This document shows positions 1 to 64,000 of a stretch of DNA of 64,000 nt, piece by piece. The notes below the pieces were generated by a model that saw only the letters and a program-made list of their open reading frames with translations, was not told the DNA's origin and ran no database searches. The position numbers were made by a program, and so were the translations under genes. Every line of letters starts with the position of its first letter. Positions within the stretch are counted from its first letter, which is position 1. This DNA comes from Ignavibacteria bacterium (GTDB lineage Bacteria > Bacteroidota > Ignavibacteria > Tepidaquicellales > OLB5): contig JAIOIK010000138.1 in NCBI GenBank assembly GCA_019912545.1, forward strand, positions 1 through 64,000, read 5' to 3'.

Positions 1-119
1 GAGGCTGTCTCAAAACCAGTGGGACAGACATTCCTGTCTGTCGAAAACAACATTTATGATTAATAATCACAGACAAGAATGTCTGTGCCACTGAAAAATG
101 GAACTTTTGAGACAGCCTC
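1..119. repeat. Compound inverted repeat: 15-bp perfect terminal inverted repeats (GAGGCTGTCTCAAAA / TTTTGAGACAGCCTC) enclosing two convergent GTGG-hairpin REP-like units
   Basis: 1-15 is the exact reverse complement of 105-119. GTGG (19-22) + GACAGACA-TTCC-TGTCTGTC (23-42). CACAGACA-AGAA-TGTCTGTG (68-87) + CCAC (88-91). Confidence 0.85.
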
Positions 120-267
120 TTCAGGTCGTGGATTAAAACAAAAAACCGTAACGGCTTTAGCCGCTAATTGATGAAACCGATAAGAATCGAATTATTGCAA
201 GAAATAAGCATGGATTTAAAAGAGCACTTTGTGACTTCACTCTCTTCGCTCATTCAGAATGACACAC

Positions 268-1928
268 TTACTTAACAAGCATCATCTTCTTCGTCTGAAC
301 ATACTCTCCTGCTATAATAGAATAAAAATAAACTCCGGTGGCAAGACCAGCTGCATCAAAATCAACGCTGTATTTGCCGGCATTTAATTTCTGCTGAACA
401 AGCCGCGCTATTTCTTTGCCGGTTATATCGTAAACACTGATCTTCACTTCTGTTGCTTTGATAATATCGAATCTAATTACCGTACTTGGATTAAAGGGAT
501 TGGGGAAATTCTGGGATAATGAATAACTCTTTGGAATCTCACCACCAGTATTAATTACTACACCAGGCATGGGTTCTGGGCAAAATTTGTCATACATTTG
601 ATAAACTTTGCAGACCGGCGATCCAACATCTGTAAAACTGGCGCTGCCAGGACACGTTGAAAGCGAATAAGTAAAATGAAAACCATAGCGTGAATTACCC
701 GTTTTTGACAGACTTGGATAAATTTGATCACACCAAGGGCAAGCTGTTTCACTCTCAGGTATTACACACCCGAAGGTTGCCGGATTAACCCAGCTACCTC
801 CATTGTTTGTAGAATAGGAGCCGTAAATACTATTAAAATGGTAACCATAAACAGAAGTATCCCTTCTTACTGTTGAGAATAGACAAGACAAATAGGAACC
901 GTCATTTGAAAAAGCTATTGAAGGGTGAGATACCGGAGTCATTCCAACCTGTATTCGCCTTAGGTTATTATTGAATCCTGTGGTATCTGAAATGAATGAA
1001 TTTGGTATATTACTCCAGTCAGCAATACGTACCGGCTGCCCGCCGTTAATTCCCGGTGACCACATAATAACTTTCGAGCCCGTTGCCGTTGGATTCATGC
1101 CAGAGCCTAATGTACTTAGGCAACATAAGGTTGAGTTGTACCCGGCTTATATACAACATCAGCAGCATACCACGGTGAAACTTGAGTACCGTTTACATTT
1201 ACAGTATTTGGAATTACCGTGAATACCGCACCGAAAGTATTACCGCTATCGGTTGATTCACGAGCCTTAAACTCAGCAGGCGAGCCGTTCCACCACATTA
1301 TGAATACATTCTGTCCTTTAGAACTTGTGGCAATATAATACCTGGCATTTGTCTGAAGTAGAGTTATAAATGTAGCAGAGGAAAAAATATTACTGGAATA
1401 ATCATACTTCCTGAAAAAAAGGCTGTCACCTCTTGCATAAGCACATGCCAGGTTTGGATATGTAAGCGGAGATGAAATAACTGCGCCGCCTTGTGTGTGA
1501 AGCGCATTAATTGTAAACGAGCCTGACCCAAGCTGAACATCTGCGGCAACATAACCGCCAGTCGAAAATCCAAAACCGGAAATCGAAATAGTTCTGAATC
1601 CATTTATCACCAGAGGTATCATATCAGGGTAAGCCGTATTTGAGTCGAATACAGGAATTCCGGTCAATCCCCAATATTGCCCTGCATCACTGGTAAAACT
1701 GAAATAAGTCCTTCTCGCCGTGGGATTTCTTGCATTCAAAGAATCCGTATAATCACTGACAATTACAACAGTATCTTCACTCGCCCAGATCTTCTTCAGG
1801 TTATTTCCGTTTGTCACGTAATCGTAATATTGGGTGAGTCCGGGAACAGAATGCAAAGTGTCAATCGGTTGGGATAGTGTATTGTTAATAAAGAAAAGCG
1901 CTATGAATGTTAAAGTAAGAATTTTCAT
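268..1928 (-). pseudogene. T9SS type A sorting-domain secreted protein, split by a frameshift (N-terminal ORF 1116..1928, C-terminal ORF 268..1098)
   Basis: N-terminal ORF has a signal peptide (MKILTLTFIALFFINNTLS); C-terminal ORF has SLSQNFPNPFNPSTVIRFDI...KKMMLVK. Adjacent frames join across a stop at 1116-1118. Confidence 0.75.
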
Positions 1929-2061
1929 GTTACCTCCTTGATTCTCAGTAAAGTTAAGAAAGCAATTTTGTATGTGTAAATATACTCAACTATTTAAGGA
2001 AATAGCATTCCATTTCTGATATGGCAATTATATGCAGTTGCAAATCTAAGCTCTAAAAAAA

Positions 2062-3438
2062 CTAAATCTTATCAAATTTAGCGGTAAAGTGCCTCAGGAA
2101 TTCAGGCTCTTCAACAATCTTCAGGCCTTTAACTTTTTCTTTCCCTGTTAAGAGTAACTCAAATACTTCAATTACATATTCAATGTGGCTTTGAGTGTAA
2201 ACTCTGCGCGGTATTGCAAGCCTTACAAGTTCATTTGGTGCGGGGATAAGTTTGCCATCTTCATCATACTTGCCGAACATAACTGAGCCTATTTCAACCG
2301 AGCGGATGCCGCCCTTTGTATATAACTCGCATACCATAGCCTGCCCGGGGTATTCTTCCACCGGTATGTGCGGGTAAAAAGCTTTCGCATCTATATATAC
2401 AGCATGCCCGCCAATGGGATAAATAAGCGGCACACCCATTTTATATAATTTCTCGCCAAGGTATGCTGTGCTGCGTATTCTGTATTTCAGGTAGTCCGGT
2501 TCAAACACTTCCTGGAGTCCGACTGCAATAGCTTCCATGCTTCTGCCCGAGAGTCCCCCGTATGTTGCAAACCCTTCCGTGATTATCAGCAGATTTGTGC
2601 ATGCATCAGCAAGCGATTTATCTTTCACTGCGAGGAATCCGCCCATATTTACAAGTCCGTCTTTTTTCGCGCTCATTACACAGCCGTCAGCAAGCGAAAA
2701 CATTTCCTGTGCAATTTGCTTATAGGTTTTGACTTCGTAGCCCTTTTCGCGGTGATTTACATAGTATGAATTTTCGGCGATACGGCAGCAATCCAAAAAG
2801 TATTTAACTTTGTATTTACTGCAAACATTTTTAACTTCTATTGCATTCTGCATGCTGACGGGCTGGCCTCCGCCACTGTTATTTGTTACTGTCAGGATCA
2901 CTCCTCCAATGTTTTCTGCGCCGTATTTAATAATATGCTCTTCAAGAGCTTTTATATCCATGTTGCCTTTAAACGGCCTGTCGAGCATCGGGTGTTTTGC
3001 TTCTTCAACGGGTATATCAAATGCTTCAGCTCCGGAAAATTCTATATTAGCCCTGGTTGTATCAAAATGCGTATTACTTAAGAATACTTTTCCTTTGCCT
3101 CCAAGGTAGCCGTACAAAATTCTTTCTGCAGCCCTGCCCTGGTGTGTTGGCAAAATGTACTCGTAACCTGTAAGATCTTTTATCACGGCTTCCATCTTGA
3201 GCCAGCTTCTGGAACCGGCATAAGCTTCATCGCCGTCCATCATTGCAGCCCATTGCTTTGAGCTCATGGCAGAGGTACCGCTATCGGTCAAAAGGTCTAT
3301 CAGCACGTGCTCGCTCTTAAGCATGAATGGATTAAAATGTGCAGATTTCAGATATCCAATTCGTTCTTCTTCGGTGGTAACACTTAAGGGTTCAATTTCT
3401 TTTATCTTAAAAGGTTCAATTATGGTTTTAAATGACAT
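2062..3438 (-). CDS. tnaA: Tryptophanase / beta-eliminating lyase (PLP)
   Basis: LLTDSGT, GDEAYAGSRS, PTHQGR, SAKKDGLVNMGG, IPRRVYTQSH, FLRHFTAKF; closer to tryptophanase than tyrosine phenol-lyase by motif comparison from memory. Confidence 0.82.
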   Translation of the reverse strand: MSFKTIIEPFKIKEIEPLSVTTEEERIGYLKSAHFNPFMLKSEHVLIDLLTDSGTSAMSSKQWAAMMDGDEAYAGSRSWLKMEAVIKDLTGYEYILPTHQGRAAERILYGYLGGKGKVFLSNTHFDTTRANIEFSGAEAFDIPVEEAKHPMLDRPFKGNMDIKALEEHIIKYGAENIGGVILTVTNNSGGGQPVSMQNAIEVKNVCSKYKVKYFLDCCRIAENSYYVNHREKGYEVKTYKQIAQEMFSLADGCVMSAKKDGLVNMGGFLAVKDKSLADACTNLLIITEGFATYGGLSGRSMEAIAVGLQEVFEPDYLKYRIRSTAYLGEKLYKMGVPLIYPIGGHAVYIDAKAFYPHIPVEEYPGQAMVCELYTKGGIRSVEIGSVMFGKYDEDGKLIPAPNELVRLAIPRRVYTQSHIEYVIEVFELLLTGKEKVKGLKIVEEPEFLRHFTAKFDKI

Positions 3439-3553
3439 ATTTTTAGCTTGAGTGCTTGTTTAATTATACAAAATTAGTCATAATAATTCCCTTAAATTAT
3501 GATATTTATCATGTAAGAATCTGCAAAAAATTACGGGAATTGATATATTCGGG

Positions 3554-4228
3554 TCAAATTATTCCTGCTTTTTCCATGAGTCCTGAATTTATCTCATGTC
3601 CTCCGTTGAACATACAAAGGTTTGTTTCAATTCCTGCTGAACTTAGCAACTCAATTTGTTTAGTGACAAAATCTTCATTGTAATAAGGATCAGTATTTCC
3701 AAACGCCTGGTAAATTTTCATGGCTCTGAATTTAGGGTAAGCTGAATAATCTATATCATGTGCAACATTGCCGCACCAGAAAACTGCTTTATCAACTTTA
3801 GCTTTGCCTAAGGCAAGCCATCTTGAAAGTGTTGCGGCTCCCTGTGAGAAACCAAGAGCATTAATTTTTAATGAGTACTGTTTTGTAAGAGGTTCAATTT
3901 CTGTTGAAAAGAGCTTATCAAGGTAATTAACGTAATCATTTATATCATTATCTCTATCTTCCTTAGTCATCCACGAGGCTCCAACATCGCCGCTGCTTCC
4001 CTTAATATACAACCTCATCAATCCTTCGGGGGCAACTATAAAACTTCCTCTTTCGGAAAGCTCCCTAAAAACTTTGATGAAATCTCCGGCAAGCTGTTTG
4101 TGGCCGTGAATCACTATCCAAATATCGCGTGTATCTTCACTGATCTCTCCCTGAGTAAAATATCTTGCCGTACGTGTAACCGGGATGTGATGTTCAGCCG
4201 GCATCTTTACTGTTGTAGGCAATAACAA
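3554..4228 (-). CDS. Alpha/beta hydrolase (phospholipase/carboxylesterase-like)
   Basis: GFSQGAA nucleophile elbow and GGHEI near the C-terminus. Confidence 0.7.
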   Translation of the reverse strand: MLLPTTVKMPAEHHIPVTRTARYFTQGEISEDTRDIWIVIHGHKQLAGDFIKVFRELSERGSFIVAPEGLMRLYIKGSSGDVGASWMTKEDRDNDINDYVNYLDKLFSTEIEPLTKQYSLKINALGFSQGAATLSRWLALGKAKVDKAVFWCGNVAHDIDYSAYPKFRAMKIYQAFGNTDPYYNEDFVTKQIELLSSAGIETNLCMFNGGHEINSGLMEKAGII

Positions 4229-4304
4229 ATCTTATCACTGCGTAAACAACAAATAATAAAAATACTGCTGCTAGTATATATATTATGTATTCCAAAAATG
4301 GCTC

Positions 4305-5561
4305 CTATTTTGCTGTTAGAATTTTTCCGCTTACTTCCCCGAAACCAACTTTGTAACCATCTCCCTGGCAATATCCGCTAATTGTCAATGTATCGCCATC
4401 GTTCAAAAATTTCCTTTCTTCTCCGCCAGGCAGCTTGACCGGGTTTTCTCCGCGCCAGGTAAGCTCAAGCATCGAGCCGTATGAATCTTTATCCGGCCCG
4501 CTTATTGTACCGGAAGCCATCATATCACCTGCCTTAGTGTTGCAGCCATTCACCGTGTGGTGTGCAAGCTGCTGCTGAATGTTCCAGTACAGATATTTGA
4601 AGTTTGATCCAGATATCTTTACTGCTTTTTTTTCACTTTCAGTCTTTAACATAACATCCAGAGTTATATCAAATGTTTCATTTTGTGTCCTTAGATATGG
4701 CAGAGGCTCAGGATCCTGCACGGGCCCGTTAACTTTAAAAGGCTCAAGCGCATCCATAGTAACAACCCATGGAGAAATTGAAGTTGCAAAATTCTTTGCT
4801 AAAAAAGGACCTAATGGCTGGTATTCCCACGTTTGTATATCTCTTGCGCTCCAGTCATTTACCAACACCATTCCGAAAATATGGTCATAAGTCTTCTCTA
4901 TTGCAATAGGCTCTCCTAAGGAATTTCCCGTACCTATAAAAAAGCCCATTTCAAGCTCAAAATCCAACAGCTTTGTCGGACCAAATATGGGTGAATCTGC
5001 GTCAGCCGGTTTTGTCTGCCCTTTAGGTCTTACAATATTTGTTCCTGATACTACTATTGAGCTTGCTCTTCCGTGATATGCAATAGGGATGTGAAGCCAG
5101 TTTGGCATCAGAGCATTATCTTTGCCGCGGAACATTGTACCAACATTTGTTGCATGTTCTTTTGAGGAATAAAAATCTGTATAGTCGCCAATTTCAACTG
5201 GCATGCACATTACTGTATCTTTAGCCGGTATCAGCGCAATTTTCTGCAGGTCTTTATCATCACGCAGTAAAGGGTTTCCGTCACTTAACGCTATTTGTAT
5301 AATAGTTCTTACCTGTTTCCACGTCTCTTTGCCGCACTCCATGAAAGCATTAAGGCTGCTCTTTCCGAAAACTTTCTTAGAGCCAAGAAATGTACGCTGG
5401 AAAAATCCTTTATCTTCAAGTATGGATAGATCCAGAACGTAATCTCCGATAGCAACGCCAATAACAGGGCGGCTTCCGACTTTCAGCCTGAACACTCCGT
5501 ACGGCAGGTTCTGAATTGAAAAATGTGAGTCGGGCTTAACATCCAAAAAAGATTTTAACAT
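4305..5561 (-). CDS. fahA: Fumarylacetoacetase (start probably at internal Met, MLKSFLDVKPDSHF)
   Basis: MPVEIGDYTDFYSSKEHATNVGTMFRG, VLVNDWSARDIQTWEYQPLGPFLAKNF, MASGTISGP. Confidence 0.92.
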   Translation of the reverse strand: MLKSFLDVKPDSHFSIQNLPYGVFRLKVGSRPVIGVAIGDYVLDLSILEDKGFFQRTFLGSKKVFGKSSLNAFMECGKETWKQVRTIIQIALSDGNPLLRDDKDLQKIALIPAKDTVMCMPVEIGDYTDFYSSKEHATNVGTMFRGKDNALMPNWLHIPIAYHGRASSIVVSGTNIVRPKGQTKPADADSPIFGPTKLLDFELEMGFFIGTGNSLGEPIAIEKTYDHIFGMVLVNDWSARDIQTWEYQPLGPFLAKNFATSISPWVVTMDALEPFKVNGPVQDPEPLPYLRTQNETFDITLDVMLKTESEKKAVKISGSNFKYLYWNIQQQLAHHTVNGCNTKAGDMMASGTISGPDKDSYGSMLELTWRGENPVKLPGGEERKFLNDGDTLTISGYCQGDGYKVGFGEVSGKILTAK

Positions 5562-5574
5562 TTTGATATTTTGA

Positions 5575-6549
5575 TTATAACAATTCCATTGTTTTGAGGT
5601 CGGCGATCGGTTCATCAAAACTGCAGCTCCCGTAGCTTAGAATAAAATTTTCACGCGCATCTGTAATTTCTTCGTTTGTAACTTCAATTTCCCTGTATTC
5701 AAAACCGCTTTCTTTAAATTCAAATTCGTAAGGGTCTTCATCATTTAATATCTCAAGAAGCTCTTCTTCATCAAGATTATTTGTATATGCCAGTATCGCA
5801 GCTCCAAAAACATTAAAGAATCCGTGCATATAAGAAGATACTTCTTCATTATAATGCTTTATCGGGTGATGCAGACCGGCAGTACATTTCATAGGAACAT
5901 CAAATTCACAGCAGGTCATAATGGCAAATGCGATCTGTTCCGCTGCCGGAAAGCTTGAAGGCTCAACTCCACCGGTACGGATCTTAAATCCGCAGCTTCT
6001 ATCCAGGCCGGCAATTGATTCAACAACGCTGATTATCCTTGCTTCGTGATCTTGCTTCAAATTCGCCTCAAAGAAAATGGGTATGTTCTTTCCAAACGTC
6101 TTTTCCAGCCTGTCATACACAGATATCATTAGCTCGGGCATATCATCTATGCGTTCGTTTATGAACAATTCATTTGGCAGGCGAACTTCCAACGCATCAA
6201 TTGAAGCAGCCGCCTCAAATTTGTTTTTGAAGCTGCTGATAAGTTCAATATCATTTATTATGTTGTTATCGAATTCAGAAACAGTTTCGCCGCCGGTTCC
6301 AATTATAGAAAGTGGTACAATGCCCTCAATCGTCATTCCGTTCATAATTTCTTCCAGTTCCGGAAGTCTTTTTGCCGGGATAATAAACTTATTCAGCATC
6401 CATTTGTATTCACCCTGTGAATAAAATATGTAATTTTGGAATGCCTGGGCAAGCTCAAGGCTTGCCGGCGGAAATAGTCCGGCATAATCTATTATCTTAT
6501 CAGCGAAAGCTTTCAGGCTGATCACTGGTTTTGTGTGATTGGTGGTCAT
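5575..6549 (-). CDS. Conserved hypothetical protein upstream of fahA
   Basis: Long ORF (324 aa) with good coding character, probably in an operon with fahA. Confidence 0.7.
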   Translation of the reverse strand: MTTNHTKPVISLKAFADKIIDYAGLFPPASLELAQAFQNYIFYSQGEYKWMLNKFIIPAKRLPELEEIMNGMTIEGIVPLSIIGTGGETVSEFDNNIINDIELISSFKNKFEAAASIDALEVRLPNELFINERIDDMPELMISVYDRLEKTFGKNIPIFFEANLKQDHEARIISVVESIAGLDRSCGFKIRTGGVEPSSFPAAEQIAFAIMTCCEFDVPMKCTAGLHHPIKHYNEEVSSYMHGFFNVFGAAILAYTNNLDEEELLEILNDEDPYEFEFKESGFEYREIEVTNEEITDARENFILSYGSCSFDEPIADLKTMELL

Positions 6550-6813
6550 TTACGTCCGGGATTTTCCGGAATTCATTAATTTTAAACAGGTATATGGCAA
6601 ACATAACCAATAATACAGTTAAATAAAATTGAGTAAAATTTCACGATAAGTTCATATTATAGAACAAATTGATATTCGGAAAATATTCAATCGTGTAAAT
6701 ACTGTAAATTTTCAAGTGTTTTATGTTTTTCTATAATAGGTTATCTTGGCATCACTAAGAAAAATTAAAAGCTCAAAACAAAATTCAGATCATTTGGAAA
6801 ACTTCAGGGATCA

Positions 6814-7767
6814 ATGAAAACACTTGGAAACAGCTTATTCTCACTTGGAATTCCGGTACTTTATGGATTTGTTCTAAGAGCATTTTTCCTTGATGATCTT
6901 TCTTCCCTTGCGGCAGGAATAGCATCATTTGCTTTTATTGTGCTTGGACCAATGTGTATAGGAGCTTTAACCGCTGCTCTTGCTCCCAAAGAATGGTCAA
7001 TGAATGTTGTGTACAGTTTATTTGCTCCATGGGCAGTAATACTCATCTTCCTTGCGCTCACCTTCGTGTTGAAATTCGAAGGTGGGATCTGCCTGATTAT
7101 GGCACTTCCGGTTTTTCTGTTATGTGCAAGTATTGGCGGATTTATCATCTGGCTTGTGCGCCGCCACAAGTTGAACAATAAGATCAATGTTATAGCCACA
7201 GTACTGATCCCCTTCCTTGTTTCACCCATTGAAAAGACAATTGATTTCAAGCCTCAGAATTATGAAGCATATACTACAATAATTATTGAAGCGCCGAAAG
7301 AAAAAATATGGGAAAACGTAGTGAGAGTAAAAGAGATAAAAGAAATTGAAGATAATGGAAAGCTTTCAAAGTATATTGGATTCCCCCGGCCAATAAAAGC
7401 AGAGCTGGATACTCTTTCTGCTGGAGGAAAGAGAAAAGCTATTTTTGATAAGGGGCTCGTTTTCGATGAAACTGTACTGGCATATGAGCATGAAAAGAAA
7501 ATGAACTTCAGCATTACTCCATTAACAGAAGAGATACCTCCAACTACTCTTGATGAGCATGTAACCGTTGGCGGTAGATATTTTACTGTGCTTGACGGCA
7601 CATATGAGATCGAGCCGCTATCACCGGGCAAATATAAACTTATTTTATACAGCCATTTCAGGCTTACCACATCATTCAATTTTTATTCCGGCCTGTGGGC
7701 TGAGCTGATAATGAAAGATATTCAGGATAATATTCTTCAGATCATAAAAAAGCGAAGTGCAATTTAG
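6814..7767 (+). CDS. Membrane protein with C-terminal SRPBCC/START-like domain
   Basis: Four hydrophobic N-terminal segments, then IEAPKEKIWENVV... domain. Confidence 0.6.
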   Translation: MKTLGNSLFSLGIPVLYGFVLRAFFLDDLSSLAAGIASFAFIVLGPMCIGALTAALAPKEWSMNVVYSLFAPWAVILIFLALTFVLKFEGGICLIMALPVFLLCASIGGFIIWLVRRHKLNNKINVIATVLIPFLVSPIEKTIDFKPQNYEAYTTIIIEAPKEKIWENVVRVKEIKEIEDNGKLSKYIGFPRPIKAELDTLSAGGKRKAIFDKGLVFDETVLAYEHEKKMNFSITPLTEEIPPTTLDEHVTVGGRYFTVLDGTYEIEPLSPGKYKLILYSHFRLTTSFNFYSGLWAELIMKDIQDNILQIIKKRSAI

Positions 7768-7855
7768 GTCTGGCACACAAACCTGTAAATGCGGCAATTC
7801 AAAAAATAAACCGTTTTGTGACTGCTCGCATCTTAATTTAAATTTTAAAGGATGA
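7757..7855 (+). CDS. CDGSH-like micro-ORF (32 aa, GTG start): MQFRSGTQTCKCGNSKNKPFCDCSHLNLNFKG
   Basis: CxCxxSxxxPxCDxSH ligand pattern; stop overlaps the next ATG (GGATGACT); absent from ORF track. Confidence 0.55.
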   Translation: MQFRSGTQTCKCGNSKNKPFCDCSHLNLNFKG

Positions 7856-8190
7856 CTACAAATTATTCATATGATACTCTGAGCGAAGCATTAAACGGTC
7901 TTGCTAAACGTGGATTTACGAAGAATTTCAATATCCAGAGTGATTGCATTGAATGTAAGGATATTGAGCTTAAACTGCATCCTGATGATTTTGAAATTTT
8001 AGAAATATACAGGTTCGAAGGTGACTCTAACCCGGGAGACGAAGAAGTTGTTTATGCAATTGAATCTAAGGGTGGAGTCAAGGGCGTATTTGTAACTGCA
8101 TTCGGAATTTACAGCGATGAATTATCAAATGAACTCGTTCAGAAACTCAAAATTGAGAGAAAAACCCTACATTCAGAGTATGCCCTTTAA
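7852..8190 (+). CDS. Small conserved protein (often annotated 'phosphoribosylpyrophosphate synthetase' in Bacteroidetes)
   Basis: YSYDTLSEALNGLAKRGFTKNF...LHPDDFEILEIYRFEGDSNPGDEEVVYAI. Confidence 0.65.
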   Translation: MTTNYSYDTLSEALNGLAKRGFTKNFNIQSDCIECKDIELKLHPDDFEILEIYRFEGDSNPGDEEVVYAIESKGGVKGVFVTAFGIYSDELSNELVQKLKIERKTLHSEYAL

Positions 8191-9331
8191 ACCGGAAATA
8201 ATATCACTAAAAAATGCACGCTATTTAGCCCTGCACAACCAATTCCTATTGGATACTCATGTTAATAATTCAAAAAAGGATCTGCTCAAAATAATTGAGA
8301 ACATTGGATATGTACAGATTGATACTATTTCAATAATAGAGCGTGCCCATAAGCATATACTATGGACGCGTTTTGCAGGATACAAAAACGAAATGCTGGA
8401 TGAGCTGATCGATAAAGATAAAAAAGTATTTGAGTTCTGGGATCACGCTGCTTCTTATGTACCAATGAAGCATTACAGGTTCACCTTGCCCAGAAAACAA
8501 ATGTATGAGCGTAAATACGGGCACTGGGGCGCAAAGAATAAGAAGCTTTTAAAGTATATAATGGATAGGATCACAGCAGAGGGTCCGCTGCAATCAAAGG
8601 ATTTTGAAGATCCCTCAAAACGGGGTGCGTGGTGGGATTGGAAGCCGTCAAAAGACGGGCTTGAATATCTTTTCCACACCGGCAAGCTTGCAGTTAAGGC
8701 AAGAAAGAACTTTCAGAAAGTTTACGATCTCCCGGAAAGAGTAATCCCTTCAGGCATCAATGATACAATCCCAACAGAAGAAGAATACTCCGCGCATTTG
8801 ATAATGAAGGCGATTAATGCAAACGGATTCGCCTCTGAAAAAGAAATGACATACTTAAGGTATCATAACAGATCAGTAACACCCGAAGTTATCAACCGGC
8901 TGATTGAAGAAAAAACAATTATTCCCTTAATTATAGCTGGACTTGAAAGCGAACTTTACTATACAACTAAAAAACATCTTAAACAGCTTGATAAAAAGAA
9001 AACAGTGAGCGAGATCCACATCCTCTCTCCATTTGATAATCTTGTAATTCAGAGAAAACGGCTAAAGGCTTTGTTTAATTTTGATTATACTATTGAGTGC
9101 TACGTGCCTGCCGCTAAACGGAAATTCGGTTACTTCTGCATGCCGGTTCTCTCAGGAGATAACATTGTTGGAAGGATAGATGCAAAAGCTGATAGAAAAG
9201 AAAATACTCTGAAGATCATCAATATATACTATGAAAATGAATTTAAGAAGAACAAAGTGTTCGATCTTGAGCTCAGAAAAAAACTGCAGGAACTTGCTCT
9301 TTTTTCGGGATGCAGCAATGTTTCGGGCTAA
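8180..9331 (+). CDS. YcaQ/AlkX-like winged-helix DNA glycosylase family protein
   Basis: IGYVQIDTISIIERAHKHILWTR, FEFWDHAASYVPM, LSPFDNLVIQRKRLKALFNFDY. Start taken at MPFKPEI; ORF is open from 8117. Confidence 0.8.
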   Translation: MPFKPEIISLKNARYLALHNQFLLDTHVNNSKKDLLKIIENIGYVQIDTISIIERAHKHILWTRFAGYKNEMLDELIDKDKKVFEFWDHAASYVPMKHYRFTLPRKQMYERKYGHWGAKNKKLLKYIMDRITAEGPLQSKDFEDPSKRGAWWDWKPSKDGLEYLFHTGKLAVKARKNFQKVYDLPERVIPSGINDTIPTEEEYSAHLIMKAINANGFASEKEMTYLRYHNRSVTPEVINRLIEEKTIIPLIIAGLESELYYTTKKHLKQLDKKKTVSEIHILSPFDNLVIQRKRLKALFNFDYTIECYVPAAKRKFGYFCMPVLSGDNIVGRIDAKADRKENTLKIINIYYENEFKKNKVFDLELRKKLQELALFSGCSNVSG

Positions 9332-9482
9332 AGCAGAAATCTCCGATTCCTGTAAGAAAATGAGCAATATTACAACTTAATACCATATAGTTACATAATT
9401 TTACACGGGATTGAATCATATCATGTTATCTTTGTGTTGATACAAATAGACACATGTTTTTTTATAAAATAATCAAATAGAT

Positions 9483-11963
9483 ATGATGGCATTATTTAAA
9501 ACCTCGGCAATTTTTATTTTTTCTCTGATGGTCCTGATTGCAGGGTTATCAAACCCATCGCTTAATGCTCAAACTAAATCTGGCGTTATTTCAGGTACTG
9601 TTATTGATAAGACTACAAGCGTTCCCATTGAAGGAGCTGATGTTACCTTGCACAGAACAAAAGACTCATCTTTGGTAAAGGGAACAAGCACTACCAATGA
9701 TGGTTCTTTCACCTTAAACGAAATTCCAAACGGCAATTACTTCCTGCGTTCAAATCTGGTTGGATACAACTTTGCAGTCGTAAGCGGTCTGAGTGTTACA
9801 GCCGATAATCAGAACATAACTTTGCAGCCGATAAAACTGATAACCGGCACTACTACAACAGAAGAGATAGTTGTTGAAAGCGAAAAGAGTTTCATAGAAT
9901 TCAAACCTGATAAAAAGGTTTTTAATGTTTCAAAAAATCTTGTGAGCCAGGGCGGAATGCTTATCGATCTGCTTAGGGAAATTCCCAGTGTAAACGTTGA
10001 CCAGGATGGCAATGTAAGCCTCCGCGGCGGAGAAGGCGTAAGGATATTAATCGATGGCAGGCCATTCGGACTGGAAGGACAGGGCAGAACTGCAATACTC
10101 GAACAAACTCCCGCAAGTGATGTTGAAAGTGTTGAGCTTATCACAAATCCTTCTGCAAAATATGAAGCAGAGGGTTCAGCCGGTATCATTAATATTGTGA
10201 TGAAAAAGAATCTTCAGCAGGGTATGGGATATACCGGAAATTTGGGACTTAACCTTGGTACAGGAGATAAATACAGCGGACAGTTCAGCCTCAGCTTAAG
10301 AAACGATAAGATCAATGTTTTCGGGAATTACAGTTATAATAACAGGAATATGACTTCATCCGGATTCAGCGACAGGATATACTATAATAACAGCCTGCTT
10401 AGCAGTATTGATGAGAACAGCACCGGAAGGATGCGAGGTAAATCACATAACGTAAAGCTTGGAATGGATTATTTTATCGATAATAAAAATACTCTTGGGC
10501 TTTCCTTCAATTACAGGAATAATAACCGTTCCAGGTCGGGGCTTGGAGAATATATAGAGTATGACTTAAACAATAACCCGGTTACGAATTATTTTTCAAA
10601 CAGCTTAAGTGATGATAAAGGCTCCAGTATTGATGCTAATTTGAACTACACTCTTAAATTTAAGAAACCGATGCAGGTGTTAACAGCGGACCTTTCTTAT
10701 TCAAGAGACGTTGACAATGACCTCAGCAATACTTCAAATACATATATTAATCCGGTTAACACCACTCCTCCGCAAAGATACGAGTATGAGAATGAAATAA
10801 ATAATTCATTTTCAGGAAAGCTTGATTATGTTCAGCCGTTTTCAAAAGATACAAAACTGGAAGCCGGGTATAAAGGTTCCTACAAGCAAAGGCAGGACGA
10901 TTACAGGGTAGATAACTTTGATTATACAACTAACCATTTCGTTACAGATTACAACCAGTCGAACAACTTCATTTACAAAGAGCAGATCCACGGATTGTAT
11001 GGAATATTTACAAGCAAGATAAAGAATTTCGGATACTCGCTCGGAGCAAGGATTGAGCAGACCTTTGTAAAAGGCGAGCTGCAAACTACCGGGCAGAACT
11101 TCAGCAGGAATTATATAGATATTTTCCCAAGCGCAAGTATTTCACAGAAAATTACAAATAATACGGAAATACAGCTAAGCTATTCACGCCGAGTAAACAG
11201 GCCAAGGATGGGGCAGTTAAATCCTTTTAGATCAACTTCTTTTGGCAATACAAATAATTACTCCGAAGGTAACCCGAATCTTAACCCTGAGTTTACCGAT
11301 TCATATGAGCTCAGCTTTATTCAATTCCTGCCGTGGGCAACCATTACACCAAGTGTATTTTATCGCTATACCAAAGATGAAATTGCAAGGACAAGAACAC
11401 TGATAGATAGTGTTTCAACTCTTTCTACATTTGTAAATTATAACAGTTCGCGCTCATACGGCGGAGAGCTGATAGTTAATCTTCAGCCGGTTGATATGAT
11501 GAGCCTGAACGGGACTTTCAGCTATTTCAGAAGAGAAGTTGACGCCACAAATCTGCAATCCGGTTTGAGCAACAAAGGTGATTCATGGACTGCAAGAGCA
11601 ATGTCAACTTTTAAACTGCCTGCAGATCTTAATTTACAGATGTCTTACTTCTATTCAGGCAGAAGAGTATCAGCACAGGGTATATTTGAACCTATACAGA
11701 TGTTTGATGCCGCTGTTAAAAAAGATTTCTTCGGCAAGAAACTAAGCGTAACATTTAAAGTAAGCGACCTGTTTGACCAGGCTAAATTCAGGTACAATTT
11801 CTTTGATCCTTCATTTTCCGAAACTTCCGAAAGAAGCCGTGACTCAAGGACTTTCTTTCTTAACTTAAGCTATAACTTCGGCCAGCAGGATAAGAAACAG
11901 GATAAGAGGAAAAGAGGAAATAACGAAAACGAACCGGAAGACGATGACGGTTACGGATTCTAA
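9483..11963 (+). CDS. Outer-membrane TonB-dependent receptor family with N-terminal carboxypeptidase-regulatory-like domain
   Basis: GVISGTVIDKTTSVPIEGADVTL..., plug LLREIPSVNVDQDGNVSLRGGEGVRILIDGRP, beta-barrel with C-terminal LNLSYNFG. Confidence 0.9.
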   Translation: MMALFKTSAIFIFSLMVLIAGLSNPSLNAQTKSGVISGTVIDKTTSVPIEGADVTLHRTKDSSLVKGTSTTNDGSFTLNEIPNGNYFLRSNLVGYNFAVVSGLSVTADNQNITLQPIKLITGTTTTEEIVVESEKSFIEFKPDKKVFNVSKNLVSQGGMLIDLLREIPSVNVDQDGNVSLRGGEGVRILIDGRPFGLEGQGRTAILEQTPASDVESVELITNPSAKYEAEGSAGIINIVMKKNLQQGMGYTGNLGLNLGTGDKYSGQFSLSLRNDKINVFGNYSYNNRNMTSSGFSDRIYYNNSLLSSIDENSTGRMRGKSHNVKLGMDYFIDNKNTLGLSFNYRNNNRSRSGLGEYIEYDLNNNPVTNYFSNSLSDDKGSSIDANLNYTLKFKKPMQVLTADLSYSRDVDNDLSNTSNTYINPVNTTPPQRYEYENEINNSFSGKLDYVQPFSKDTKLEAGYKGSYKQRQDDYRVDNFDYTTNHFVTDYNQSNNFIYKEQIHGLYGIFTSKIKNFGYSLGARIEQTFVKGELQTTGQNFSRNYIDIFPSASISQKITNNTEIQLSYSRRVNRPRMGQLNPFRSTSFGNTNNYSEGNPNLNPEFTDSYELSFIQFLPWATITPSVFYRYTKDEIARTRTLIDSVSTLSTFVNYNSSRSYGGELIVNLQPVDMMSLNGTFSYFRREVDATNLQSGLSNKGDSWTARAMSTFKLPADLNLQMSYFYSGRRVSAQGIFEPIQMFDAAVKKDFFGKKLSVTFKVSDLFDQAKFRYNFFDPSFSETSERSRDSRTFFLNLSYNFGQQDKKQDKRKRGNNENEPEDDDGYGF

Positions 11964-11985
11964 TATGAAAAAATACTGCAAAATG

Positions 11986-12017
11986 AACTGCCTTAGAATT
12001 TAAGGCAGTTTTTTTTG
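11986..12017 (+). terminator. Rho-independent terminator after the TonB-dependent receptor
   Basis: AACTGCCTTAGAATTTAAGGCAGTTTTTTTTG. Confidence 0.85.
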
Positions 12018-12215
12018 TTACTGATTTCCACCCGCCTGTACCTGTTAAATCCCTTCCAATTTTCATCATAAAAAGCGTTTTTTTCACTAAAATAACTAAT
12101 GCATTCACCATTAGTAGGATTTATTGGTCAAATTCAACAATTATTGGATTTCAACTGCCTGGTTTTGTGATTATCTTTGTATGGGAATCATAAATTAGAA
12201 AAGAGGATCCTTGTT

Positions 12216-12629
12216 TTGACACTACTTGAGTTATGTTATATCAAACCCGAACAAATCTTACTCGATTCAACCAATTGCCTTGTAAGAGCTCACCTGCCAC
12301 ATTATGAAAAATTCCGGAAAGATGGAATTCACGATAGATTTTCAAATCTTTTGCAGGCTCTCACAAAATGCATAGAAGTTAACTCCTGCACTGATATGCT
12401 TACTTATATGAATAAGCTATCGGATGAAAGATTTATCATGGGATTTGAGCTGCAGGAAGTACAAACTGCTATAAATATATTTGAAGAATCAATGTGGAAG
12501 AGCATTGCCGAATTTGTTGATCAGGATAAACAATTTGCCGCAATGAAACTGGTTACATGCATACTTGGCAAGGCAAAAGAAGAACTAACAGGCGAGTATG
12601 CCCTGTTAAGCAGGTCTGATACTTTTTAA
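12216..12629 (+). CDS. Hypothetical helical protein, possibly RsbRD-N-like sensor domain (ORF open from 12177)
   Basis: HLPHYEKFRKDGIHDRFSNLLQAL...ERFIMGFELQEVQTAINIFEESMWKSI. The TTG at 12177 overlaps a TATCTTTG promoter motif, so a start near 12216 is preferred. Confidence 0.5.
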   Translation: MTLLELCYIKPEQILLDSTNCLVRAHLPHYEKFRKDGIHDRFSNLLQALTKCIEVNSCTDMLTYMNKLSDERFIMGFELQEVQTAINIFEESMWKSIAEFVDQDKQFAAMKLVTCILGKAKEELTGEYALLSRSDTF

Positions 12630-12662
12630 ACAGTACCGGGCAATAGGATAATTTGCAAAATG

Positions 12663-12693
12663 GCTGCCATTAAATGCTGGCAGCTTTTTTTTG
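12663..12693 (+). terminator. Rho-independent terminator
   Basis: GCTGCCATTAAATGCTGGCAGC followed by T run. Confidence 0.85.
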
Positions 12694-12771
12694 TCTCGAT
12701 TTATTATATTTCATTAATCATTTCAAAAACATATTTTTGCAAATTACATTTCTGTAAACTTAATTTCATTT

Positions 12772-14049
12772 ATGAATCATTTCTACATAAAAGATAACAG
12801 GCTTTACGCAGAGAATTTCCTGGTTGAAGATCTGGCCAAAGAATTTGGCACTCCATTATATTTATACAGCAAAAACCAGATCTTGCGGAATTACAGGGAA
12901 ATTAACCAGCCGCTTGTAAACTCAAAGCTGGATTTTATAAATTGCTATGCTATTAAAGCTAATTCAAATCCGGAAATACTTAAGCTACTTGCAGAAGAAG
13001 GCGCGGGAGCCGAGATCGCTTCCGGCGGAGAGCTTTATCTTGCGCTGAAATTCGGTTACTTAAGGAATAAGATCACTTTTACAGGAGTAGGGAAAACCGA
13101 TGAAGAGATTGAATATGCGCTCAGAGAAAATATTTTTAACTTTACAGTTGAATCTCTGCAGGAAATTAAAGTTATCAGCGAAATAGCTCACAATCTTGGT
13201 GTGATCGCAAGAATTTCTGTCAGGGTTAATCCTGATATAGATGCAAAGACACATCCTTACATTACAACAGGAATGAAGGAAAACAAATTCGGTATTGATA
13301 GCAAAGATATTATGAATGTATTCAAAACTGCCAGCGAACTGCCGAATATTGATGTCATTGGAATTCATTCTCATATAGGTTCACAGATAACGGAAGTTGA
13401 TCCGTATATCGAAGCGATAAAATATCTTGGTGATCTTATCGAAAAAGTTGAAAAGAGCGGTGTAAACATCCGCTACCTTAATTTCGGCGGCGGTTTTGGC
13501 GTTCAGTACAAAAATATTTTAACTCACCGTTATATCCCTTCAGAAGTTGACGAGATCGGAAGATACTCGCCCCTGGGAGAACACATTGAATCTGTAATAA
13601 AATTACTCAGTTCATATAATAAAAAACTGATAATCGAGCCCGGCCGCTCTTTGGTCGCAAATGCAGGAATTCTCGTCGGCAAGGTGTTATATACAAAACA
13701 GGGAGAACTCAAGAAATTCATAATTACAGATACCGGTATGAATGACCTTATGCGTCCATGCCTTTACCAGGCATATCACCAGGTAGTGCCGTTAAATCTT
13801 AAAGATACGGGTTTTGAGACTGTTGATATTGTAGGCCCGGTTTGCGAAACTTCCGACTTTTTGGCAACAAAACGCAGCATTCAGCATATGGAGCGTGGTG
13901 ACCGTTTTGCTGTAATGACAACAGGCGCTTACGGTTATTCGCTTTCATCTAACTATAATGCAAGGCTTCGACCTGCAGAAATACTTGTTGATGGCGATAA
14001 GTATTACAAGATCCGCGAAAGAGAAAAAGTTGAAGAACTGCATTATTGA
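12772..14049 (+). CDS. lysA: Diaminopimelate decarboxylase
   Basis: YAIKANSN, GIHSHIGSQI, NFGGGFG, EPGRSLVANAG, GPVCETSDFLA. Confidence 0.95.
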   Translation: MNHFYIKDNRLYAENFLVEDLAKEFGTPLYLYSKNQILRNYREINQPLVNSKLDFINCYAIKANSNPEILKLLAEEGAGAEIASGGELYLALKFGYLRNKITFTGVGKTDEEIEYALRENIFNFTVESLQEIKVISEIAHNLGVIARISVRVNPDIDAKTHPYITTGMKENKFGIDSKDIMNVFKTASELPNIDVIGIHSHIGSQITEVDPYIEAIKYLGDLIEKVEKSGVNIRYLNFGGGFGVQYKNILTHRYIPSEVDEIGRYSPLGEHIESVIKLLSSYNKKLIIEPGRSLVANAGILVGKVLYTKQGELKKFIITDTGMNDLMRPCLYQAYHQVVPLNLKDTGFETVDIVGPVCETSDFLATKRSIQHMERGDRFAVMTTGAYGYSLSSNYNARLRPAEILVDGDKYYKIREREKVEELHY

Positions 14050-14071
14050 TAAGGTTCTTGATCTTAACAAG

Positions 14072-16258
14072 GTGACCTTAAGTGTCAATACTCTATTATT
14101 ATTGTCAAAAGCAATACAACTCGCCGTTGCATTGCTTTTTTTCATTCTCCCGGTAACAAACACTTTTTCACAGGAGCTAACTTTTGATTACATTTTCCAG
14201 GATACAAACATTATTAATCCGCGCCCGTCATTAAAGTTTATTAACACCGCATCATCAAAGATATATTACTATGCTGATGATGATTTTGACGGCACCCTAA
14301 GTACTTTTGATCAAAATTATATTACAGGAGAAACATACAAATATTCAGATACAGGTGATTCTCCATCAGAATATGTTATTCTTCCAAATGGCAATGCATT
14401 ATCTGTAATAAAGGGAGAAGTATATTTATCCCGCAACTTTACAACAAGCCGTGAATTTTCGCGTGACCTGCAATTAACATTTACAGATGAATATGAATAC
14501 TCACCGGAGGTAATTGGTAATTTCGCGATTTACAGAAGAAGCGGCAATTATTATATGGTAAGGTATGATTCTCTTAAGTCATTAACGAAAGAAATTCCCT
14601 TAACAAATGACGAATCCGATTCAATCTCATACCAGTTGATATCTTACTACTACAATTTCCCTGATACTTCAAAAACAGTTTTGAGGCTCGCCTTTGCAAG
14701 ATATGACAATTCCTCCAAACACGATGTTATTTTTCCGGATTATAATGACATATACGTAAAGGTCGGCAAACAGAAAAGAGGCTATTCCAAAGTAAAGCTT
14801 CTTGAAATGGAAATACGAATTGCGGGGAAGGATTCCCTTGCCCGGATAGTGAACGAGATCACTTATCCTGATTCCATAAGATATTCAACCAATTCTGCAA
14901 TTTATTCACCAGACGGAGAAGAACTGATATTTGATGTCGAAACTCTGAACCGAAAGACAAGAAAGATTTTCAGTTATAATATCACTAACAAAGGAATTGA
15001 AGAAATTTACACAGAATCAGATTCTGCATGGTATGAAAGACATAATAATTCAACCAGGTTTGTTAATGACGATGAGATATTATTCGAATCTGAAGTTTCC
15101 GGTTACAATAATTTGTACTGTATCAAAAAAGACGGTTCCGGATTCAGGAAATTAGCCGGAGGCGAATATACTATCACCGAATCCGCGTTTGACAGAAAGA
15201 ATGGAATTATTTATTTTGCAGCAAATAAAGAGCATCCGTATGAATATTTCATTTACAAAACTGATTTATCAGGCTCCCCTCCTGTTCAATTGACAAGTGA
15301 CAGCGGAGATGTAGAAGAACTTAGATTATCGGATGACGGCAAATATTTATTTTACCAGCAATCATACATTAACAAACCTGATGAATTATACCAGTTAGAT
15401 CTTGAATCCGTCACATCTAGAAGAATAACATTCACAATATCACCAAAATTTTCGGAAATAAACTGGCGCATTCCCGAGCTTATTACATTCCAAAACGAAG
15501 AAGACGCTCAAACCATTTATGCGTTTGTTTATAAGCCAAAGGACTACGACCCCAAAAAAAAGTATCCGCTTATTTGCTTTGCGCATGGCGCCGGATACTT
15601 GCAGAATGTGACGTATGGATTCAGCCCCTACCGCGATAATTTCATGACAAATACATTTCTGACCGATCAGGGATTCATAGTGCTTGATGTTGATTACCGA
15701 GGAAGCATGGGTTATGGCAGGGATTTCCGCACGAAAACCTATGAAAATATGGGATATTGGGAAGTTTCAGATTACATAAGCGGAGTAAATTATCTTTCTT
15801 CACAAGGTATAATAAATAAAAATAAAGTTGGCATTTATGGCGGAAGCTATGGCGGATTTATAACCTTAATGGCAATGTTCCAGCATGGTGAAGTTTTCAA
15901 GTGCGGCGTGGCGCTAAGAGCTGTTGCAAGCTGGCTGAATTATTACAGAAGCAATAAATGGTTCATTGTCCCTAGACTTGGTGATCTGGATAAAGATGAT
16001 GTTGAAGATATATACAAAAATTCCTCTCCCGTAACTTATGCAGCAGGGCTTTCTGGTCCGCTGCTGCTGACTCACGGAATGCTTGATGATAATGTTTTCT
16101 TTCAGGATATGGTTCAATTGACCCAAAAGCTAATTGACTTGAAGAAAGATTTTGAAGTTATGATTTACCCGAAAGAAAATCACAGTTTTTATAAGCAGAC
16201 AAGCTGGCTTGATCAGTACAAGCGCATTTGGAAGTTTTTTGAGAAAAATTTGAAGTAA
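14072..16258 (+). CDS. S9-family prolyl oligopeptidase-like peptidase with signal peptide
   Basis: GIYGGSYGGF active-site Ser; DYRGSMGYGRDF; HGMLDDNVFF. GTG start at 14072 proposed because the ORF-track start overlaps lysA. Confidence 0.85.
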   Translation: MTLSVNTLLLLSKAIQLAVALLFFILPVTNTFSQELTFDYIFQDTNIINPRPSLKFINTASSKIYYYADDDFDGTLSTFDQNYITGETYKYSDTGDSPSEYVILPNGNALSVIKGEVYLSRNFTTSREFSRDLQLTFTDEYEYSPEVIGNFAIYRRSGNYYMVRYDSLKSLTKEIPLTNDESDSISYQLISYYYNFPDTSKTVLRLAFARYDNSSKHDVIFPDYNDIYVKVGKQKRGYSKVKLLEMEIRIAGKDSLARIVNEITYPDSIRYSTNSAIYSPDGEELIFDVETLNRKTRKIFSYNITNKGIEEIYTESDSAWYERHNNSTRFVNDDEILFESEVSGYNNLYCIKKDGSGFRKLAGGEYTITESAFDRKNGIIYFAANKEHPYEYFIYKTDLSGSPPVQLTSDSGDVEELRLSDDGKYLFYQQSYINKPDELYQLDLESVTSRRITFTISPKFSEINWRIPELITFQNEEDAQTIYAFVYKPKDYDPKKKYPLICFAHGAGYLQNVTYGFSPYRDNFMTNTFLTDQGFIVLDVDYRGSMGYGRDFRTKTYENMGYWEVSDYISGVNYLSSQGIINKNKVGIYGGSYGGFITLMAMFQHGEVFKCGVALRAVASWLNYYRSNKWFIVPRLGDLDKDDVEDIYKNSSPVTYAAGLSGPLLLTHGMLDDNVFFQDMVQLTQKLIDLKKDFEVMIYPKENHSFYKQTSWLDQYKRIWKFFEKNLK

Positions 16259-16314
16259 TACATTGAATCAAGGAATATTAACTTATGAATCAATGAACAA
16301 ATTGTTAACCAGTG

Positions 16315-16542
16315 TTATGCTTTTTTAGGTTCAAGTGCATATGCTGTTACTTCTGATTCAAATCCGCAGGTTTTATGTGTACCATCACAAAAAGGCTTTT
16401 TGCTGCTTTGGCCGCATCTGCAAAGAGCTATTGTTGTTCTGCCTGCAAGATCATACTTATTCCCGCTTGCATCGTAAAGTTCAAAATCATCTCCTTCGAT
16501 CCTGTAACTACTATTCCTCGTTGCTGTAATTTTTGTTGTCAT
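16315..16542 (-). CDS. CDGSH iron-sulfur domain protein
   Basis: CRCGQSSKKPFCDGTH. Confidence 0.9.
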   Translation of the reverse strand: MTTKITATRNSSYRIEGDDFELYDASGNKYDLAGRTTIALCRCGQSSKKPFCDGTHKTCGFESEVTAYALEPKKA

Positions 16543-16557
16543 AATATTGAATCAATT

Positions 16558-16995
16558 TTATTTATTAACAAATATTGGCGTGCCATCCTTTACAACAGAC
16601 CATAACTCTTCGATCTCTTTGTTTTTCACAGCAATGCAGCCATCGGTCCAATCTGTGCTCACATAGTAATCTTCAAGAAATTTGGTATAATTCGGCAAGC
16701 CGTGTATCATTATGTCTCCTCCTGGCGAGAATCCTTGATTTTCAGCATTGAGTTTATCTCGTTCATTTGGATATGAAATTCTCAATGACAAGTGATACTT
16801 ACTGCTTGGATTTCTGCCATTAATAATATACAGTCCCTCCGGTGTTTTTTTATCACCTTCTTTTTCTTTGTGACCCAAAGGATTCTTGCCCAAAGAAACA
16901 TGATATGATTTGAGCAACTTCCCATTTTCATATAATTCCATAATCCGCTTTTCCTTAAAAACTACTATAGAGTCGGCTATGGTTCCTGCGGGCAA
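16558..16995 (-). CDS. L,D-transpeptidase (YkuD-like); N-terminal TM anchor probably encoded upstream to about 17109
   Basis: IMIHGLPNYTKF...TDGCIAVKNKEIEELW. Confidence 0.88.
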   Translation of the reverse strand: MPAGTIADSIVVFKEKRIMELYENGKLLKSYHVSLGKNPLGHKEKEGDKKTPEGLYIINGRNPSSKYHLSLRISYPNERDKLNAENQGFSPGGDIMIHGLPNYTKFLEDYYVSTDWTDGCIAVKNKEIEELWSVVKDGTPIFVNK

Positions 16996-17171
16996 TGGAG
17001 CTTGCTCAACCGAATTTTCTCTAGCTGGGAAAAGAACAAAATAAGCTATTGTAGCTGCTAAAGCCAGTGAAATTAAAGAAATTGTTATAATCTTAATTAG
17101 CCTGATAATTCTCCTTACTCCTCATTTGCATATTCCTTCCCAAACTAAAGTTTAGGAGGGAAAAGCAAACA

Positions 17172-18791
17172 TCAATCCCTCTCGCCAAGCAATTTCACTA
17201 CTTTTTCACAGTTTCCTTCTGCCCTGCTTAAGATCTCTTCGCCTTCTTTCAAAACAGAAGATTTATATTTGTCATCTGTGATCTGCGGCATATTTATTTT
17301 CACATTCTGGAACGCGCCCCAAATTCCTGTTTCAAGTGATTTAGCACCAACTGCCAAATCGCTTGCCGAATTAATATTCCCAATCTTTGCGAGTTCAATC
17401 ATGCTTTCCCAGCAGGCATCTGAGAACTTCATCACGCTAAGTGGAACATTTATAGCCTTCTTCAGTCCTTCCTGCATTTTTTCTTCACGCAATGTTTTTT
17501 CTGCAGTTGTTTCTTTCGGAAGCTTCATTGCCGACATATAATCATTAAATGCATTCGTATCTGCATCTATCATAGGAATAAGTATTTTCATGTTTTCATT
17601 CAGCGGAGCTATAAGCCTTCTCATATCTTTATCAAGATGCTCGAATTTTTTGTTCCCATAGCTCATCCAGCCCATCATTGCTCCAAGTGCAGCACCAAGT
17701 GCTGCGATAAGTGCCGATACACTTCCCCCGCCCGGCGCTGAAGTACGCGTACCGACAAGTTCTACAAAATCACGCACCGTTAATGATGCAAGCGGTTCAG
17801 TATTACTTTCACGGATCATGTATTCAATTATTCTTTTATCGGGATTGAACGGCGAGACAGAATTAAGCCCAAGCCTTTCGACAACAAGTCTTATCTTCTG
17901 TTTTTCATCCAGAATAAACAGATTTTCTTTCTTTATGTAATATTCTGCCGCAAGTAACATTGCTTCAAGCGGTATTAAACCAACAAGTTCACTTCCCGCT
18001 GCCGCAAGATTCATATCCTTAGCATCATTTGTGCACTCTTCAAATACAATATGCGGCGGAGTTATCTTATAATTATCAAGATTTATTGAAACCTGTGCCA
18101 TATTGTATTCATCTACATACCATCCGATTGCTTTTATTGCTTTCAGTCTGCCCGGTTCTTTAGGTCCCCTGCCCTGCTCGCGAATGTTTAAAGCAATTTT
18201 ATGAGCTTGCTCTTTTGTTCCGAGGATGTTTACATTGTATGCAATCAAGAAGAACCTTGCACCGGTGACTGTAGCACCGGATTTAGCGTTGAATTCCTGC
18301 GGACCGAAATCAGGTTTCCATTCTTTCTTTGATATTTTATCTTTTATCCCTTCATACTCGCCCGCACGTATTTGGCTAAGTGACTTACGGTTGGGATTAT
18401 TGGATGCTTCTTCGTAAAGATAAACCGGAACTCCAAGCTCTTCACCCACGCGCTTGCCAAACTGCTTTGAACATTCCACACAATCTTCTGTTGTAACACC
18501 CGCAACCGGCACAAAAGGCACAACATCAACAGCTCCCATTCTTGGATGAGCACCGGAGTGCTTCGACATATCTATCAATTCATAAGCAGTCTTCGCGAAT
18601 TGAAAAGCGGCTTCCACAACTGAATCCGGGTCGCCTACAAAGGTAAATACAGTACGGTTTGTGGATTTACCCGGGTCAACATCGAGCAAAGTTACTCCAT
18701 CAACTGCCCGTACCGCATCGCTGCATGCGTTGATTATCTTCTCATCTCTTCCCTCAGAGATATTGGGCACACATTCTATGATTTTTCGCAT
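17172..18791 (-). CDS. ftcD: Glutamate formimidoyltransferase fused to formimidoyltetrahydrofolate cyclodeaminase
   Basis: IIECVPNISEGRD, HSGAHPRMGAVDVVPFVP; C-terminal SAPGGGSVSALIAALGAALGAMM. Confidence 0.95.
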   Translation of the reverse strand: MRKIIECVPNISEGRDEKIINACSDAVRAVDGVTLLDVDPGKSTNRTVFTFVGDPDSVVEAAFQFAKTAYELIDMSKHSGAHPRMGAVDVVPFVPVAGVTTEDCVECSKQFGKRVGEELGVPVYLYEEASNNPNRKSLSQIRAGEYEGIKDKISKKEWKPDFGPQEFNAKSGATVTGARFFLIAYNVNILGTKEQAHKIALNIREQGRGPKEPGRLKAIKAIGWYVDEYNMAQVSINLDNYKITPPHIVFEECTNDAKDMNLAAAGSELVGLIPLEAMLLAAEYYIKKENLFILDEKQKIRLVVERLGLNSVSPFNPDKRIIEYMIRESNTEPLASLTVRDFVELVGTRTSAPGGGSVSALIAALGAALGAMMGWMSYGNKKFEHLDKDMRRLIAPLNENMKILIPMIDADTNAFNDYMSAMKLPKETTAEKTLREEKMQEGLKKAINVPLSVMKFSDACWESMIELAKIGNINSASDLAVGAKSLETGIWGAFQNVKINMPQITDDKYKSSVLKEGEEILSRAEGNCEKVVKLLGERD

Positions 18792-19236
18792 AAGTTTAGA
18801 ATATTTTTGAATATATCTTACAAAGTTAGCATTTTAAAATGAATGTTTAAATGTAAGATTTTTTCAGGAATTCAGGGCAGATTCAAATCACAATGACTCT
18901 TTACTCCAGCAACAGGGATAAAAAAAGATACCCTGCTATTACTAACAAGGTATCGGGAGAAAAAATGAAAATTTTATAATTTCATTTTACTTTTTCAGCC
19001 AATTTGGTTGGGCAGAAAACTCTATTAAAGCTATTTACTTTATTGTCAAATTACTCATGTTCACTAATTTACACAACTAAGTTAACTTTACTTACAATAT
19101 ATGTAAATAACGTGATTAGGTGAGATTCAAATTAAATTGTTATGAAAATGAGAATTTTTATGAACTCTGGGTTGTTTTTTGGCAAATAACTCAACTTTTA
19201 TGACAGTAAATGAACGCCAATTTGTTAAAATTACAT

Positions 19237-20481
19237 TCAAAAAGGGTTGTTATGAATAACTTCGCCTCGTTTTATGACATATTCAAGCTGGCTAACTCCA
19301 AAATGATACAGAATATCTTTATAGTTAGGGGTATCAAAGATCAGTACATCGCCTTGCTTGCCTGTTTCAATACTGCCAATATTGTGCGAAACTCCAAGCG
19401 CCGCCGCAGCATTTATTGTTACTGCATTAATTGTCTCTTCAACATTCATTTTCAATAATTGTACTGCCATACTCATAACAAGCTGGATATTCTCGCTCAT
19501 TGCGCTGCCTGGATTAAAATCAGTTGCGATCGCAACCGGGATCTTATTTTCAATCAGCTTTCTTGCCGGAGCGTAAGGAATATCCAGGAAGTAAGAAACA
19601 GATGGCAGCAGGCATGCAATAGTATCATTACCTTTCATTGCATTAATATCTTTTGATGTCATGACCTCAAGATGATCTACTGAAATTGCACCGCAACTGA
19701 GTGCTGCCTGCACGCCCCCGATTGAATAAAACTGGTTAGTATGTAATTTAGGGATAAGGCTAAACTTCATTCCCTGCCGGAATATTTTTTCTGTCTGTGC
19801 CGGAGAAAAATAATCCTTCTCGCAAAATGCATCTATAAATGTTGCAAGATTTTTTTTGGCTATCATTGGTATCATTTCATATAATATCTCATCAATATAC
19901 TCATCTTTGGTTTTATCTTTTGGGAATGCATGTGCGCCAAGAAAAGTAGAATAAACATCAACAGGCATTATATGATTAAGTTTACTTATAACTTCAAGCA
20001 TCTTGATCTCTGTGGCGGTATCAAGTCCATAGCCTGACTTGGCTTCGATTGTTGTAACTCCGAAACCGATGGATGAATCCACTCGTTTTTCAGCAAGCCT
20101 TAGAAGTTCATTCCTGGAAGCCTTTCTAACTGCTTCTACAGTGCTGAGTATCCCACCGCCTTTTTTTGCAATTCGTTCATATGAACTCCCTTTTATCCGC
20201 ATTGAATACTCATCTGCCCTATCGCCTGCAAACACCAAATGCGTATGGGAATCAATAAATCCCGGAAGAACAGTTTTATTCTTTGCATTTATCTTCAAAA
20301 TATGTTTTTTTTTGAGCACAACAGGCAGTTTCTTGCCGATCCACTTTATTCTTCCGTTTTCTATATATACCGAAGAATTAATAAGCAGCCCGATCTCTGA
20401 CTGATGTTCTCCGGCTTTGAATTTCCTGCCGCGTGTATGGCAGGTCACAACCTGGCTTGCATTTTCTATAAGTATATTCAT
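19237..20481 (-). CDS. hutI: Imidazolonepropionase
   Basis: PGFIDSHTHLVFAGDRADEY, EAKSGYGLD, PVAIATDFNPGS. Start placed at MNILIENAS. Confidence 0.94.
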   Translation of the reverse strand: MNILIENASQVVTCHTRGRKFKAGEHQSEIGLLINSSVYIENGRIKWIGKKLPVVLKKKHILKINAKNKTVLPGFIDSHTHLVFAGDRADEYSMRIKGSSYERIAKKGGGILSTVEAVRKASRNELLRLAEKRVDSSIGFGVTTIEAKSGYGLDTATEIKMLEVISKLNHIMPVDVYSTFLGAHAFPKDKTKDEYIDEILYEMIPMIAKKNLATFIDAFCEKDYFSPAQTEKIFRQGMKFSLIPKLHTNQFYSIGGVQAALSCGAISVDHLEVMTSKDINAMKGNDTIACLLPSVSYFLDIPYAPARKLIENKIPVAIATDFNPGSAMSENIQLVMSMAVQLLKMNVEETINAVTINAAAALGVSHNIGSIETGKQGDVLIFDTPNYKDILYHFGVSQLEYVIKRGEVIHNNPF

Positions 20482-20575
20482 ATCACAAATATAGTTTAAG
20501 AAAGATTTAAATAATAAACTCATTTGCATACTTAATATTAACAGCTAATTATTATGTTTAAATGATTAATTACTA

Positions 20576-23500
20576 TTGTTATATTTCAATATGGATAAGA
20601 CCAGGCTCCGGCAGGTAATACAAACCCGGATTGCACCCCCGAAAGCCCCAAAAAATATTATCGCCCGAAGCGGTATTGAAGAGCTATTGTCTTCTTCAGA
20701 AGGGAAGAAATTATTGCTTGTAACTGCCCCGGCAGGTTATGGCAAGACTACAATTGTAAATGACTATATACATCATTCCGGAAAAACCTCAGCATGGGTG
20801 CATATTTCCCCTGATATCAAGAATGTCTTTGACCTGATAGTTTATTTGATCAGCTCATTAAACAGAATAAATGCACAATTCGGAAGCAGCATACTTGAAA
20901 CTTTATCATTAATAGAAAATGATAACGAAAAGATAAATGATATGAGTGCCGCGTTAAGAGAAATAGCCGGCTTAATTATTAATGAGTTACTTAAACATTT
21001 TGACCGAGAGGTCCTGATCGTTCTGGACGATCTTCAAGAACTGCGAGATGAAGAAAATGTGACTGAATTCTTAAACATGCTAGTTAGGGAATTACCAGAT
21101 AATTTAATGGTTGTGATAATATCAAGGCAACTTCCGAAATTGAATCTTTCACACTTCAGGGCTAAGCGTCAGCTTATAGAGATCTCCCAAAAGGAACTTG
21201 CCTTGACAAAAGATGAGATCACTTCCTTAGCTTCGGGGGTATATTCAAAAATAATATCTGATCAAATGCTTGATTACCTTGAATCTTCAGTAGGCGGATG
21301 GATAACCGGCATTCATATGGTGCTGCAGGCAACAGAAAATGGTGGAGAAGACAAGAATGAATGTTTGAGATCGATCCCTGCAAATCTGTTTGATTACTTT
21401 GCAGAAGAGATCTTCGGAAAGCTGGATTTTGAAGTACAGGACTTCCTTTTAAAGACATCACATTTAAGAAATTTTGATTCTGAGCTTTGTGGATATGTTC
21501 TGCAAATAGATAACAGTGCGGAGCTGCTTGATTACTTACTTGGAAAAAATATTTTTCTGGAATCCCGTCAATTTGTTTCTGAAGAAGGGAACAGTATCAC
21601 CAGTTATGATTATATACAGCTCTTCAGAACGTTCTTACTTGCAAAATCAAAGGAGTTTCTGCCGGAAGTTACCCGGCAGGATCTTAACTACAACACAAGC
21701 CTCTATTATACCTCTAAATCGAATTTAGAAAAAGCACTTGACCATTCCATTTTATCGGGCAATCAAAAGCATTCTGAAGATCTGATCCTGGAAATTTTTG
21801 ATGAATACTTTCTGAACGGCAGGTTTGAAAAACTTTGGGAATGGGTTGATTCACTGGATGAAAGTACACTAAACCGTGAAAAGGAAATATTGTATTTCAA
21901 GGGAATACTTCACAAATTTTACCATGGCGATCTGGATAAATCTATTGAATATACAAACAGGGCTATAGAACTATCCGTGAAAGAAAAAGATGAGGATTTT
22001 ACTATTATAGCAATGATCTCGCACGTGGGAAATTTACAGAATCAGGGCAAATCATCCGAGGCGCTTGAAGAGTTATTGAGGCTTGAAAAGAAAAAGACAA
22101 CGGAGTTAAGCAAAGCAAGGATATTCTATTACTTCGGTAATGTTTACTTCCAGAATAATGAAATTGAATCCTCGCTGAATTATGCAAACAAAGCGCTAGA
22201 GCTGTGCAGAAATCTTGAAAATGACCAAATTTCGGAAGATGTTTATAATTTGCTTGGTAACTTAAATATAATCCGCGGTGAGTTTGTACATTCTATCCAT
22301 TATTACGAATTGACATTGAGTATGACCAAGAGCCTTCAAAGAAAACTTGTTGTCCAGGGCAACCTCGGGATATTATACTCCCGCTCGGGGAAATTCCAGG
22401 CTGCAAGAGAGTACTATAATGAAACCTTGAAGCTTTTCCGCTATTTCACCTCACCAATCTTTGAGTTGCTTGTTAAAATGACTGAATATACTTTGATATT
22501 TGAAACCGGAGACTATATACCTGCATTTTCACTTGCAGAAGAGATCAACAAAATGTCATTAAAACTTAAGAACAATCAGTACATATATTTGAGCTACCAG
22601 TTTATGGGAGAGTGCAGTTTTTACATCGGCAAAAATGAAAGTGCAGGGAACTATTTCGATCTTGCAGAAAAATACATGAACACATCTACAGAATCAGACA
22701 GCATCCTAGTAACTCTGTTAAAAACTATAAACGCACTAAATACAGCGCCTGCTGCAGAAACTGAAAAAAAGCTGAGCAGGGTAAACAAGTTCCTCTCAAC
22801 AATCGACTCCAGTTATGACAAGACAGTTGCAGGATTCTACACAGCCAAATTCTATTTCAACTGTGGTAATCCCGGTACATGTATTGAGTATCTTGAAAAA
22901 GTATTCTCAGTATCAAAAGAAAAAGGGTATTTTTCATTTCTGCTTCGAGAATTTTTGAGATCAAACAGCATTTTCAATATTTCAAAAAACAAGTTTAAGG
23001 AAATAATCAATGATTGCCTGATTTTAATTCGTGAGATTACTGAGCTGGAGTGGATAAGCATTGGTTACAGAGATCAGCTGCTTGAACTGCTCGACAGGCA
23101 ATATGTGCTGAAACTTTTCGCATTTGGGGGACTTAGATTTATATTGAAAGGAGAGGAGATCCCTGAAAAGAAATGGATAAGAAAAAACAGGAAACTGCTT
23201 TTATGTTATCTCATGCTATCGCATAACAGAACAATTTCAAAAGATAAAATAATTGATGTGTTTTACGGAGATACGCCGGTTGAAAGTACTGATAATACTT
23301 TTCACCAGGCTGTCTCTAATCTAAGAACTGCTCTTAAGCCCAAGCCAGAAGATAAGGTAAGTGATGATGAACACGACAGCCCTGAGCTGATCGTTTACCA
23401 GGACAAGACTCTTAGACTTAACAACGCTTATGATTATTATTCTGACCTTGAAGATTTTGATAATTCTATCTTAAAAGCAGGCTCAGATCAAGACATATTG

Positions 23501-23875
23501 CTTCGTATTGATCACCTTATCAAAGCGGCAAATTTGTATGCCGGCGATGTACTTGAAGGATATTATGAGCCGTGGTGCGAAGATCTGCGCGAAGAATACA
23601 AGAACAAATTCATTAAGAATTCTGAGATCCTGCTTGGGCTGCTTGCAACACAGAACAGAACGGAAGAGCTGATCACTTATGCAGAAAAACTGGTTAATGC
23701 TGACTTGATAAATTTTGTATCATATAGAGAACTAATTAAGGCGCACATAAAACTTGGTAAAGTAAATCTGGCAAAAAACAAACTTGATAGATTTATATCA
23801 AATTATGAGGAAGAAATGAGCGAGAAACCTCCTAAAAAGATACTAAATGAACTCAATGGACTTTTTGTGCAATAA
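20576..23875 (+). CDS. MalT/LuxR-like NTPase-TPR regulator with C-terminal SARP-type winged helix and BTAD
   Basis: TAPAGYGKTT Walker A, LIVLDDLQEL Walker B, TPR-like middle, LFAFGGLRFILKGEEIPEKKWIRKNRKLLLCYL... and YAGDVLEGYYEPWCEDLREEY. Confidence 0.85.
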   Translation: MLYFNMDKTRLRQVIQTRIAPPKAPKNIIARSGIEELLSSSEGKKLLLVTAPAGYGKTTIVNDYIHHSGKTSAWVHISPDIKNVFDLIVYLISSLNRINAQFGSSILETLSLIENDNEKINDMSAALREIAGLIINELLKHFDREVLIVLDDLQELRDEENVTEFLNMLVRELPDNLMVVIISRQLPKLNLSHFRAKRQLIEISQKELALTKDEITSLASGVYSKIISDQMLDYLESSVGGWITGIHMVLQATENGGEDKNECLRSIPANLFDYFAEEIFGKLDFEVQDFLLKTSHLRNFDSELCGYVLQIDNSAELLDYLLGKNIFLESRQFVSEEGNSITSYDYIQLFRTFLLAKSKEFLPEVTRQDLNYNTSLYYTSKSNLEKALDHSILSGNQKHSEDLILEIFDEYFLNGRFEKLWEWVDSLDESTLNREKEILYFKGILHKFYHGDLDKSIEYTNRAIELSVKEKDEDFTIIAMISHVGNLQNQGKSSEALEELLRLEKKKTTELSKARIFYYFGNVYFQNNEIESSLNYANKALELCRNLENDQISEDVYNLLGNLNIIRGEFVHSIHYYELTLSMTKSLQRKLVVQGNLGILYSRSGKFQAAREYYNETLKLFRYFTSPIFELLVKMTEYTLIFETGDYIPAFSLAEEINKMSLKLKNNQYIYLSYQFMGECSFYIGKNESAGNYFDLAEKYMNTSTESDSILVTLLKTINALNTAPAAETEKKLSRVNKFLSTIDSSYDKTVAGFYTAKFYFNCGNPGTCIEYLEKVFSVSKEKGYFSFLLREFLRSNSIFNISKNKFKEIINDCLILIREITELEWISIGYRDQLLELLDRQYVLKLFAFGGLRFILKGEEIPEKKWIRKNRKLLLCYLMLSHNRTISKDKIIDVFYGDTPVESTDNTFHQAVSNLRTALKPKPEDKVSDDEHDSPELIVYQDKTLRLNNAYDYYSDLEDFDNSILKAGSDQDILLRIDHLIKAANLYAGDVLEGYYEPWCEDLREEYKNKFIKNSEILLGLLATQNRTEELITYAEKLVNADLINFVSYRELIKAHIKLGKVNLAKNKLDRFISNYEEEMSEKPPKKILNELNGLFVQ

Positions 23876-24087
23876 TCTGCTATTTTTCAAATAAAGATGC
23901 TTAAACTACAATAGACTGTAATATCCCTTCTTATTTTAACCACAAAAATTGCTTAAATATTCAGTTTTCTGACTTTTTCATCACTGATAAGATTTCCGAT
24001 AAGGTATCGGTAAGTTTCAGGAATATCTTTGTAGCAAGTTAAACAATTAATCAATAAAACAATCAACTAAACAAAGAAAGAAAAAAA

Positions 24088-24606
24088 ATGAAAAACTCAA
24101 AAATGTTCCTGAAATCAGCTTTGTTCACAATTTTATTTGCACTTGCAGCAATATTTTCGGCTTGCAGCGAAAACAACCCGCTTGGCACATCAGTAGATGA
24201 GATCAGTCCCGTTGGCAGTTTGCCGCCTGCAACTATCACAATTGAACCATTCTGGATAGGAAATGTATTGAACTTCAGGCTGAGAAACAACTCTCAGGAT
24301 ACAATAGTAAACGATTTTCACGTTCAGTTTAACAGGCCTTTAAAAATTACCGGGTGGATGACAGCTACGGGATGGCAGATAGACCCAACTACGACTGATA
24401 CTGCCAACGGTAAAATTGGTGTGAAAAAAGGTCCGCAGGGTCAGCCAATCCTTCCCATGGGCGGAGTTGGAATTCCTCTTGGTGTTCAGATTGTTCAAAG
24501 AGCAGGTGATAAAAATGATCCAAGGCAGTGGTGGGACTACACATGGCAGGCAACAAGAGACGGAATAGTTGTAAAAGAAGGCAAAGATGTTTTTCCTCCA
24601 AGATAG
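24088..24606 (+). CDS. Putative lipoprotein
   Basis: Signal peptide with lipobox-like FSACSENN. Confidence 0.65.
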   Translation: MKNSKMFLKSALFTILFALAAIFSACSENNPLGTSVDEISPVGSLPPATITIEPFWIGNVLNFRLRNNSQDTIVNDFHVQFNRPLKITGWMTATGWQIDPTTTDTANGKIGVKKGPQGQPILPMGGVGIPLGVQIVQRAGDKNDPRQWWDYTWQATRDGIVVKEGKDVFPPR

Positions 24607-24627
24607 ATAAACTCCATTCACAAACAA

Positions 24628-24660
24628 AACCGTCTGCCGGATCATCAGCAGACGGTTTTT
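24628..24660 (+). terminator. Rho-independent terminator
   Basis: AACCGTCTGC-CGGATCATCA-GCAGACGGTTTTT. Confidence 0.88.
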
Positions 24661-24710
24661 ATATTTTAACCTTTCATCAAGTAAATCCGCTAATTTACCA
24701 TCAGCCCCGC

Positions 24711-24781
24711 TCCTCGAGTCAACGATTCGATGGAGTCGTCGACAAGCGGGATTTAAGATAAAGTAACTACCGTTACTTTAT
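24711..24781 (-). repeat. 3'-end double-hairpin repeat overlapping the stop codon of the S8 peptidase (copy 1)
   Basis: GATTC-GATG-GAGTC; ATAAAGTAAC-TACC-GTTACTTTAT (24758-24781). Confidence 0.75.
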
Positions 24782-26935
24782 CATCAGCATCTTTTTGGTT
24801 TCAACAAAATCACTTGTTTCAAGCCTGTAGAAATATATTCCGGAAGAAAGTGATACTCCTTGAAAAATAATTTCATATTTGCCGGCTTTTAAATCTTCAT
24901 CAACCAGAGTTTCAACTACTCTGCCAAGAACATCGTACACATAGAGCTTTGCACTTGTCTGTTTAGCAATATCAAACCTGATTTTTGTCACCGGGTTAAA
25001 CGGATTGGGGTAGTTATTGAACAACCTGAAGCTTGATGGAATTTCAGATGAGATGGGCTCAACAGCAAGCAGCCCTACTGTATATTGAAACAAATTTGAA
25101 GGGGCATTTACACCCGGCGGATTAATGCCGGTTCCGCCTGCAGGCAGGGTTGACATTTTTGGAACAGGAAGAGCAATATCCTGCGCGGCAAAATAATACT
25201 GTACATATGTGTTATTTGCACTTCCCGGAATACTGAATGAAAATGTATCAACGCTTAAACCCGAGTTAGTAACCGAAGCGTAAGCTGACCATGTCGCTCC
25301 TGCATTTGTGCTTTTTCTGTAATAAAGCAGCGGCGCCTGGTTTAGCCAATTCCTTATGATACCGTTATCTGTGATCTTAGCTTTCATAATAACTGTGCTG
25401 TTGCTTGCAGTGTTTGTAAATGGCTGGTTATGTAAAATTACCGGCGGCGTGTTATCAAGTTTTCTGGCGGAATCAACCGAAAGACTGGCGTCAATTATTC
25501 CCCATCCATAATAATTATCGGGTGTGTTTGTTCTGCTTGCAAATTTTCTGAGTATTCCCCTAACCTGGATTGGGGTAAGATCTTTATTAGCGGAAAGCAT
25601 CAGTGCACAAACTCCGGATGCCAGCGGACATGAAAACGATGTTCCATTCCCGTTATAGTATGAATTACCTGTTGTACCCGCAACCCTGTTATTACTTCCC
25701 ATTGCCATAATGTCAGGCTTTATTCGTGCGGGGACATCTGTTGTGGGACCAACTGAACTGAAACTTGATCTTGTACCTGTAGAAGTAACCGCACCAATTG
25801 TTAAGACGCTATCGCCGTCTGCGGGTCCGCCAAGAGTGTTTTGCGGGCCCGAACCATTATTTCCTGCAGAGTTACTTACAACAATTCCTTTATTAACTGC
25901 CAAGTCAGCAGCAATAGTTATAGGCATTGTGTTGCCGTTCATATCCTGCCAAGTGTAGCTTGAATATGGCGGATCAAAATCAATATATCCAAGAGAGCTT
26001 GTAATTACATCAGCTCCAAGAGAATCTGCCCAGTGTGCTGCTGCTATCCAGTTATCCATTTCTACAGGAGTTTCAGTCGGATCAACTTCTGTTCTTGCAA
26101 GAATAAAATCCGACATAAATGCCGGTCCAATCAACTGCCCCGGTTTATAACCGCCTACAAGCGAAAGTGTTGCCGTTCCGTGTGAGTGCCCTGTTAAGGT
26201 AGTTGAATGAGTCTGGAAATCATATCTTGATTTGATCTTCATAGGAAAGGTTGTGAAGATCTCATGTGTCAGGTTCGAAAATCCTGCATCGAAGCTGGCG
26301 ATAAGCACTCCCTGCCCGTATATCCCCTGGTTATGAACCATGTTAACTTTGATCTGGGTTATTTGAGTTAATGCGCTTTGAGTACCGTAGTTTAAAGTAT
26401 CAGCAAGCGGGTCATCTGTGTTATTGCCGTAATTCGGATCTGAATTCGTAAATACAGGGCTGTTATCAGATGAATATTCAACATTTTCTTTCTTTATTTT
26501 GAATCTTTCAACAAGCTCTATTTTAGATACAAAATCAAAATGAGAAAGTGTACTTATCTGTTCACGGTTCACTTCAACACTCATAGAGTTAAGCCATTTT
26601 GCGCCATGCCTTACTTTCAGAACATTTCCGGCAACAGCGTTTACATAATTCGTGTAAAGAGGGATATCGGTATAATCAACAAGTTCACCGGAAGGCTTTA
26701 CTTTTAACCTTCTTAAAAGAGAGCGCTGGGAAACAATTTGCAGCGGGTTGTTCAGCTCTGCCATAGCATTAGGGCCTTTATCTTTAAAATATACCCAAAC
26801 TACAAAACGACTTTCACCGGGACTGCTCATGACTCTCTCAAGCATAGTACCGATCTTACTCTCTGTTGATTTGAATGACAAAAACGATAAAGAAAGAAAT
26901 GCGAAAATTATAAAAAACGAATAATACTTCTTCAT
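24773..26935 (-). CDS. S8 subtilisin-like serine peptidase with T9SS sorting domain
   Basis: IASFDAGF, HSHGTATLS, GTSFSCPLASG; NNYPNPFNPVTKIRFDI...KKMLMIK. Confidence 0.93.
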   Translation of the reverse strand: MKKYYSFFIIFAFLSLSFLSFKSTESKIGTMLERVMSSPGESRFVVWVYFKDKGPNAMAELNNPLQIVSQRSLLRRLKVKPSGELVDYTDIPLYTNYVNAVAGNVLKVRHGAKWLNSMSVEVNREQISTLSHFDFVSKIELVERFKIKKENVEYSSDNSPVFTNSDPNYGNNTDDPLADTLNYGTQSALTQITQIKVNMVHNQGIYGQGVLIASFDAGFSNLTHEIFTTFPMKIKSRYDFQTHSTTLTGHSHGTATLSLVGGYKPGQLIGPAFMSDFILARTEVDPTETPVEMDNWIAAAHWADSLGADVITSSLGYIDFDPPYSSYTWQDMNGNTMPITIAADLAVNKGIVVSNSAGNNGSGPQNTLGGPADGDSVLTIGAVTSTGTRSSFSSVGPTTDVPARIKPDIMAMGSNNRVAGTTGNSYYNGNGTSFSCPLASGVCALMLSANKDLTPIQVRGILRKFASRTNTPDNYYGWGIIDASLSVDSARKLDNTPPVILHNQPFTNTASNSTVIMKAKITDNGIIRNWLNQAPLLYYRKSTNAGATWSAYASVTNSGLSVDTFSFSIPGSANNTYVQYYFAAQDIALPVPKMSTLPAGGTGINPPGVNAPSNLFQYTVGLLAVEPISSEIPSSFRLFNNYPNPFNPVTKIRFDIAKQTSAKLYVYDVLGRVVETLVDEDLKAGKYEIIFQGVSLSSGIYFYRLETSDFVETKKMLMIK

Positions 26936-27084
26936 AATAAAAATATCAGTTTAAAGTTAAGATTCTACCGTAACTTATTTATATAAATAACAATAAAAAA
27001 GAGAATTACATTCCAAAAATTAATGAGAAAAGGTTAGATTAAAGACGTTATGTAATTGTCAATGTGATGTCTTTTATTCATGTT

Positions 27085-27108
27085 GTGTCAGGTCCTCAGA
27101 CCTGACAC
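27085..27108. repeat. Perfect 10-bp hairpin GTGTCAGGTC-CTCA-GACCTGACAC
   Basis: Direct reading. Confidence 0.8.
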
Positions 27109-27189
27109 TCCCCTTTGCACCGGTAATGAATAGCGATTTTTTCAATACATCCCTTAGCGAAGCGCTGGAATTCCAGTTTGTGGAGGCAT

Positions 27190-27258
27190 TTTTTCACATT
27201 CTGGACTTGGAATGTTACGATTCCGCTCTGTTTTAGCAACTTTCCAGAATGTGAAAAA
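27190..27258. repeat. 15-bp perfect inverted repeat TTTTTCACATTCTGG / CCAGAATGTGAAAAA
   Basis: 27190-27204 is the reverse complement of 27244-27258. Confidence 0.8.
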
Positions 27259-28109
27259 GCAAAAGAAAAAGCAAAACCAAAAGCCTGACTCAAAGGCTCA
27301 AAGACTCTAAGACACAAAAAAAGCAAAAGAAAAAAGCAAAGTATGGATCCTTCGTTTCCACTCAGGATGACAAAATCAAAAGCAAAATCAAAACCCAAGG
27401 CCTGACTTCCTCCAATGGGCGGACAAACGACAACTCTAAGACTCAAAGAAAAGCAGAAGCTCTTAAGGCATTCTTTTTTCATTTCACCCCTTTGATTCTG
27501 AAAAGGGGGGACCACATTTTCACTGTTCGTTAATCCACAATTGAAAGAATATTCATTCTTCTCGTATATTGAAATGTGGGTTTAGCTTCTAATAGAAAAT
27601 CAAATGCCCAACCTGTCCGGCAGCCACCGTACTGTCCCTCCCCAAGGAAGAGGGACAAAAGCAAGAAACGAACTGCTGGACAATCCACCCGTTTGGGCTG
27701 TTTTTTTAATGTGCTGGACAGGTTTTTTGCAATTACGGCGGATTTTCACAATCAGTCCAGCGCAAAGCACTGAGATCAGCACGTTCTGCAACAAACAATG
27801 TGCAATCATTCTCATTTGCAAACACTTTTTTTCGTTTGAGACGCGAGACTGCGGATTACGCCCCGGAATCGCAATAATTCTCAAACGTAATATTTTTTCA
27901 TTCGATATTCCCCCCTTTTTCATTATATATGCATTATGCACTTTGATTAAATATAATATATGATATTGGCATATGCAAGTCAAATCTTTTAAGAGGAAAA
28001 GATTTAGCCACTAATTACACGAATTTTATGAAGTTTACGAATTTTTCCCCCTATGTTGATTTTGTCATCCCCGCTCCGCATCCATCCGTAGACGGAAGCG
28101 TGGTATAGC

Positions 28110-28165
28110 AGCATAATTGCGAAACTTCGTTTCGCACTCCGATCACGCGATCGGAGTTACAATAG
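28110..28165. repeat. Intergenic two-hairpin repeat AGCATAATTGCGAAACTTCG...ACTCCGATC-ACGC-GATCGGAGTTACAATAG (copy 1)
   Basis: Matches 34829-34906. Confidence 0.8.
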
Positions 28166-28177
28166 GGTAGAATAACG

Positions 28178-28219
28178 AACAAGGGGCAACCCCAAAGGGG
28201 CTTTCAGCAGCCCCTTGTT
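28178..28219. repeat. Nested hairpin AACAAGGGGC...GCCCCTTGTT with inner CCCCAAAGGGG; terminator-like at the 3' end of the 1587-aa gene
   Basis: 10-bp perfect outer stem. Confidence 0.7.
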
Positions 28220-28259
28220 TGATTAATTAAATTTTTTTTGCTTTTTTACTTTTCCTTTT

Positions 28260-31200
28260 TTACTTAACCAACACCATCTTCTTACTCTGTACAAACTCAC
28301 CCGCTTCTATTCTGTAAAAGTACACACCACTGGCATAATTAGAGCCCTCGAACTTAGCATCATAATATCCTGCTTTTTGGAAATCATTCACAAGCGTTTT
28401 GACTTCCCTGCCGAGAATATCGTATATCTTCACAATTACTTTTACATCATTTGGCAATGCATATTTAATTGTAGTTACGGGATTGAACGGATTCGGATAA
28501 TTCTGCGATAAGCTGAACACAAGCGGAATACTACTTTCCTTCCCGCTTTTGCTTTTTACTTCACCGCCAAGAACTTTTTGTATATCCTGCTGAACTATCT
28601 TCATGTGTTCAACTATATTCTTCGGTTTTTCTGTCCTGATAACCTGCTGAAGCGCGCGTTTTTGGTTTAACTGCTTCTGTGAGGTAATATCGCCGCTTCT
28701 TGAATTATCTTCAAGCTTTTTGATAGTCTGCTCATCAATAGATTTAGTGATCTCAAATGCATTATTTATTGATTTGCGGATATTCTGCCTTTGTTCTTTG
28801 GTGTACGGAGATCTATCATCATTTCCCTCAATATCATAATAGTCAAAGGCCCCGCTTTGCGGGATTTCGCTAAGAGCTTCGCTATTAGGCTCAACATGCC
28901 TTTGACCTACATCGTTGCCAAAATTCGCAATCCCAAATCCGACATCCGAAATCCCGGACTTTACATTCGTAATTCCTAATTCGTAATTCCCAATTGAGCT
29001 GACTCCACCGCCCTGACCCTGCATAAGAAGGCTTGTTGCCATATAGTCCCACCGTGCCTGAAGACCCTCGAAATTGTAAGGATTCTGATTTATTATCTGC
29101 TGGAATCCGCTAAGCGCTGATGTGTAATCATGCAAATGTACTTTGCACTTTTGAATGTAATAGTTTGCGCGCTTAACAAGTTCTGAATTATTGCCGTTTG
29201 CAAGTATAAGTCCCTCATAGTAGTTTTTAAGCTCCTGCATTCCTGCTTGTGATGTATCACTTGCTGTTATAGATAAGAACAGTTTTGAAATTGCTCCGAG
29301 GCTTAAAATACTATCAGGATAAGTATTCAGCATTTCGAAGCATTTTAATTCTGCGTTTGAATAATCGTGCTTGCGGATATAAATGCTCAGTGAATCGTTC
29401 ATCTGCTTTGGCGTTTGTACTACTACTTTTGAGCTATGGCTTCCTCCTTCGCCGCCGGTTGTGCCGATGGTATCATAAATATTATCGCCAAGATCCAAAA
29501 CCATAAAATTCATCTGCTCATTCAGGTTGCAACTGCTTAAGTAAGGAGAGAATGTAAATTCAACTTGCGAGCCTTGTTCTCCCCAAGTTATGTAGTTAAC
29601 AGGTGGATCAGACTGTGAGCCCCCAAGCTTAAAGCAGTTTATGGTTGCATCTAATTCTATATCACCCATTGGGAAGTATCCACTCAGATGATAAGAAGTT
29701 TGGTCATCACTTATGTTGAACAGGTTTTCGCCGACATCCATGATAAAATAGCCGTTTTCAGCTTTGATGTTATTTGTTCCTGTGCCGGTATTGGATATAT
29801 CATTCAATCCCCCAAGTTTTAGCGCAGCCGAGCGGTTAAGCCTTGCTATACCGCCTGCTGTGAATATGCCTATTGCATTATCAATTTCTGAGTATATCGT
29901 ATTTCCCGAAATATCAACGGAAGATGTCAAAAGGCTTAAGCCTATATTATTATTATACAGCGCATTGCTCTTGACTGCACCTCCGGTGATACCGCTTAAT
30001 AATATTGCTATATTGCCTTCGCTTATGGTATTATTCTCTATAAGTAATGGAGTGGTCATTCCGGCATAGCCTGAAACATTCACTGCTTCAAGGGTTGAGC
30101 CTGCGAAATTGAATATATTACCGCCAATGTAAATATTATCAATTTCAGGTTCATTGTAATAAACTGCTTTGATGCCGCCTTTAATATTGGAGTTTATATT
30201 AAAGGTGCAGTTCCTAACATCAAGCACGGGGCAATCGATTGCATTAATTGCGTATGTTGTATCGTTTGCAAGTCCCGTAAATGTTGTATTATAAATTCGC
30301 ACTTCGCAGTTGTTAAGTTCAAGTCCATGCCATGCATTACCTGTAATGGAACCAAGTGTTATCGTATTTGATGTTTCAAGGTCACCAATAGTTATCGAAC
30401 CGCCATTTACGACAATTTTAGATGTATCGTTAAACAAAATACTTGTATTGCCGCCGATGGTTATGTTATGGCCATCATTGAATATTGTATCCTTGCATGT
30501 GAATGACTGATTTGATGTTACTTCATCAGCAACAAGCATACCACCCGATTTCATGACAGGAGAAATCTTATACAACCTGCCTTCGCCCGGCTTGAACCAG
30601 CCAAGATCAACAAAGCTATCATAACCGTTTTTATCGAATGCACCTATACTTGAACCATGGGGCGTAACATCGGAGATTTCCCAGATGTTAAAACCTGAAA
30701 ACTCCGGAGAGTCCCGGTCAAAAGCGACGCGAACAAATCTTTCGCCATCATTATGATTTGCCTGCAGAGGTGCACACCTTCTGTTTACGATCATAAAATA
30801 TTTATTGCCATCATCATCGGACTTTTTAAATGTTGCAACCTGAAGATAAGTTGAATCAGGGCAGTCTATTCTCATGTTTTCTGCAGGCGGTTCAGTGGGT
30901 CCGCTTAAATAATTGCAAGACGGGGTACCTGTGTTATGATTAAAGCTCATTACCTGCCAAAAATAGGTGCTGTTATTCAACGAATTACGCTCGTTTTCCA
31001 GGCGGTAAATGTATGAATGCCGGTTTGCATTATCAAAACTCATTAATGTAGGACCCCATGCAGTCAGTTTTTGATTGATGCTTTTTATCTTCTCCCATTT
31101 TAGCTGACCATAAGCATTGGTATCACGAGGTACAAGTGACGTTGTTTGAGGATTTGGAATAGTACATGGGACCGGGTCTACAAGGCCCCTTGCATAATTA

Positions 31201-33023
31201 CCGTTACCCAAACAGCCAAACCCGCCATACCAAAAATACAATGTCCCTTTTGCCCCGTAAGTTACCGGAAGCAAAGTAGTCATTTCCATCTCTTCATTAG
31301 TTGGCTCTCTTAATGCCTCTTCGCCGGCCGTGTACCATAAATGTGTTTGGGGCATATTTATATAGCTGATATTGTTCATTTTCGATAATGTATCCATCGT
31401 TTTTATATACCATGTAAATTGTCCTTTTTTAGTGTGAATATTTGTGCCTGCCGCATCAAGATGTTCCTGAAGCCAGCTTTCATAAACCGCAGGCGTAACC
31501 GGCTCTCCCAGTCTTCCATCTGTTGTGCTATAATTGCTTGATGGCAGCGTACTGGGAACTTTTGAATCATTGTAATTTGTGCCTGCTATTACACCGGTCA
31601 GCGCATATGGTTCTGAAAGAACCTGGGTTTCGCCAACACTATCAATCAGGTATCTCGAAATATGTTCAGCGCTTACTCTATTATTGTTAACATACTCATA
31701 AGGCAAATGTAATATATACTGCTGTAAATTTACCATACTCATTAAAGAAAGATTCTCGTTGCCTGAATAATGCTTCAATTTTTTGCTTACATATGACATA
31801 CACGGTATATGGTTAAACTCAAATTCTTCTATGTAAAACTTTAAAGGTGAGCTGTTAGTATTTCCAAGCGATGCCTCCCATTGTAACCAGCTTTCAAATT
31901 CCTGATCATTACCCTTTAGAAGCCTGTGCGCCACGTCATTATCCACTCTCACATAATCTATCCACATATCACATGTGCCGTACCAGTAAACCTGTATATC
32001 CATTTTGTTACTGCCATCAGTGGGGTAGTTGCCGCGTGAATTAAATGCCCAGCTGCTGTCATTAGGATTAAATGCATTTGTTGCATATGGAGGTACAGCC
32101 TGTATTATTAATTGATTGTCTAACGGCGCAAAATTAAATACTTCAATATACCTGCCATTATAATATGCACCGGGATTTCCATCTACTAAAAAATTTTTTC
32201 CCAATAAATCAGCACTTAAAATTAATCCGTTTTCATAATTATAAATATCTATTCTACAAACTTTATCGTTTTGGTTATTATGAGCAAAATTAGAATCAAT
32301 TCTGACTCTAGGTTTTATGTACCAGTTATATACATTATCTCCCGGCGTCTGTCCAATAGGACTTCGTGTATTGCACTGTTCGCTGTTCGCCTTCAGGCGC
32401 TTCACAACCCACCCTTCTCCGCCGTCGGTCTGGTTTTGTGAGCAATAGCGGACTATCTGTCCTTCCTCTCCCCACTGGCTGTAATCTTCCGTATCAATGC
32501 CTGCGCCGTGATGGTTGAATGAATAAAACCACAGGTTATCATTTTCAGGGATTATTTCGCATTGGTAATCACTTCTCTGCCCGAATGCAAGCTGATCTAT
32601 TTTAGGCCTCTGCATTAAAGTCCGCATATTATTCTGCCCGTTTAATCCTAATCTGTCTGTAACAACACGGGAGTATGTAATATATTCGTTATAAAGATTA
32701 TCGACACGGTTCGCAGGCTGCAAATACCAATCCCAACCGGTAGAGTTATAATCATAATACCTGTCAACTCCTGCATATTTATGCCAGACATTTAATCCAA
32801 GATCTGATATGTTGTTATAAGTTAAATCCTGCGCGCAATCCATAGCCCCAATAAGATATTCATCGCTGATATTTCCCTGAAGAGGCGGAAAAAGAGCGAC
32901 TATATTTTGATTATTAAAGTTTTGCGCAGTACTGTAAATCGAATTTTCGGAAGGTGAATTACGGAAAGCAAATACCAGTATAGTTATCGCTAGGATGAAT
33001 GAAATTGTAAGTATTTTTTTCAT
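28260..33023 (-). CDS. Large (1587 aa) secreted protein with right-handed beta-helix-like region and T9SS sorting domain
   Basis: Signal peptide; parallel-beta-helix-like stretch; SLSQNYPNPFNPVTTIKYALP...KKMVLVK. Confidence 0.88.
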   Translation of the reverse strand: MKKILTISFILAITILVFAFRNSPSENSIYSTAQNFNNQNIVALFPPLQGNISDEYLIGAMDCAQDLTYNNISDLGLNVWHKYAGVDRYYDYNSTGWDWYLQPANRVDNLYNEYITYSRVVTDRLGLNGQNNMRTLMQRPKIDQLAFGQRSDYQCEIIPENDNLWFYSFNHHGAGIDTEDYSQWGEEGQIVRYCSQNQTDGGEGWVVKRLKANSEQCNTRSPIGQTPGDNVYNWYIKPRVRIDSNFAHNNQNDKVCRIDIYNYENGLILSADLLGKNFLVDGNPGAYYNGRYIEVFNFAPLDNQLIIQAVPPYATNAFNPNDSSWAFNSRGNYPTDGSNKMDIQVYWYGTCDMWIDYVRVDNDVAHRLLKGNDQEFESWLQWEASLGNTNSSPLKFYIEEFEFNHIPCMSYVSKKLKHYSGNENLSLMSMVNLQQYILHLPYEYVNNNRVSAEHISRYLIDSVGETQVLSEPYALTGVIAGTNYNDSKVPSTLPSSNYSTTDGRLGEPVTPAVYESWLQEHLDAAGTNIHTKKGQFTWYIKTMDTLSKMNNISYINMPQTHLWYTAGEEALREPTNEEMEMTTLLPVTYGAKGTLYFWYGGFGCLGNGNYARGLVDPVPCTIPNPQTTSLVPRDTNAYGQLKWEKIKSINQKLTAWGPTLMSFDNANRHSYIYRLENERNSLNNSTYFWQVMSFNHNTGTPSCNYLSGPTEPPAENMRIDCPDSTYLQVATFKKSDDDGNKYFMIVNRRCAPLQANHNDGERFVRVAFDRDSPEFSGFNIWEISDVTPHGSSIGAFDKNGYDSFVDLGWFKPGEGRLYKISPVMKSGGMLVADEVTSNQSFTCKDTIFNDGHNITIGGNTSILFNDTSKIVVNGGSITIGDLETSNTITLGSITGNAWHGLELNNCEVRIYNTTFTGLANDTTYAINAIDCPVLDVRNCTFNINSNIKGGIKAVYYNEPEIDNIYIGGNIFNFAGSTLEAVNVSGYAGMTTPLLIENNTISEGNIAILLSGITGGAVKSNALYNNNIGLSLLTSSVDISGNTIYSEIDNAIGIFTAGGIARLNRSAALKLGGLNDISNTGTGTNNIKAENGYFIMDVGENLFNISDDQTSYHLSGYFPMGDIELDATINCFKLGGSQSDPPVNYITWGEQGSQVEFTFSPYLSSCNLNEQMNFMVLDLGDNIYDTIGTTGGEGGSHSSKVVVQTPKQMNDSLSIYIRKHDYSNAELKCFEMLNTYPDSILSLGAISKLFLSITASDTSQAGMQELKNYYEGLILANGNNSELVKRANYYIQKCKVHLHDYTSALSGFQQIINQNPYNFEGLQARWDYMATSLLMQGQGGGVSSIGNYELGITNVKSGISDVGFGIANFGNDVGQRHVEPNSEALSEIPQSGAFDYYDIEGNDDRSPYTKEQRQNIRKSINNAFEITKSIDEQTIKKLEDNSRSGDITSQKQLNQKRALQQVIRTEKPKNIVEHMKIVQQDIQKVLGGEVKSKSGKESSIPLVFSLSQNYPNPFNPVTTIKYALPNDVKVIVKIYDILGREVKTLVNDFQKAGYYDAKFEGSNYASGVYFYRIEAGEFVQSKKMVLVK
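28842..28906 (-). repeat. In-frame palindromic element inside the 1587-aa CDS
   Basis: GTCAAAGGC (28842-28850) / GCCTTTGAC (28898-28906), inner hairpin CCCGCTTTGCGGG (28851-28863). Confidence 0.65.
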
Positions 33024-33125
33024 TTTATTAAAAGGTTATGTTATAGTAATAGTAAATTGGACTAAACAGTGAAATATTAACGTAATATAACCTGTTACTT
33101 TATTTCACTATTTAATCAGTATCTC

Positions 33126-33197
33126 CTCTCAACATGTCAATGACTCGAAAGAGTCGTGGCAAACGGGACTTCTATTAAGTAACTGACGTTACTTAAT
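33126..33197 (-). repeat. 3'-end double-hairpin repeat overlapping a T9SS gene stop codon (copy 2)
   Basis: GACTC-GAAA-GAGTC (33142-33155); ATTAAGTAAC-TGAC-GTTACTTAAT (33174-33197). Confidence 0.75.
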
Positions 33198-34670
33198 TAG
33201 CAGCATTTTCCTTGTTTCTGTAAAAACCTCCTTTCTTCCGCCAATGGCGAATGTTACTGTTAATTTGTAAAAATATACACCGGAAGCATATCCAGAACCA
33301 CTAAAATCTACTTCGTAAGTTCCTGCATTTTGTTCCTGATCGACCAGATCAATAATGTGTTTACCTGTAACATCAAAAACCGATAATCTTATTTTTGCTC
33401 TGTTATTTCTTATTTGATATTTGATATTTGTGTTTGGATTGAATGGATTAGGATAGTTTTGGTATAACATGTATTCTTTCGGCATTTCGTTTGATACTTG
33501 CTGTAAGCCTACAATAAAATTTGTATCTCCTCCGTTAGTTGTATGAATCCCTCCGATACCCGAAGCATAAACCCATCCAATATTCTTATTTATAAATTGA
33601 GGAAACGAATATACCGGAATATGTATGCTTGTATCAGGAATCTGATACAGCCAGTTTGTTCCTTGATTCGTGGTTCTGTATAAGATCCCTCTATTACCAT
33701 TACCAGGATAAAAAACCCAACCCCCAACACCCCATATGGTATCTCTATTAATATTAACAAATCTGGATATTCCAGTAGTTATTATATTGCCACCTGAGGG
33801 TAACGTTTGCCTGATCCAGTTCAGTCCACCATTGGTTGTTTTTTTCATCCAGCCCATAGACATCCAGCCTGTTAAGCTATCAGCAAAATACATATCAGTA
33901 AAACCTGTATCATTCAGGCTGAACCAGTTCATACCGCTGTTTGTAGTTTTAAATAAACGTGGCGCTCCCGAAAACTGACCTGCAAAGCCTATTCTGGAGT
34001 TATACATATAAATATGGTCAGGATTTGCGGGTCCAAGACTTGCCTGCCGTACCCAGTTCGAACCGCCGTTTGATGTGAAAAATACACCACCAGAAGAGGG
34101 GCTGCTGACTGCTAAATATATCGTATCTTCGCTTATGATTTGCATATCATCTACTACAAAAAAGGGATCCGGAGTATTTAAAGAGAACCAATTAATTCCG
34201 CTATTTGTTGTTTTGACTAATTGCGTACTACCATTGTATAAAAAATTTCCACAGCAGTATCCCGTGTTTGTATTAATAAATATAATTTTCTTCATTCCCG
34301 GAAACTGCGCAGTCCCGCTAAACTGTATAAACCAATCATCTCCTCTGTTCGTTGTTCGCATGATAAATACTGAATCATTTTGTGTTGTATAGGGCGTCAC
34401 AGCCCAACCGTTTACACTATCAATAAAGCATATATCTGATATTGCCCTTCCATTCAGATTGGGTAAAAACTGCTGTTGCCAGTTACCTACCATAACGTCT
34501 GAAAAGTTGAAGCCGATTATGAAAAATAAAATGGCGATATAGAATACGAGAGTAGAAAGTGTATTGAGTGCTGAGCGTTTCGAGTCCGTTGAGTGTGTTG
34601 AGTGTGTTGAGTGTGTTGAGTACTCAGAGTGAGTTTGTTGAGGAGGATTATTTGGTATTTCAGGGTGCAT
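33189..34670 (-). CDS. YCF48/BNR-like repeat protein with T9SS sorting domain
   Basis: Repeated TTNxGxNWF motifs; YQNYPNPFNPNTNIKYQI...RKMLLIK. Start uncertain (repetitive N-terminus). Confidence 0.85.
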   Translation of the reverse strand: MHPEIPNNPPQQTHSEYSTHSTHSTHSTDSKRSALNTLSTLVFYIAILFFIIGFNFSDVMVGNWQQQFLPNLNGRAISDICFIDSVNGWAVTPYTTQNDSVFIMRTTNRGDDWFIQFSGTAQFPGMKKIIFINTNTGYCCGNFLYNGSTQLVKTTNSGINWFSLNTPDPFFVVDDMQIISEDTIYLAVSSPSSGGVFFTSNGGSNWVRQASLGPANPDHIYMYNSRIGFAGQFSGAPRLFKTTNSGMNWFSLNDTGFTDMYFADSLTGWMSMGWMKKTTNGGLNWIRQTLPSGGNIITTGISRFVNINRDTIWGVGGWVFYPGNGNRGILYRTTNQGTNWLYQIPDTSIHIPVYSFPQFINKNIGWVYASGIGGIHTTNGGDTNFIVGLQQVSNEMPKEYMLYQNYPNPFNPNTNIKYQIRNNRAKIRLSVFDVTGKHIIDLVDQEQNAGTYEVDFSGSGYASGVYFYKLTVTFAIGGRKEVFTETRKMLLIK

Positions 34671-34828
34671 AACGTATTGTATTTATCTAAATATAAGTAT
34701 TAATTTAAATTTATTACAGAGAAATTTATGTTGCTAAAGCATGTTGTTGGTGAACTTAGAAACAAGTCAGGCAACACTCTACGAGTCTTCGACTCGAGGA
34801 GTAGTAGACCAACAACGGGGTGAAAAAA

Positions 34829-34906
34829 AGCATAATTGCGAAATTTCGTTTCTCCGAAGGAGTCCTTTGGACACACTCCGATCAGGCGATCGGAGTTACA
34901 ATGGTG
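34829..34906. repeat. Intergenic multi-hairpin repeat, copy 2, with an extra hairpin
   Basis: AGCATAATTGCGAAATTTCGTTTC-TCCGAAGGAGTCCTTTGGA-CACACTCCGATCAGGCGATCGGAGTTACAATGG. Confidence 0.8.
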
Positions 34907-35051
34907 GAAATGCAGGTAATTCATAGAAAACTTATACATTGTTTTTGGGCTGTTTCTCAACATTCAGTTAATCCTATACCCTGCTAATTTCATTGCAGTA
35001 AAAATCAAATTTCCGTAATTTTGTAAATTACACCAAATTAAATCCAACTGA

Positions 35052-36533
35052 ATGAGCAAAGGCTTAAACATACTTTTTGTCACCAGTGAAGTCACGCCCT
35101 ACAGCAAGACCGGTGGTTTAGCGGATGTATCGAATTCATTGCCGCAGGAGCTTAACGCAGCCGGGCACGCAGTCAGGATAATTACGCCCAAGTACGGGCC
35201 GCTGGATGAAAGACGCCTCAGGATTTACGAGATCAAGAGATTAACAAATATTGAAGTCCCGATTGGGGATAAGATCGCAATTTGTAATATTAAATCTTCC
35301 TTTATTGTCTCGCCAAAGGGCAAAGTTCAGGTGTTTTTGATCGAAAACGAAGAATATTTCGGCAAGACAAGTCCTTATATTGACTCCAAAACCGGGAAAG
35401 ATTACCCTGATAACGATGAAAGGTTCATATTTTTCAACCGCGCCGTTGTTCAGGTACTGGGATTGCTTGGCTGGCAGCCCGATGTTATCCACTGCAATGA
35501 CTGGCAATCCGGTTTAATTCCGGCATACATCAAAACTATCTATGCAAAAGATCCTTTACTGCAGAATGTTAAGAGCATATTTACAATACATAATATTGCG
35601 TTCCAGGGGCTCTTCCCGCATGAATCATTCCTTAAAAGCGGCCTGCCCGAAAGTATTTATAATGAAGAAGGTGTAGAGTATTACGATAAATTCAGCTTCT
35701 TAAAGACAGGCTTGATGTACAGCGATGCGATCACAACCGTTAGCGAAAATTATGCAAAGGAAATTACAACAACACATGAATATGGAATGGGTTTTGAAGG
35801 CATACTGAAAAAAAGAAAAAAAGACCTTTACGGAATTTTGAACGGTGTTGATTATACAGTATGGAATCCCGAACGCGATAGTTTGATCCCGTTTCGCTAC
35901 ACATCAAAAGAGCTTCCATTAAAACGCGAGAACAAGAAATCACTCTGCAAACACTTTGGTATGGAGTACAACCCCGAGATCCCTATGATAGGAATAATCT
36001 CAAGGCTTTCGGATCAGAAGGGTTTTGATATTATTCAAAAAGCTATGCCGGACCTGATGAAAGAAGACGTTCAGTTTGTTCTCTTAGGCTCAGGGGATAA
36101 AGCATTCCAGAAATTCTTTGAAGGCATCAAAAAGAAGAACCCTAAGAAAGTCGGCGTTCATTTCGGATTCTCGGAAGAGCTTGCACATCTTATCGAAGCC
36201 GGCAGTGATATGTTCTTAATGCCCTCTAAGTACGAGCCATGCGGATTGAACCAGATGTACAGCCTTAAATACGGCACGATACCTATTGTAAGGGCTACAG
36301 GCGGACTTGCAGATACAATTACCGAGTATAAGAACAGCAAAGGAAACGGATTCTTATTTGAAAAATACGATGCCGCAGAGTTAATAAAAACCATCAAACG
36401 CGCTTTGAAGCTTTACCAGAACCGCGAAGAATGGATCAAATTAACAAGGCTTGCTATGGGCTGCGATTATTCGTGGGAAGTTTCTTCCAAAAAGTATGTT
36501 GAGCTTTACAGAAACATCATGAAAAAAGGTTAA
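35052..36533 (+). CDS. glgA: Glycogen synthase (ADP-glucose)
   Basis: FVTSEVTPYSKTGGLADVSNSLP, HCNDWQSGLIPAY, SKYEPCGLNQMYSLKYGTIPIVRATGGL. Confidence 0.95.
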   Translation: MSKGLNILFVTSEVTPYSKTGGLADVSNSLPQELNAAGHAVRIITPKYGPLDERRLRIYEIKRLTNIEVPIGDKIAICNIKSSFIVSPKGKVQVFLIENEEYFGKTSPYIDSKTGKDYPDNDERFIFFNRAVVQVLGLLGWQPDVIHCNDWQSGLIPAYIKTIYAKDPLLQNVKSIFTIHNIAFQGLFPHESFLKSGLPESIYNEEGVEYYDKFSFLKTGLMYSDAITTVSENYAKEITTTHEYGMGFEGILKKRKKDLYGILNGVDYTVWNPERDSLIPFRYTSKELPLKRENKKSLCKHFGMEYNPEIPMIGIISRLSDQKGFDIIQKAMPDLMKEDVQFVLLGSGDKAFQKFFEGIKKKNPKKVGVHFGFSEELAHLIEAGSDMFLMPSKYEPCGLNQMYSLKYGTIPIVRATGGLADTITEYKNSKGNGFLFEKYDAAELIKTIKRALKLYQNREEWIKLTRLAMGCDYSWEVSSKKYVELYRNIMKKG

Positions 36534-36570
36534 TATTTTTAAAAAGCAATAATTGGATAATTGATCATAC

Positions 36571-36601
36571 GGACAGACAGTAATGCCTGTCCTGCTTTTT
36601 T
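36571..36601 (+). terminator. Terminator-like REP-related hairpin downstream of glgA
   Basis: GGACAGACAGTAATGCCTGTCC then GCTTTTTT. Confidence 0.65.
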
Positions 36602-36660
36602 AAAACAAGATCGTAAGATCGCGTGCATTTTTTCAGAATCATAAATATTTTGAGTTCACT

Positions 36661-37257
36661 TTGAATAAAGCAGTATTCCTGGATAGAGACGGCACAATTG
36701 TAAAGGAAGTTGAAGGTAAAACACCTGAAACTTTAGGTTACTTACTTAGTGTTGAAGATGTTGAACTCATAGCCGGCTCGGCGGATGCAATTGCGGCAGC
36801 CCGGAGGCTTGGGTTCATGATAATAATAATAACAAACCAATCGGCTATTGCACGCGGCTGGCTTACAGAAAGTGAGCTTGAAAAGATAAATTCAAAGATG
36901 TATTCACTGCTTCTTGGGTTAAATCCCGAAGCAAAGATCGACGCCCTTTACTTCTCGCCATATCACACAAGCGGCGTAGTTGATAAATTTTCAATTGAGC
37001 ATGTTTCCAGGAAACCTGATATTGGTATGATACTGGAAGCAAAGGAAAAATTTGATATTGATCTAACTGCTTCATACATGATCGGTGATGCTTATAGCGA
37101 TGTAAAATGCGGAATTAATGCAGGGCTTAAGAACATCCTGGTGCAAACCGGCTATGGAAAAATGGCATACAGGAAATGTCTTGATGAAAAACTAAAAATT
37201 GACTTTATTGCAACTAATTTAACGGATGCAATCAGGTTTATTGAGAAAAATAGCTGA
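36661..37257 (+). CDS. gmhB: HAD-IIIA hydrolase, heptose 1,7-bisphosphate phosphatase-like (TTG start)
   Basis: FLDRDGTIVKE, IITNQSAIARG, RKPDIGM, MIGDAYSDVKCG. Confidence 0.8.
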   Translation: MNKAVFLDRDGTIVKEVEGKTPETLGYLLSVEDVELIAGSADAIAAARRLGFMIIIITNQSAIARGWLTESELEKINSKMYSLLLGLNPEAKIDALYFSPYHTSGVVDKFSIEHVSRKPDIGMILEAKEKFDIDLTASYMIGDAYSDVKCGINAGLKNILVQTGYGKMAYRKCLDEKLKIDFIATNLTDAIRFIEKNS

Positions 37258-37269
37258 AAATGAGTAAAA

Positions 37270-37289
37270 AATCCGCCTCTTAGCGGATT
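37270..37289 (+). terminator. Hairpin downstream of the HAD gene
   Basis: AATCCGC-CTCTTA-GCGGATT. Confidence 0.5.
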
Positions 37290-37327
37290 GTTCTGTTATA
37301 TTCAAAATTTTTGAACAAAAATAATAA

Positions 37328-38551
37328 ATGACCATTAAAAATATCAAAGCATTACTGCTTGGCATACTGGTAACAACAGCCCTTTCAGTATATACAATCG
37401 GATGCGCAGATGACCCTTCTTCTCTTGGAATAAACTTTATTCCCCCGGGAGATACAACAGGAGTAAGAATTTTCGATTCGTTTACTGATTCAATGCCGAT
37501 AACATCTTCAAACAGAATATTATATGTAAACACTAGCGGATCTGCAAACCTGATGGTTGGGAAAAGCGGCTCCATTGAATCAAAAGGACTTGTAGTATTC
37601 GGTAATTTCGGAAGTGATCTCGATAGCGCAACAGTTCAATCGGCAACAATGACTCTTGCTTACAATAATTATTATTATCCGGCATCTTCATCTGATTCAC
37701 TTGGGCAGATGTCATTTGAAGTTTACAAAATTCAGCAGTACCTGAATTTTTCAACCATAACAGTTGATTCTGTAAACTCTTCGTCCTTTGGAAATGTCTC
37801 TCAGGGTACTTTCACAGGAACACCTACTGCAGATTCACAGGATGTTTCGATAAGCCTAAATACAAGTATGGTTAAAGACTGGCTTGAATACGCTGCCGAT
37901 ACAGCCTATGCAAACAAGAATTATGGCATAGCACTAACACCAAATGCAGGTACAAGCGTGATAAAATCTTTTTATTCCGGCCTTGCTGTAATTTCTGCAA
38001 GTGTAAGGCCAAGGCTTGAAGTGATATATGTAAAAAGCGGCGTTACCGATACATTATATACAGATGGTTCTGCGACAGTTTCTTTGGTTAACGGAAGCAT
38101 ACCTAATACCAGTGAAACATTTAACCTGCAGGCAGGAATTAGTTTTGTGCAGGTTATGCAGTTTGACCTTAGCCGCTTTCCTCAAACAGCAACGGTTAAT
38201 GATGTACAGTTGTACTTAACACTTGATTCGGCTAATTCAGTATTCACAAACCAGTCTAACAATTCAGTTTTTGCTCAGTTCATCACTGATAGCGCCGGAT
38301 TAGTAACTGAATCATTTCAGTTTAACGGCGGTTCATCCGGAAGCGGGCAGTACATGTTAAGGCTTGTATCCAACAGGATAGAATCACCATTTGCAAGGTG
38401 GCTTGTGGGCACAACAAATTACGGGATATTGCTTGTCTCAGGTACACAAAATATTGCGCTTGATAGCTATACCTTTTACAGTGAACATTCAGTTGACCCT
38501 TCCAAACGCCCCAGGGTTATAATTAAATACACACCGAGAGTAAATCCATGA
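37328..38551 (+). CDS. Lipoprotein, possibly DUF4270-like
   Basis: Lipobox-like IGCADD; glgA-proximal context; SSLGINFIPP. Confidence 0.55.
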   Translation: MTIKNIKALLLGILVTTALSVYTIGCADDPSSLGINFIPPGDTTGVRIFDSFTDSMPITSSNRILYVNTSGSANLMVGKSGSIESKGLVVFGNFGSDLDSATVQSATMTLAYNNYYYPASSSDSLGQMSFEVYKIQQYLNFSTITVDSVNSSSFGNVSQGTFTGTPTADSQDVSISLNTSMVKDWLEYAADTAYANKNYGIALTPNAGTSVIKSFYSGLAVISASVRPRLEVIYVKSGVTDTLYTDGSATVSLVNGSIPNTSETFNLQAGISFVQVMQFDLSRFPQTATVNDVQLYLTLDSANSVFTNQSNNSVFAQFITDSAGLVTESFQFNGGSSGSGQYMLRLVSNRIESPFARWLVGTTNYGILLVSGTQNIALDSYTFYSEHSVDPSKRPRVIIKYTPRVNP

Positions 38552-39816
38552 TAAAATTCCGAAATATATTTAAGATCTCAATATTATTTCTCATTGTACT
38601 TGCTGCAAATACGAGTGCGCAAATTGATAAGAACGGCGGCTCAATTTATTCCATATTCGGCCTGGGTGATCTTAGCTATTCTTCAAGCAACCGCACAGAC
38701 GGAATGGGCATTATGGGCATTAGTTTGTATGGTAATTATACTAACTCAGTAAATCCCGCGGCGTGGACTAGAATAGAAAATACTATATTTACTACAAAGT
38801 TCAACATGGAAAATATCCGCTCAACTGACGGGATTAGCACTGCCAAAAGAACTTATGGCAACTTCGAAGGGTTCGATCTTTCTATACCGCTTAACAAAGG
38901 CAACGGGTGGATATTTAACCTGGGAGTGAATAATTACAGCCTTGTAAATTATGATGCAAAATTCTCTTCCTCGGTTGGCGGAGAAAATTACACTCAATCA
39001 TACAGCGGCAACGGCGGATTATACCGCATGAGCGTTGGTTTTTCTTATATCATATTTAAGCAGTTCAGCTTTGGAACACAGTTTAACTATACTTTCGGAA
39101 ATATCAACAGAACACTGAACATTGATTTTACAAATCCGCTGCTCTTTGATACAAAGAACATTTCATCAAACACAATTTCAGGATTTTATTTTAATACAGG
39201 GCTGATCTATCACGGGTTCGGCAAATTGTTTCGTAAAAAAAGCCTGGAAGATCTGACATTGGGTGTATTTGTATCATCTCCCGGAAAGTTCAATTCAGAT
39301 GTGAACGGAAAGTTCTCAAGGTCAATAATTGCAACCGATACACTGAATCTAACTGAAGGCAAACTTGATATTCCGCTGGCATTTGGCGTGGGGCTTTCCA
39401 ATACTTTTAACAAAACTTTGCTTATTGCGGCTGATGTTTATTTCCAGCAGTGGGATAATTACAAATATTACGGCACTCACCCTGTTGAAATTAAGAACAG
39501 CATGAAAGCCGGCATAGGGCTGGAATACACTCCATCGGTCAAGCTTGAAGACCCGTACATAAAACGTGTTTCATACAGGCTTGGCGGAAGCTATACTCAG
39601 GATTATCTGAAGCTCAACGGTGAGAATATAAATACTATCAGCGTAAGCGCAGGATTATCACTTCCTATAGGGAAGTACAATTCGGTTGACCTGTATTTTA
39701 AGTATAATATGAGGGGCAAGGATTCCGGCGGCCTGATCAAAGATAATGTATTCCGCTTTGGAGGATCTGTTAAGATAGGTGAACTTTGGTTCTTAAAACC
39801 ATCAGACGAGTTTTAA
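38548..39816 (+). CDS. Outer-membrane beta-barrel protein, coupled (ATGA) to the preceding lipoprotein
   Basis: Signal peptide, alternating amphipathic strands, ATG overlaps the upstream stop. Confidence 0.7.
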   Translation: MIKFRNIFKISILFLIVLAANTSAQIDKNGGSIYSIFGLGDLSYSSSNRTDGMGIMGISLYGNYTNSVNPAAWTRIENTIFTTKFNMENIRSTDGISTAKRTYGNFEGFDLSIPLNKGNGWIFNLGVNNYSLVNYDAKFSSSVGGENYTQSYSGNGGLYRMSVGFSYIIFKQFSFGTQFNYTFGNINRTLNIDFTNPLLFDTKNISSNTISGFYFNTGLIYHGFGKLFRKKSLEDLTLGVFVSSPGKFNSDVNGKFSRSIIATDTLNLTEGKLDIPLAFGVGLSNTFNKTLLIAADVYFQQWDNYKYYGTHPVEIKNSMKAGIGLEYTPSVKLEDPYIKRVSYRLGGSYTQDYLKLNGENINTISVSAGLSLPIGKYNSVDLYFKYNMRGKDSGGLIKDNVFRFGGSVKIGELWFLKPSDEF

Positions 39817-39875
39817 TAAACAATTTTTTAAAATATATAATAATTTCTACTCCTTAAACATAATCTTGAATAAAA

Positions 39876-41177
39876 ATGTCCAATTTACAGGAATTTGATC
39901 CGCAGATTTACATGGCAATCCGGCACGAGCTGGAGAGGCAGAACAATAAGCTGGAGCTGATCGCTTCTGAAAATTTTACCAGCATTGAGGTCATGGAAGC
40001 AATGGGCTCGGTAATGACCAATAAGTATGCCGAAGGATACCCCGGAAAAAGATATTACGGCGGATGTGAGTATGTTGATATAGCTGAAAACGTTGCCAGA
40101 GACAGGGCTAAAGAGCTTTTTGGCGCTGCATATGCTAATGTACAGCCTCACTCAGGCTCACAGGCAAACATGGCAGTATATTTTGTCCTGGTAAAGCCCG
40201 GCGATAAAGTTATGGGTATGGATCTTTCACACGGCGGGCATTTGACCCATGGCTCACCGGTTAATTTTTCAGGGAAACTGTATAATTTTGTGCAGTACGG
40301 AATAAACCCTGAAACAGAAATGCTTGATTATGATATGATAGAAAGCGTTGCTGTTAAAGAAAAACCAAAGATGATCACGGTCGGCGCCAGCGCATACTCC
40401 AGGAATATTGATTATAAGAGATTCAGAGAAATTGCGGATAAAGTAAATGCTTTTTTATTGGCGGATATTGCGCATCCTGCTGGACTTATTGCAAAAGGGT
40501 TATTGAACGACCCTGTTCCACATTGCCATATTGTCACGTCAACAACTCATAAAACACTGCGCGGCCCAAGAGGCGGATTGATACTAATGGGAACAGATTT
40601 TGAAAATTCATTTGGTATAAAAGCGCCAAAATCCGGCAGGATAAAAATGATGAGCGAACTTATCGATTCAATGGTCATCCCGGGAATTCAGGGCGGGCCT
40701 TTGATGCATGTAATTGCTGCGAAGGCGGTTGCATTCAAGGAGGCGCTGCAGGGTGATTTCAAAAAGTATGCCGAACAGGTAATAAAAAACGCAAGTGCGC
40801 TTGCCGGTAAGCTTACGGGTTATGGATTCAAGATCATTTCAGGCGGAACGGATAATCATTTAATGCTTATCGACTTAAGGAACAAGAATATGACCGGCAA
40901 ACAGGCGCAGGAACTGCTCGACGAGGTTGGTATCACATGCAATAAAAATGCAGTTCCGTTTGATGACAAGAGTCCTTTAATTACGAGCGGTATCAGGCTG
41001 GGTTCAGCAGCTATGACTACACGCGGCATGAATGAAAAAGATATGGCTGTTATCGCATCTATGATAAACGATATCATAAGCAGCCCTGAGAGTGTTGATG
41101 TTAAAAATGAAGTTAAGCAGAAGATCGATGACCTGACAAGCGAACATCCTTTATACCCTGAACTGTTTACCTGGTAA
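39876..41177 (+). CDS. glyA: Serine hydroxymethyltransferase
   Basis: [51 protein letters not shown]. Confidence 0.97.
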
Positions 41178-41181
41178 GACT

Positions 41182-41385
41182 ATGATATTGCCATTTATCG
41201 AAGATATAGAGCCTGAAGCAAAAATTGAAAGCGGTAAGGTGATCTTAACGCCGGCAGCAGCTGAGCTGGATAAGTCAAGATCCGGTGTTTCAATTTACGA
41301 TGCCTTCGATTTGAAATATATTGAGTTTAAACAAAAGATCGAAAAGGAAAGATTTGCCAGGGAATTATTAACACGTGGCGGGTAA
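41182..41385 (+). CDS. Small hypothetical protein between glyA and tatC
   Basis: 67-aa ORF tightly packed in operon. Confidence 0.5.
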   Translation: MILPFIEDIEPEAKIESGKVILTPAAAELDKSRSGVSIYDAFDLKYIEFKQKIEKERFARELLTRGG

Positions 41386-41388
41386 TCT

Positions 41389-42138
41389 ATGTCTGAAGAT
41401 AACCTATCAGAGGATAATGCCACCACCGGCGAGATGGGGTTCTTAGAGCATCTTGAAGAACTGAGATGGAGATTAATTAAGGCTGTAATTGGAATTGTTT
41501 TGGGCGGGATAGTTGCCGGTATTTTCATAGATTATATTATGAATGATTTTCTTCTGGCCCCTGCAAAAAATACCACTCCTCCTTTAGAGCTGATAAATCT
41601 AAAACCGTACGGACAGCTTGTTCTTTACATGGAAGTGATAATTGTGTGCGGCATAATTTTCAGCATTCCTAACATTTTTTACCAGATATGGAAGTTTATC
41701 GAGCCCGGACTGATGCCTTCGGAAAGAAGATATATTTCAGCTATTGTTGCATTCTCGTCGCTTTGTTTTTTGGGAGGTATTTCGTTTGCTTATTTTGTAA
41801 TGCTGCCCACGGCGCTGAAGTTTTTCGCACAGTTTGGCACACAGGCAATTACCAACAATATCGCAGTTGATGAATACTTCGGATTTGTGATATCGGTTAT
41901 GCTGGCAGCAGGTATTGTATTTGAGCTTCCTATGGTTTCGTTCTTTCTTTCAAAGCTTGGAATATTAACACCAAAATTCATGCGCAGGTACAGGAAGCAT
42001 GCAATTGTGATAATCCTTTTACTTGCCGGAATACTTACTCCCAGTCCCGATATTACAAGCCAGCTTCTTCTTGGGATACCGCTATTAATACTGTATGAAG
42101 TAAGCATAATAATTTCAAAATATTCGCAGCCGAAATGA
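41389..42138 (+). CDS. tatC: Sec-independent protein translocase TatC
   Basis: FLEHLEELRWRLIK, EPGLMPSERRYI, ELPMVSFFLSKLGI, AGILTPSPDITSQ. Confidence 0.95.
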   Translation: MSEDNLSEDNATTGEMGFLEHLEELRWRLIKAVIGIVLGGIVAGIFIDYIMNDFLLAPAKNTTPPLELINLKPYGQLVLYMEVIIVCGIIFSIPNIFYQIWKFIEPGLMPSERRYISAIVAFSSLCFLGGISFAYFVMLPTALKFFAQFGTQAITNNIAVDEYFGFVISVMLAAGIVFELPMVSFFLSKLGILTPKFMRRYRKHAIVIILLLAGILTPSPDITSQLLLGIPLLILYEVSIIISKYSQPK

Positions 42139-42287
42139 TAAACCCCCGTTTAGGATATCGGGGTAAAAAGATTAAAAATAAATTAAAATAATAAAATGTT
42201 AAGCACCTTTTGTCTCCACTTTGATCCCGCCAAGCAGAAAAGCGGGACGGCAGAAAGCGCCGAAGGGGGGAATAAGGGGGGTTCATA

Positions 42288-43265
42288 ATGGATGTAGATC
42301 TCAAAAAAATATCAGCGCCAATAGAAGATGAACTTGGAGAGTTTAAAGTCCATTTCCGTGAAGCTATCCGCTCTAAGGTAGCAATTGTTGATCTCGTTAG
42401 CAAATACATACTCCGCCAGAAGGGCAAAAAAATACGCCCGATACTTGTGCTGCTATCGGCAAAGCTATGCGGAGAGATCAATCCAAGAACCTACACGGCG
42501 GCAACACTGGTTGAGATGCTCCACACCGCAACGCTGATACATGATGATGTGGTTGATGATGCAAAAACAAGGCGCGGGCTCGCATCAATTAATGCTGTGT
42601 GGAAGAACAAGATTGCTGTTTTAATGGGTGATTATATGTTATCCCGCGGTTTGCTCCTGGCGCTTGAAAATGATGAATGCGGATTCCTTAAAATTACGTC
42701 CAGAGCCGTAAAAAGAATGAGTGAAGGCGAATTACTGCAGATACAGAAAAACCGCAAGATGGAAGTAAATGAAGAAACATATTTCAGGATTATTTCAGAT
42801 AAGACTGCATCACTTATTACAGCTTGCTGTGAACTGGGTGCAGCAAGTACTTCTAAGGATAAAAAAGAAATACAGCTACTCAGCGATTTTGGCGAGAATA
42901 TAGGAATTGCATTCCAATTACGTGATGATTTGCTTGACTACATCGGCAAGAAGAAATTCATGGGAAAATCTTCGGGCTCAGATTTAAAAGAAAAGAAATT
43001 CACTTTGCCGCTTATTCATTCACTCAACAATGCTTCCAAAAAAGAGGCAAAAGAAATAGTGAACGTTGTAAAGAATGGATCATTTTCCAAAAGCAGGCCG
43101 ATGGTAATGGATTTTATCAAAGAGCATAACGGCATTGAATATACTATCACAAAAACATCTGAGTACTGCGCCGAAGCAAAAACAAAAATTAACGGGTTTG
43201 CAGGATCCGAAACCAAAGACACCCTTTTAAAGTTCGTTGATTTTATTAGCGAAAGGATAAATTAA
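42288..43265 (+). CDS. Polyprenyl (octa/heptaprenyl) diphosphate synthase
   Basis: GKKIRPILVLLSAKL, LIHDDVVDDAKTRRG, AFQLRDDLLDY. Confidence 0.93.
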   Translation: MDVDLKKISAPIEDELGEFKVHFREAIRSKVAIVDLVSKYILRQKGKKIRPILVLLSAKLCGEINPRTYTAATLVEMLHTATLIHDDVVDDAKTRRGLASINAVWKNKIAVLMGDYMLSRGLLLALENDECGFLKITSRAVKRMSEGELLQIQKNRKMEVNEETYFRIISDKTASLITACCELGAASTSKDKKEIQLLSDFGENIGIAFQLRDDLLDYIGKKKFMGKSSGSDLKEKKFTLPLIHSLNNASKKEAKEIVNVVKNGSFSKSRPMVMDFIKEHNGIEYTITKTSEYCAEAKTKINGFAGSETKDTLLKFVDFISERIN

Positions 43266-43298
43266 GAAGATAATATAATTAATATTTCGAATCTAATT

Positions 43299-43805
43299 TC
43301 ATTTTCGATACTTTCTTAAATATCTGATATATTCCTCTCGATCCATAAGCCAATTTACATCTTCATCATTTTTTACTCTTATCTTGATTATCCATAAATA
43401 AGATGCATAATCAATAAAAGGTGATTCACAGATTAAACTATCGGTCTTTCTCCATTCATCATTAAATTCTAAAATGATGCCAGTAACAGGAGATTTACGA
43501 AATTCTGACCTAAGTACTGAGACTTGTTGTGTATCAGCAATTGGAACAAATTTTTTGTATACAACTTCAAAAAGGTTTTTATCTGTTACAATTTTGCCTT
43601 TTGCCAATACAGATAATTTACACGGCTGCAGATATTCCTTGGCAAACAATTTGCTATGCAATAATAAACCCAGATAATATACGTTTCCGCTATCTTTAAT
43701 TACCCAAACACCTTCATCGCTGTATAATGCATCTGGAAGCTCATCTTGTGCGAAACACAGAAGAGATAGAAACACATTCAACACAATAAAATATTTTATT
43801 TTCAT
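43299..43805 (-). CDS. Secreted hypothetical protein
   Basis: 168-aa ORF with signal peptide. Confidence 0.55.
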   Translation of the reverse strand: MKIKYFIVLNVFLSLLCFAQDELPDALYSDEGVWVIKDSGNVYYLGLLLHSKLFAKEYLQPCKLSVLAKGKIVTDKNLFEVVYKKFVPIADTQQVSVLRSEFRKSPVTGIILEFNDEWRKTDSLICESPFIDYASYLWIIKIRVKNDEDVNWLMDREEYIRYLRKYRK

Positions 43806-43921
43806 TTTTGGTTTTTATCTGTTCAGACATCTAAACCAACACTTAATATAACCGAAAGTGAAAAATGAAGACGCCGCTAAAATATGGCTGGACAACTTAT
43901 GTGATATTATCTCAACATCTT

Positions 43922-44161
43922 CTATATCACTTTTGGACTTCCGGGAACAAACCACTTACATTTCTCATAATCATCATTTTTATAATGAGGGCAATGATTT
44001 GAAGGTCTATTTACAGTATTGCAACTCTTTTCTGTGTTTAGAATAGTAACGTATTTTGTCTCCAAATGTTTTGCGTCTGGTTTTTCAAATGGATCGTAAT
44101 CAATATGATATACAGTTTCGATTACATCCATCTTTAATAAAATTAAGTGTTTACATTCCAT
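43922..44161 (-). CDS. Small Cys/His-containing hypothetical ORF
   Basis: 79 aa; NHCPHYKNDDYEKCKWF; weak support. Confidence 0.3.
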   Translation of the reverse strand: MECKHLILLKMDVIETVYHIDYDPFEKPDAKHLETKYVTILNTEKSCNTVNRPSNHCPHYKNDDYEKCKWFVPGSPKVI

Positions 44162-44252
44162 GATATTGCATTTTATTCAATATGACTTTGTACCAAAACA
44201 CATTATTCCTTCATCTCAAAAAAGATTCCGAACAATACTTAAAAACCCATTT

Positions 44253-44522
44253 CTAGACCAAACCAAGGAACTTCAGAATATAGTAAACAACCAAAAAAAG
44301 CAAGTTTAATGCAAGCATAATCCAAAAACAACCAAGAGGACCCCAGGAAGTCATGGAAAAGAACGTAGAAAAGCAACCCTCTTTTTCATTAAAACTTTGA
44401 TTCATACATTTTGTTCTTTCGGCTTCATTGACCCGTAACTTAATGTCATCAAAAAAAAAAATTGTGCACCGCATTCCACAATAAAAATACTGACTAGAAA
44501 GCATTCTATATTTGGAAAGCAA
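44253..44522 (-). CDS. Small hypothetical membrane ORF
   Basis: 89 aa, C-terminal TM helix; contains an 11-A homopolymer; weak support. Confidence 0.35.
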   Translation of the reverse strand: MLSKYRMLSSQYFYCGMRCTIFFFDDIKLRVNEAERTKCMNQSFNEKEGCFSTFFSMTSWGPLGCFWIMLALNLLFLVVYYILKFLGLV

Positions 44523-44649
44523 ATTAACGTTGATCTATTATAAATGTCTTTCTTTGAGTGTATCTATTTTAAAAACTTGTCTCGAAAATCAAAGTCACAC
44601 CAAGTGAACAATCGATAACACTTTGTAGCATTACTTCTACCCACTTACT

Positions 44650-44829
44650 TTATGCAAAAACAAGATAGAGAATGTACAGAATCAAGAAGAAAATTAACCA
44701 GCCAAATGATATTCTGAAAATACTGCCTAGACAGCCACCTCTTAGACCCCTGCATCCTTCACAAAAATTTCTATGAATGAAAGTGTAGTCTTCGTTTAGA
44801 TACCCGCATTTTTTACATTCCCATGACAT
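44650..44829 (-). CDS. Zinc-ribbon + TM microprotein (59 aa)
   Basis: MSWECKKCGYLNEDYTFIHRNFCEGCRGLRGGCLGSIFRISFGWLIFFLILYILYLVFA; below ORF-track cutoff. Confidence 0.6.
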   Translation of the reverse strand: MSWECKKCGYLNEDYTFIHRNFCEGCRGLRGGCLGSIFRISFGWLIFFLILYILYLVFA

Positions 44830-44873
44830 ATAAGCAATAACCTAGCTGCATATTATAAACAAACTTAAAACTT

Positions 44874-46016
44874 TTAATTATCAATACACAATTTAAAATC
44901 ATAGCCGCCAAATCCATCATATCTACAGATTTTAATATAATAGTTGCCCGCATACAATGGAAATTTTTCCCTTAATGACGTATTGTTACCACCCGTTGGT
45001 CCAGGAAAAGATTTTTCCACAGTAATACCATCATTTTTCAAAACTAAAATTCCATTGGGATAGCCACAACCGTATTGTAGATTTAATGAAGGGTCTATGT
45101 TGATATTAAATATAATATTCTTATCCTCTGATAGATTTACATTGTAAAAATCCACAATATCTCTTGTACCATTCCCTCCACCTACATAACCTAAATGTCC
45201 AGTTATGCGTGTATCAAAATTAAAAACTACTGCACTTGATATACCATCATTTGGCTCGTTATCGTTATTCAATCGGGTTTGTGAGTAATAACTAGTTAAA
45301 GTATAATTTCCGTTTCCACTATATCTACATATTCTAACTGTATAATTACCAGCTTTTATTTCGAAAGGTCCTATCGTAACTGATGTCTGATTTCCTCCCG
45401 TAGGGCCTGGCGCACCGAATATTTGTGTAACACCGTTACCATCATAAATTACAATTCCATTAGGATAACCACAGCCGTATTGAATATTTAATGACGGATC
45501 TACACTAACAATTAAATACATTTCACGATCTTGGGGTAAAGCAATATTCCAAGTATCTGATGTATGCGTAGCACTTAAATTTCCAGAAGTGTAAGATGTT
45601 GCGCATATTCGGCTGTTAGTAGATGTGTCACTGCTATTGCTTGCAACAACATAGTATTCATATTGCTGCTGTGCCGTTAGCGTAAAGTTATCATTATAAA
45701 ATAGAGAAGAAGTCTCGGCTAAATATTGATTATTTTTGTAAATAATGTAATTGGTAGCATTGCTGATTTGGTTCCATGTTAACTGCACCTGACTCAAATT
45801 AACTGCTTTTGCAAAAAAACTTGTGGGTGGAGATATCGGAGGAGTCACATTACTGCAAGTTGTATCCTGAGGATTACTACCACACTTAGGGTCTTTGGGA
45901 TAGCATGTGCAATAATTATTATCATTCGGTGTTACATCTTGGCAAGGATCACAAGATCCTCTGAAAAACATCAAAGAAAATAATGTTGCCGTTAAAATAA
46001 GTTTTATTGTTCTCAT
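44874..46016 (-). CDS. Lipoprotein/secreted protein with FN3-like domain and two copies of a PPC-like module
   Basis: Two repeats sharing DPSLNxQYGCGYPNGI...PGPTGGNxTS...AGNYxxxICRYxGxGxY. Confidence 0.7.
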   Translation of the reverse strand: MRTIKLILTATLFSLMFFRGSCDPCQDVTPNDNNYCTCYPKDPKCGSNPQDTTCSNVTPPISPPTSFFAKAVNLSQVQLTWNQISNATNYIIYKNNQYLAETSSLFYNDNFTLTAQQQYEYYVVASNSSDTSTNSRICATSYTSGNLSATHTSDTWNIALPQDREMYLIVSVDPSLNIQYGCGYPNGIVIYDGNGVTQIFGAPGPTGGNQTSVTIGPFEIKAGNYTVRICRYSGNGNYTLTSYYSQTRLNNDNEPNDGISSAVVFNFDTRITGHLGYVGGGNGTRDIVDFYNVNLSEDKNIIFNINIDPSLNLQYGCGYPNGILVLKNDGITVEKSFPGPTGGNNTSLREKFPLYAGNYYIKICRYDGFGGYDFKLCIDN

Positions 46017-46255
46017 TATTTATTGTCTCTCGAATTCAATTTTAGAATAGCCTTTTGATTCTCCATCAAAAAATCATTTTGGTTTATCAAAGTAGTATGT
46101 TTTGCAACATCTTAGGTCACCGAGTCCTAGTAGACCTTCAATAGCTTTATTAACTTCCTCTTAGTGAACGTAAATCGAACTTATTGCCATTCTTCCATGT
46201 AAACAAATTCAGAAGTCTTTAACTCGGATCAAAATAATCTAAGTAACCAATATCA

Positions 46256-47167
46256 TTATTTAAGAACTATCATCTTCTTTGTCTCAATAAATTCTCCTGC
46301 CTCAATCTTATAATAATACACACCGCTTGAATACTCTGAAGCATCCCAATCTGCCTGATATGTTCCCGCTTTTAGTTCTTCGTTGGCAAGTACTGCGACT
46401 TCTCGTCCTAGCGCGTCATAGATTACAAGCTTTACATTTGATGATTTAGGAATATCAAATTTTATGTTTGTTGTTGGATTAAACGGATTGGGATAGTTTT
46501 GGGAAAGAGAAAATGAGTTTGGAATTTCGGCAGAGGTTTGTTGGATACCAATTGTGCAATTGCTTGAATTATAACAAATGGTAATGTCATCAAGATAACA
46601 TATAATTTTAGAATAATTTCCAGGTGGATGCCATGCTGCGGTTTGGAAAGCAATGTCAGTAAAAGTACAAGCTCCAACAACAGCACCATCAACAAATTGT
46701 GTACCGTTTATCCATACATATAAGTATCCGGTAGGAATTCTCTCAATTACAACATGGTTCCAATAATTCATTGGAAAATAAACGGTGTAATCTGAAACAA
46801 ACTGATGCTGACAATTTAGCATTCCTCCTGTATTTTGCTTCTTGACTCCAAAAAACCAAAGTAATCCATTACCACCGATACGCAGTTCTGCGTAATTTTC
46901 AAACCAATCTGTTACATAAGCATAAAAATCGATTTTCAAATAACCAGTAGATGAGTTATTTTTCGTAATTTGATGTGTCACATTTTCCACAGTTTCAAAT
47001 TTCGCAGAGTAATTTCCCGAATGTTTAAATGCTGTAGAAATAGTTGCTCCCACATTATTATCCCACTTACTAAAATCTCCTGTTTCAAAACCATCATAAA
47101 ATGAAGATTGAGAAAATACTGTTCCAGCAAACAGGTAAATAACAAAAAAGCGAGTTAACATTTTCAT
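46256..47167 (-). CDS. Secreted concanavalin/LamG-like protein with T9SS sorting domain
   Basis: DGFETGDFSKWD start; SQNYPNPFNPTTNIKFDIP...KKMIVLK. Confidence 0.82.
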   Translation of the reverse strand: MKMLTRFFVIYLFAGTVFSQSSFYDGFETGDFSKWDNNVGATISTAFKHSGNYSAKFETVENVTHQITKNNSSTGYLKIDFYAYVTDWFENYAELRIGGNGLLWFFGVKKQNTGGMLNCQHQFVSDYTVYFPMNYWNHVVIERIPTGYLYVWINGTQFVDGAVVGACTFTDIAFQTAAWHPPGNYSKIICYLDDITICYNSSNCTIGIQQTSAEIPNSFSLSQNYPNPFNPTTNIKFDIPKSSNVKLVIYDALGREVAVLANEELKAGTYQADWDASEYSSGVYYYKIEAGEFIETKKMIVLK

Positions 47168-47443
47168 ATCTTCTCCTTGTTTCAGTTAAGTTTATGTTTA
47201 GCTCTAAATGTTATGGAGCTTCTTTTCTCACAATCCCTATGAATCATATTGTCAACCTGAGTATCTTACTTTTCTGAACAGATGACGTCTATACTTGTTT
47301 GAATAATATAAATTTAGCTTAATTTTACATTTTTCAAAAGCGACATTTTTCCTGAAATATTTCCCGTATAAACATTGCTTTATAATTCAAACAATTTTGT
47401 ATATATTTGGTGAATAACTTTTATCAATTAATTCGCGAAAATT

Positions 47444-48946
47444 ATGCAGGCAAACAAAACCCTGTGCCTTCTTGCTGCCCTGAGTTCTGAAGAGATTAAG
47501 GAATTTGAGAAATTCGTATATTCTCCTTTTCATAACAACCACCAACCTGTAACTAAGCTATTTGACGTGATTAAAGGGTTTCACCCTGAATTCAGCAATA
47601 AAGTATTATGTAATGACTTTATTTTTGAAAAGTTATACCCTAATGAAAGGTTTAATTATAACAAAATGGAAATTGCATGGACAAGGCTCTTAGAGCTTGG
47701 TGAAGAATACCTTTCATACAAACATTATAACTCGGATGTCTTTGCTTCAAAGAGGTATTTACTTACTGAGCTGAGCGCAAGGAAACTGGATAAATTGTTT
47801 GAGCTGAGACTAAGAGAAACCGAGCGTATGCTTTCACATCACAATAAAAACGAAGATTACTATATGAACTTATTTCTATTAAATAATTTGGAAAATTCCC
47901 ACTACCAGTTCAGGAAAAGAATCACTGCAGTAAAACAATACGGCAAATTTGTTGAAAACTTCTTTAAGTATCTCCTGACTCAATCACTGCAGATCTATTT
48001 ATTGTTTTCTTTTGAAAAAGAAGTGTTCAACGAAGAAATTGTTGATTCACCTGATAACCTTTACTTCATTGATGAAGTAATTGCGCACATTGAACAACAC
48101 GCTGGTAATTATGAAAAGAACGACCCTTATATAGTTATCTATTTTAATTTATTAATGTTATTGAATACACGCCAAGAAAAGTATTTTTTCAAATTGAAAA
48201 AGCTAAGAGACAGAAATATTCATTCAATGGACCCTGCTTTAAGTACTTCTTTGTATACTTACCTAACACATTTCTGTACGTTGATGTTTAAGGAGAAGGA
48301 CAAAACTGATCAGTTTAAATTGGAACGGTTCAAACTAGATAGCGCAATGTTCAAAAATGGCGCTCTCCCCGAAGAGTGGCCTTACATGCCTTCCCACGTG
48401 TTTGTTAATATCATACGAAACAGCATAAGATTGAATGAATATACCTGGACAAAATACTTTATAAGCCAATTTGAATCTAAACTGAACCCGGATACAAAAG
48501 GACTTGTTATGAACTTCATATCTGCTATGACGGAATATTCATTAAGTAATGTTGATCTGGCATATGACTATATTAATAAGATAAGAGTCTCAGATAACCA
48601 TAAAGATTACCATAGTCTGGAAACTTTAATAAAGTTCTTGAAAATAACTCTACTTTATGAAAAGAGTAAAATTAAGGAGTGTTTTTCGTTGATTGAAGCA
48701 ACAAAACGCTGGTTACAACGAGATAAAGAACTTCCTAAGCATAAAAAGAAAAAATATGCAATAATTCTTAATTGTTTTCATAATCTTTGCGTAATAAATG
48801 TTGAATCAAAGGTAATAGTAAACAAGGCAGAATTGACATATTTGACTGAAAAATTCATGAATAAACTGGAATCCACAGAATACTTTTATGAAAAGGAATG
48901 GATTGAAAAATCAATTGTTAAGTTGAATAAGTCAATACGCCGGTGA
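47444..48946 (+). CDS. Conserved hypothetical protein (helical, 500 aa)
   Basis: Long intact ORF. Confidence 0.7.
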   Translation: MQANKTLCLLAALSSEEIKEFEKFVYSPFHNNHQPVTKLFDVIKGFHPEFSNKVLCNDFIFEKLYPNERFNYNKMEIAWTRLLELGEEYLSYKHYNSDVFASKRYLLTELSARKLDKLFELRLRETERMLSHHNKNEDYYMNLFLLNNLENSHYQFRKRITAVKQYGKFVENFFKYLLTQSLQIYLLFSFEKEVFNEEIVDSPDNLYFIDEVIAHIEQHAGNYEKNDPYIVIYFNLLMLLNTRQEKYFFKLKKLRDRNIHSMDPALSTSLYTYLTHFCTLMFKEKDKTDQFKLERFKLDSAMFKNGALPEEWPYMPSHVFVNIIRNSIRLNEYTWTKYFISQFESKLNPDTKGLVMNFISAMTEYSLSNVDLAYDYINKIRVSDNHKDYHSLETLIKFLKITLLYEKSKIKECFSLIEATKRWLQRDKELPKHKKKKYAIILNCFHNLCVINVESKVIVNKAELTYLTEKFMNKLESTEYFYEKEWIEKSIVKLNKSIRR

Positions 48947-49008
48947 CTCAGCGGTAGAAATCTCTGATATACAGACTTAATAGCAAATCCATAAGGTTAA
49001 TTATAACA

Positions 49009-49039
49009 TTGAACCTTCCCAAATCCCAGGGTATCTTTG
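49009..49039 (+). promoter_or_regulatory. Bacteroidetes-type promoter of der
   Basis: TTG (49009-49011)-N20-TATCTTTG (49032-49039), 6 nt before ATG at 49046. Confidence 0.55.
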
Positions 49040-49045
49040 TATATT

Positions 49046-50434
49046 ATGCCGCAAAGAATAGTTGCTATTATTGGAAGGCCGAATGTTGGCAAATCTTCAC
49101 TGTTTAACCGCCTTGTTGGTAAGAAGACGGCTATTGTCCATGATACGCCCGGAGTTACCCGTGACAGGAACTACGGCGAGACCGAATGGAACGGAAAGAA
49201 ATTCTTTTTGATAGATACCGGCGGGTATGTACCCAACAGCAAAGATAAGTTTGAAAGCGCGATACGTGAACAGGTAAGAATTTCAATTGATGAAGCAGAC
49301 GTAATATTGTTTGTAGTTGATGCGAAAACCGGAATAACCCCGCTTGACCTTGAAATAGCAAAGCTTTTAAGAAAAGAAGCAAACACTGAAGACAATATTC
49401 ACAAAAAGGTAATACTTGCAATAAACAAGGTTGATAGTAGGAATGATGAAGGTGTTGAACCGGATTTCTTCAGGCTTGGTTTGGGGGAACCGCTGGAAGT
49501 CTCAGCGCTTGTAGGTAGGCGCTCCGGAGACCTTTTGGATATGATCACTGATAATATCCCGGATGATGAAGCAGCCGGTACGGATGAGAATGGTATCAAG
49601 TTTGCGATAATCGGCAGGCCAAATGCCGGAAAGTCGTCTCTTGCAAACGCATTAACGCAATCAAACCGGAATATAGTGACTGATATACCGGGTACAACAC
49701 GCGATCCGATTGACTCTTTGGTCACTTATTATGGTCAAGAGATCACTCTCATAGATACTGCGGGTCTCCGCAAAAAAAGCAGGATAAAAAGAGCGGAAAG
49801 TTTAGAATATTTTTCGGCACTTAGGACACACAAGAGCATTGAAAGATGCGATGTTGCTATCATAGTTATTGATGCAACTTCATTTGTCAGCAAACTCTCC
49901 AAATTTACAAATGCCGAAGAAGCTGTATTCAAATTAGGAAAAGAAGATGTTGAAATAATAATTAAGGCTGCCGAGCTGAAAAAGGGAATACTTCTGGTTA
50001 TAAATAAGTGGGATCTTGTTGAAAAAGAAACCAATACTGCCAAAATATTCGAGAACAAAGTAAAAGAACATTTAAAGACATATGACTACCTTCCGTTTCT
50101 ATTTACCTCTGCAATTACAAAACAAAGAGTATCAAAGATCATAGAAAGAGCGCTTGATGTTTACAACGAAAGGGCGAAAGAGATCAAAACAAGCGAGTTA
50201 AATGATAAGCTATTGCCATATATTAAGGAATTCCCGCCTCGCTCGAAATCACATAAAGAGCTTAAGATAAACTACATTACCCAGTTACAACACTCACCCC
50301 CGGTAATTGGATTTTTCTGCAATCTGCCGAGTGAAATTGAAGTAAATTACAAAAGGTATCTTGAAAATAAGGTCAGGTTTGAGTTTGGCTTTACCGGGGT
50401 GCCGATAACATTGGCTTTTAAGAAGAAAAATTAA
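49046..50434 (+). CDS. der: GTPase Der (EngA), double G-domain
   Basis: IIGRPNVGKSSLFNRL...DTPGVTRDR; IIGRPNAGKSSLANAL...DIPGTTRDP; KH-like C-terminus. Confidence 0.95.
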   Translation: MPQRIVAIIGRPNVGKSSLFNRLVGKKTAIVHDTPGVTRDRNYGETEWNGKKFFLIDTGGYVPNSKDKFESAIREQVRISIDEADVILFVVDAKTGITPLDLEIAKLLRKEANTEDNIHKKVILAINKVDSRNDEGVEPDFFRLGLGEPLEVSALVGRRSGDLLDMITDNIPDDEAAGTDENGIKFAIIGRPNAGKSSLANALTQSNRNIVTDIPGTTRDPIDSLVTYYGQEITLIDTAGLRKKSRIKRAESLEYFSALRTHKSIERCDVAIIVIDATSFVSKLSKFTNAEEAVFKLGKEDVEIIIKAAELKKGILLVINKWDLVEKETNTAKIFENKVKEHLKTYDYLPFLFTSAITKQRVSKIIERALDVYNERAKEIKTSELNDKLLPYIKEFPPRSKSHKELKINYITQLQHSPPVIGFFCNLPSEIEVNYKRYLENKVRFEFGFTGVPITLAFKKKN

Positions 50435-50499
50435 TTGCATTTATGATTTGCAATTTCAATTTAACATTAATTTATCACAATTTCATTTGATTTTCATCA

Positions 50500-50523
50500 G
50501 TGGCACAGACATTCCTGTCTGTG
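50500..50523 (+). repeat. REP-like unit GTGG + CACAGACA-TTCC-TGTCTGTG
   Basis: 8-bp perfect stem preceded by GTGG. Confidence 0.8.
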
Positions 50524-50540
50524 TATCACAACTTTGAAAT

Positions 50541-50986
50541 CTAAAACATATCTTCATTAAAGTACCACCCCACATAATCCCATGGATTCTCTGTAATTCC
50601 AGCCTTAACCGGATTATTAAACATATAGTTTAACTTCTCATTAAGTTCCTTATCGTCTCTAATGATACGATCAAAAGATTCATCTTGCCACAAGCTGCCC
50701 TTTGTACCACTAAGATCGTTAATGGTGTTTGCTGAAACACCTTAATGCCCTTCATTATTCATGATAACGTGTATTTTTCAACTGGCTGAAAGATAACATG
50801 AGCGTGATTATTCATTACAACAGCAGCATATAATAGATAGTACTTATCGTGGCCTTTTATAATATGTTCTTTTACAATCTTTATTTCTTCATCACTGAGC
50901 TTGCCACTCAACAATCTGAATGTAATAAAATAAACAGAGCCTTGTAATTCCCAGTGGGGAAGATTTCTTTTAGTGATTTTAAGCAA
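50541..50986 (-). pseudogene. REP-associated tyrosine transposase (RAYT, Y1_Tnp/IS200-like), degenerate
   Basis: N-half WELQGSVYFITFRL...VVMNNHAHVIFQPVEKYTLS*; downstream IMKGIK then frameshift to GVSANTINDLSGTKGSLWQDESFDRIIRDDKELNEKLNYMFNNPVKAGITENPWDYVGWYFNEDMF*. Confidence 0.88.
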
Positions 50987-51012
50987 TGGTATTGTTGTAT
51001 TTTTAAAGAAAC

Positions 51013-51036
51013 ACAGGCAAGAATGCCTGTGCTACT
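51013..51036 (-). repeat. REP-like unit, minus orientation: GTAG + CACAGGCA-TTCT-TGCCTGTG
   Basis: 8-bp perfect stem. Confidence 0.8.
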
Positions 51037-51055
51037 AAATTACTTTCTGTTAAAC

Positions 51056-51091
51056 GCACACAGACAAAAATACCTGCAGGTCTGCGCTACT
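51056..51091 (-). repeat. Diverged REP-like unit, minus orientation (GTAG + CGCAGACCTGCAGGTATTTTTGTCTGTG)
   Basis: GTAG tetranucleotide and partial stem conserved. Confidence 0.6.
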
Positions 51092-51100
51092 TAAATTTGT

Positions 51101-51571
51101 TTAATTTATCACAATTTCATCATTTAATTCATCATCATTGGCTGAATCTGCCCTCACAGGAAACTCATGCGAAAGTATCTCTCCCATCCTGTTGATCAGC
51201 GCAACAATTCCGGCTGCATAATTTTTCTCCCTGAATTCCTCTTTCAGCTTACTTTCTATTTCATTCCACACATCATCCGGAATTTTCTTATATATTCCCT
51301 CATCAGCAATTATATCAAAATACCTTTGCTCAAATATTAAGAATACCAGTATTCCGGTTCTTTCTTTTGTGCGGGCAACTCCAAGGGTATCAAAATCCTT
51401 CATGGCAAGCTCGTGATCTGAATACAGCCGCTCCAGCAATGTTTTTTTATTCCTGAAGCTGAGTAAAATCTCGCCAATGGTTTTTGATTCCACGTCATTA
51501 ACCGCTGAGCGAATATCCTTCAGATCATCTTCTGAGAAGTATTGCCGTATCCACTGTTTTTTACTGCTCAT
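51101..51571 (-). CDS. TPM-domain protein (YgcG-like)
   Basis: TKERTGILVFLIFEQRYFDIIADEGIYKKIP. Confidence 0.75.
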   Translation of the reverse strand: MSSKKQWIRQYFSEDDLKDIRSAVNDVESKTIGEILLSFRNKKTLLERLYSDHELAMKDFDTLGVARTKERTGILVFLIFEQRYFDIIADEGIYKKIPDDVWNEIESKLKEEFREKNYAAGIVALINRMGEILSHEFPVRADSANDDELNDEIVIN

Positions 51572-51692
51572 TAATAAATATTTTGTTTGAATGAGATTGC
51601 TTCGTTACTGCGTGCCTCGCAAATACTCTTTTATCACTTTTTGTTGTGATTTTATTGATCATTGCTAATTGATAATTGTTAATTGACTCAAA

Positions 51693-52478
51693 CTACCATG
51701 AACCACTTGAACCTCCGCCGCCGAAAGAACCGCCGCCGCCTGAAAATCCCCCGCCGCTCCATGAACTGCCTGAGCTTCCGGAAGACCAGCCGCTTCCGCT
51801 GCCGCCAGTCCACCACCAGTTGCTGCTTTTTGACTTACTGCCTCCGAATATTCTTCTTATAATAGGCAGGAAGAATATGAAGAAAAATATCACGAAAAAT
51901 ATCAGCGCCGGTATTGGAATGCAGCAAATTGAGCTTCCGTCGATTCCATCATCTTCTTTTTTATCAGCGGTGTATTCGCCCTTTGTGGCCTTCATGATAG
52001 CGTCCACTCCGGCCAAAATGCCTTCGTAGTAATTCCCTTTCTTAAAGCTTGGAGTGATTTCTTTTCTGATTATCTGGCTGCTGAGCGCATCGGTTAACGC
52101 ACCTTCAAGTCCGTACCCAACTTCTATCCTAAGCTTCCGGTCATCTTTGGCGATAAAGAGTAATACTCCGTTATTCTTTCCTTTTTGTCCGATGCCGTTT
52201 TGCTCGGCTATCTCGTATGATTTATCTTCAAGCGAGCCGCCGTCAAGAGTTGGGATCATCCATACAACAACCTGGGTGGAAGTTTCTTTATCGAAATTGG
52301 AAAGCTTTGTTTCAAGAGATTGAATTTGTGTTGAAGTAAGAGTTCCGGTTTTATCTGTAACATATGTTCTGATCTTGTCTTCAGTAGCAAGAGATTTTGA
52401 CTTTTGCGCGTAAGCAGCCTGCGCAAATAGCAGTAAAATAGTCAAAACGCAAAAGTATATAACCGGTTTAATTCTCAT
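51693..52478 (-). CDS. TPM-domain membrane protein with Gly/Ser-rich tail
   Basis: YVTDKTGTLTSTQIQSLETKLSNF..., GKNNGVLLFIAKDDRKLRIEVGYGLEGALTD, GGGGSFGGGGSSGSW. Confidence 0.88.
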   Translation of the reverse strand: MRIKPVIYFCVLTILLLFAQAAYAQKSKSLATEDKIRTYVTDKTGTLTSTQIQSLETKLSNFDKETSTQVVVWMIPTLDGGSLEDKSYEIAEQNGIGQKGKNNGVLLFIAKDDRKLRIEVGYGLEGALTDALSSQIIRKEITPSFKKGNYYEGILAGVDAIMKATKGEYTADKKEDDGIDGSSICCIPIPALIFFVIFFFIFFLPIIRRIFGGSKSKSSNWWWTGGSGSGWSSGSSGSSWSGGGFSGGGGSFGGGGSSGSW

Positions 52479-52584
52479 TTTCCAAATTTATCGGTATCAT
52501 ACAACTTTTGAAACATAATAAAAAAGCCCCCGCAATATGAAGTCTGTGAAATAATGAAGTAAGAGGGAAAAACCGTGTATATTC

Positions 52585-55500
52585 TTAATACTCGTCCATA
52601 CTCTTTATTTCAAGCTGGTCAAGCTTGTATTTGTAGATCGAGTTCACGAAAAGTATGGCTATTTTGAGGTTGTTTATTAAGGGTATATTATAATCAATCG
52701 CTTTGCGGCGCATAATATAGCCATCACGCTCTACGACCTTATGTTTATGTTTTAAAGACTGTGTATTTATAACCAGGTCAAACTTCTTTGCTTCAAGCAT
52801 TGTTAAAATATTCGGGGATCTTTTCTCGTTGATCTTGAATACATGTTTTGATTTTACTTTGTGCTCTTTAAGCAGAAGATGAGTATTTGTTGTGGCGAAA
52901 ATCCTGAAACCCATTTCATTCAGCTTTCTGGCGCTGTCTAAGAATTCAATTTTATCCTCAAGATCGCCTAAAGTGAGCAGTATATTCGATTTAGGCAGGC
53001 GGAAGCCCGTTGATAACAATGATTTCAGGAATGCTTCTTCCATAGATTCACCAAAACATGCTACCTCGCCGGTGGAAGACATTTCGACTCCTAAAATCGG
53101 ATCAGCCCCGCTCAGCCTTGAAAACGAAAACTGCGGCGCTTTAACAACTATGTGATCCAGGTCAAGGGTCTTGTAATCACCCTTAATATCATGACCCAAA
53201 ATTGAACCAACTGCAAACTCAATGAAATTATAATCGGTTGCCTTGGAGATAAACGGGAATGAGCGGCTTGCGCGCAGGTTACACTCAATAACTTTTACCT
53301 TATTTTCTTTTGCAAGGAACTGGATATTAAAGGGCCCTGTAATTTTTAACTCTTTAACGATTGCTTTGGTTATCCTCTTAACCTGGTGTACTGTTTCAAA
53401 GTATAATTTCTGTGGTGGAATCGCAAGCGTTGCATCACCTGAGTGCACTCCGGCATTTTCAACATGCTCGCTAATTGCGTAAATTATCACCTCGCCATTC
53501 TGGCCAACGCCATCAATTTCAATTTCCTTTGCGCCTTCTTCGAATTTCGATATTACTACCGGAAAATCTTTCGAAATGGCCGCATGTTCTTTGATATAAT
53601 CTTCAAGCGATCTGTCGTCATGGCAAACTTTCATCGCAGTACCTGAGAGCACATATGAGGGCCTGATAAGTACCGGGTATTCAATTTTATTCGAAAATTT
53701 CTTTGCCTGTTTCAGATCAGATAGCTCCTGCCAAACGGGCTGATCAATTTCAAGCTTATCTAATATTGAAGAAAATTTATTCCTGTCTTCACATTTATCA
53801 ATTGAGTGAGGCGATGTACCAAGTATCCATACGCCGCTATCATGAAGCTTTAATGCAAGATTGTTTGGGATCTGCCCTCCCATGGAAATAATAATTCCAA
53901 GCGGTTTTTCATATTCATATATATCAAGAACTCTTTCAAGGCTAAGCTCTTCAAAATAAAGCTTATCGCATATATCATAATCAGTGCTAACGGTCTCAGG
54001 GTTATAATTTACCATAATGACCTTGTAACCAAGCTTCCTTAAATATTTGGCGGTATTAACACAGCACCAGTCAAACTCAACCGAGGAGCCGATCTTATAA
54101 GGCCCTGAACCAAGTATCATTATTTTTTTCTCATCGCGTTCTTTGGTTTCCTCAATATCGGAATACTCGCCATGATAAGTTGAATACAGGTAATTAGTTT
54201 CTGCGGGATATTCAGCTGCAAGTGTATCTATCTGCTTGAATACGGGCAATACGCCAAGCGATTTTCTGATTATTCTTATCTCATCTTCATCCGTACCGGT
54301 CATTATGCCGATCTGCTTATCTGAATAACCCAGCCTTTTTGCCTCCGTCAGGAAGTCTTTGGTAATTTCTTCTTTTGTGATCTCAACTTTTCTAAGGCTG
54401 TCAATTTCTGCTATTTGGTAAAGGAACCATTTGTCTATCATAGACATATTGTGAATTTCATCAACAGAGTAACCATCCCTGAGGGCACGCGAAATTGCAA
54501 AAAGTCTGCGCGGCGTAGGGGTAATTATATCTTCTTTTATAGTCTGAGTTTTAGATTTATTCAGCACCAGCCCGAATTTACCAACCTGCAGCATTCTTAT
54601 GGCTTTTTGAACAACCTCGGGGAAGCTTCTGCCGATTGCCATAACTTCGCCTACGGATTTCATCTTGCTGCCTATTTCTTCTTCAACCCTTGGGAATTTC
54701 TGCAGGTCCCATCTTGGTATCTTGAGCGCAACATAATCAAGCGCAGGCTCAAAGCATGAATAAGTTTTTTTAGTAATTGAGTTCTCAAGCTCGGTAAGTT
54801 TATACCCAAGGGCAAGCTTAGCCGCAATATATGCAAGCGGATACCCTGTTACTTTTGATGCAAGTGCTGATGAACGTGAAAGTCTGGCATTTACCTCTAT
54901 GACCCTGTAGTCAAACTCACCATCTCCAGAAACCGAATGAGGGTTTAACGCAAACTGAATATTGCACTCGCCCATTATCTTGAAATGCCTTATAGTTTTG
55001 ATGGATATATCACGTAACTGATGATATTCTGCATTAGAAAGTGTCTGCGAGGGGGCAATGACAATGCTCTCGCCGGTGTGTACCCCAAGGGGATCGAAAT
55101 TCTCCATGTTGCAAACAGTAATGCAGTTATCTGAAGTATCTCTTACAACTTCATATTCAATTTCTTTCCATCCGCGGAGGTCTTCCTCTATCAACACCTG
55201 CGGCGAATAATTGAATGCTTCTTTTAGAGCTTTGGTAATTTCCTTTTCGTTATTGGCAAATCCTGAGCCCAGTCCGCCAAGTGTGAATCCGGCTCTGAGT
55301 ATTACCGGGTAACCAATATCTTTGGCAGCCTTAACACCTGCTTTTACACCTGTAACGGCAATGCTTTTTGGAGTCCTGACTTTGATCTTATTAAGCTCTT
55401 TAACAAAAAGCTCTCTATCTTCAGTCTTGTTAATTGAATCAACCTGAGTACCAAGTACTTCAACATTATTTTTTTTGAGTACCCCGGTTTTATTGAGTTC

Positions 55501-55836
55501 AAGTCCGCAATTAAGCGCAGTCTGCCCCCCGAAACCAAGCATAATACCATCGGGCTTTTCTTTTTTTATCACCTGTTCAACAAAGTAAGGATTTACGGGA
55601 AGCAGGTAAACTTTATCAGCTAGGCCTTTATCGGTCTGCACTGTGGCAATGTTAGGATTGACAAGTACAACATACTTGCCTTCTTCTTTGAGCGCTTTAA
55701 TAGCCTGCGAACCGGAATAATCGAACTCACCCGCCTCACCAATCTTCAGCGCGCCGGAACCAAGAAGCAATATTTTATTTATTGGATTTGTCAAATCGTT
55801 AAGTTTTTTTTCAACCACAGAGGACACAGAGTACAC
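52585..55836 (-). CDS. carB: Carbamoyl-phosphate synthase large subunit (start uncertain, N-terminus overlaps an inserted repeat)
   Basis: ILLLGSGALKIGEAGEFDYSGSQAIKAL; GSGPYKIGSSVEFDWCCVN; duplicated ATP-grasp. Confidence 0.95.
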   Translation of the reverse strand: MYSVSSVVEKKLNDLTNPINKILLLGSGALKIGEAGEFDYSGSQAIKALKEEGKYVVLVNPNIATVQTDKGLADKVYLLPVNPYFVEQVIKKEKPDGIMLGFGGQTALNCGLELNKTGVLKKNNVEVLGTQVDSINKTEDRELFVKELNKIKVRTPKSIAVTGVKAGVKAAKDIGYPVILRAGFTLGGLGSGFANNEKEITKALKEAFNYSPQVLIEEDLRGWKEIEYEVVRDTSDNCITVCNMENFDPLGVHTGESIVIAPSQTLSNAEYHQLRDISIKTIRHFKIMGECNIQFALNPHSVSGDGEFDYRVIEVNARLSRSSALASKVTGYPLAYIAAKLALGYKLTELENSITKKTYSCFEPALDYVALKIPRWDLQKFPRVEEEIGSKMKSVGEVMAIGRSFPEVVQKAIRMLQVGKFGLVLNKSKTQTIKEDIITPTPRRLFAISRALRDGYSVDEIHNMSMIDKWFLYQIAEIDSLRKVEITKEEITKDFLTEAKRLGYSDKQIGIMTGTDEDEIRIIRKSLGVLPVFKQIDTLAAEYPAETNYLYSTYHGEYSDIEETKERDEKKIMILGSGPYKIGSSVEFDWCCVNTAKYLRKLGYKVIMVNYNPETVSTDYDICDKLYFEELSLERVLDIYEYEKPLGIIISMGGQIPNNLALKLHDSGVWILGTSPHSIDKCEDRNKFSSILDKLEIDQPVWQELSDLKQAKKFSNKIEYPVLIRPSYVLSGTAMKVCHDDRSLEDYIKEHAAISKDFPVVISKFEEGAKEIEIDGVGQNGEVIIYAISEHVENAGVHSGDATLAIPPQKLYFETVHQVKRITKAIVKELKITGPFNIQFLAKENKVKVIECNLRASRSFPFISKATDYNFIEFAVGSILGHDIKGDYKTLDLDHIVVKAPQFSFSRLSGADPILGVEMSSTGEVACFGESMEEAFLKSLLSTGFRLPKSNILLTLGDLEDKIEFLDSARKLNEMGFRIFATTNTHLLLKEHKVKSKHVFKINEKRSPNILTMLEAKKFDLVINTQSLKHKHKVVERDGYIMRRKAIDYNIPLINNLKIAILFVNSIYKYKLDQLEIKSMDEY

Positions 55837-56270
55837 ACTGAGGACTCAGAGTTCAGAAAATTAATCTTTTTATACCATTCACAAGTTTGTTTACGTTAAA
55901 ATTTATCAACAAACCTAATTTACATCCGGATAATTTCAAGTATGTCAAAACCTGAGCTTTGTGAACATCCGTTAATGCTTCACAAGCCTTCACTTCAACA
56001 ATTACTTTGTTTTCAATCAACAAGTCAACTCTGTATCCGCATTCCAAAGTTACATCATAATATCTTAAGGGTAGCGCTTTCTGTCTTTCTGCATGAATTC
56101 CATTTCTGTTAAGCTCAAAGTATAAACATTCTTCATAAGCAGATTCAAGTAAACCGGGACCCAACTCTGAATGTACTCTAATAGCACACCCAATTACTTT
56201 TTCAGTTAACTTATTATCTACTCCGGCGTTTTCTGTGATCTCTGTGCTCAACTCTGTGTTCTCTGTGGTT
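55813..56270. mobile_element. Candidate 458-bp cassette with 20-bp imperfect inverted repeats carrying a GxxExxY gene
   Basis: AACCACAGAGGACACAGAGT (55813-55832) versus reverse complement of 56251-56270 AACCACAGAGAACACAGAGT: 19/20. Confidence 0.6.
55853..56251 (-). CDS. GxxExxY protein (PD-(D/E)XK nuclease-like fold)
   Basis: HSELGPGLLESAYEECL; YRVDLLIENKVIVEVKA; TTG start inside the repeat. Confidence 0.9.
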   Translation of the reverse strand: MSTEITENAGVDNKLTEKVIGCAIRVHSELGPGLLESAYEECLYFELNRNGIHAERQKALPLRYYDVTLECGYRVDLLIENKVIVEVKACEALTDVHKAQVLTYLKLSGCKLGLLINFNVNKLVNGIKRLIF

Positions 56271-56277
56271 AAAAATA

Positions 56278-57384
56278 TTATATCATGTCAATGAATCTAT
56301 CAAAAAGCCAGCCGGTATCATTGGGGCCGGGAGATGACTCCGGGTGAAACTGCACTGCAAAGAAAGGTTTAGTTTTGTGTTTCACGCCTTCGTTAGTTCC
56401 ATCGTTATTGTTGATAAACCATTCAGTCCAGTCTTCAGGTAGTGTTTTAGTATCAACTGCATAACCGTGATTCTGCGATGTAATATAACAGCGTCCGCCA
56501 ACTTCTATGCATGGCTGATTCTGTGAACGGTGCCCGAATTTGAGTTTATAAGTATCCGCACCTGCTGAAAGTCCGAGTATCTGGCTGCCGAGGCAAATGC
56601 CGAAAATAGGTTTTCCAAGATCAAAAGAATTTCTTAGATTGTTAACAGTGGCAATGCATACTTTAGGATCTCCTGGACCGTTGGATACAAATATTCCGTC
56701 AAAATCATACTTAGAATTTACCGGGTCGTAATCATAAGGCACTCTGATTACTTCGGCATCTCTTTTGAGGAAGTTACGAATGATGTTATTCTTAACACCG
56801 CAATCAATAAGTAAAATTTTCTTTGGATTTTTTTTCGATTTGATTTTCTTCGGTGAATACACGACGGGTTCCTGCACACCAACCAGTCCTGCAAGATTGG
56901 TTTCGTTGGGATCAACTATTTCAGTTGTATAATCATCTATATCAGTTGTGATCTTTCCAAGCATTACTCCGGTAGTTCTTAAGGTCTTTGTAAGCTCCCT
57001 GGTGTCAATTCCATAAATACCGGGTATATTGTTATCCATAAGCCACTGATCGAGAGAAACGGCCGCATCAAAATGACTGTATTCGGAGCTGTAATTGGAA
57101 ATAACTATCCCTCTGACCTGAATCCTGCCGGATTCAAATCCATTTAGGATAGTCTTGGCTGAATCATCCCTTAGAAACTCCGGAATGCCGTAATTGCCTA
57201 TCAAAGGGTATGTAAAAACAAGTATTTGCCCGGAATACGATGGGTCTGTGAGAGATTCGGGGTAACCTGTCATTCCTGTCGTGAAAACAACTTCTCCATC
57301 AGAATTTGCGAATTTTCCGAAACTATAGCCTGCAAAGGTCTTGCCGTTTGCTAAACGAAGGTATACTTTTTGTTTTTCTCTCAA
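56278..57384 (-). CDS. carA: Carbamoyl-phosphate synthase small subunit
   Basis: TGMTGYPESLTDPSYSGQI, FGICLGSQILGL, QFHPESSPGP. Confidence 0.95.
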   Translation of the reverse strand: MREKQKVYLRLANGKTFAGYSFGKFANSDGEVVFTTGMTGYPESLTDPSYSGQILVFTYPLIGNYGIPEFLRDDSAKTILNGFESGRIQVRGIVISNYSSEYSHFDAAVSLDQWLMDNNIPGIYGIDTRELTKTLRTTGVMLGKITTDIDDYTTEIVDPNETNLAGLVGVQEPVVYSPKKIKSKKNPKKILLIDCGVKNNIIRNFLKRDAEVIRVPYDYDPVNSKYDFDGIFVSNGPGDPKVCIATVNNLRNSFDLGKPIFGICLGSQILGLSAGADTYKLKFGHRSQNQPCIEVGGRCYITSQNHGYAVDTKTLPEDWTEWFINNNDGTNEGVKHKTKPFFAVQFHPESSPGPNDTGWLFDRFIDMI

Positions 57385-57512
57385 TTTTACTGATTATCAG
57401 CCGCGAGTAACTACTGGTGGCTATTAGGTTAGATACGAATATACCAGAAAAAAGTATATGAAAAAGTTTATTAATTTATCCCCAGTTCTTGAATGGTTAT
57501 TATTGCAAAGCA

Positions 57513-57543
57513 CAAAAATAGAAGAAATATTTTTGTATTTTTG
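57513..57543 (+). promoter_or_regulatory. Bacteroidetes-type promoter of plsC
   Basis: TTG-N20-TATTTTTG, 5 nt before ATG at 57549. Confidence 0.5.
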
Positions 57544-57548
57544 TATAT

Positions 57549-58232
57549 ATGTGGCTGATAAAAAACTTTGTAGTAATCCTTTATTCACTGCTTGTAGCCA
57601 TACTTTCTATATTGATCTATCCTATTGATTTTCAGAACAAACTGTCTAATCCCTTAATGAAAGTATGGACAAATGCTGTTCTTTTCATTTACGGTATTAA
57701 AGTAACGGTACATGGCACAGAAAATATAGATGCATCACGGGGAAAAATTTACATTTCAAACCACGCAAGTTATATAGATATCTTTGTACAACTTGCAAAG
57801 TTGCCCGATAATGTGCGTATGATATACAAGAAAGAGATCAATAAGATCCCCATACTAGGCTGGGCAATGTTGTGCGCAGGATTTGTGCCGATAGATAGAG
57901 TTAATATACGCGATGCGATGAAATCGCTTGATAAGGCTGCCGGTCGGGTAAAGAAAGGGCTTTCAGTTGTAATTTATCCTGAGGGTACGAGAACAAAGGA
58001 TGGCACAATTGGAGAATTTAAGCGCGGAATGTTTTTTCTGGCAGAGAAATCAAAGGCAGACCTTGTGCCTGTATCGTTAATGGGAACATTTGAAAGAATG
58101 CCGATAGGAAGCTCCAGAGTCAGGCCGGGAGAAGTGATAATGACAATAGGGAAACCGGTTCAATACAGGAAAGATAAAGAGCTGCTGAACGATATCAGGA
58201 ATATTGTAATAGAAAATTTAGAGCAAAAATAA
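57549..58232 (+). CDS. plsC: 1-acyl-sn-glycerol-3-phosphate acyltransferase
   Basis: ISNHASYIDIF, YPEGTRTKDG. Confidence 0.92.
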   Translation: MWLIKNFVVILYSLLVAILSILIYPIDFQNKLSNPLMKVWTNAVLFIYGIKVTVHGTENIDASRGKIYISNHASYIDIFVQLAKLPDNVRMIYKKEINKIPILGWAMLCAGFVPIDRVNIRDAMKSLDKAAGRVKKGLSVVIYPEGTRTKDGTIGEFKRGMFFLAEKSKADLVPVSLMGTFERMPIGSSRVRPGEVIMTIGKPVQYRKDKELLNDIRNIVIENLEQK

Positions 58233-58235
58233 TTT

Positions 58236-58529
58236 ATGTCAGTAACCATAAAAGATGTAGAGCATATTGCAAAGCTTGCGAAGCTGAAATTCACTGATGA
58301 TGAAAAGGTGAAACTGCAGGGCGAGATGAATGAAGTCCTAACCTATATTGAGACAATCAACGAAATTCCCGGACTGGATAGTGTTGAGCCGCTTGAAAAT
58401 ATCAATAATACCGAAAATGTTTTCAGGGAAGATATTGATGAGAAGTGCCTGACTAAAGAAGAAGTATTGAAGAATGCTCCGGAAAAAACCGAGAATTTCT
58501 TTAAGGTGCCAAAAGTACTTGATAAGTAA
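58236..58529 (+). CDS. gatC: Asp/Glu-tRNA amidotransferase subunit C
   Basis: VEHIAKLAKLKFTDDE...NEVLTYIETINE...FREDI. Confidence 0.9.
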   Translation: MSVTIKDVEHIAKLAKLKFTDDEKVKLQGEMNEVLTYIETINEIPGLDSVEPLENINNTENVFREDIDEKCLTKEEVLKNAPEKTENFFKVPKVLDK

Positions 58530-58540
58530 GTGAAGAGTAA

Positions 58541-59296
58541 GTGAAAAGGCAAAAGGCAGAAGGCAAAAAAAGACTAATTGTTATTGGAGTTATACCTGCG
58601 CGGTATGGCTCAACCCGCCTGCCGGCAAAAGCCCTTGCAGATATTCACGGGAAACCGATGATACAGTATGTTTACGAAAAGTGCCTTAAAGCTAAGCTGC
58701 TTGATGAAGTGCTGGTTGCAACTGATGATAAAAGTATATTAAGCACAGTATTGAGTTTTGGCGGAAATGCAGTAAAGACTTCCAGAAGGCATAGAAGCGG
58801 TACGGATAGAATTGGCGAAGCTATCCGGAATATCAAGTGTGATATTGTAGTGAACATTCAGGGTGATGAACCGATGATATCACCGGCAAATATTGATAAA
58901 GCTATAGAGCCTTTCTTAAAAGACAGCAAGTTGGAAGTATCAACTCTTTGTATAAGTATCAATAATAATGACGAGTTGTTTAATCCCGATGTTGTGAAAG
59001 TGGTTACTGATAATAACGGTTATGCATTATATTTTTCAAGATACCCGATTCCGTTCAACCGCGATAACAACAAAAATGTTAAGCATTACAAGCATATCGG
59101 GCTTTACGTTTACAGATCAAGTTATCTCAGAAGGCTGATTCGGCTTAAGCCCTCAAGGCAGGAATCAGCCGAGAAACTTGAGCAGCTAAGGATACTGGAT
59201 AACGGCGGGAAGATTAAAATAATTGAGACAAGAATTGATTCCCATTCCGTTGATACACCTGCAGACTTAATGAAGGTTCGGAAGTTAATTCGTTAG
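58541..59296 (+). CDS. kdsB: 3-deoxy-manno-octulosonate cytidylyltransferase
   Basis: VIPARYGSTRLPAKALADIHGKPMIQ, NIQGDEPM, YFSRYPIPF. Confidence 0.93.
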   Translation: MKRQKAEGKKRLIVIGVIPARYGSTRLPAKALADIHGKPMIQYVYEKCLKAKLLDEVLVATDDKSILSTVLSFGGNAVKTSRRHRSGTDRIGEAIRNIKCDIVVNIQGDEPMISPANIDKAIEPFLKDSKLEVSTLCISINNNDELFNPDVVKVVTDNNGYALYFSRYPIPFNRDNNKNVKHYKHIGLYVYRSSYLRRLIRLKPSRQESAEKLEQLRILDNGGKIKIIETRIDSHSVDTPADLMKVRKLIR

Positions 59297-59310
59297 AGTT
59301 AAATTTTCAG

Positions 59311-59372
59311 CCCGCGACTTCAGTCGTGGGTTATACTAAGAACAAAACAAATTCAAACCGTTTCAACGGTTT
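59311..59372. repeat. Two adjacent hairpins CCCGCGACTTCAGTCGTGGG and AAACCGTTTCAACGGTTT
   Basis: 59311-59330 and 59355-59372. Confidence 0.75.
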
Positions 59373-59382
59373 AACAGTGATA

Positions 59383-59808
59383 ATGGCAGATTGTGTCTTC
59401 TGTAAAATAATTTCAGGCGAATACACTTCAAGCAAGGTCTACGAGGATGAAACGATCTTGGTTTTTATGGATACGCAACCTGTAAATAAAGGTCATTTAC
59501 TGATTGTGCCGAAGAAACATATTGAGCTGGCCGCAGAACTGGATGATGAAACCTCTTCGAAAATGATGATACTTGCAAGCAGGTTCAATAATGCGCTTCG
59601 AAGGACTGATGTTGAGCTTGAAGGCATTAATTATTTTTTGGCAGACGGCGCATCAGCGGGACAGGAAGTACCTCATACCCATTTGCACCTGATACCGAGG
59701 TTTAAAGGTGATGGATTTGGGTTCGTTTTCCCGGAAGGATACAGAGTTAATTTACCGGAAAGAGAAGAGCTGGATTCAATAGCAGAAAAGATAAAGAATT
59801 TCATATAA
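59383..59808 (+). CDS. HIT family protein
   Basis: CVFCKIISGE, GQEVPHTHLHLIPR. Confidence 0.92.
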   Translation: MADCVFCKIISGEYTSSKVYEDETILVFMDTQPVNKGHLLIVPKKHIELAAELDDETSSKMMILASRFNNALRRTDVELEGINYFLADGASAGQEVPHTHLHLIPRFKGDGFGFVFPEGYRVNLPEREELDSIAEKIKNFI

Positions 59809-59835
59809 GATTAAGCACTAAATCAAAAAACATAA

Positions 59836-61446
<1,611 letters not shown>

Positions 61447-61468
61447 GAACAATAACTGCAAAAAGAGA

Positions 61469-61499
61469 AGCCGGAGAATTAAAATTCTCCGGCTTTTTT
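61469..61499 (+). terminator. Rho-independent terminator of pyrG
   Basis: AGCCGGAGAATTAAAATTCTCCGGCTTTTTT. Confidence 0.9.
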
Positions 61500-61555
61500 G
61501 ATTCTAATTGCTTATTTGATTACATTCGCTGAAAATGAGGCGATAGTAATAAAAT

Positions 61556-61834
61556 CTAATTTACTTCAATTCCCAGAAGTTCATTTACATGGTATACTTC
61601 GTCGCTATCGTCAAAATCAAGGCTTATTCCACCGGCGATGTGGTAAGATTTCCTTTGAGAGCTTTTTAATTTTTTTATCTCAGGAAACTTATTTACAGGC
61701 ACAGTTAGCACTCTCCCTCCCTGGAGATAAATTTTCATCAAGTCATTTACAAAATCAACTTTTGTCATTTTGACTAATGGAACTGGATTACTTTTGCTTT
61801 TAAGCGTTGATTGATTTAACTTTTTTACCAGCAT
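61556..61834 (-). CDS. DUF2442-like protein
   Basis: MKIYLQGGRVLTVPVNKFPEIKKLKSSQRKSYHIAGGISLDFDDSDEVYHVNELLG. Confidence 0.75.
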   Translation of the reverse strand: MLVKKLNQSTLKSKSNPVPLVKMTKVDFVNDLMKIYLQGGRVLTVPVNKFPEIKKLKSSQRKSYHIAGGISLDFDDSDEVYHVNELLGIEVN

Positions 61835-62078
61835 AAAATTTATCTAATTGCTTATTTATTAATTCCAGATTATTTGATATAAGTTTCTTTATTTCATTAA
61901 TCTCAGTCTCATTGAAGCCATAATTATAAGCTATTTCAAGGTTCGGTTTGATCCAAAACTTGCACAATCGTGCAATCTTACCGGACTTATCCCTTACATG
62001 AACATGTTTTCTCTTTTCATTAATATCACTGGAAAAAACAAACAATACATATTTTGCAAAAATTACTAACTTACCCAA
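61800..62078 (-). CDS. DUF4160-like protein
   Basis: FSSDINEKRKHVHVRDKSGKIARLCKFWI...LEIAYNYGFNETEINEI. Confidence 0.75.
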   Translation of the reverse strand: MGKLVIFAKYVLFVFSSDINEKRKHVHVRDKSGKIARLCKFWIKPNLEIAYNYGFNETEINEIKKLISNNLELINKQLDKFYAGKKVKSINA

Positions 62079-62079
62079 A

Positions 62080-62472
62080 TCATAAATTCGATTTCTTCAC
62101 ATCCTGGCCGTCACCGTCGTATTTCGAGGGACACTTGGTCAGAACTTCTGAAGCATAGAAATGACCATCTTTAATCTTACCTTTTGCAACTACACTTTCA
62201 GCCATTTTAAAATTGTTCGGCTCTGCGCCATCAAGTACTACTTTCATTTCGGTGTCATTTTCATCTTTCATGTAGAAAGTAAACTTGTTGGTTGCTGCAT
62301 CAAACTTTGCATCTTTTTCTTTTACCCATGAGCCTTTTACCTGGCACTTTTTGTGAGTTTCAGCAGCATGCTGGAAGTTGGCGTATTCTACTTTAGTATC
62401 AACAAAAGCATAGAAACCAACCACAAGGAAAACTACTATTATTGCGAATCCGATAATATATCTTTTATTCAT
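62080..62472 (-). CDS. ccmE: Cytochrome c maturation heme chaperone, CxxxY type
   Basis: N-terminal TM, OB-like core, VLTKCPSKYDG. Confidence 0.85.
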   Translation of the reverse strand: MNKRYIIGFAIIVVFLVVGFYAFVDTKVEYANFQHAAETHKKCQVKGSWVKEKDAKFDAATNKFTFYMKDENDTEMKVVLDGAEPNNFKMAESVVAKGKIKDGHFYASEVLTKCPSKYDGDGQDVKKSNL

Positions 62473-62478
62473 GATGTT

Positions 62479-62697
62479 TTATATTAATTTTATAAATTCT
62501 TCAATTGTTAATCCTGATTGCCTGATAATATTAAGCAGTGTTCCTATTCTTAGATCCTTATTGTGAACTGAAATTGTAACTCTTGTTTTTCCTTTGTAAA
62601 ACTGAACATGACTTCCTTTGCTTCTTTCTTCTTCAAAACCCAGTTTCTTTAAAACCCTTATAACTTCCTTCGGCTTAAGGACTGGTACTTTAGGCAT
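62479..62697 (-). CDS. hicA: HicA-family toxin
   Basis: KPKEVIRVLKKLGFEEERSKGSHVQFYKGKTRVTISVHNKDLRIGTLLNIIRQSGLT. Confidence 0.9.
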   Translation of the reverse strand: MPKVPVLKPKEVIRVLKKLGFEEERSKGSHVQFYKGKTRVTISVHNKDLRIGTLLNIIRQSGLTIEEFIKLI

Positions 62698-62983
62698 CTA
62701 ATGTTAACTCAAGCTTCAGTTTCAAAGAAAAATGTTCAACCACATTATCTATATCCATCAGGAGTGGATTTGCCTCGTCTGGAGTTCTCCTTAATGCAGG
62801 CAAACCATGTTCTATTGATGATTCCAGATACAACTCAACAGCCTCTATCAGCATACTTCTTGCTTCTTCAATGGTATCACCTTGTGAGGCAACATCTACA
62901 TCAAGGCAAAGTGAATAAAAACCATCATTTTCCTTTACAATAACAGATTCCAGAACGAAATTATGATTTTCCAAATTATTCAC
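62690..62983 (-). CDS. hicB: HicB-family antitoxin
   Basis: VIVKENDGFYSLCLDVDVASQGDTIEEARSMLIEAVELYLES. Confidence 0.88.
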   Translation of the reverse strand: MNNLENHNFVLESVIVKENDGFYSLCLDVDVASQGDTIEEARSMLIEAVELYLESSIEHGLPALRRTPDEANPLLMDIDNVVEHFSLKLKLELTLDA

Positions 62984-62985
62984 AG

Positions 62986-63111
62986 TTACTTTCCATTTTC
63001 AAGTTTTTTTATCTTCTTCTCAACTGCCATCATACTGAAAAAAAGCAAAAACCAAAGCACTAATGCTAATGCAGCTACAATGTAATAAGAATTACCTTTG
63101 AGAAAATCCAT
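62986..63111 (-). CDS. ccmD: CcmD-like small membrane protein (41 aa)
   Basis: MDFLKGNSYYIVAALALVLWFLLFFSMMAVEKKIKKLENGK directly downstream of ccmC; absent from ORF track. Confidence 0.75.
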   Translation of the reverse strand: MDFLKGNSYYIVAALALVLWFLLFFSMMAVEKKIKKLENGK

Positions 63112-63115
63112 ATGC

Positions 63116-63766
63116 TTAGTTTTGCTTTAGTTTTAATTTAATAATTCTGATCCTGAGATTCAGCATCCATATAAACAGCGCTGTAAATCCGGCCAAAGAG
63201 CTGAGGAATACCGTCAGCATACCACTGTTCATTTTTATTTTTCCGCTTGAGTTTACGATCGGGTCCGGATGCAGGCTTTCGACAATGCGCGGGAATACAA
63301 AGATGAAAAATGGAACAGTTACTCCGGCTAAAATTGAATAAACACTCGATAGCTTTGCGCGCTGTTCTTCGGATTCAATTGCGCTTCTGAGCGCAAAGTA
63401 TGCGCCGTAAACAAGTATCAGTACAAATATTGAGGTTTGGCGCGGATCCCAGTTCCAAAATGCGCCCCACTCGAACTTTGCCCATATTGCTCCCGTAACT
63501 GTTGCAAGTATTGCGAACAAAAGTCCAAGCGCAGCCGATGATGCCGCTTTATAATCATACAATATATCACGCTTTCGAATATACTGCACTCCGTACACAA
63601 GCGCCATAATGAATGCGATCGTGCTTATCCATGCCGTTGGAACGTGGAAGTACAAAATTCTTGCTCTTTCTCCCATAGCGCCAACAGCGGGTATGGGCGC
63701 AAGTATCGCAAAACATATCACGGCGGAAAGCCACAGGAACAAAACGTATTTTAAAATTTTATCCAT
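63116..63766 (-). CDS. ccmC: Heme exporter / cytochrome c biogenesis protein CcmC
   Basis: FHVPTAWISTIAF, WGAFWNWDPRQTSIFVLILVYGAYFALR. Confidence 0.93.
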   Translation of the reverse strand: MDKILKYVLFLWLSAVICFAILAPIPAVGAMGERARILYFHVPTAWISTIAFIMALVYGVQYIRKRDILYDYKAASSAALGLLFAILATVTGAIWAKFEWGAFWNWDPRQTSIFVLILVYGAYFALRSAIESEEQRAKLSSVYSILAGVTVPFFIFVFPRIVESLHPDPIVNSSGKIKMNSGMLTVFLSSLAGFTALFIWMLNLRIRIIKLKLKQN

Positions 63767-63771
63767 TTATA

Positions 63772-64000
63772 CTATAGGTTTTCAACTGTATCGTCATCAT
63801 CAAGTACTTCAATACCTCTAACTCGCTTAACATCGCGCCTTATCTCAACGCTCTTTCGAATATTATTCATGAGTTCTGCCGGTTTTGGCACTGCCCTCAG
63901 AAGAAAATTAGCTGTTGTTTTATCAGAGCTTGAAAGCGATATATTCCCCAGTTTAAATAATCTCTGCCAGAAAGGCTCATACATATCTACATCTCTTACC
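63772..64000 (-). CDS. C-terminal part of a membrane PH-domain-like protein, truncated by window edge
   Basis: VRDVDMYEPFWQRLFKLGNISLSSSDKTTANFLLRAVPKPAELMNNIRKSVEIRR; open to the window end. Confidence 0.55.
   Translation of the reverse strand, partial: VRDVDMYEPFWQRLFKLGNISLSSSDKTTANFLLRAVPKPAELMNNIRKSVEIRRDVKRVRGIEVLDDDDTVENL

Follow-up and report, generated by a model that had tools for sequence, protein, structure and literature searches.

Introduction

The number of REPs in a genome is commonly taken as a record of the activity of its RAYT. RAYTs (TnpA_REP) belong to the Y1 HUH superfamily, and those of subclass 2.4 (group 4) have flanking GT[AG]G REPs; for Bacteroidetes, RAYTs with this motif type have already been described, as have GTRG REPs (PMC6006769). 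GTAG-tagged REPs consist of a GTRG foot, an 8-bp stem with covarying positions and a 4-nt loop, are found between genes, and form REPINs where two inverted copies lie about 46-50 bp apart (PMC3733652; PMC3116915). A 2013 survey found GTAG REPs in Proteobacteria, Cyanobacteria, Chloroflexi, and the PVC group, and listed none for Chlorobi/Ignavibacteria and Bacteroidetes (PMC3733652). How long a REP population persists beyond its enzyme was left open by a recent modelling paper (PMC8049555). Hairpins are also the targets of a different class of elements, the IS1182 family, which has terminal repeats and a DDE transposase (NF033551). A member of this family, IS1272, is reported to insert into stem-loops, to replace or remove the target hairpin, and to leave no target-site duplication; in the same paper, duplication of the loop only is drawn as a possible model pathway for the family, without a documented case (PMC5678879).

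Here, we analyzed a window of 64,000 nucleotides (positions 1 to 64,000 of contig JAIOIK010000138.1) from an Ignavibacteria bacterium, in which a RAYT locus resembles these systems in part. It is like subclass 2.4 in its GT[AG]G REP flanks, a likeness drawn from motif type and REPs, but our copy is a pseudogene of about 148 aa, as opposed to the 194 listed for the subclass (PMC6006769). Its REPs share foot, stem, loop, covariation, intergenic location, and inverted pairing with the GTAG REP and REPIN families, from which they differ in that most copies lie within a MITE. The resident IS resembles IS1272 in transposase type, terminal repeats, and hairpin targets, whereas in this genome the target hairpin survives with its 4-nt loop duplicated, and the IS shares nearly the same ends with a REPIN-bearing MITE. 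The RAYT and its REPs are therefore of a known kind, while the REPIN-carrying IS1182 MITE is apparently an undescribed variant: a full-text literature search of partial coverage did not turn up any description of a REPIN within an IS1182 MITE. We propose, with considerable confidence, that we are looking at what remains of a RAYT-REP locus on the chromosome, with cognate GTRG hairpins, that its enzyme is dead, and that most REP copies arose via an IS1182-type MITE.

A RAYT pseudogene between inverted GTRG hairpins

On the minus strand at 50541-50986, translation, family profile, and homologue alignment identified a RAYT (TnpA_REP) pseudogene. Its N-terminal piece (50759-50986, minus strand) carries the HUH motif (NHAH) and reads LKITKRNLPHWELQGSVYF...MNNHAHVIF...KYTLS*; the C-terminal piece, in a second frame of the same strand and ending at 50541, reads GVSANTIND...YMFNNPVKAGITENPWDYVGWYFNEDMF* and carries WQ and the tyrosine motif YMFNNP. 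The open reading frame is thus interrupted by two lesions, an in-frame TGA after KYTLS and a 1-nt frameshift at GIK/GVSANTIND. The minus-strand translation places both exactly where an earlier note on this DNA had put them, and it recovers the surviving NHAHVIF motif and C-terminal part that the note had reported. The assignment to the RAYT family also held: a read-through translation, with X placed at the stop, matched the NCBIfam profile for REP-associated tyrosine transposases (NF047646) at 86.3 bits, above the cut-off of 80, as well as Pfam Y1_Tnp (PF01797). Intact homologues scored 79.8, 79.0, and 69.8 bits, below that cut-off, so that with values of 70-80 bits the profile is borderline for the group. 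The NHAH of the pseudogene aligns with the homologues, and the single catalytic tyrosine of YMFNNP aligns with the intact homologues and with YIYINP of the E. coli-type TnpA_REP 4er8. This structure was retrieved at E=3e-6 by a profile of the homologue alignment; a PDB search with the single RAYT sequence gave no match. A search of the 206-contig, 3.66-Mb MAG assembly for an intact second copy of the same RAYT, as the note had proposed, found none, and the other RAYT-like genes there are distant; such a copy could lie in an assembly gap.

The pseudogene lies between inverted REPs whose tetranucleotides point outward, an arrangement shared with its homologues. At its 3' flank, GTGG is followed by an 8-bp stem with a TTCC loop (50500-50523, plus strand), in agreement with the earlier description of this hairpin; at its 5' flank, GTAG is followed by an 8-bp stem with a TTCT loop (51012-51035, minus strand). 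Both inner hairpins are predicted to be stable. Two hairpins with GTAG on the minus strand had been described on the right-hand side, of which the one at 51012-51035 is regular; the second is also a REP, but a modified one. This third REP, a diverged outer copy (about 51056-51091, minus strand), consists of GTAG CGCAGA, an inserted CCTGCAGG palindrome, and TATTTTTGTCTGTG, so that a small palindrome interrupts the REP ahead of its loop. Inserts in this position recur beyond the window (L021 about 1541-1590, L063, L073, L074, L079, and L093), and they include CCTGCAGG, CCTGCCTGCTGCAGGCAGG, and CCCGCC...GGGCAGG.

Pairing of the RAYT with its hairpins

The proposal that these hairpins are substrates of this RAYT gained support from comparison with congeners, the sister genus, and distant homologues. 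The same hairpin flanks the homologues of three congeners, which occupy the same locus, and those of the sister genus, which lie at other loci. Distant homologues (36-43%, about 40% identity) from WOR-3, a Bacteroidetes MAG, Acidobacteria/Acidobacteriaceae, and Gemmataceae also adjoin GTRG hairpins, most of them recognizably similar in sequence (e.g. CAGACACTCTTGTCTG). Two stem positions covary among 49 free or flanking REPs of this genome (G000), the sister genus (G001), and the congener G003 (A-T/G-C, Fisher 4.6e-11; C-G/G-C, 3.8e-12), with p-values that are overstated because REP copies are related. The family thus combines a GTRG foot with a palindrome maintained by compensatory change, with GTAG-CACAGACATTCYTGTCTGTG and GTAG-CACAGACATTCCTGTCTGTG among its hairpin sequences. 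Other RAYT-like genes of the same genome adjoin different, unrelated hairpins. Because the same or similar GTRG hairpins adjoin the homologues and stem positions covary, the comparison supports a real pairing, in which the hairpins would be cognate substrates and their cleavage is putative. The intact RAYT would have been an HUH/Tyr single-strand transposase whose locus was framed by inverted cognate GTRG hairpins; if it worked like E. coli TnpA_REP, it would have recognized a single-stranded REP by its GTRG foot and stem, cleaved the REP via its tyrosine, and delivered the piece to a new site.

History of the locus among relatives

The RAYT locus is flanked by der (EngA GTPase; 49037-50434, plus strand) and by a gene on the minus strand (51101-51571) that we take, from its similarity, to be TPM-type. 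In the three congeners G003, G006, and G013 the same TPM-der gap holds a RAYT homologue (59-70% identity) with outward GTRG REPs, so that the locus is shared by four species, as a gene inherited vertically at a fixed site and in low copy. The sister genus has three RAYT copies at other loci, one of which (G001:C10) is broken in frame. The RAYT of G003 has an open frame, and its second HUH histidine is replaced by Arg (NTHTR, where the others have NHAH or THVH). At the TPM-der site of G004, G014, and G007 the RAYT is absent; G004 retains one intact REP there, G014 part of one, and G007 a degenerate copy. These three species cluster with the RAYT-bearing G013 in the species tree (100% support). 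G008, the sister of G003 (99%), has neither RAYT nor REP at the site. In G014, loss is a simpler account than late arrival because sequence reaching into the 5' REP is common to G014 and G013. The synteny comparison excluded G011 and G010 (no TPM match) and G005 (no der next to TPM).

Loss or inactivation of the RAYT is recurrent within the genus, in several species, although support for the deeper branching of the species tree (31-69%) is too weak to fix the number of losses. Synteny shows that the locus kept its place next to der and the TPM-type gene as it was passed down, and that the RAYT was lost or inactivated in several species. Within one genus, RAYTs are thus intact, mutated in the active site, reduced to a pseudogene, deleted with a REP footprint left behind, or fully absent, a natural series in which one can ask how long REPs outlast their enzyme. 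In G006, a run of truncated and complete REPs upstream of the intact RAYT (L200, about 3123-3470) suggests local tandem growth.

The location of the REPs between convergent genes, and the retention of exactly one intact REP in G004 after RAYT loss, would also fit flanking hairpins that are kept because they are useful to the host, perhaps in terminating transcription from both sides or in stabilizing 3' ends between the TPM-type gene and der, with the RAYT being incidental. We consider this unlikely, as the same convergent pair in G008, G009, G012, G001, and G002 is separated by a gap of 2-43 bp without such a hairpin, so that none is needed there, and as the hairpins are not followed by a T-run. 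We give less credence still to an intact and active RAYT whose stop and frameshift are assembly errors. The assembly is fragmented, one lesion is a single-base length change, and the pseudogene is no more diverged from the intact homologues than these are from each other (66-70% identity); in a MAG of 206 contigs, an assembly error may indeed lie behind the 1-nt shift. However, an active RAYT requires two independent errors of different type, while inactivation or loss arose independently in G003 (HUH), G001:C10 (broken frame), G004, G014, and G007, and the free REPs in this genome are mostly singlets, as expected without activity.

Most REP copies lie within a MITE

The earlier note had expected the REPs of this RAYT to be enriched genome-wide. 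We searched the 3.66-Mb assembly with the pattern GTRGSACAGRCATTCYTGYCTGTS, allowing up to 3 mismatches and using the reversed pattern as a control, and found 90 matches against 0 in the control; the enrichment is real, and a chance origin of the repeat is ruled out. The matches form 56 clusters, of which 38 (70 REPs) are one MITE, present in up to 39 element copies, an upper figure because copies at contig ends may be one locus assembled twice. The other 18 clusters contain 20 free REPs, mostly intergenic singlets. When these were examined in stretches around each site, a recognizable partner arm was seen at only about four, and 15 of the 20 lay outside ORFs (by a crude ORF rule under which ORF coverage is 85%), giving the intergenic count that the note had called for. 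The free REPs are thus dispersed and mainly intergenic. One of them, slightly diverged (2 mismatches), lies in the window at 36572-36595 (minus strand).

Since most REP copies are inside an IS1182-type MITE, genome-wide enrichment alone is no evidence of RAYT activity: from 90 REPs one would infer that the RAYT-REP system is thriving, but its RAYT is broken, and a DDE-type MITE accounts for about 70 of the copies. Spread by the RAYT seems to have ended, because only about 20 REPs are free and these are mostly intergenic singlets, and most copies seem to have spread as passengers of a DDE transposase. The idea that REP number is a simple function of RAYT presence was not supported either, as REPs are fairly numerous in some RAYT-less species (24 copies in G004).

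The MITE is typically 119 bp long and consists of GAGGCTGTCTCAAAA, a REP, a 25-bp spacer, an inverted REP, and TTTTGAGACAGCCTC. One copy, with TIRs GAGGCTGTCTCAAAA enclosing the REPIN, occupies positions 1-119 of the window (plus strand), with REPs at 19-42 (plus) and 68-91 (minus); the window starts exactly at a MITE end because the contig breaks there. Many contig ends of this genome, including window position 1, coincide with a MITE or IS1182 element. Some older copies have a longer left hairpin. The 11 distinct full-length versions have a mean identity of 95%, with minority-base frequencies of about 0.01 in the REP arms, up to 0.02 in the TIRs, and 0.09 in the spacer and right subterminal region, where the low REP-arm variation may be partly ascertainment because the set was picked by TIR and REP-edge patterns. 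Every 119-bp copy has its REPIN at an identical offset, and the duplications are external to the TIRs; the composite therefore moved as a whole, and did so many times. REPIN-free MITE-like elements with related TIRs are present in G006 and G013 and at other sites of this genome, and a single founding REPIN insertion into such a MITE is possible, but that all REPs here are RAYT products and that REPINs landed repeatedly in pre-existing IS1182-type MITEs is scarcely credible given the constant offset in copies of 95% mean identity and the duplications beyond the TIRs.

The likeliest origin of the MITE is a REPIN captured between IS1182-type ends, because free REPINs exist in the TIR-less G001 and REPIN-less elements with these TIRs exist in other genomes. 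The REPINs of G001, where we found no MITE-type TIRs, are asymmetric and have the same two arm types (G-C with a TTCC loop and C-G with a TTCT loop). G011 has one REPIN-bearing MITE, and the capture is therefore probably older than the species studied here, in whose genome the expansion is largest.

Insertion into hairpin loops

The genome contains an IS1182-family transposase (NF033551, 345 bits) in an IS whose terminal repeats (GAGTCTGTCTCAAAA) are identical to those of the MITE (GAGGCTGTCTCAAAA) at 14 of 15 TIR bases. The MITE, which has no transposase gene, thus shares its TIRs with a resident autonomous IS. Both insert into the 4-nt loop of other hairpins, and the loop is duplicated; in CCCCGCTC-TTTA-GAGCGGGG, for example, the duplicated loop surrounds the MITE. 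We found such 4-bp duplications (TTTA, TAAA, TTCA, TGAA, TACA, and AGCA) at many copies, and two sites have an IS and a MITE in tandem, with the same duplicated 4 bp between them. The IS1182-type insertions here therefore show loop-only duplication of target hairpins, previously a drawn pathway (PMC5678879). In 15 genomes, no unoccupied MITE target hairpin matched a strict pattern that required TAG...CTA flanks.

Shared ends, targets, and duplications suggest that the resident DDE transposase most likely mobilizes the MITE in trans; the insertions that result would be those observed, each within the loop of another hairpin and with its 4 nt duplicated. More tentatively, a REP family whose RAYT is dead may have been kept and multiplied through capture: with a complete REPIN carried as cargo by an IS1182-type MITE, a DDE transposase that targets hairpin loops would now spread the substrates of an HUH transposase. 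The REP arms vary far less than the spacer, as could be expected if the hairpins were under selection for their part in MITE mobility.

The targets of IS and MITE are themselves another repeat, a CCMCG...CGKGG hairpin that is often near a GGCTAAAGCC or GGGACTTTAGTCCC hairpin, as seen in MITE flanks and in the der-TPM gap of G014. Finally, about ten further RAYT-like genes occur in this genome, on contigs C205, C174 (two genes), C5, C143, C63, C144, C167, and C76 (loci L089, L094-L099, and L059). Most adjoin their own distinct repeated hairpins, several with a GTAG or GTGG foot, making this a rich set of RAYT-REP families within one genome.
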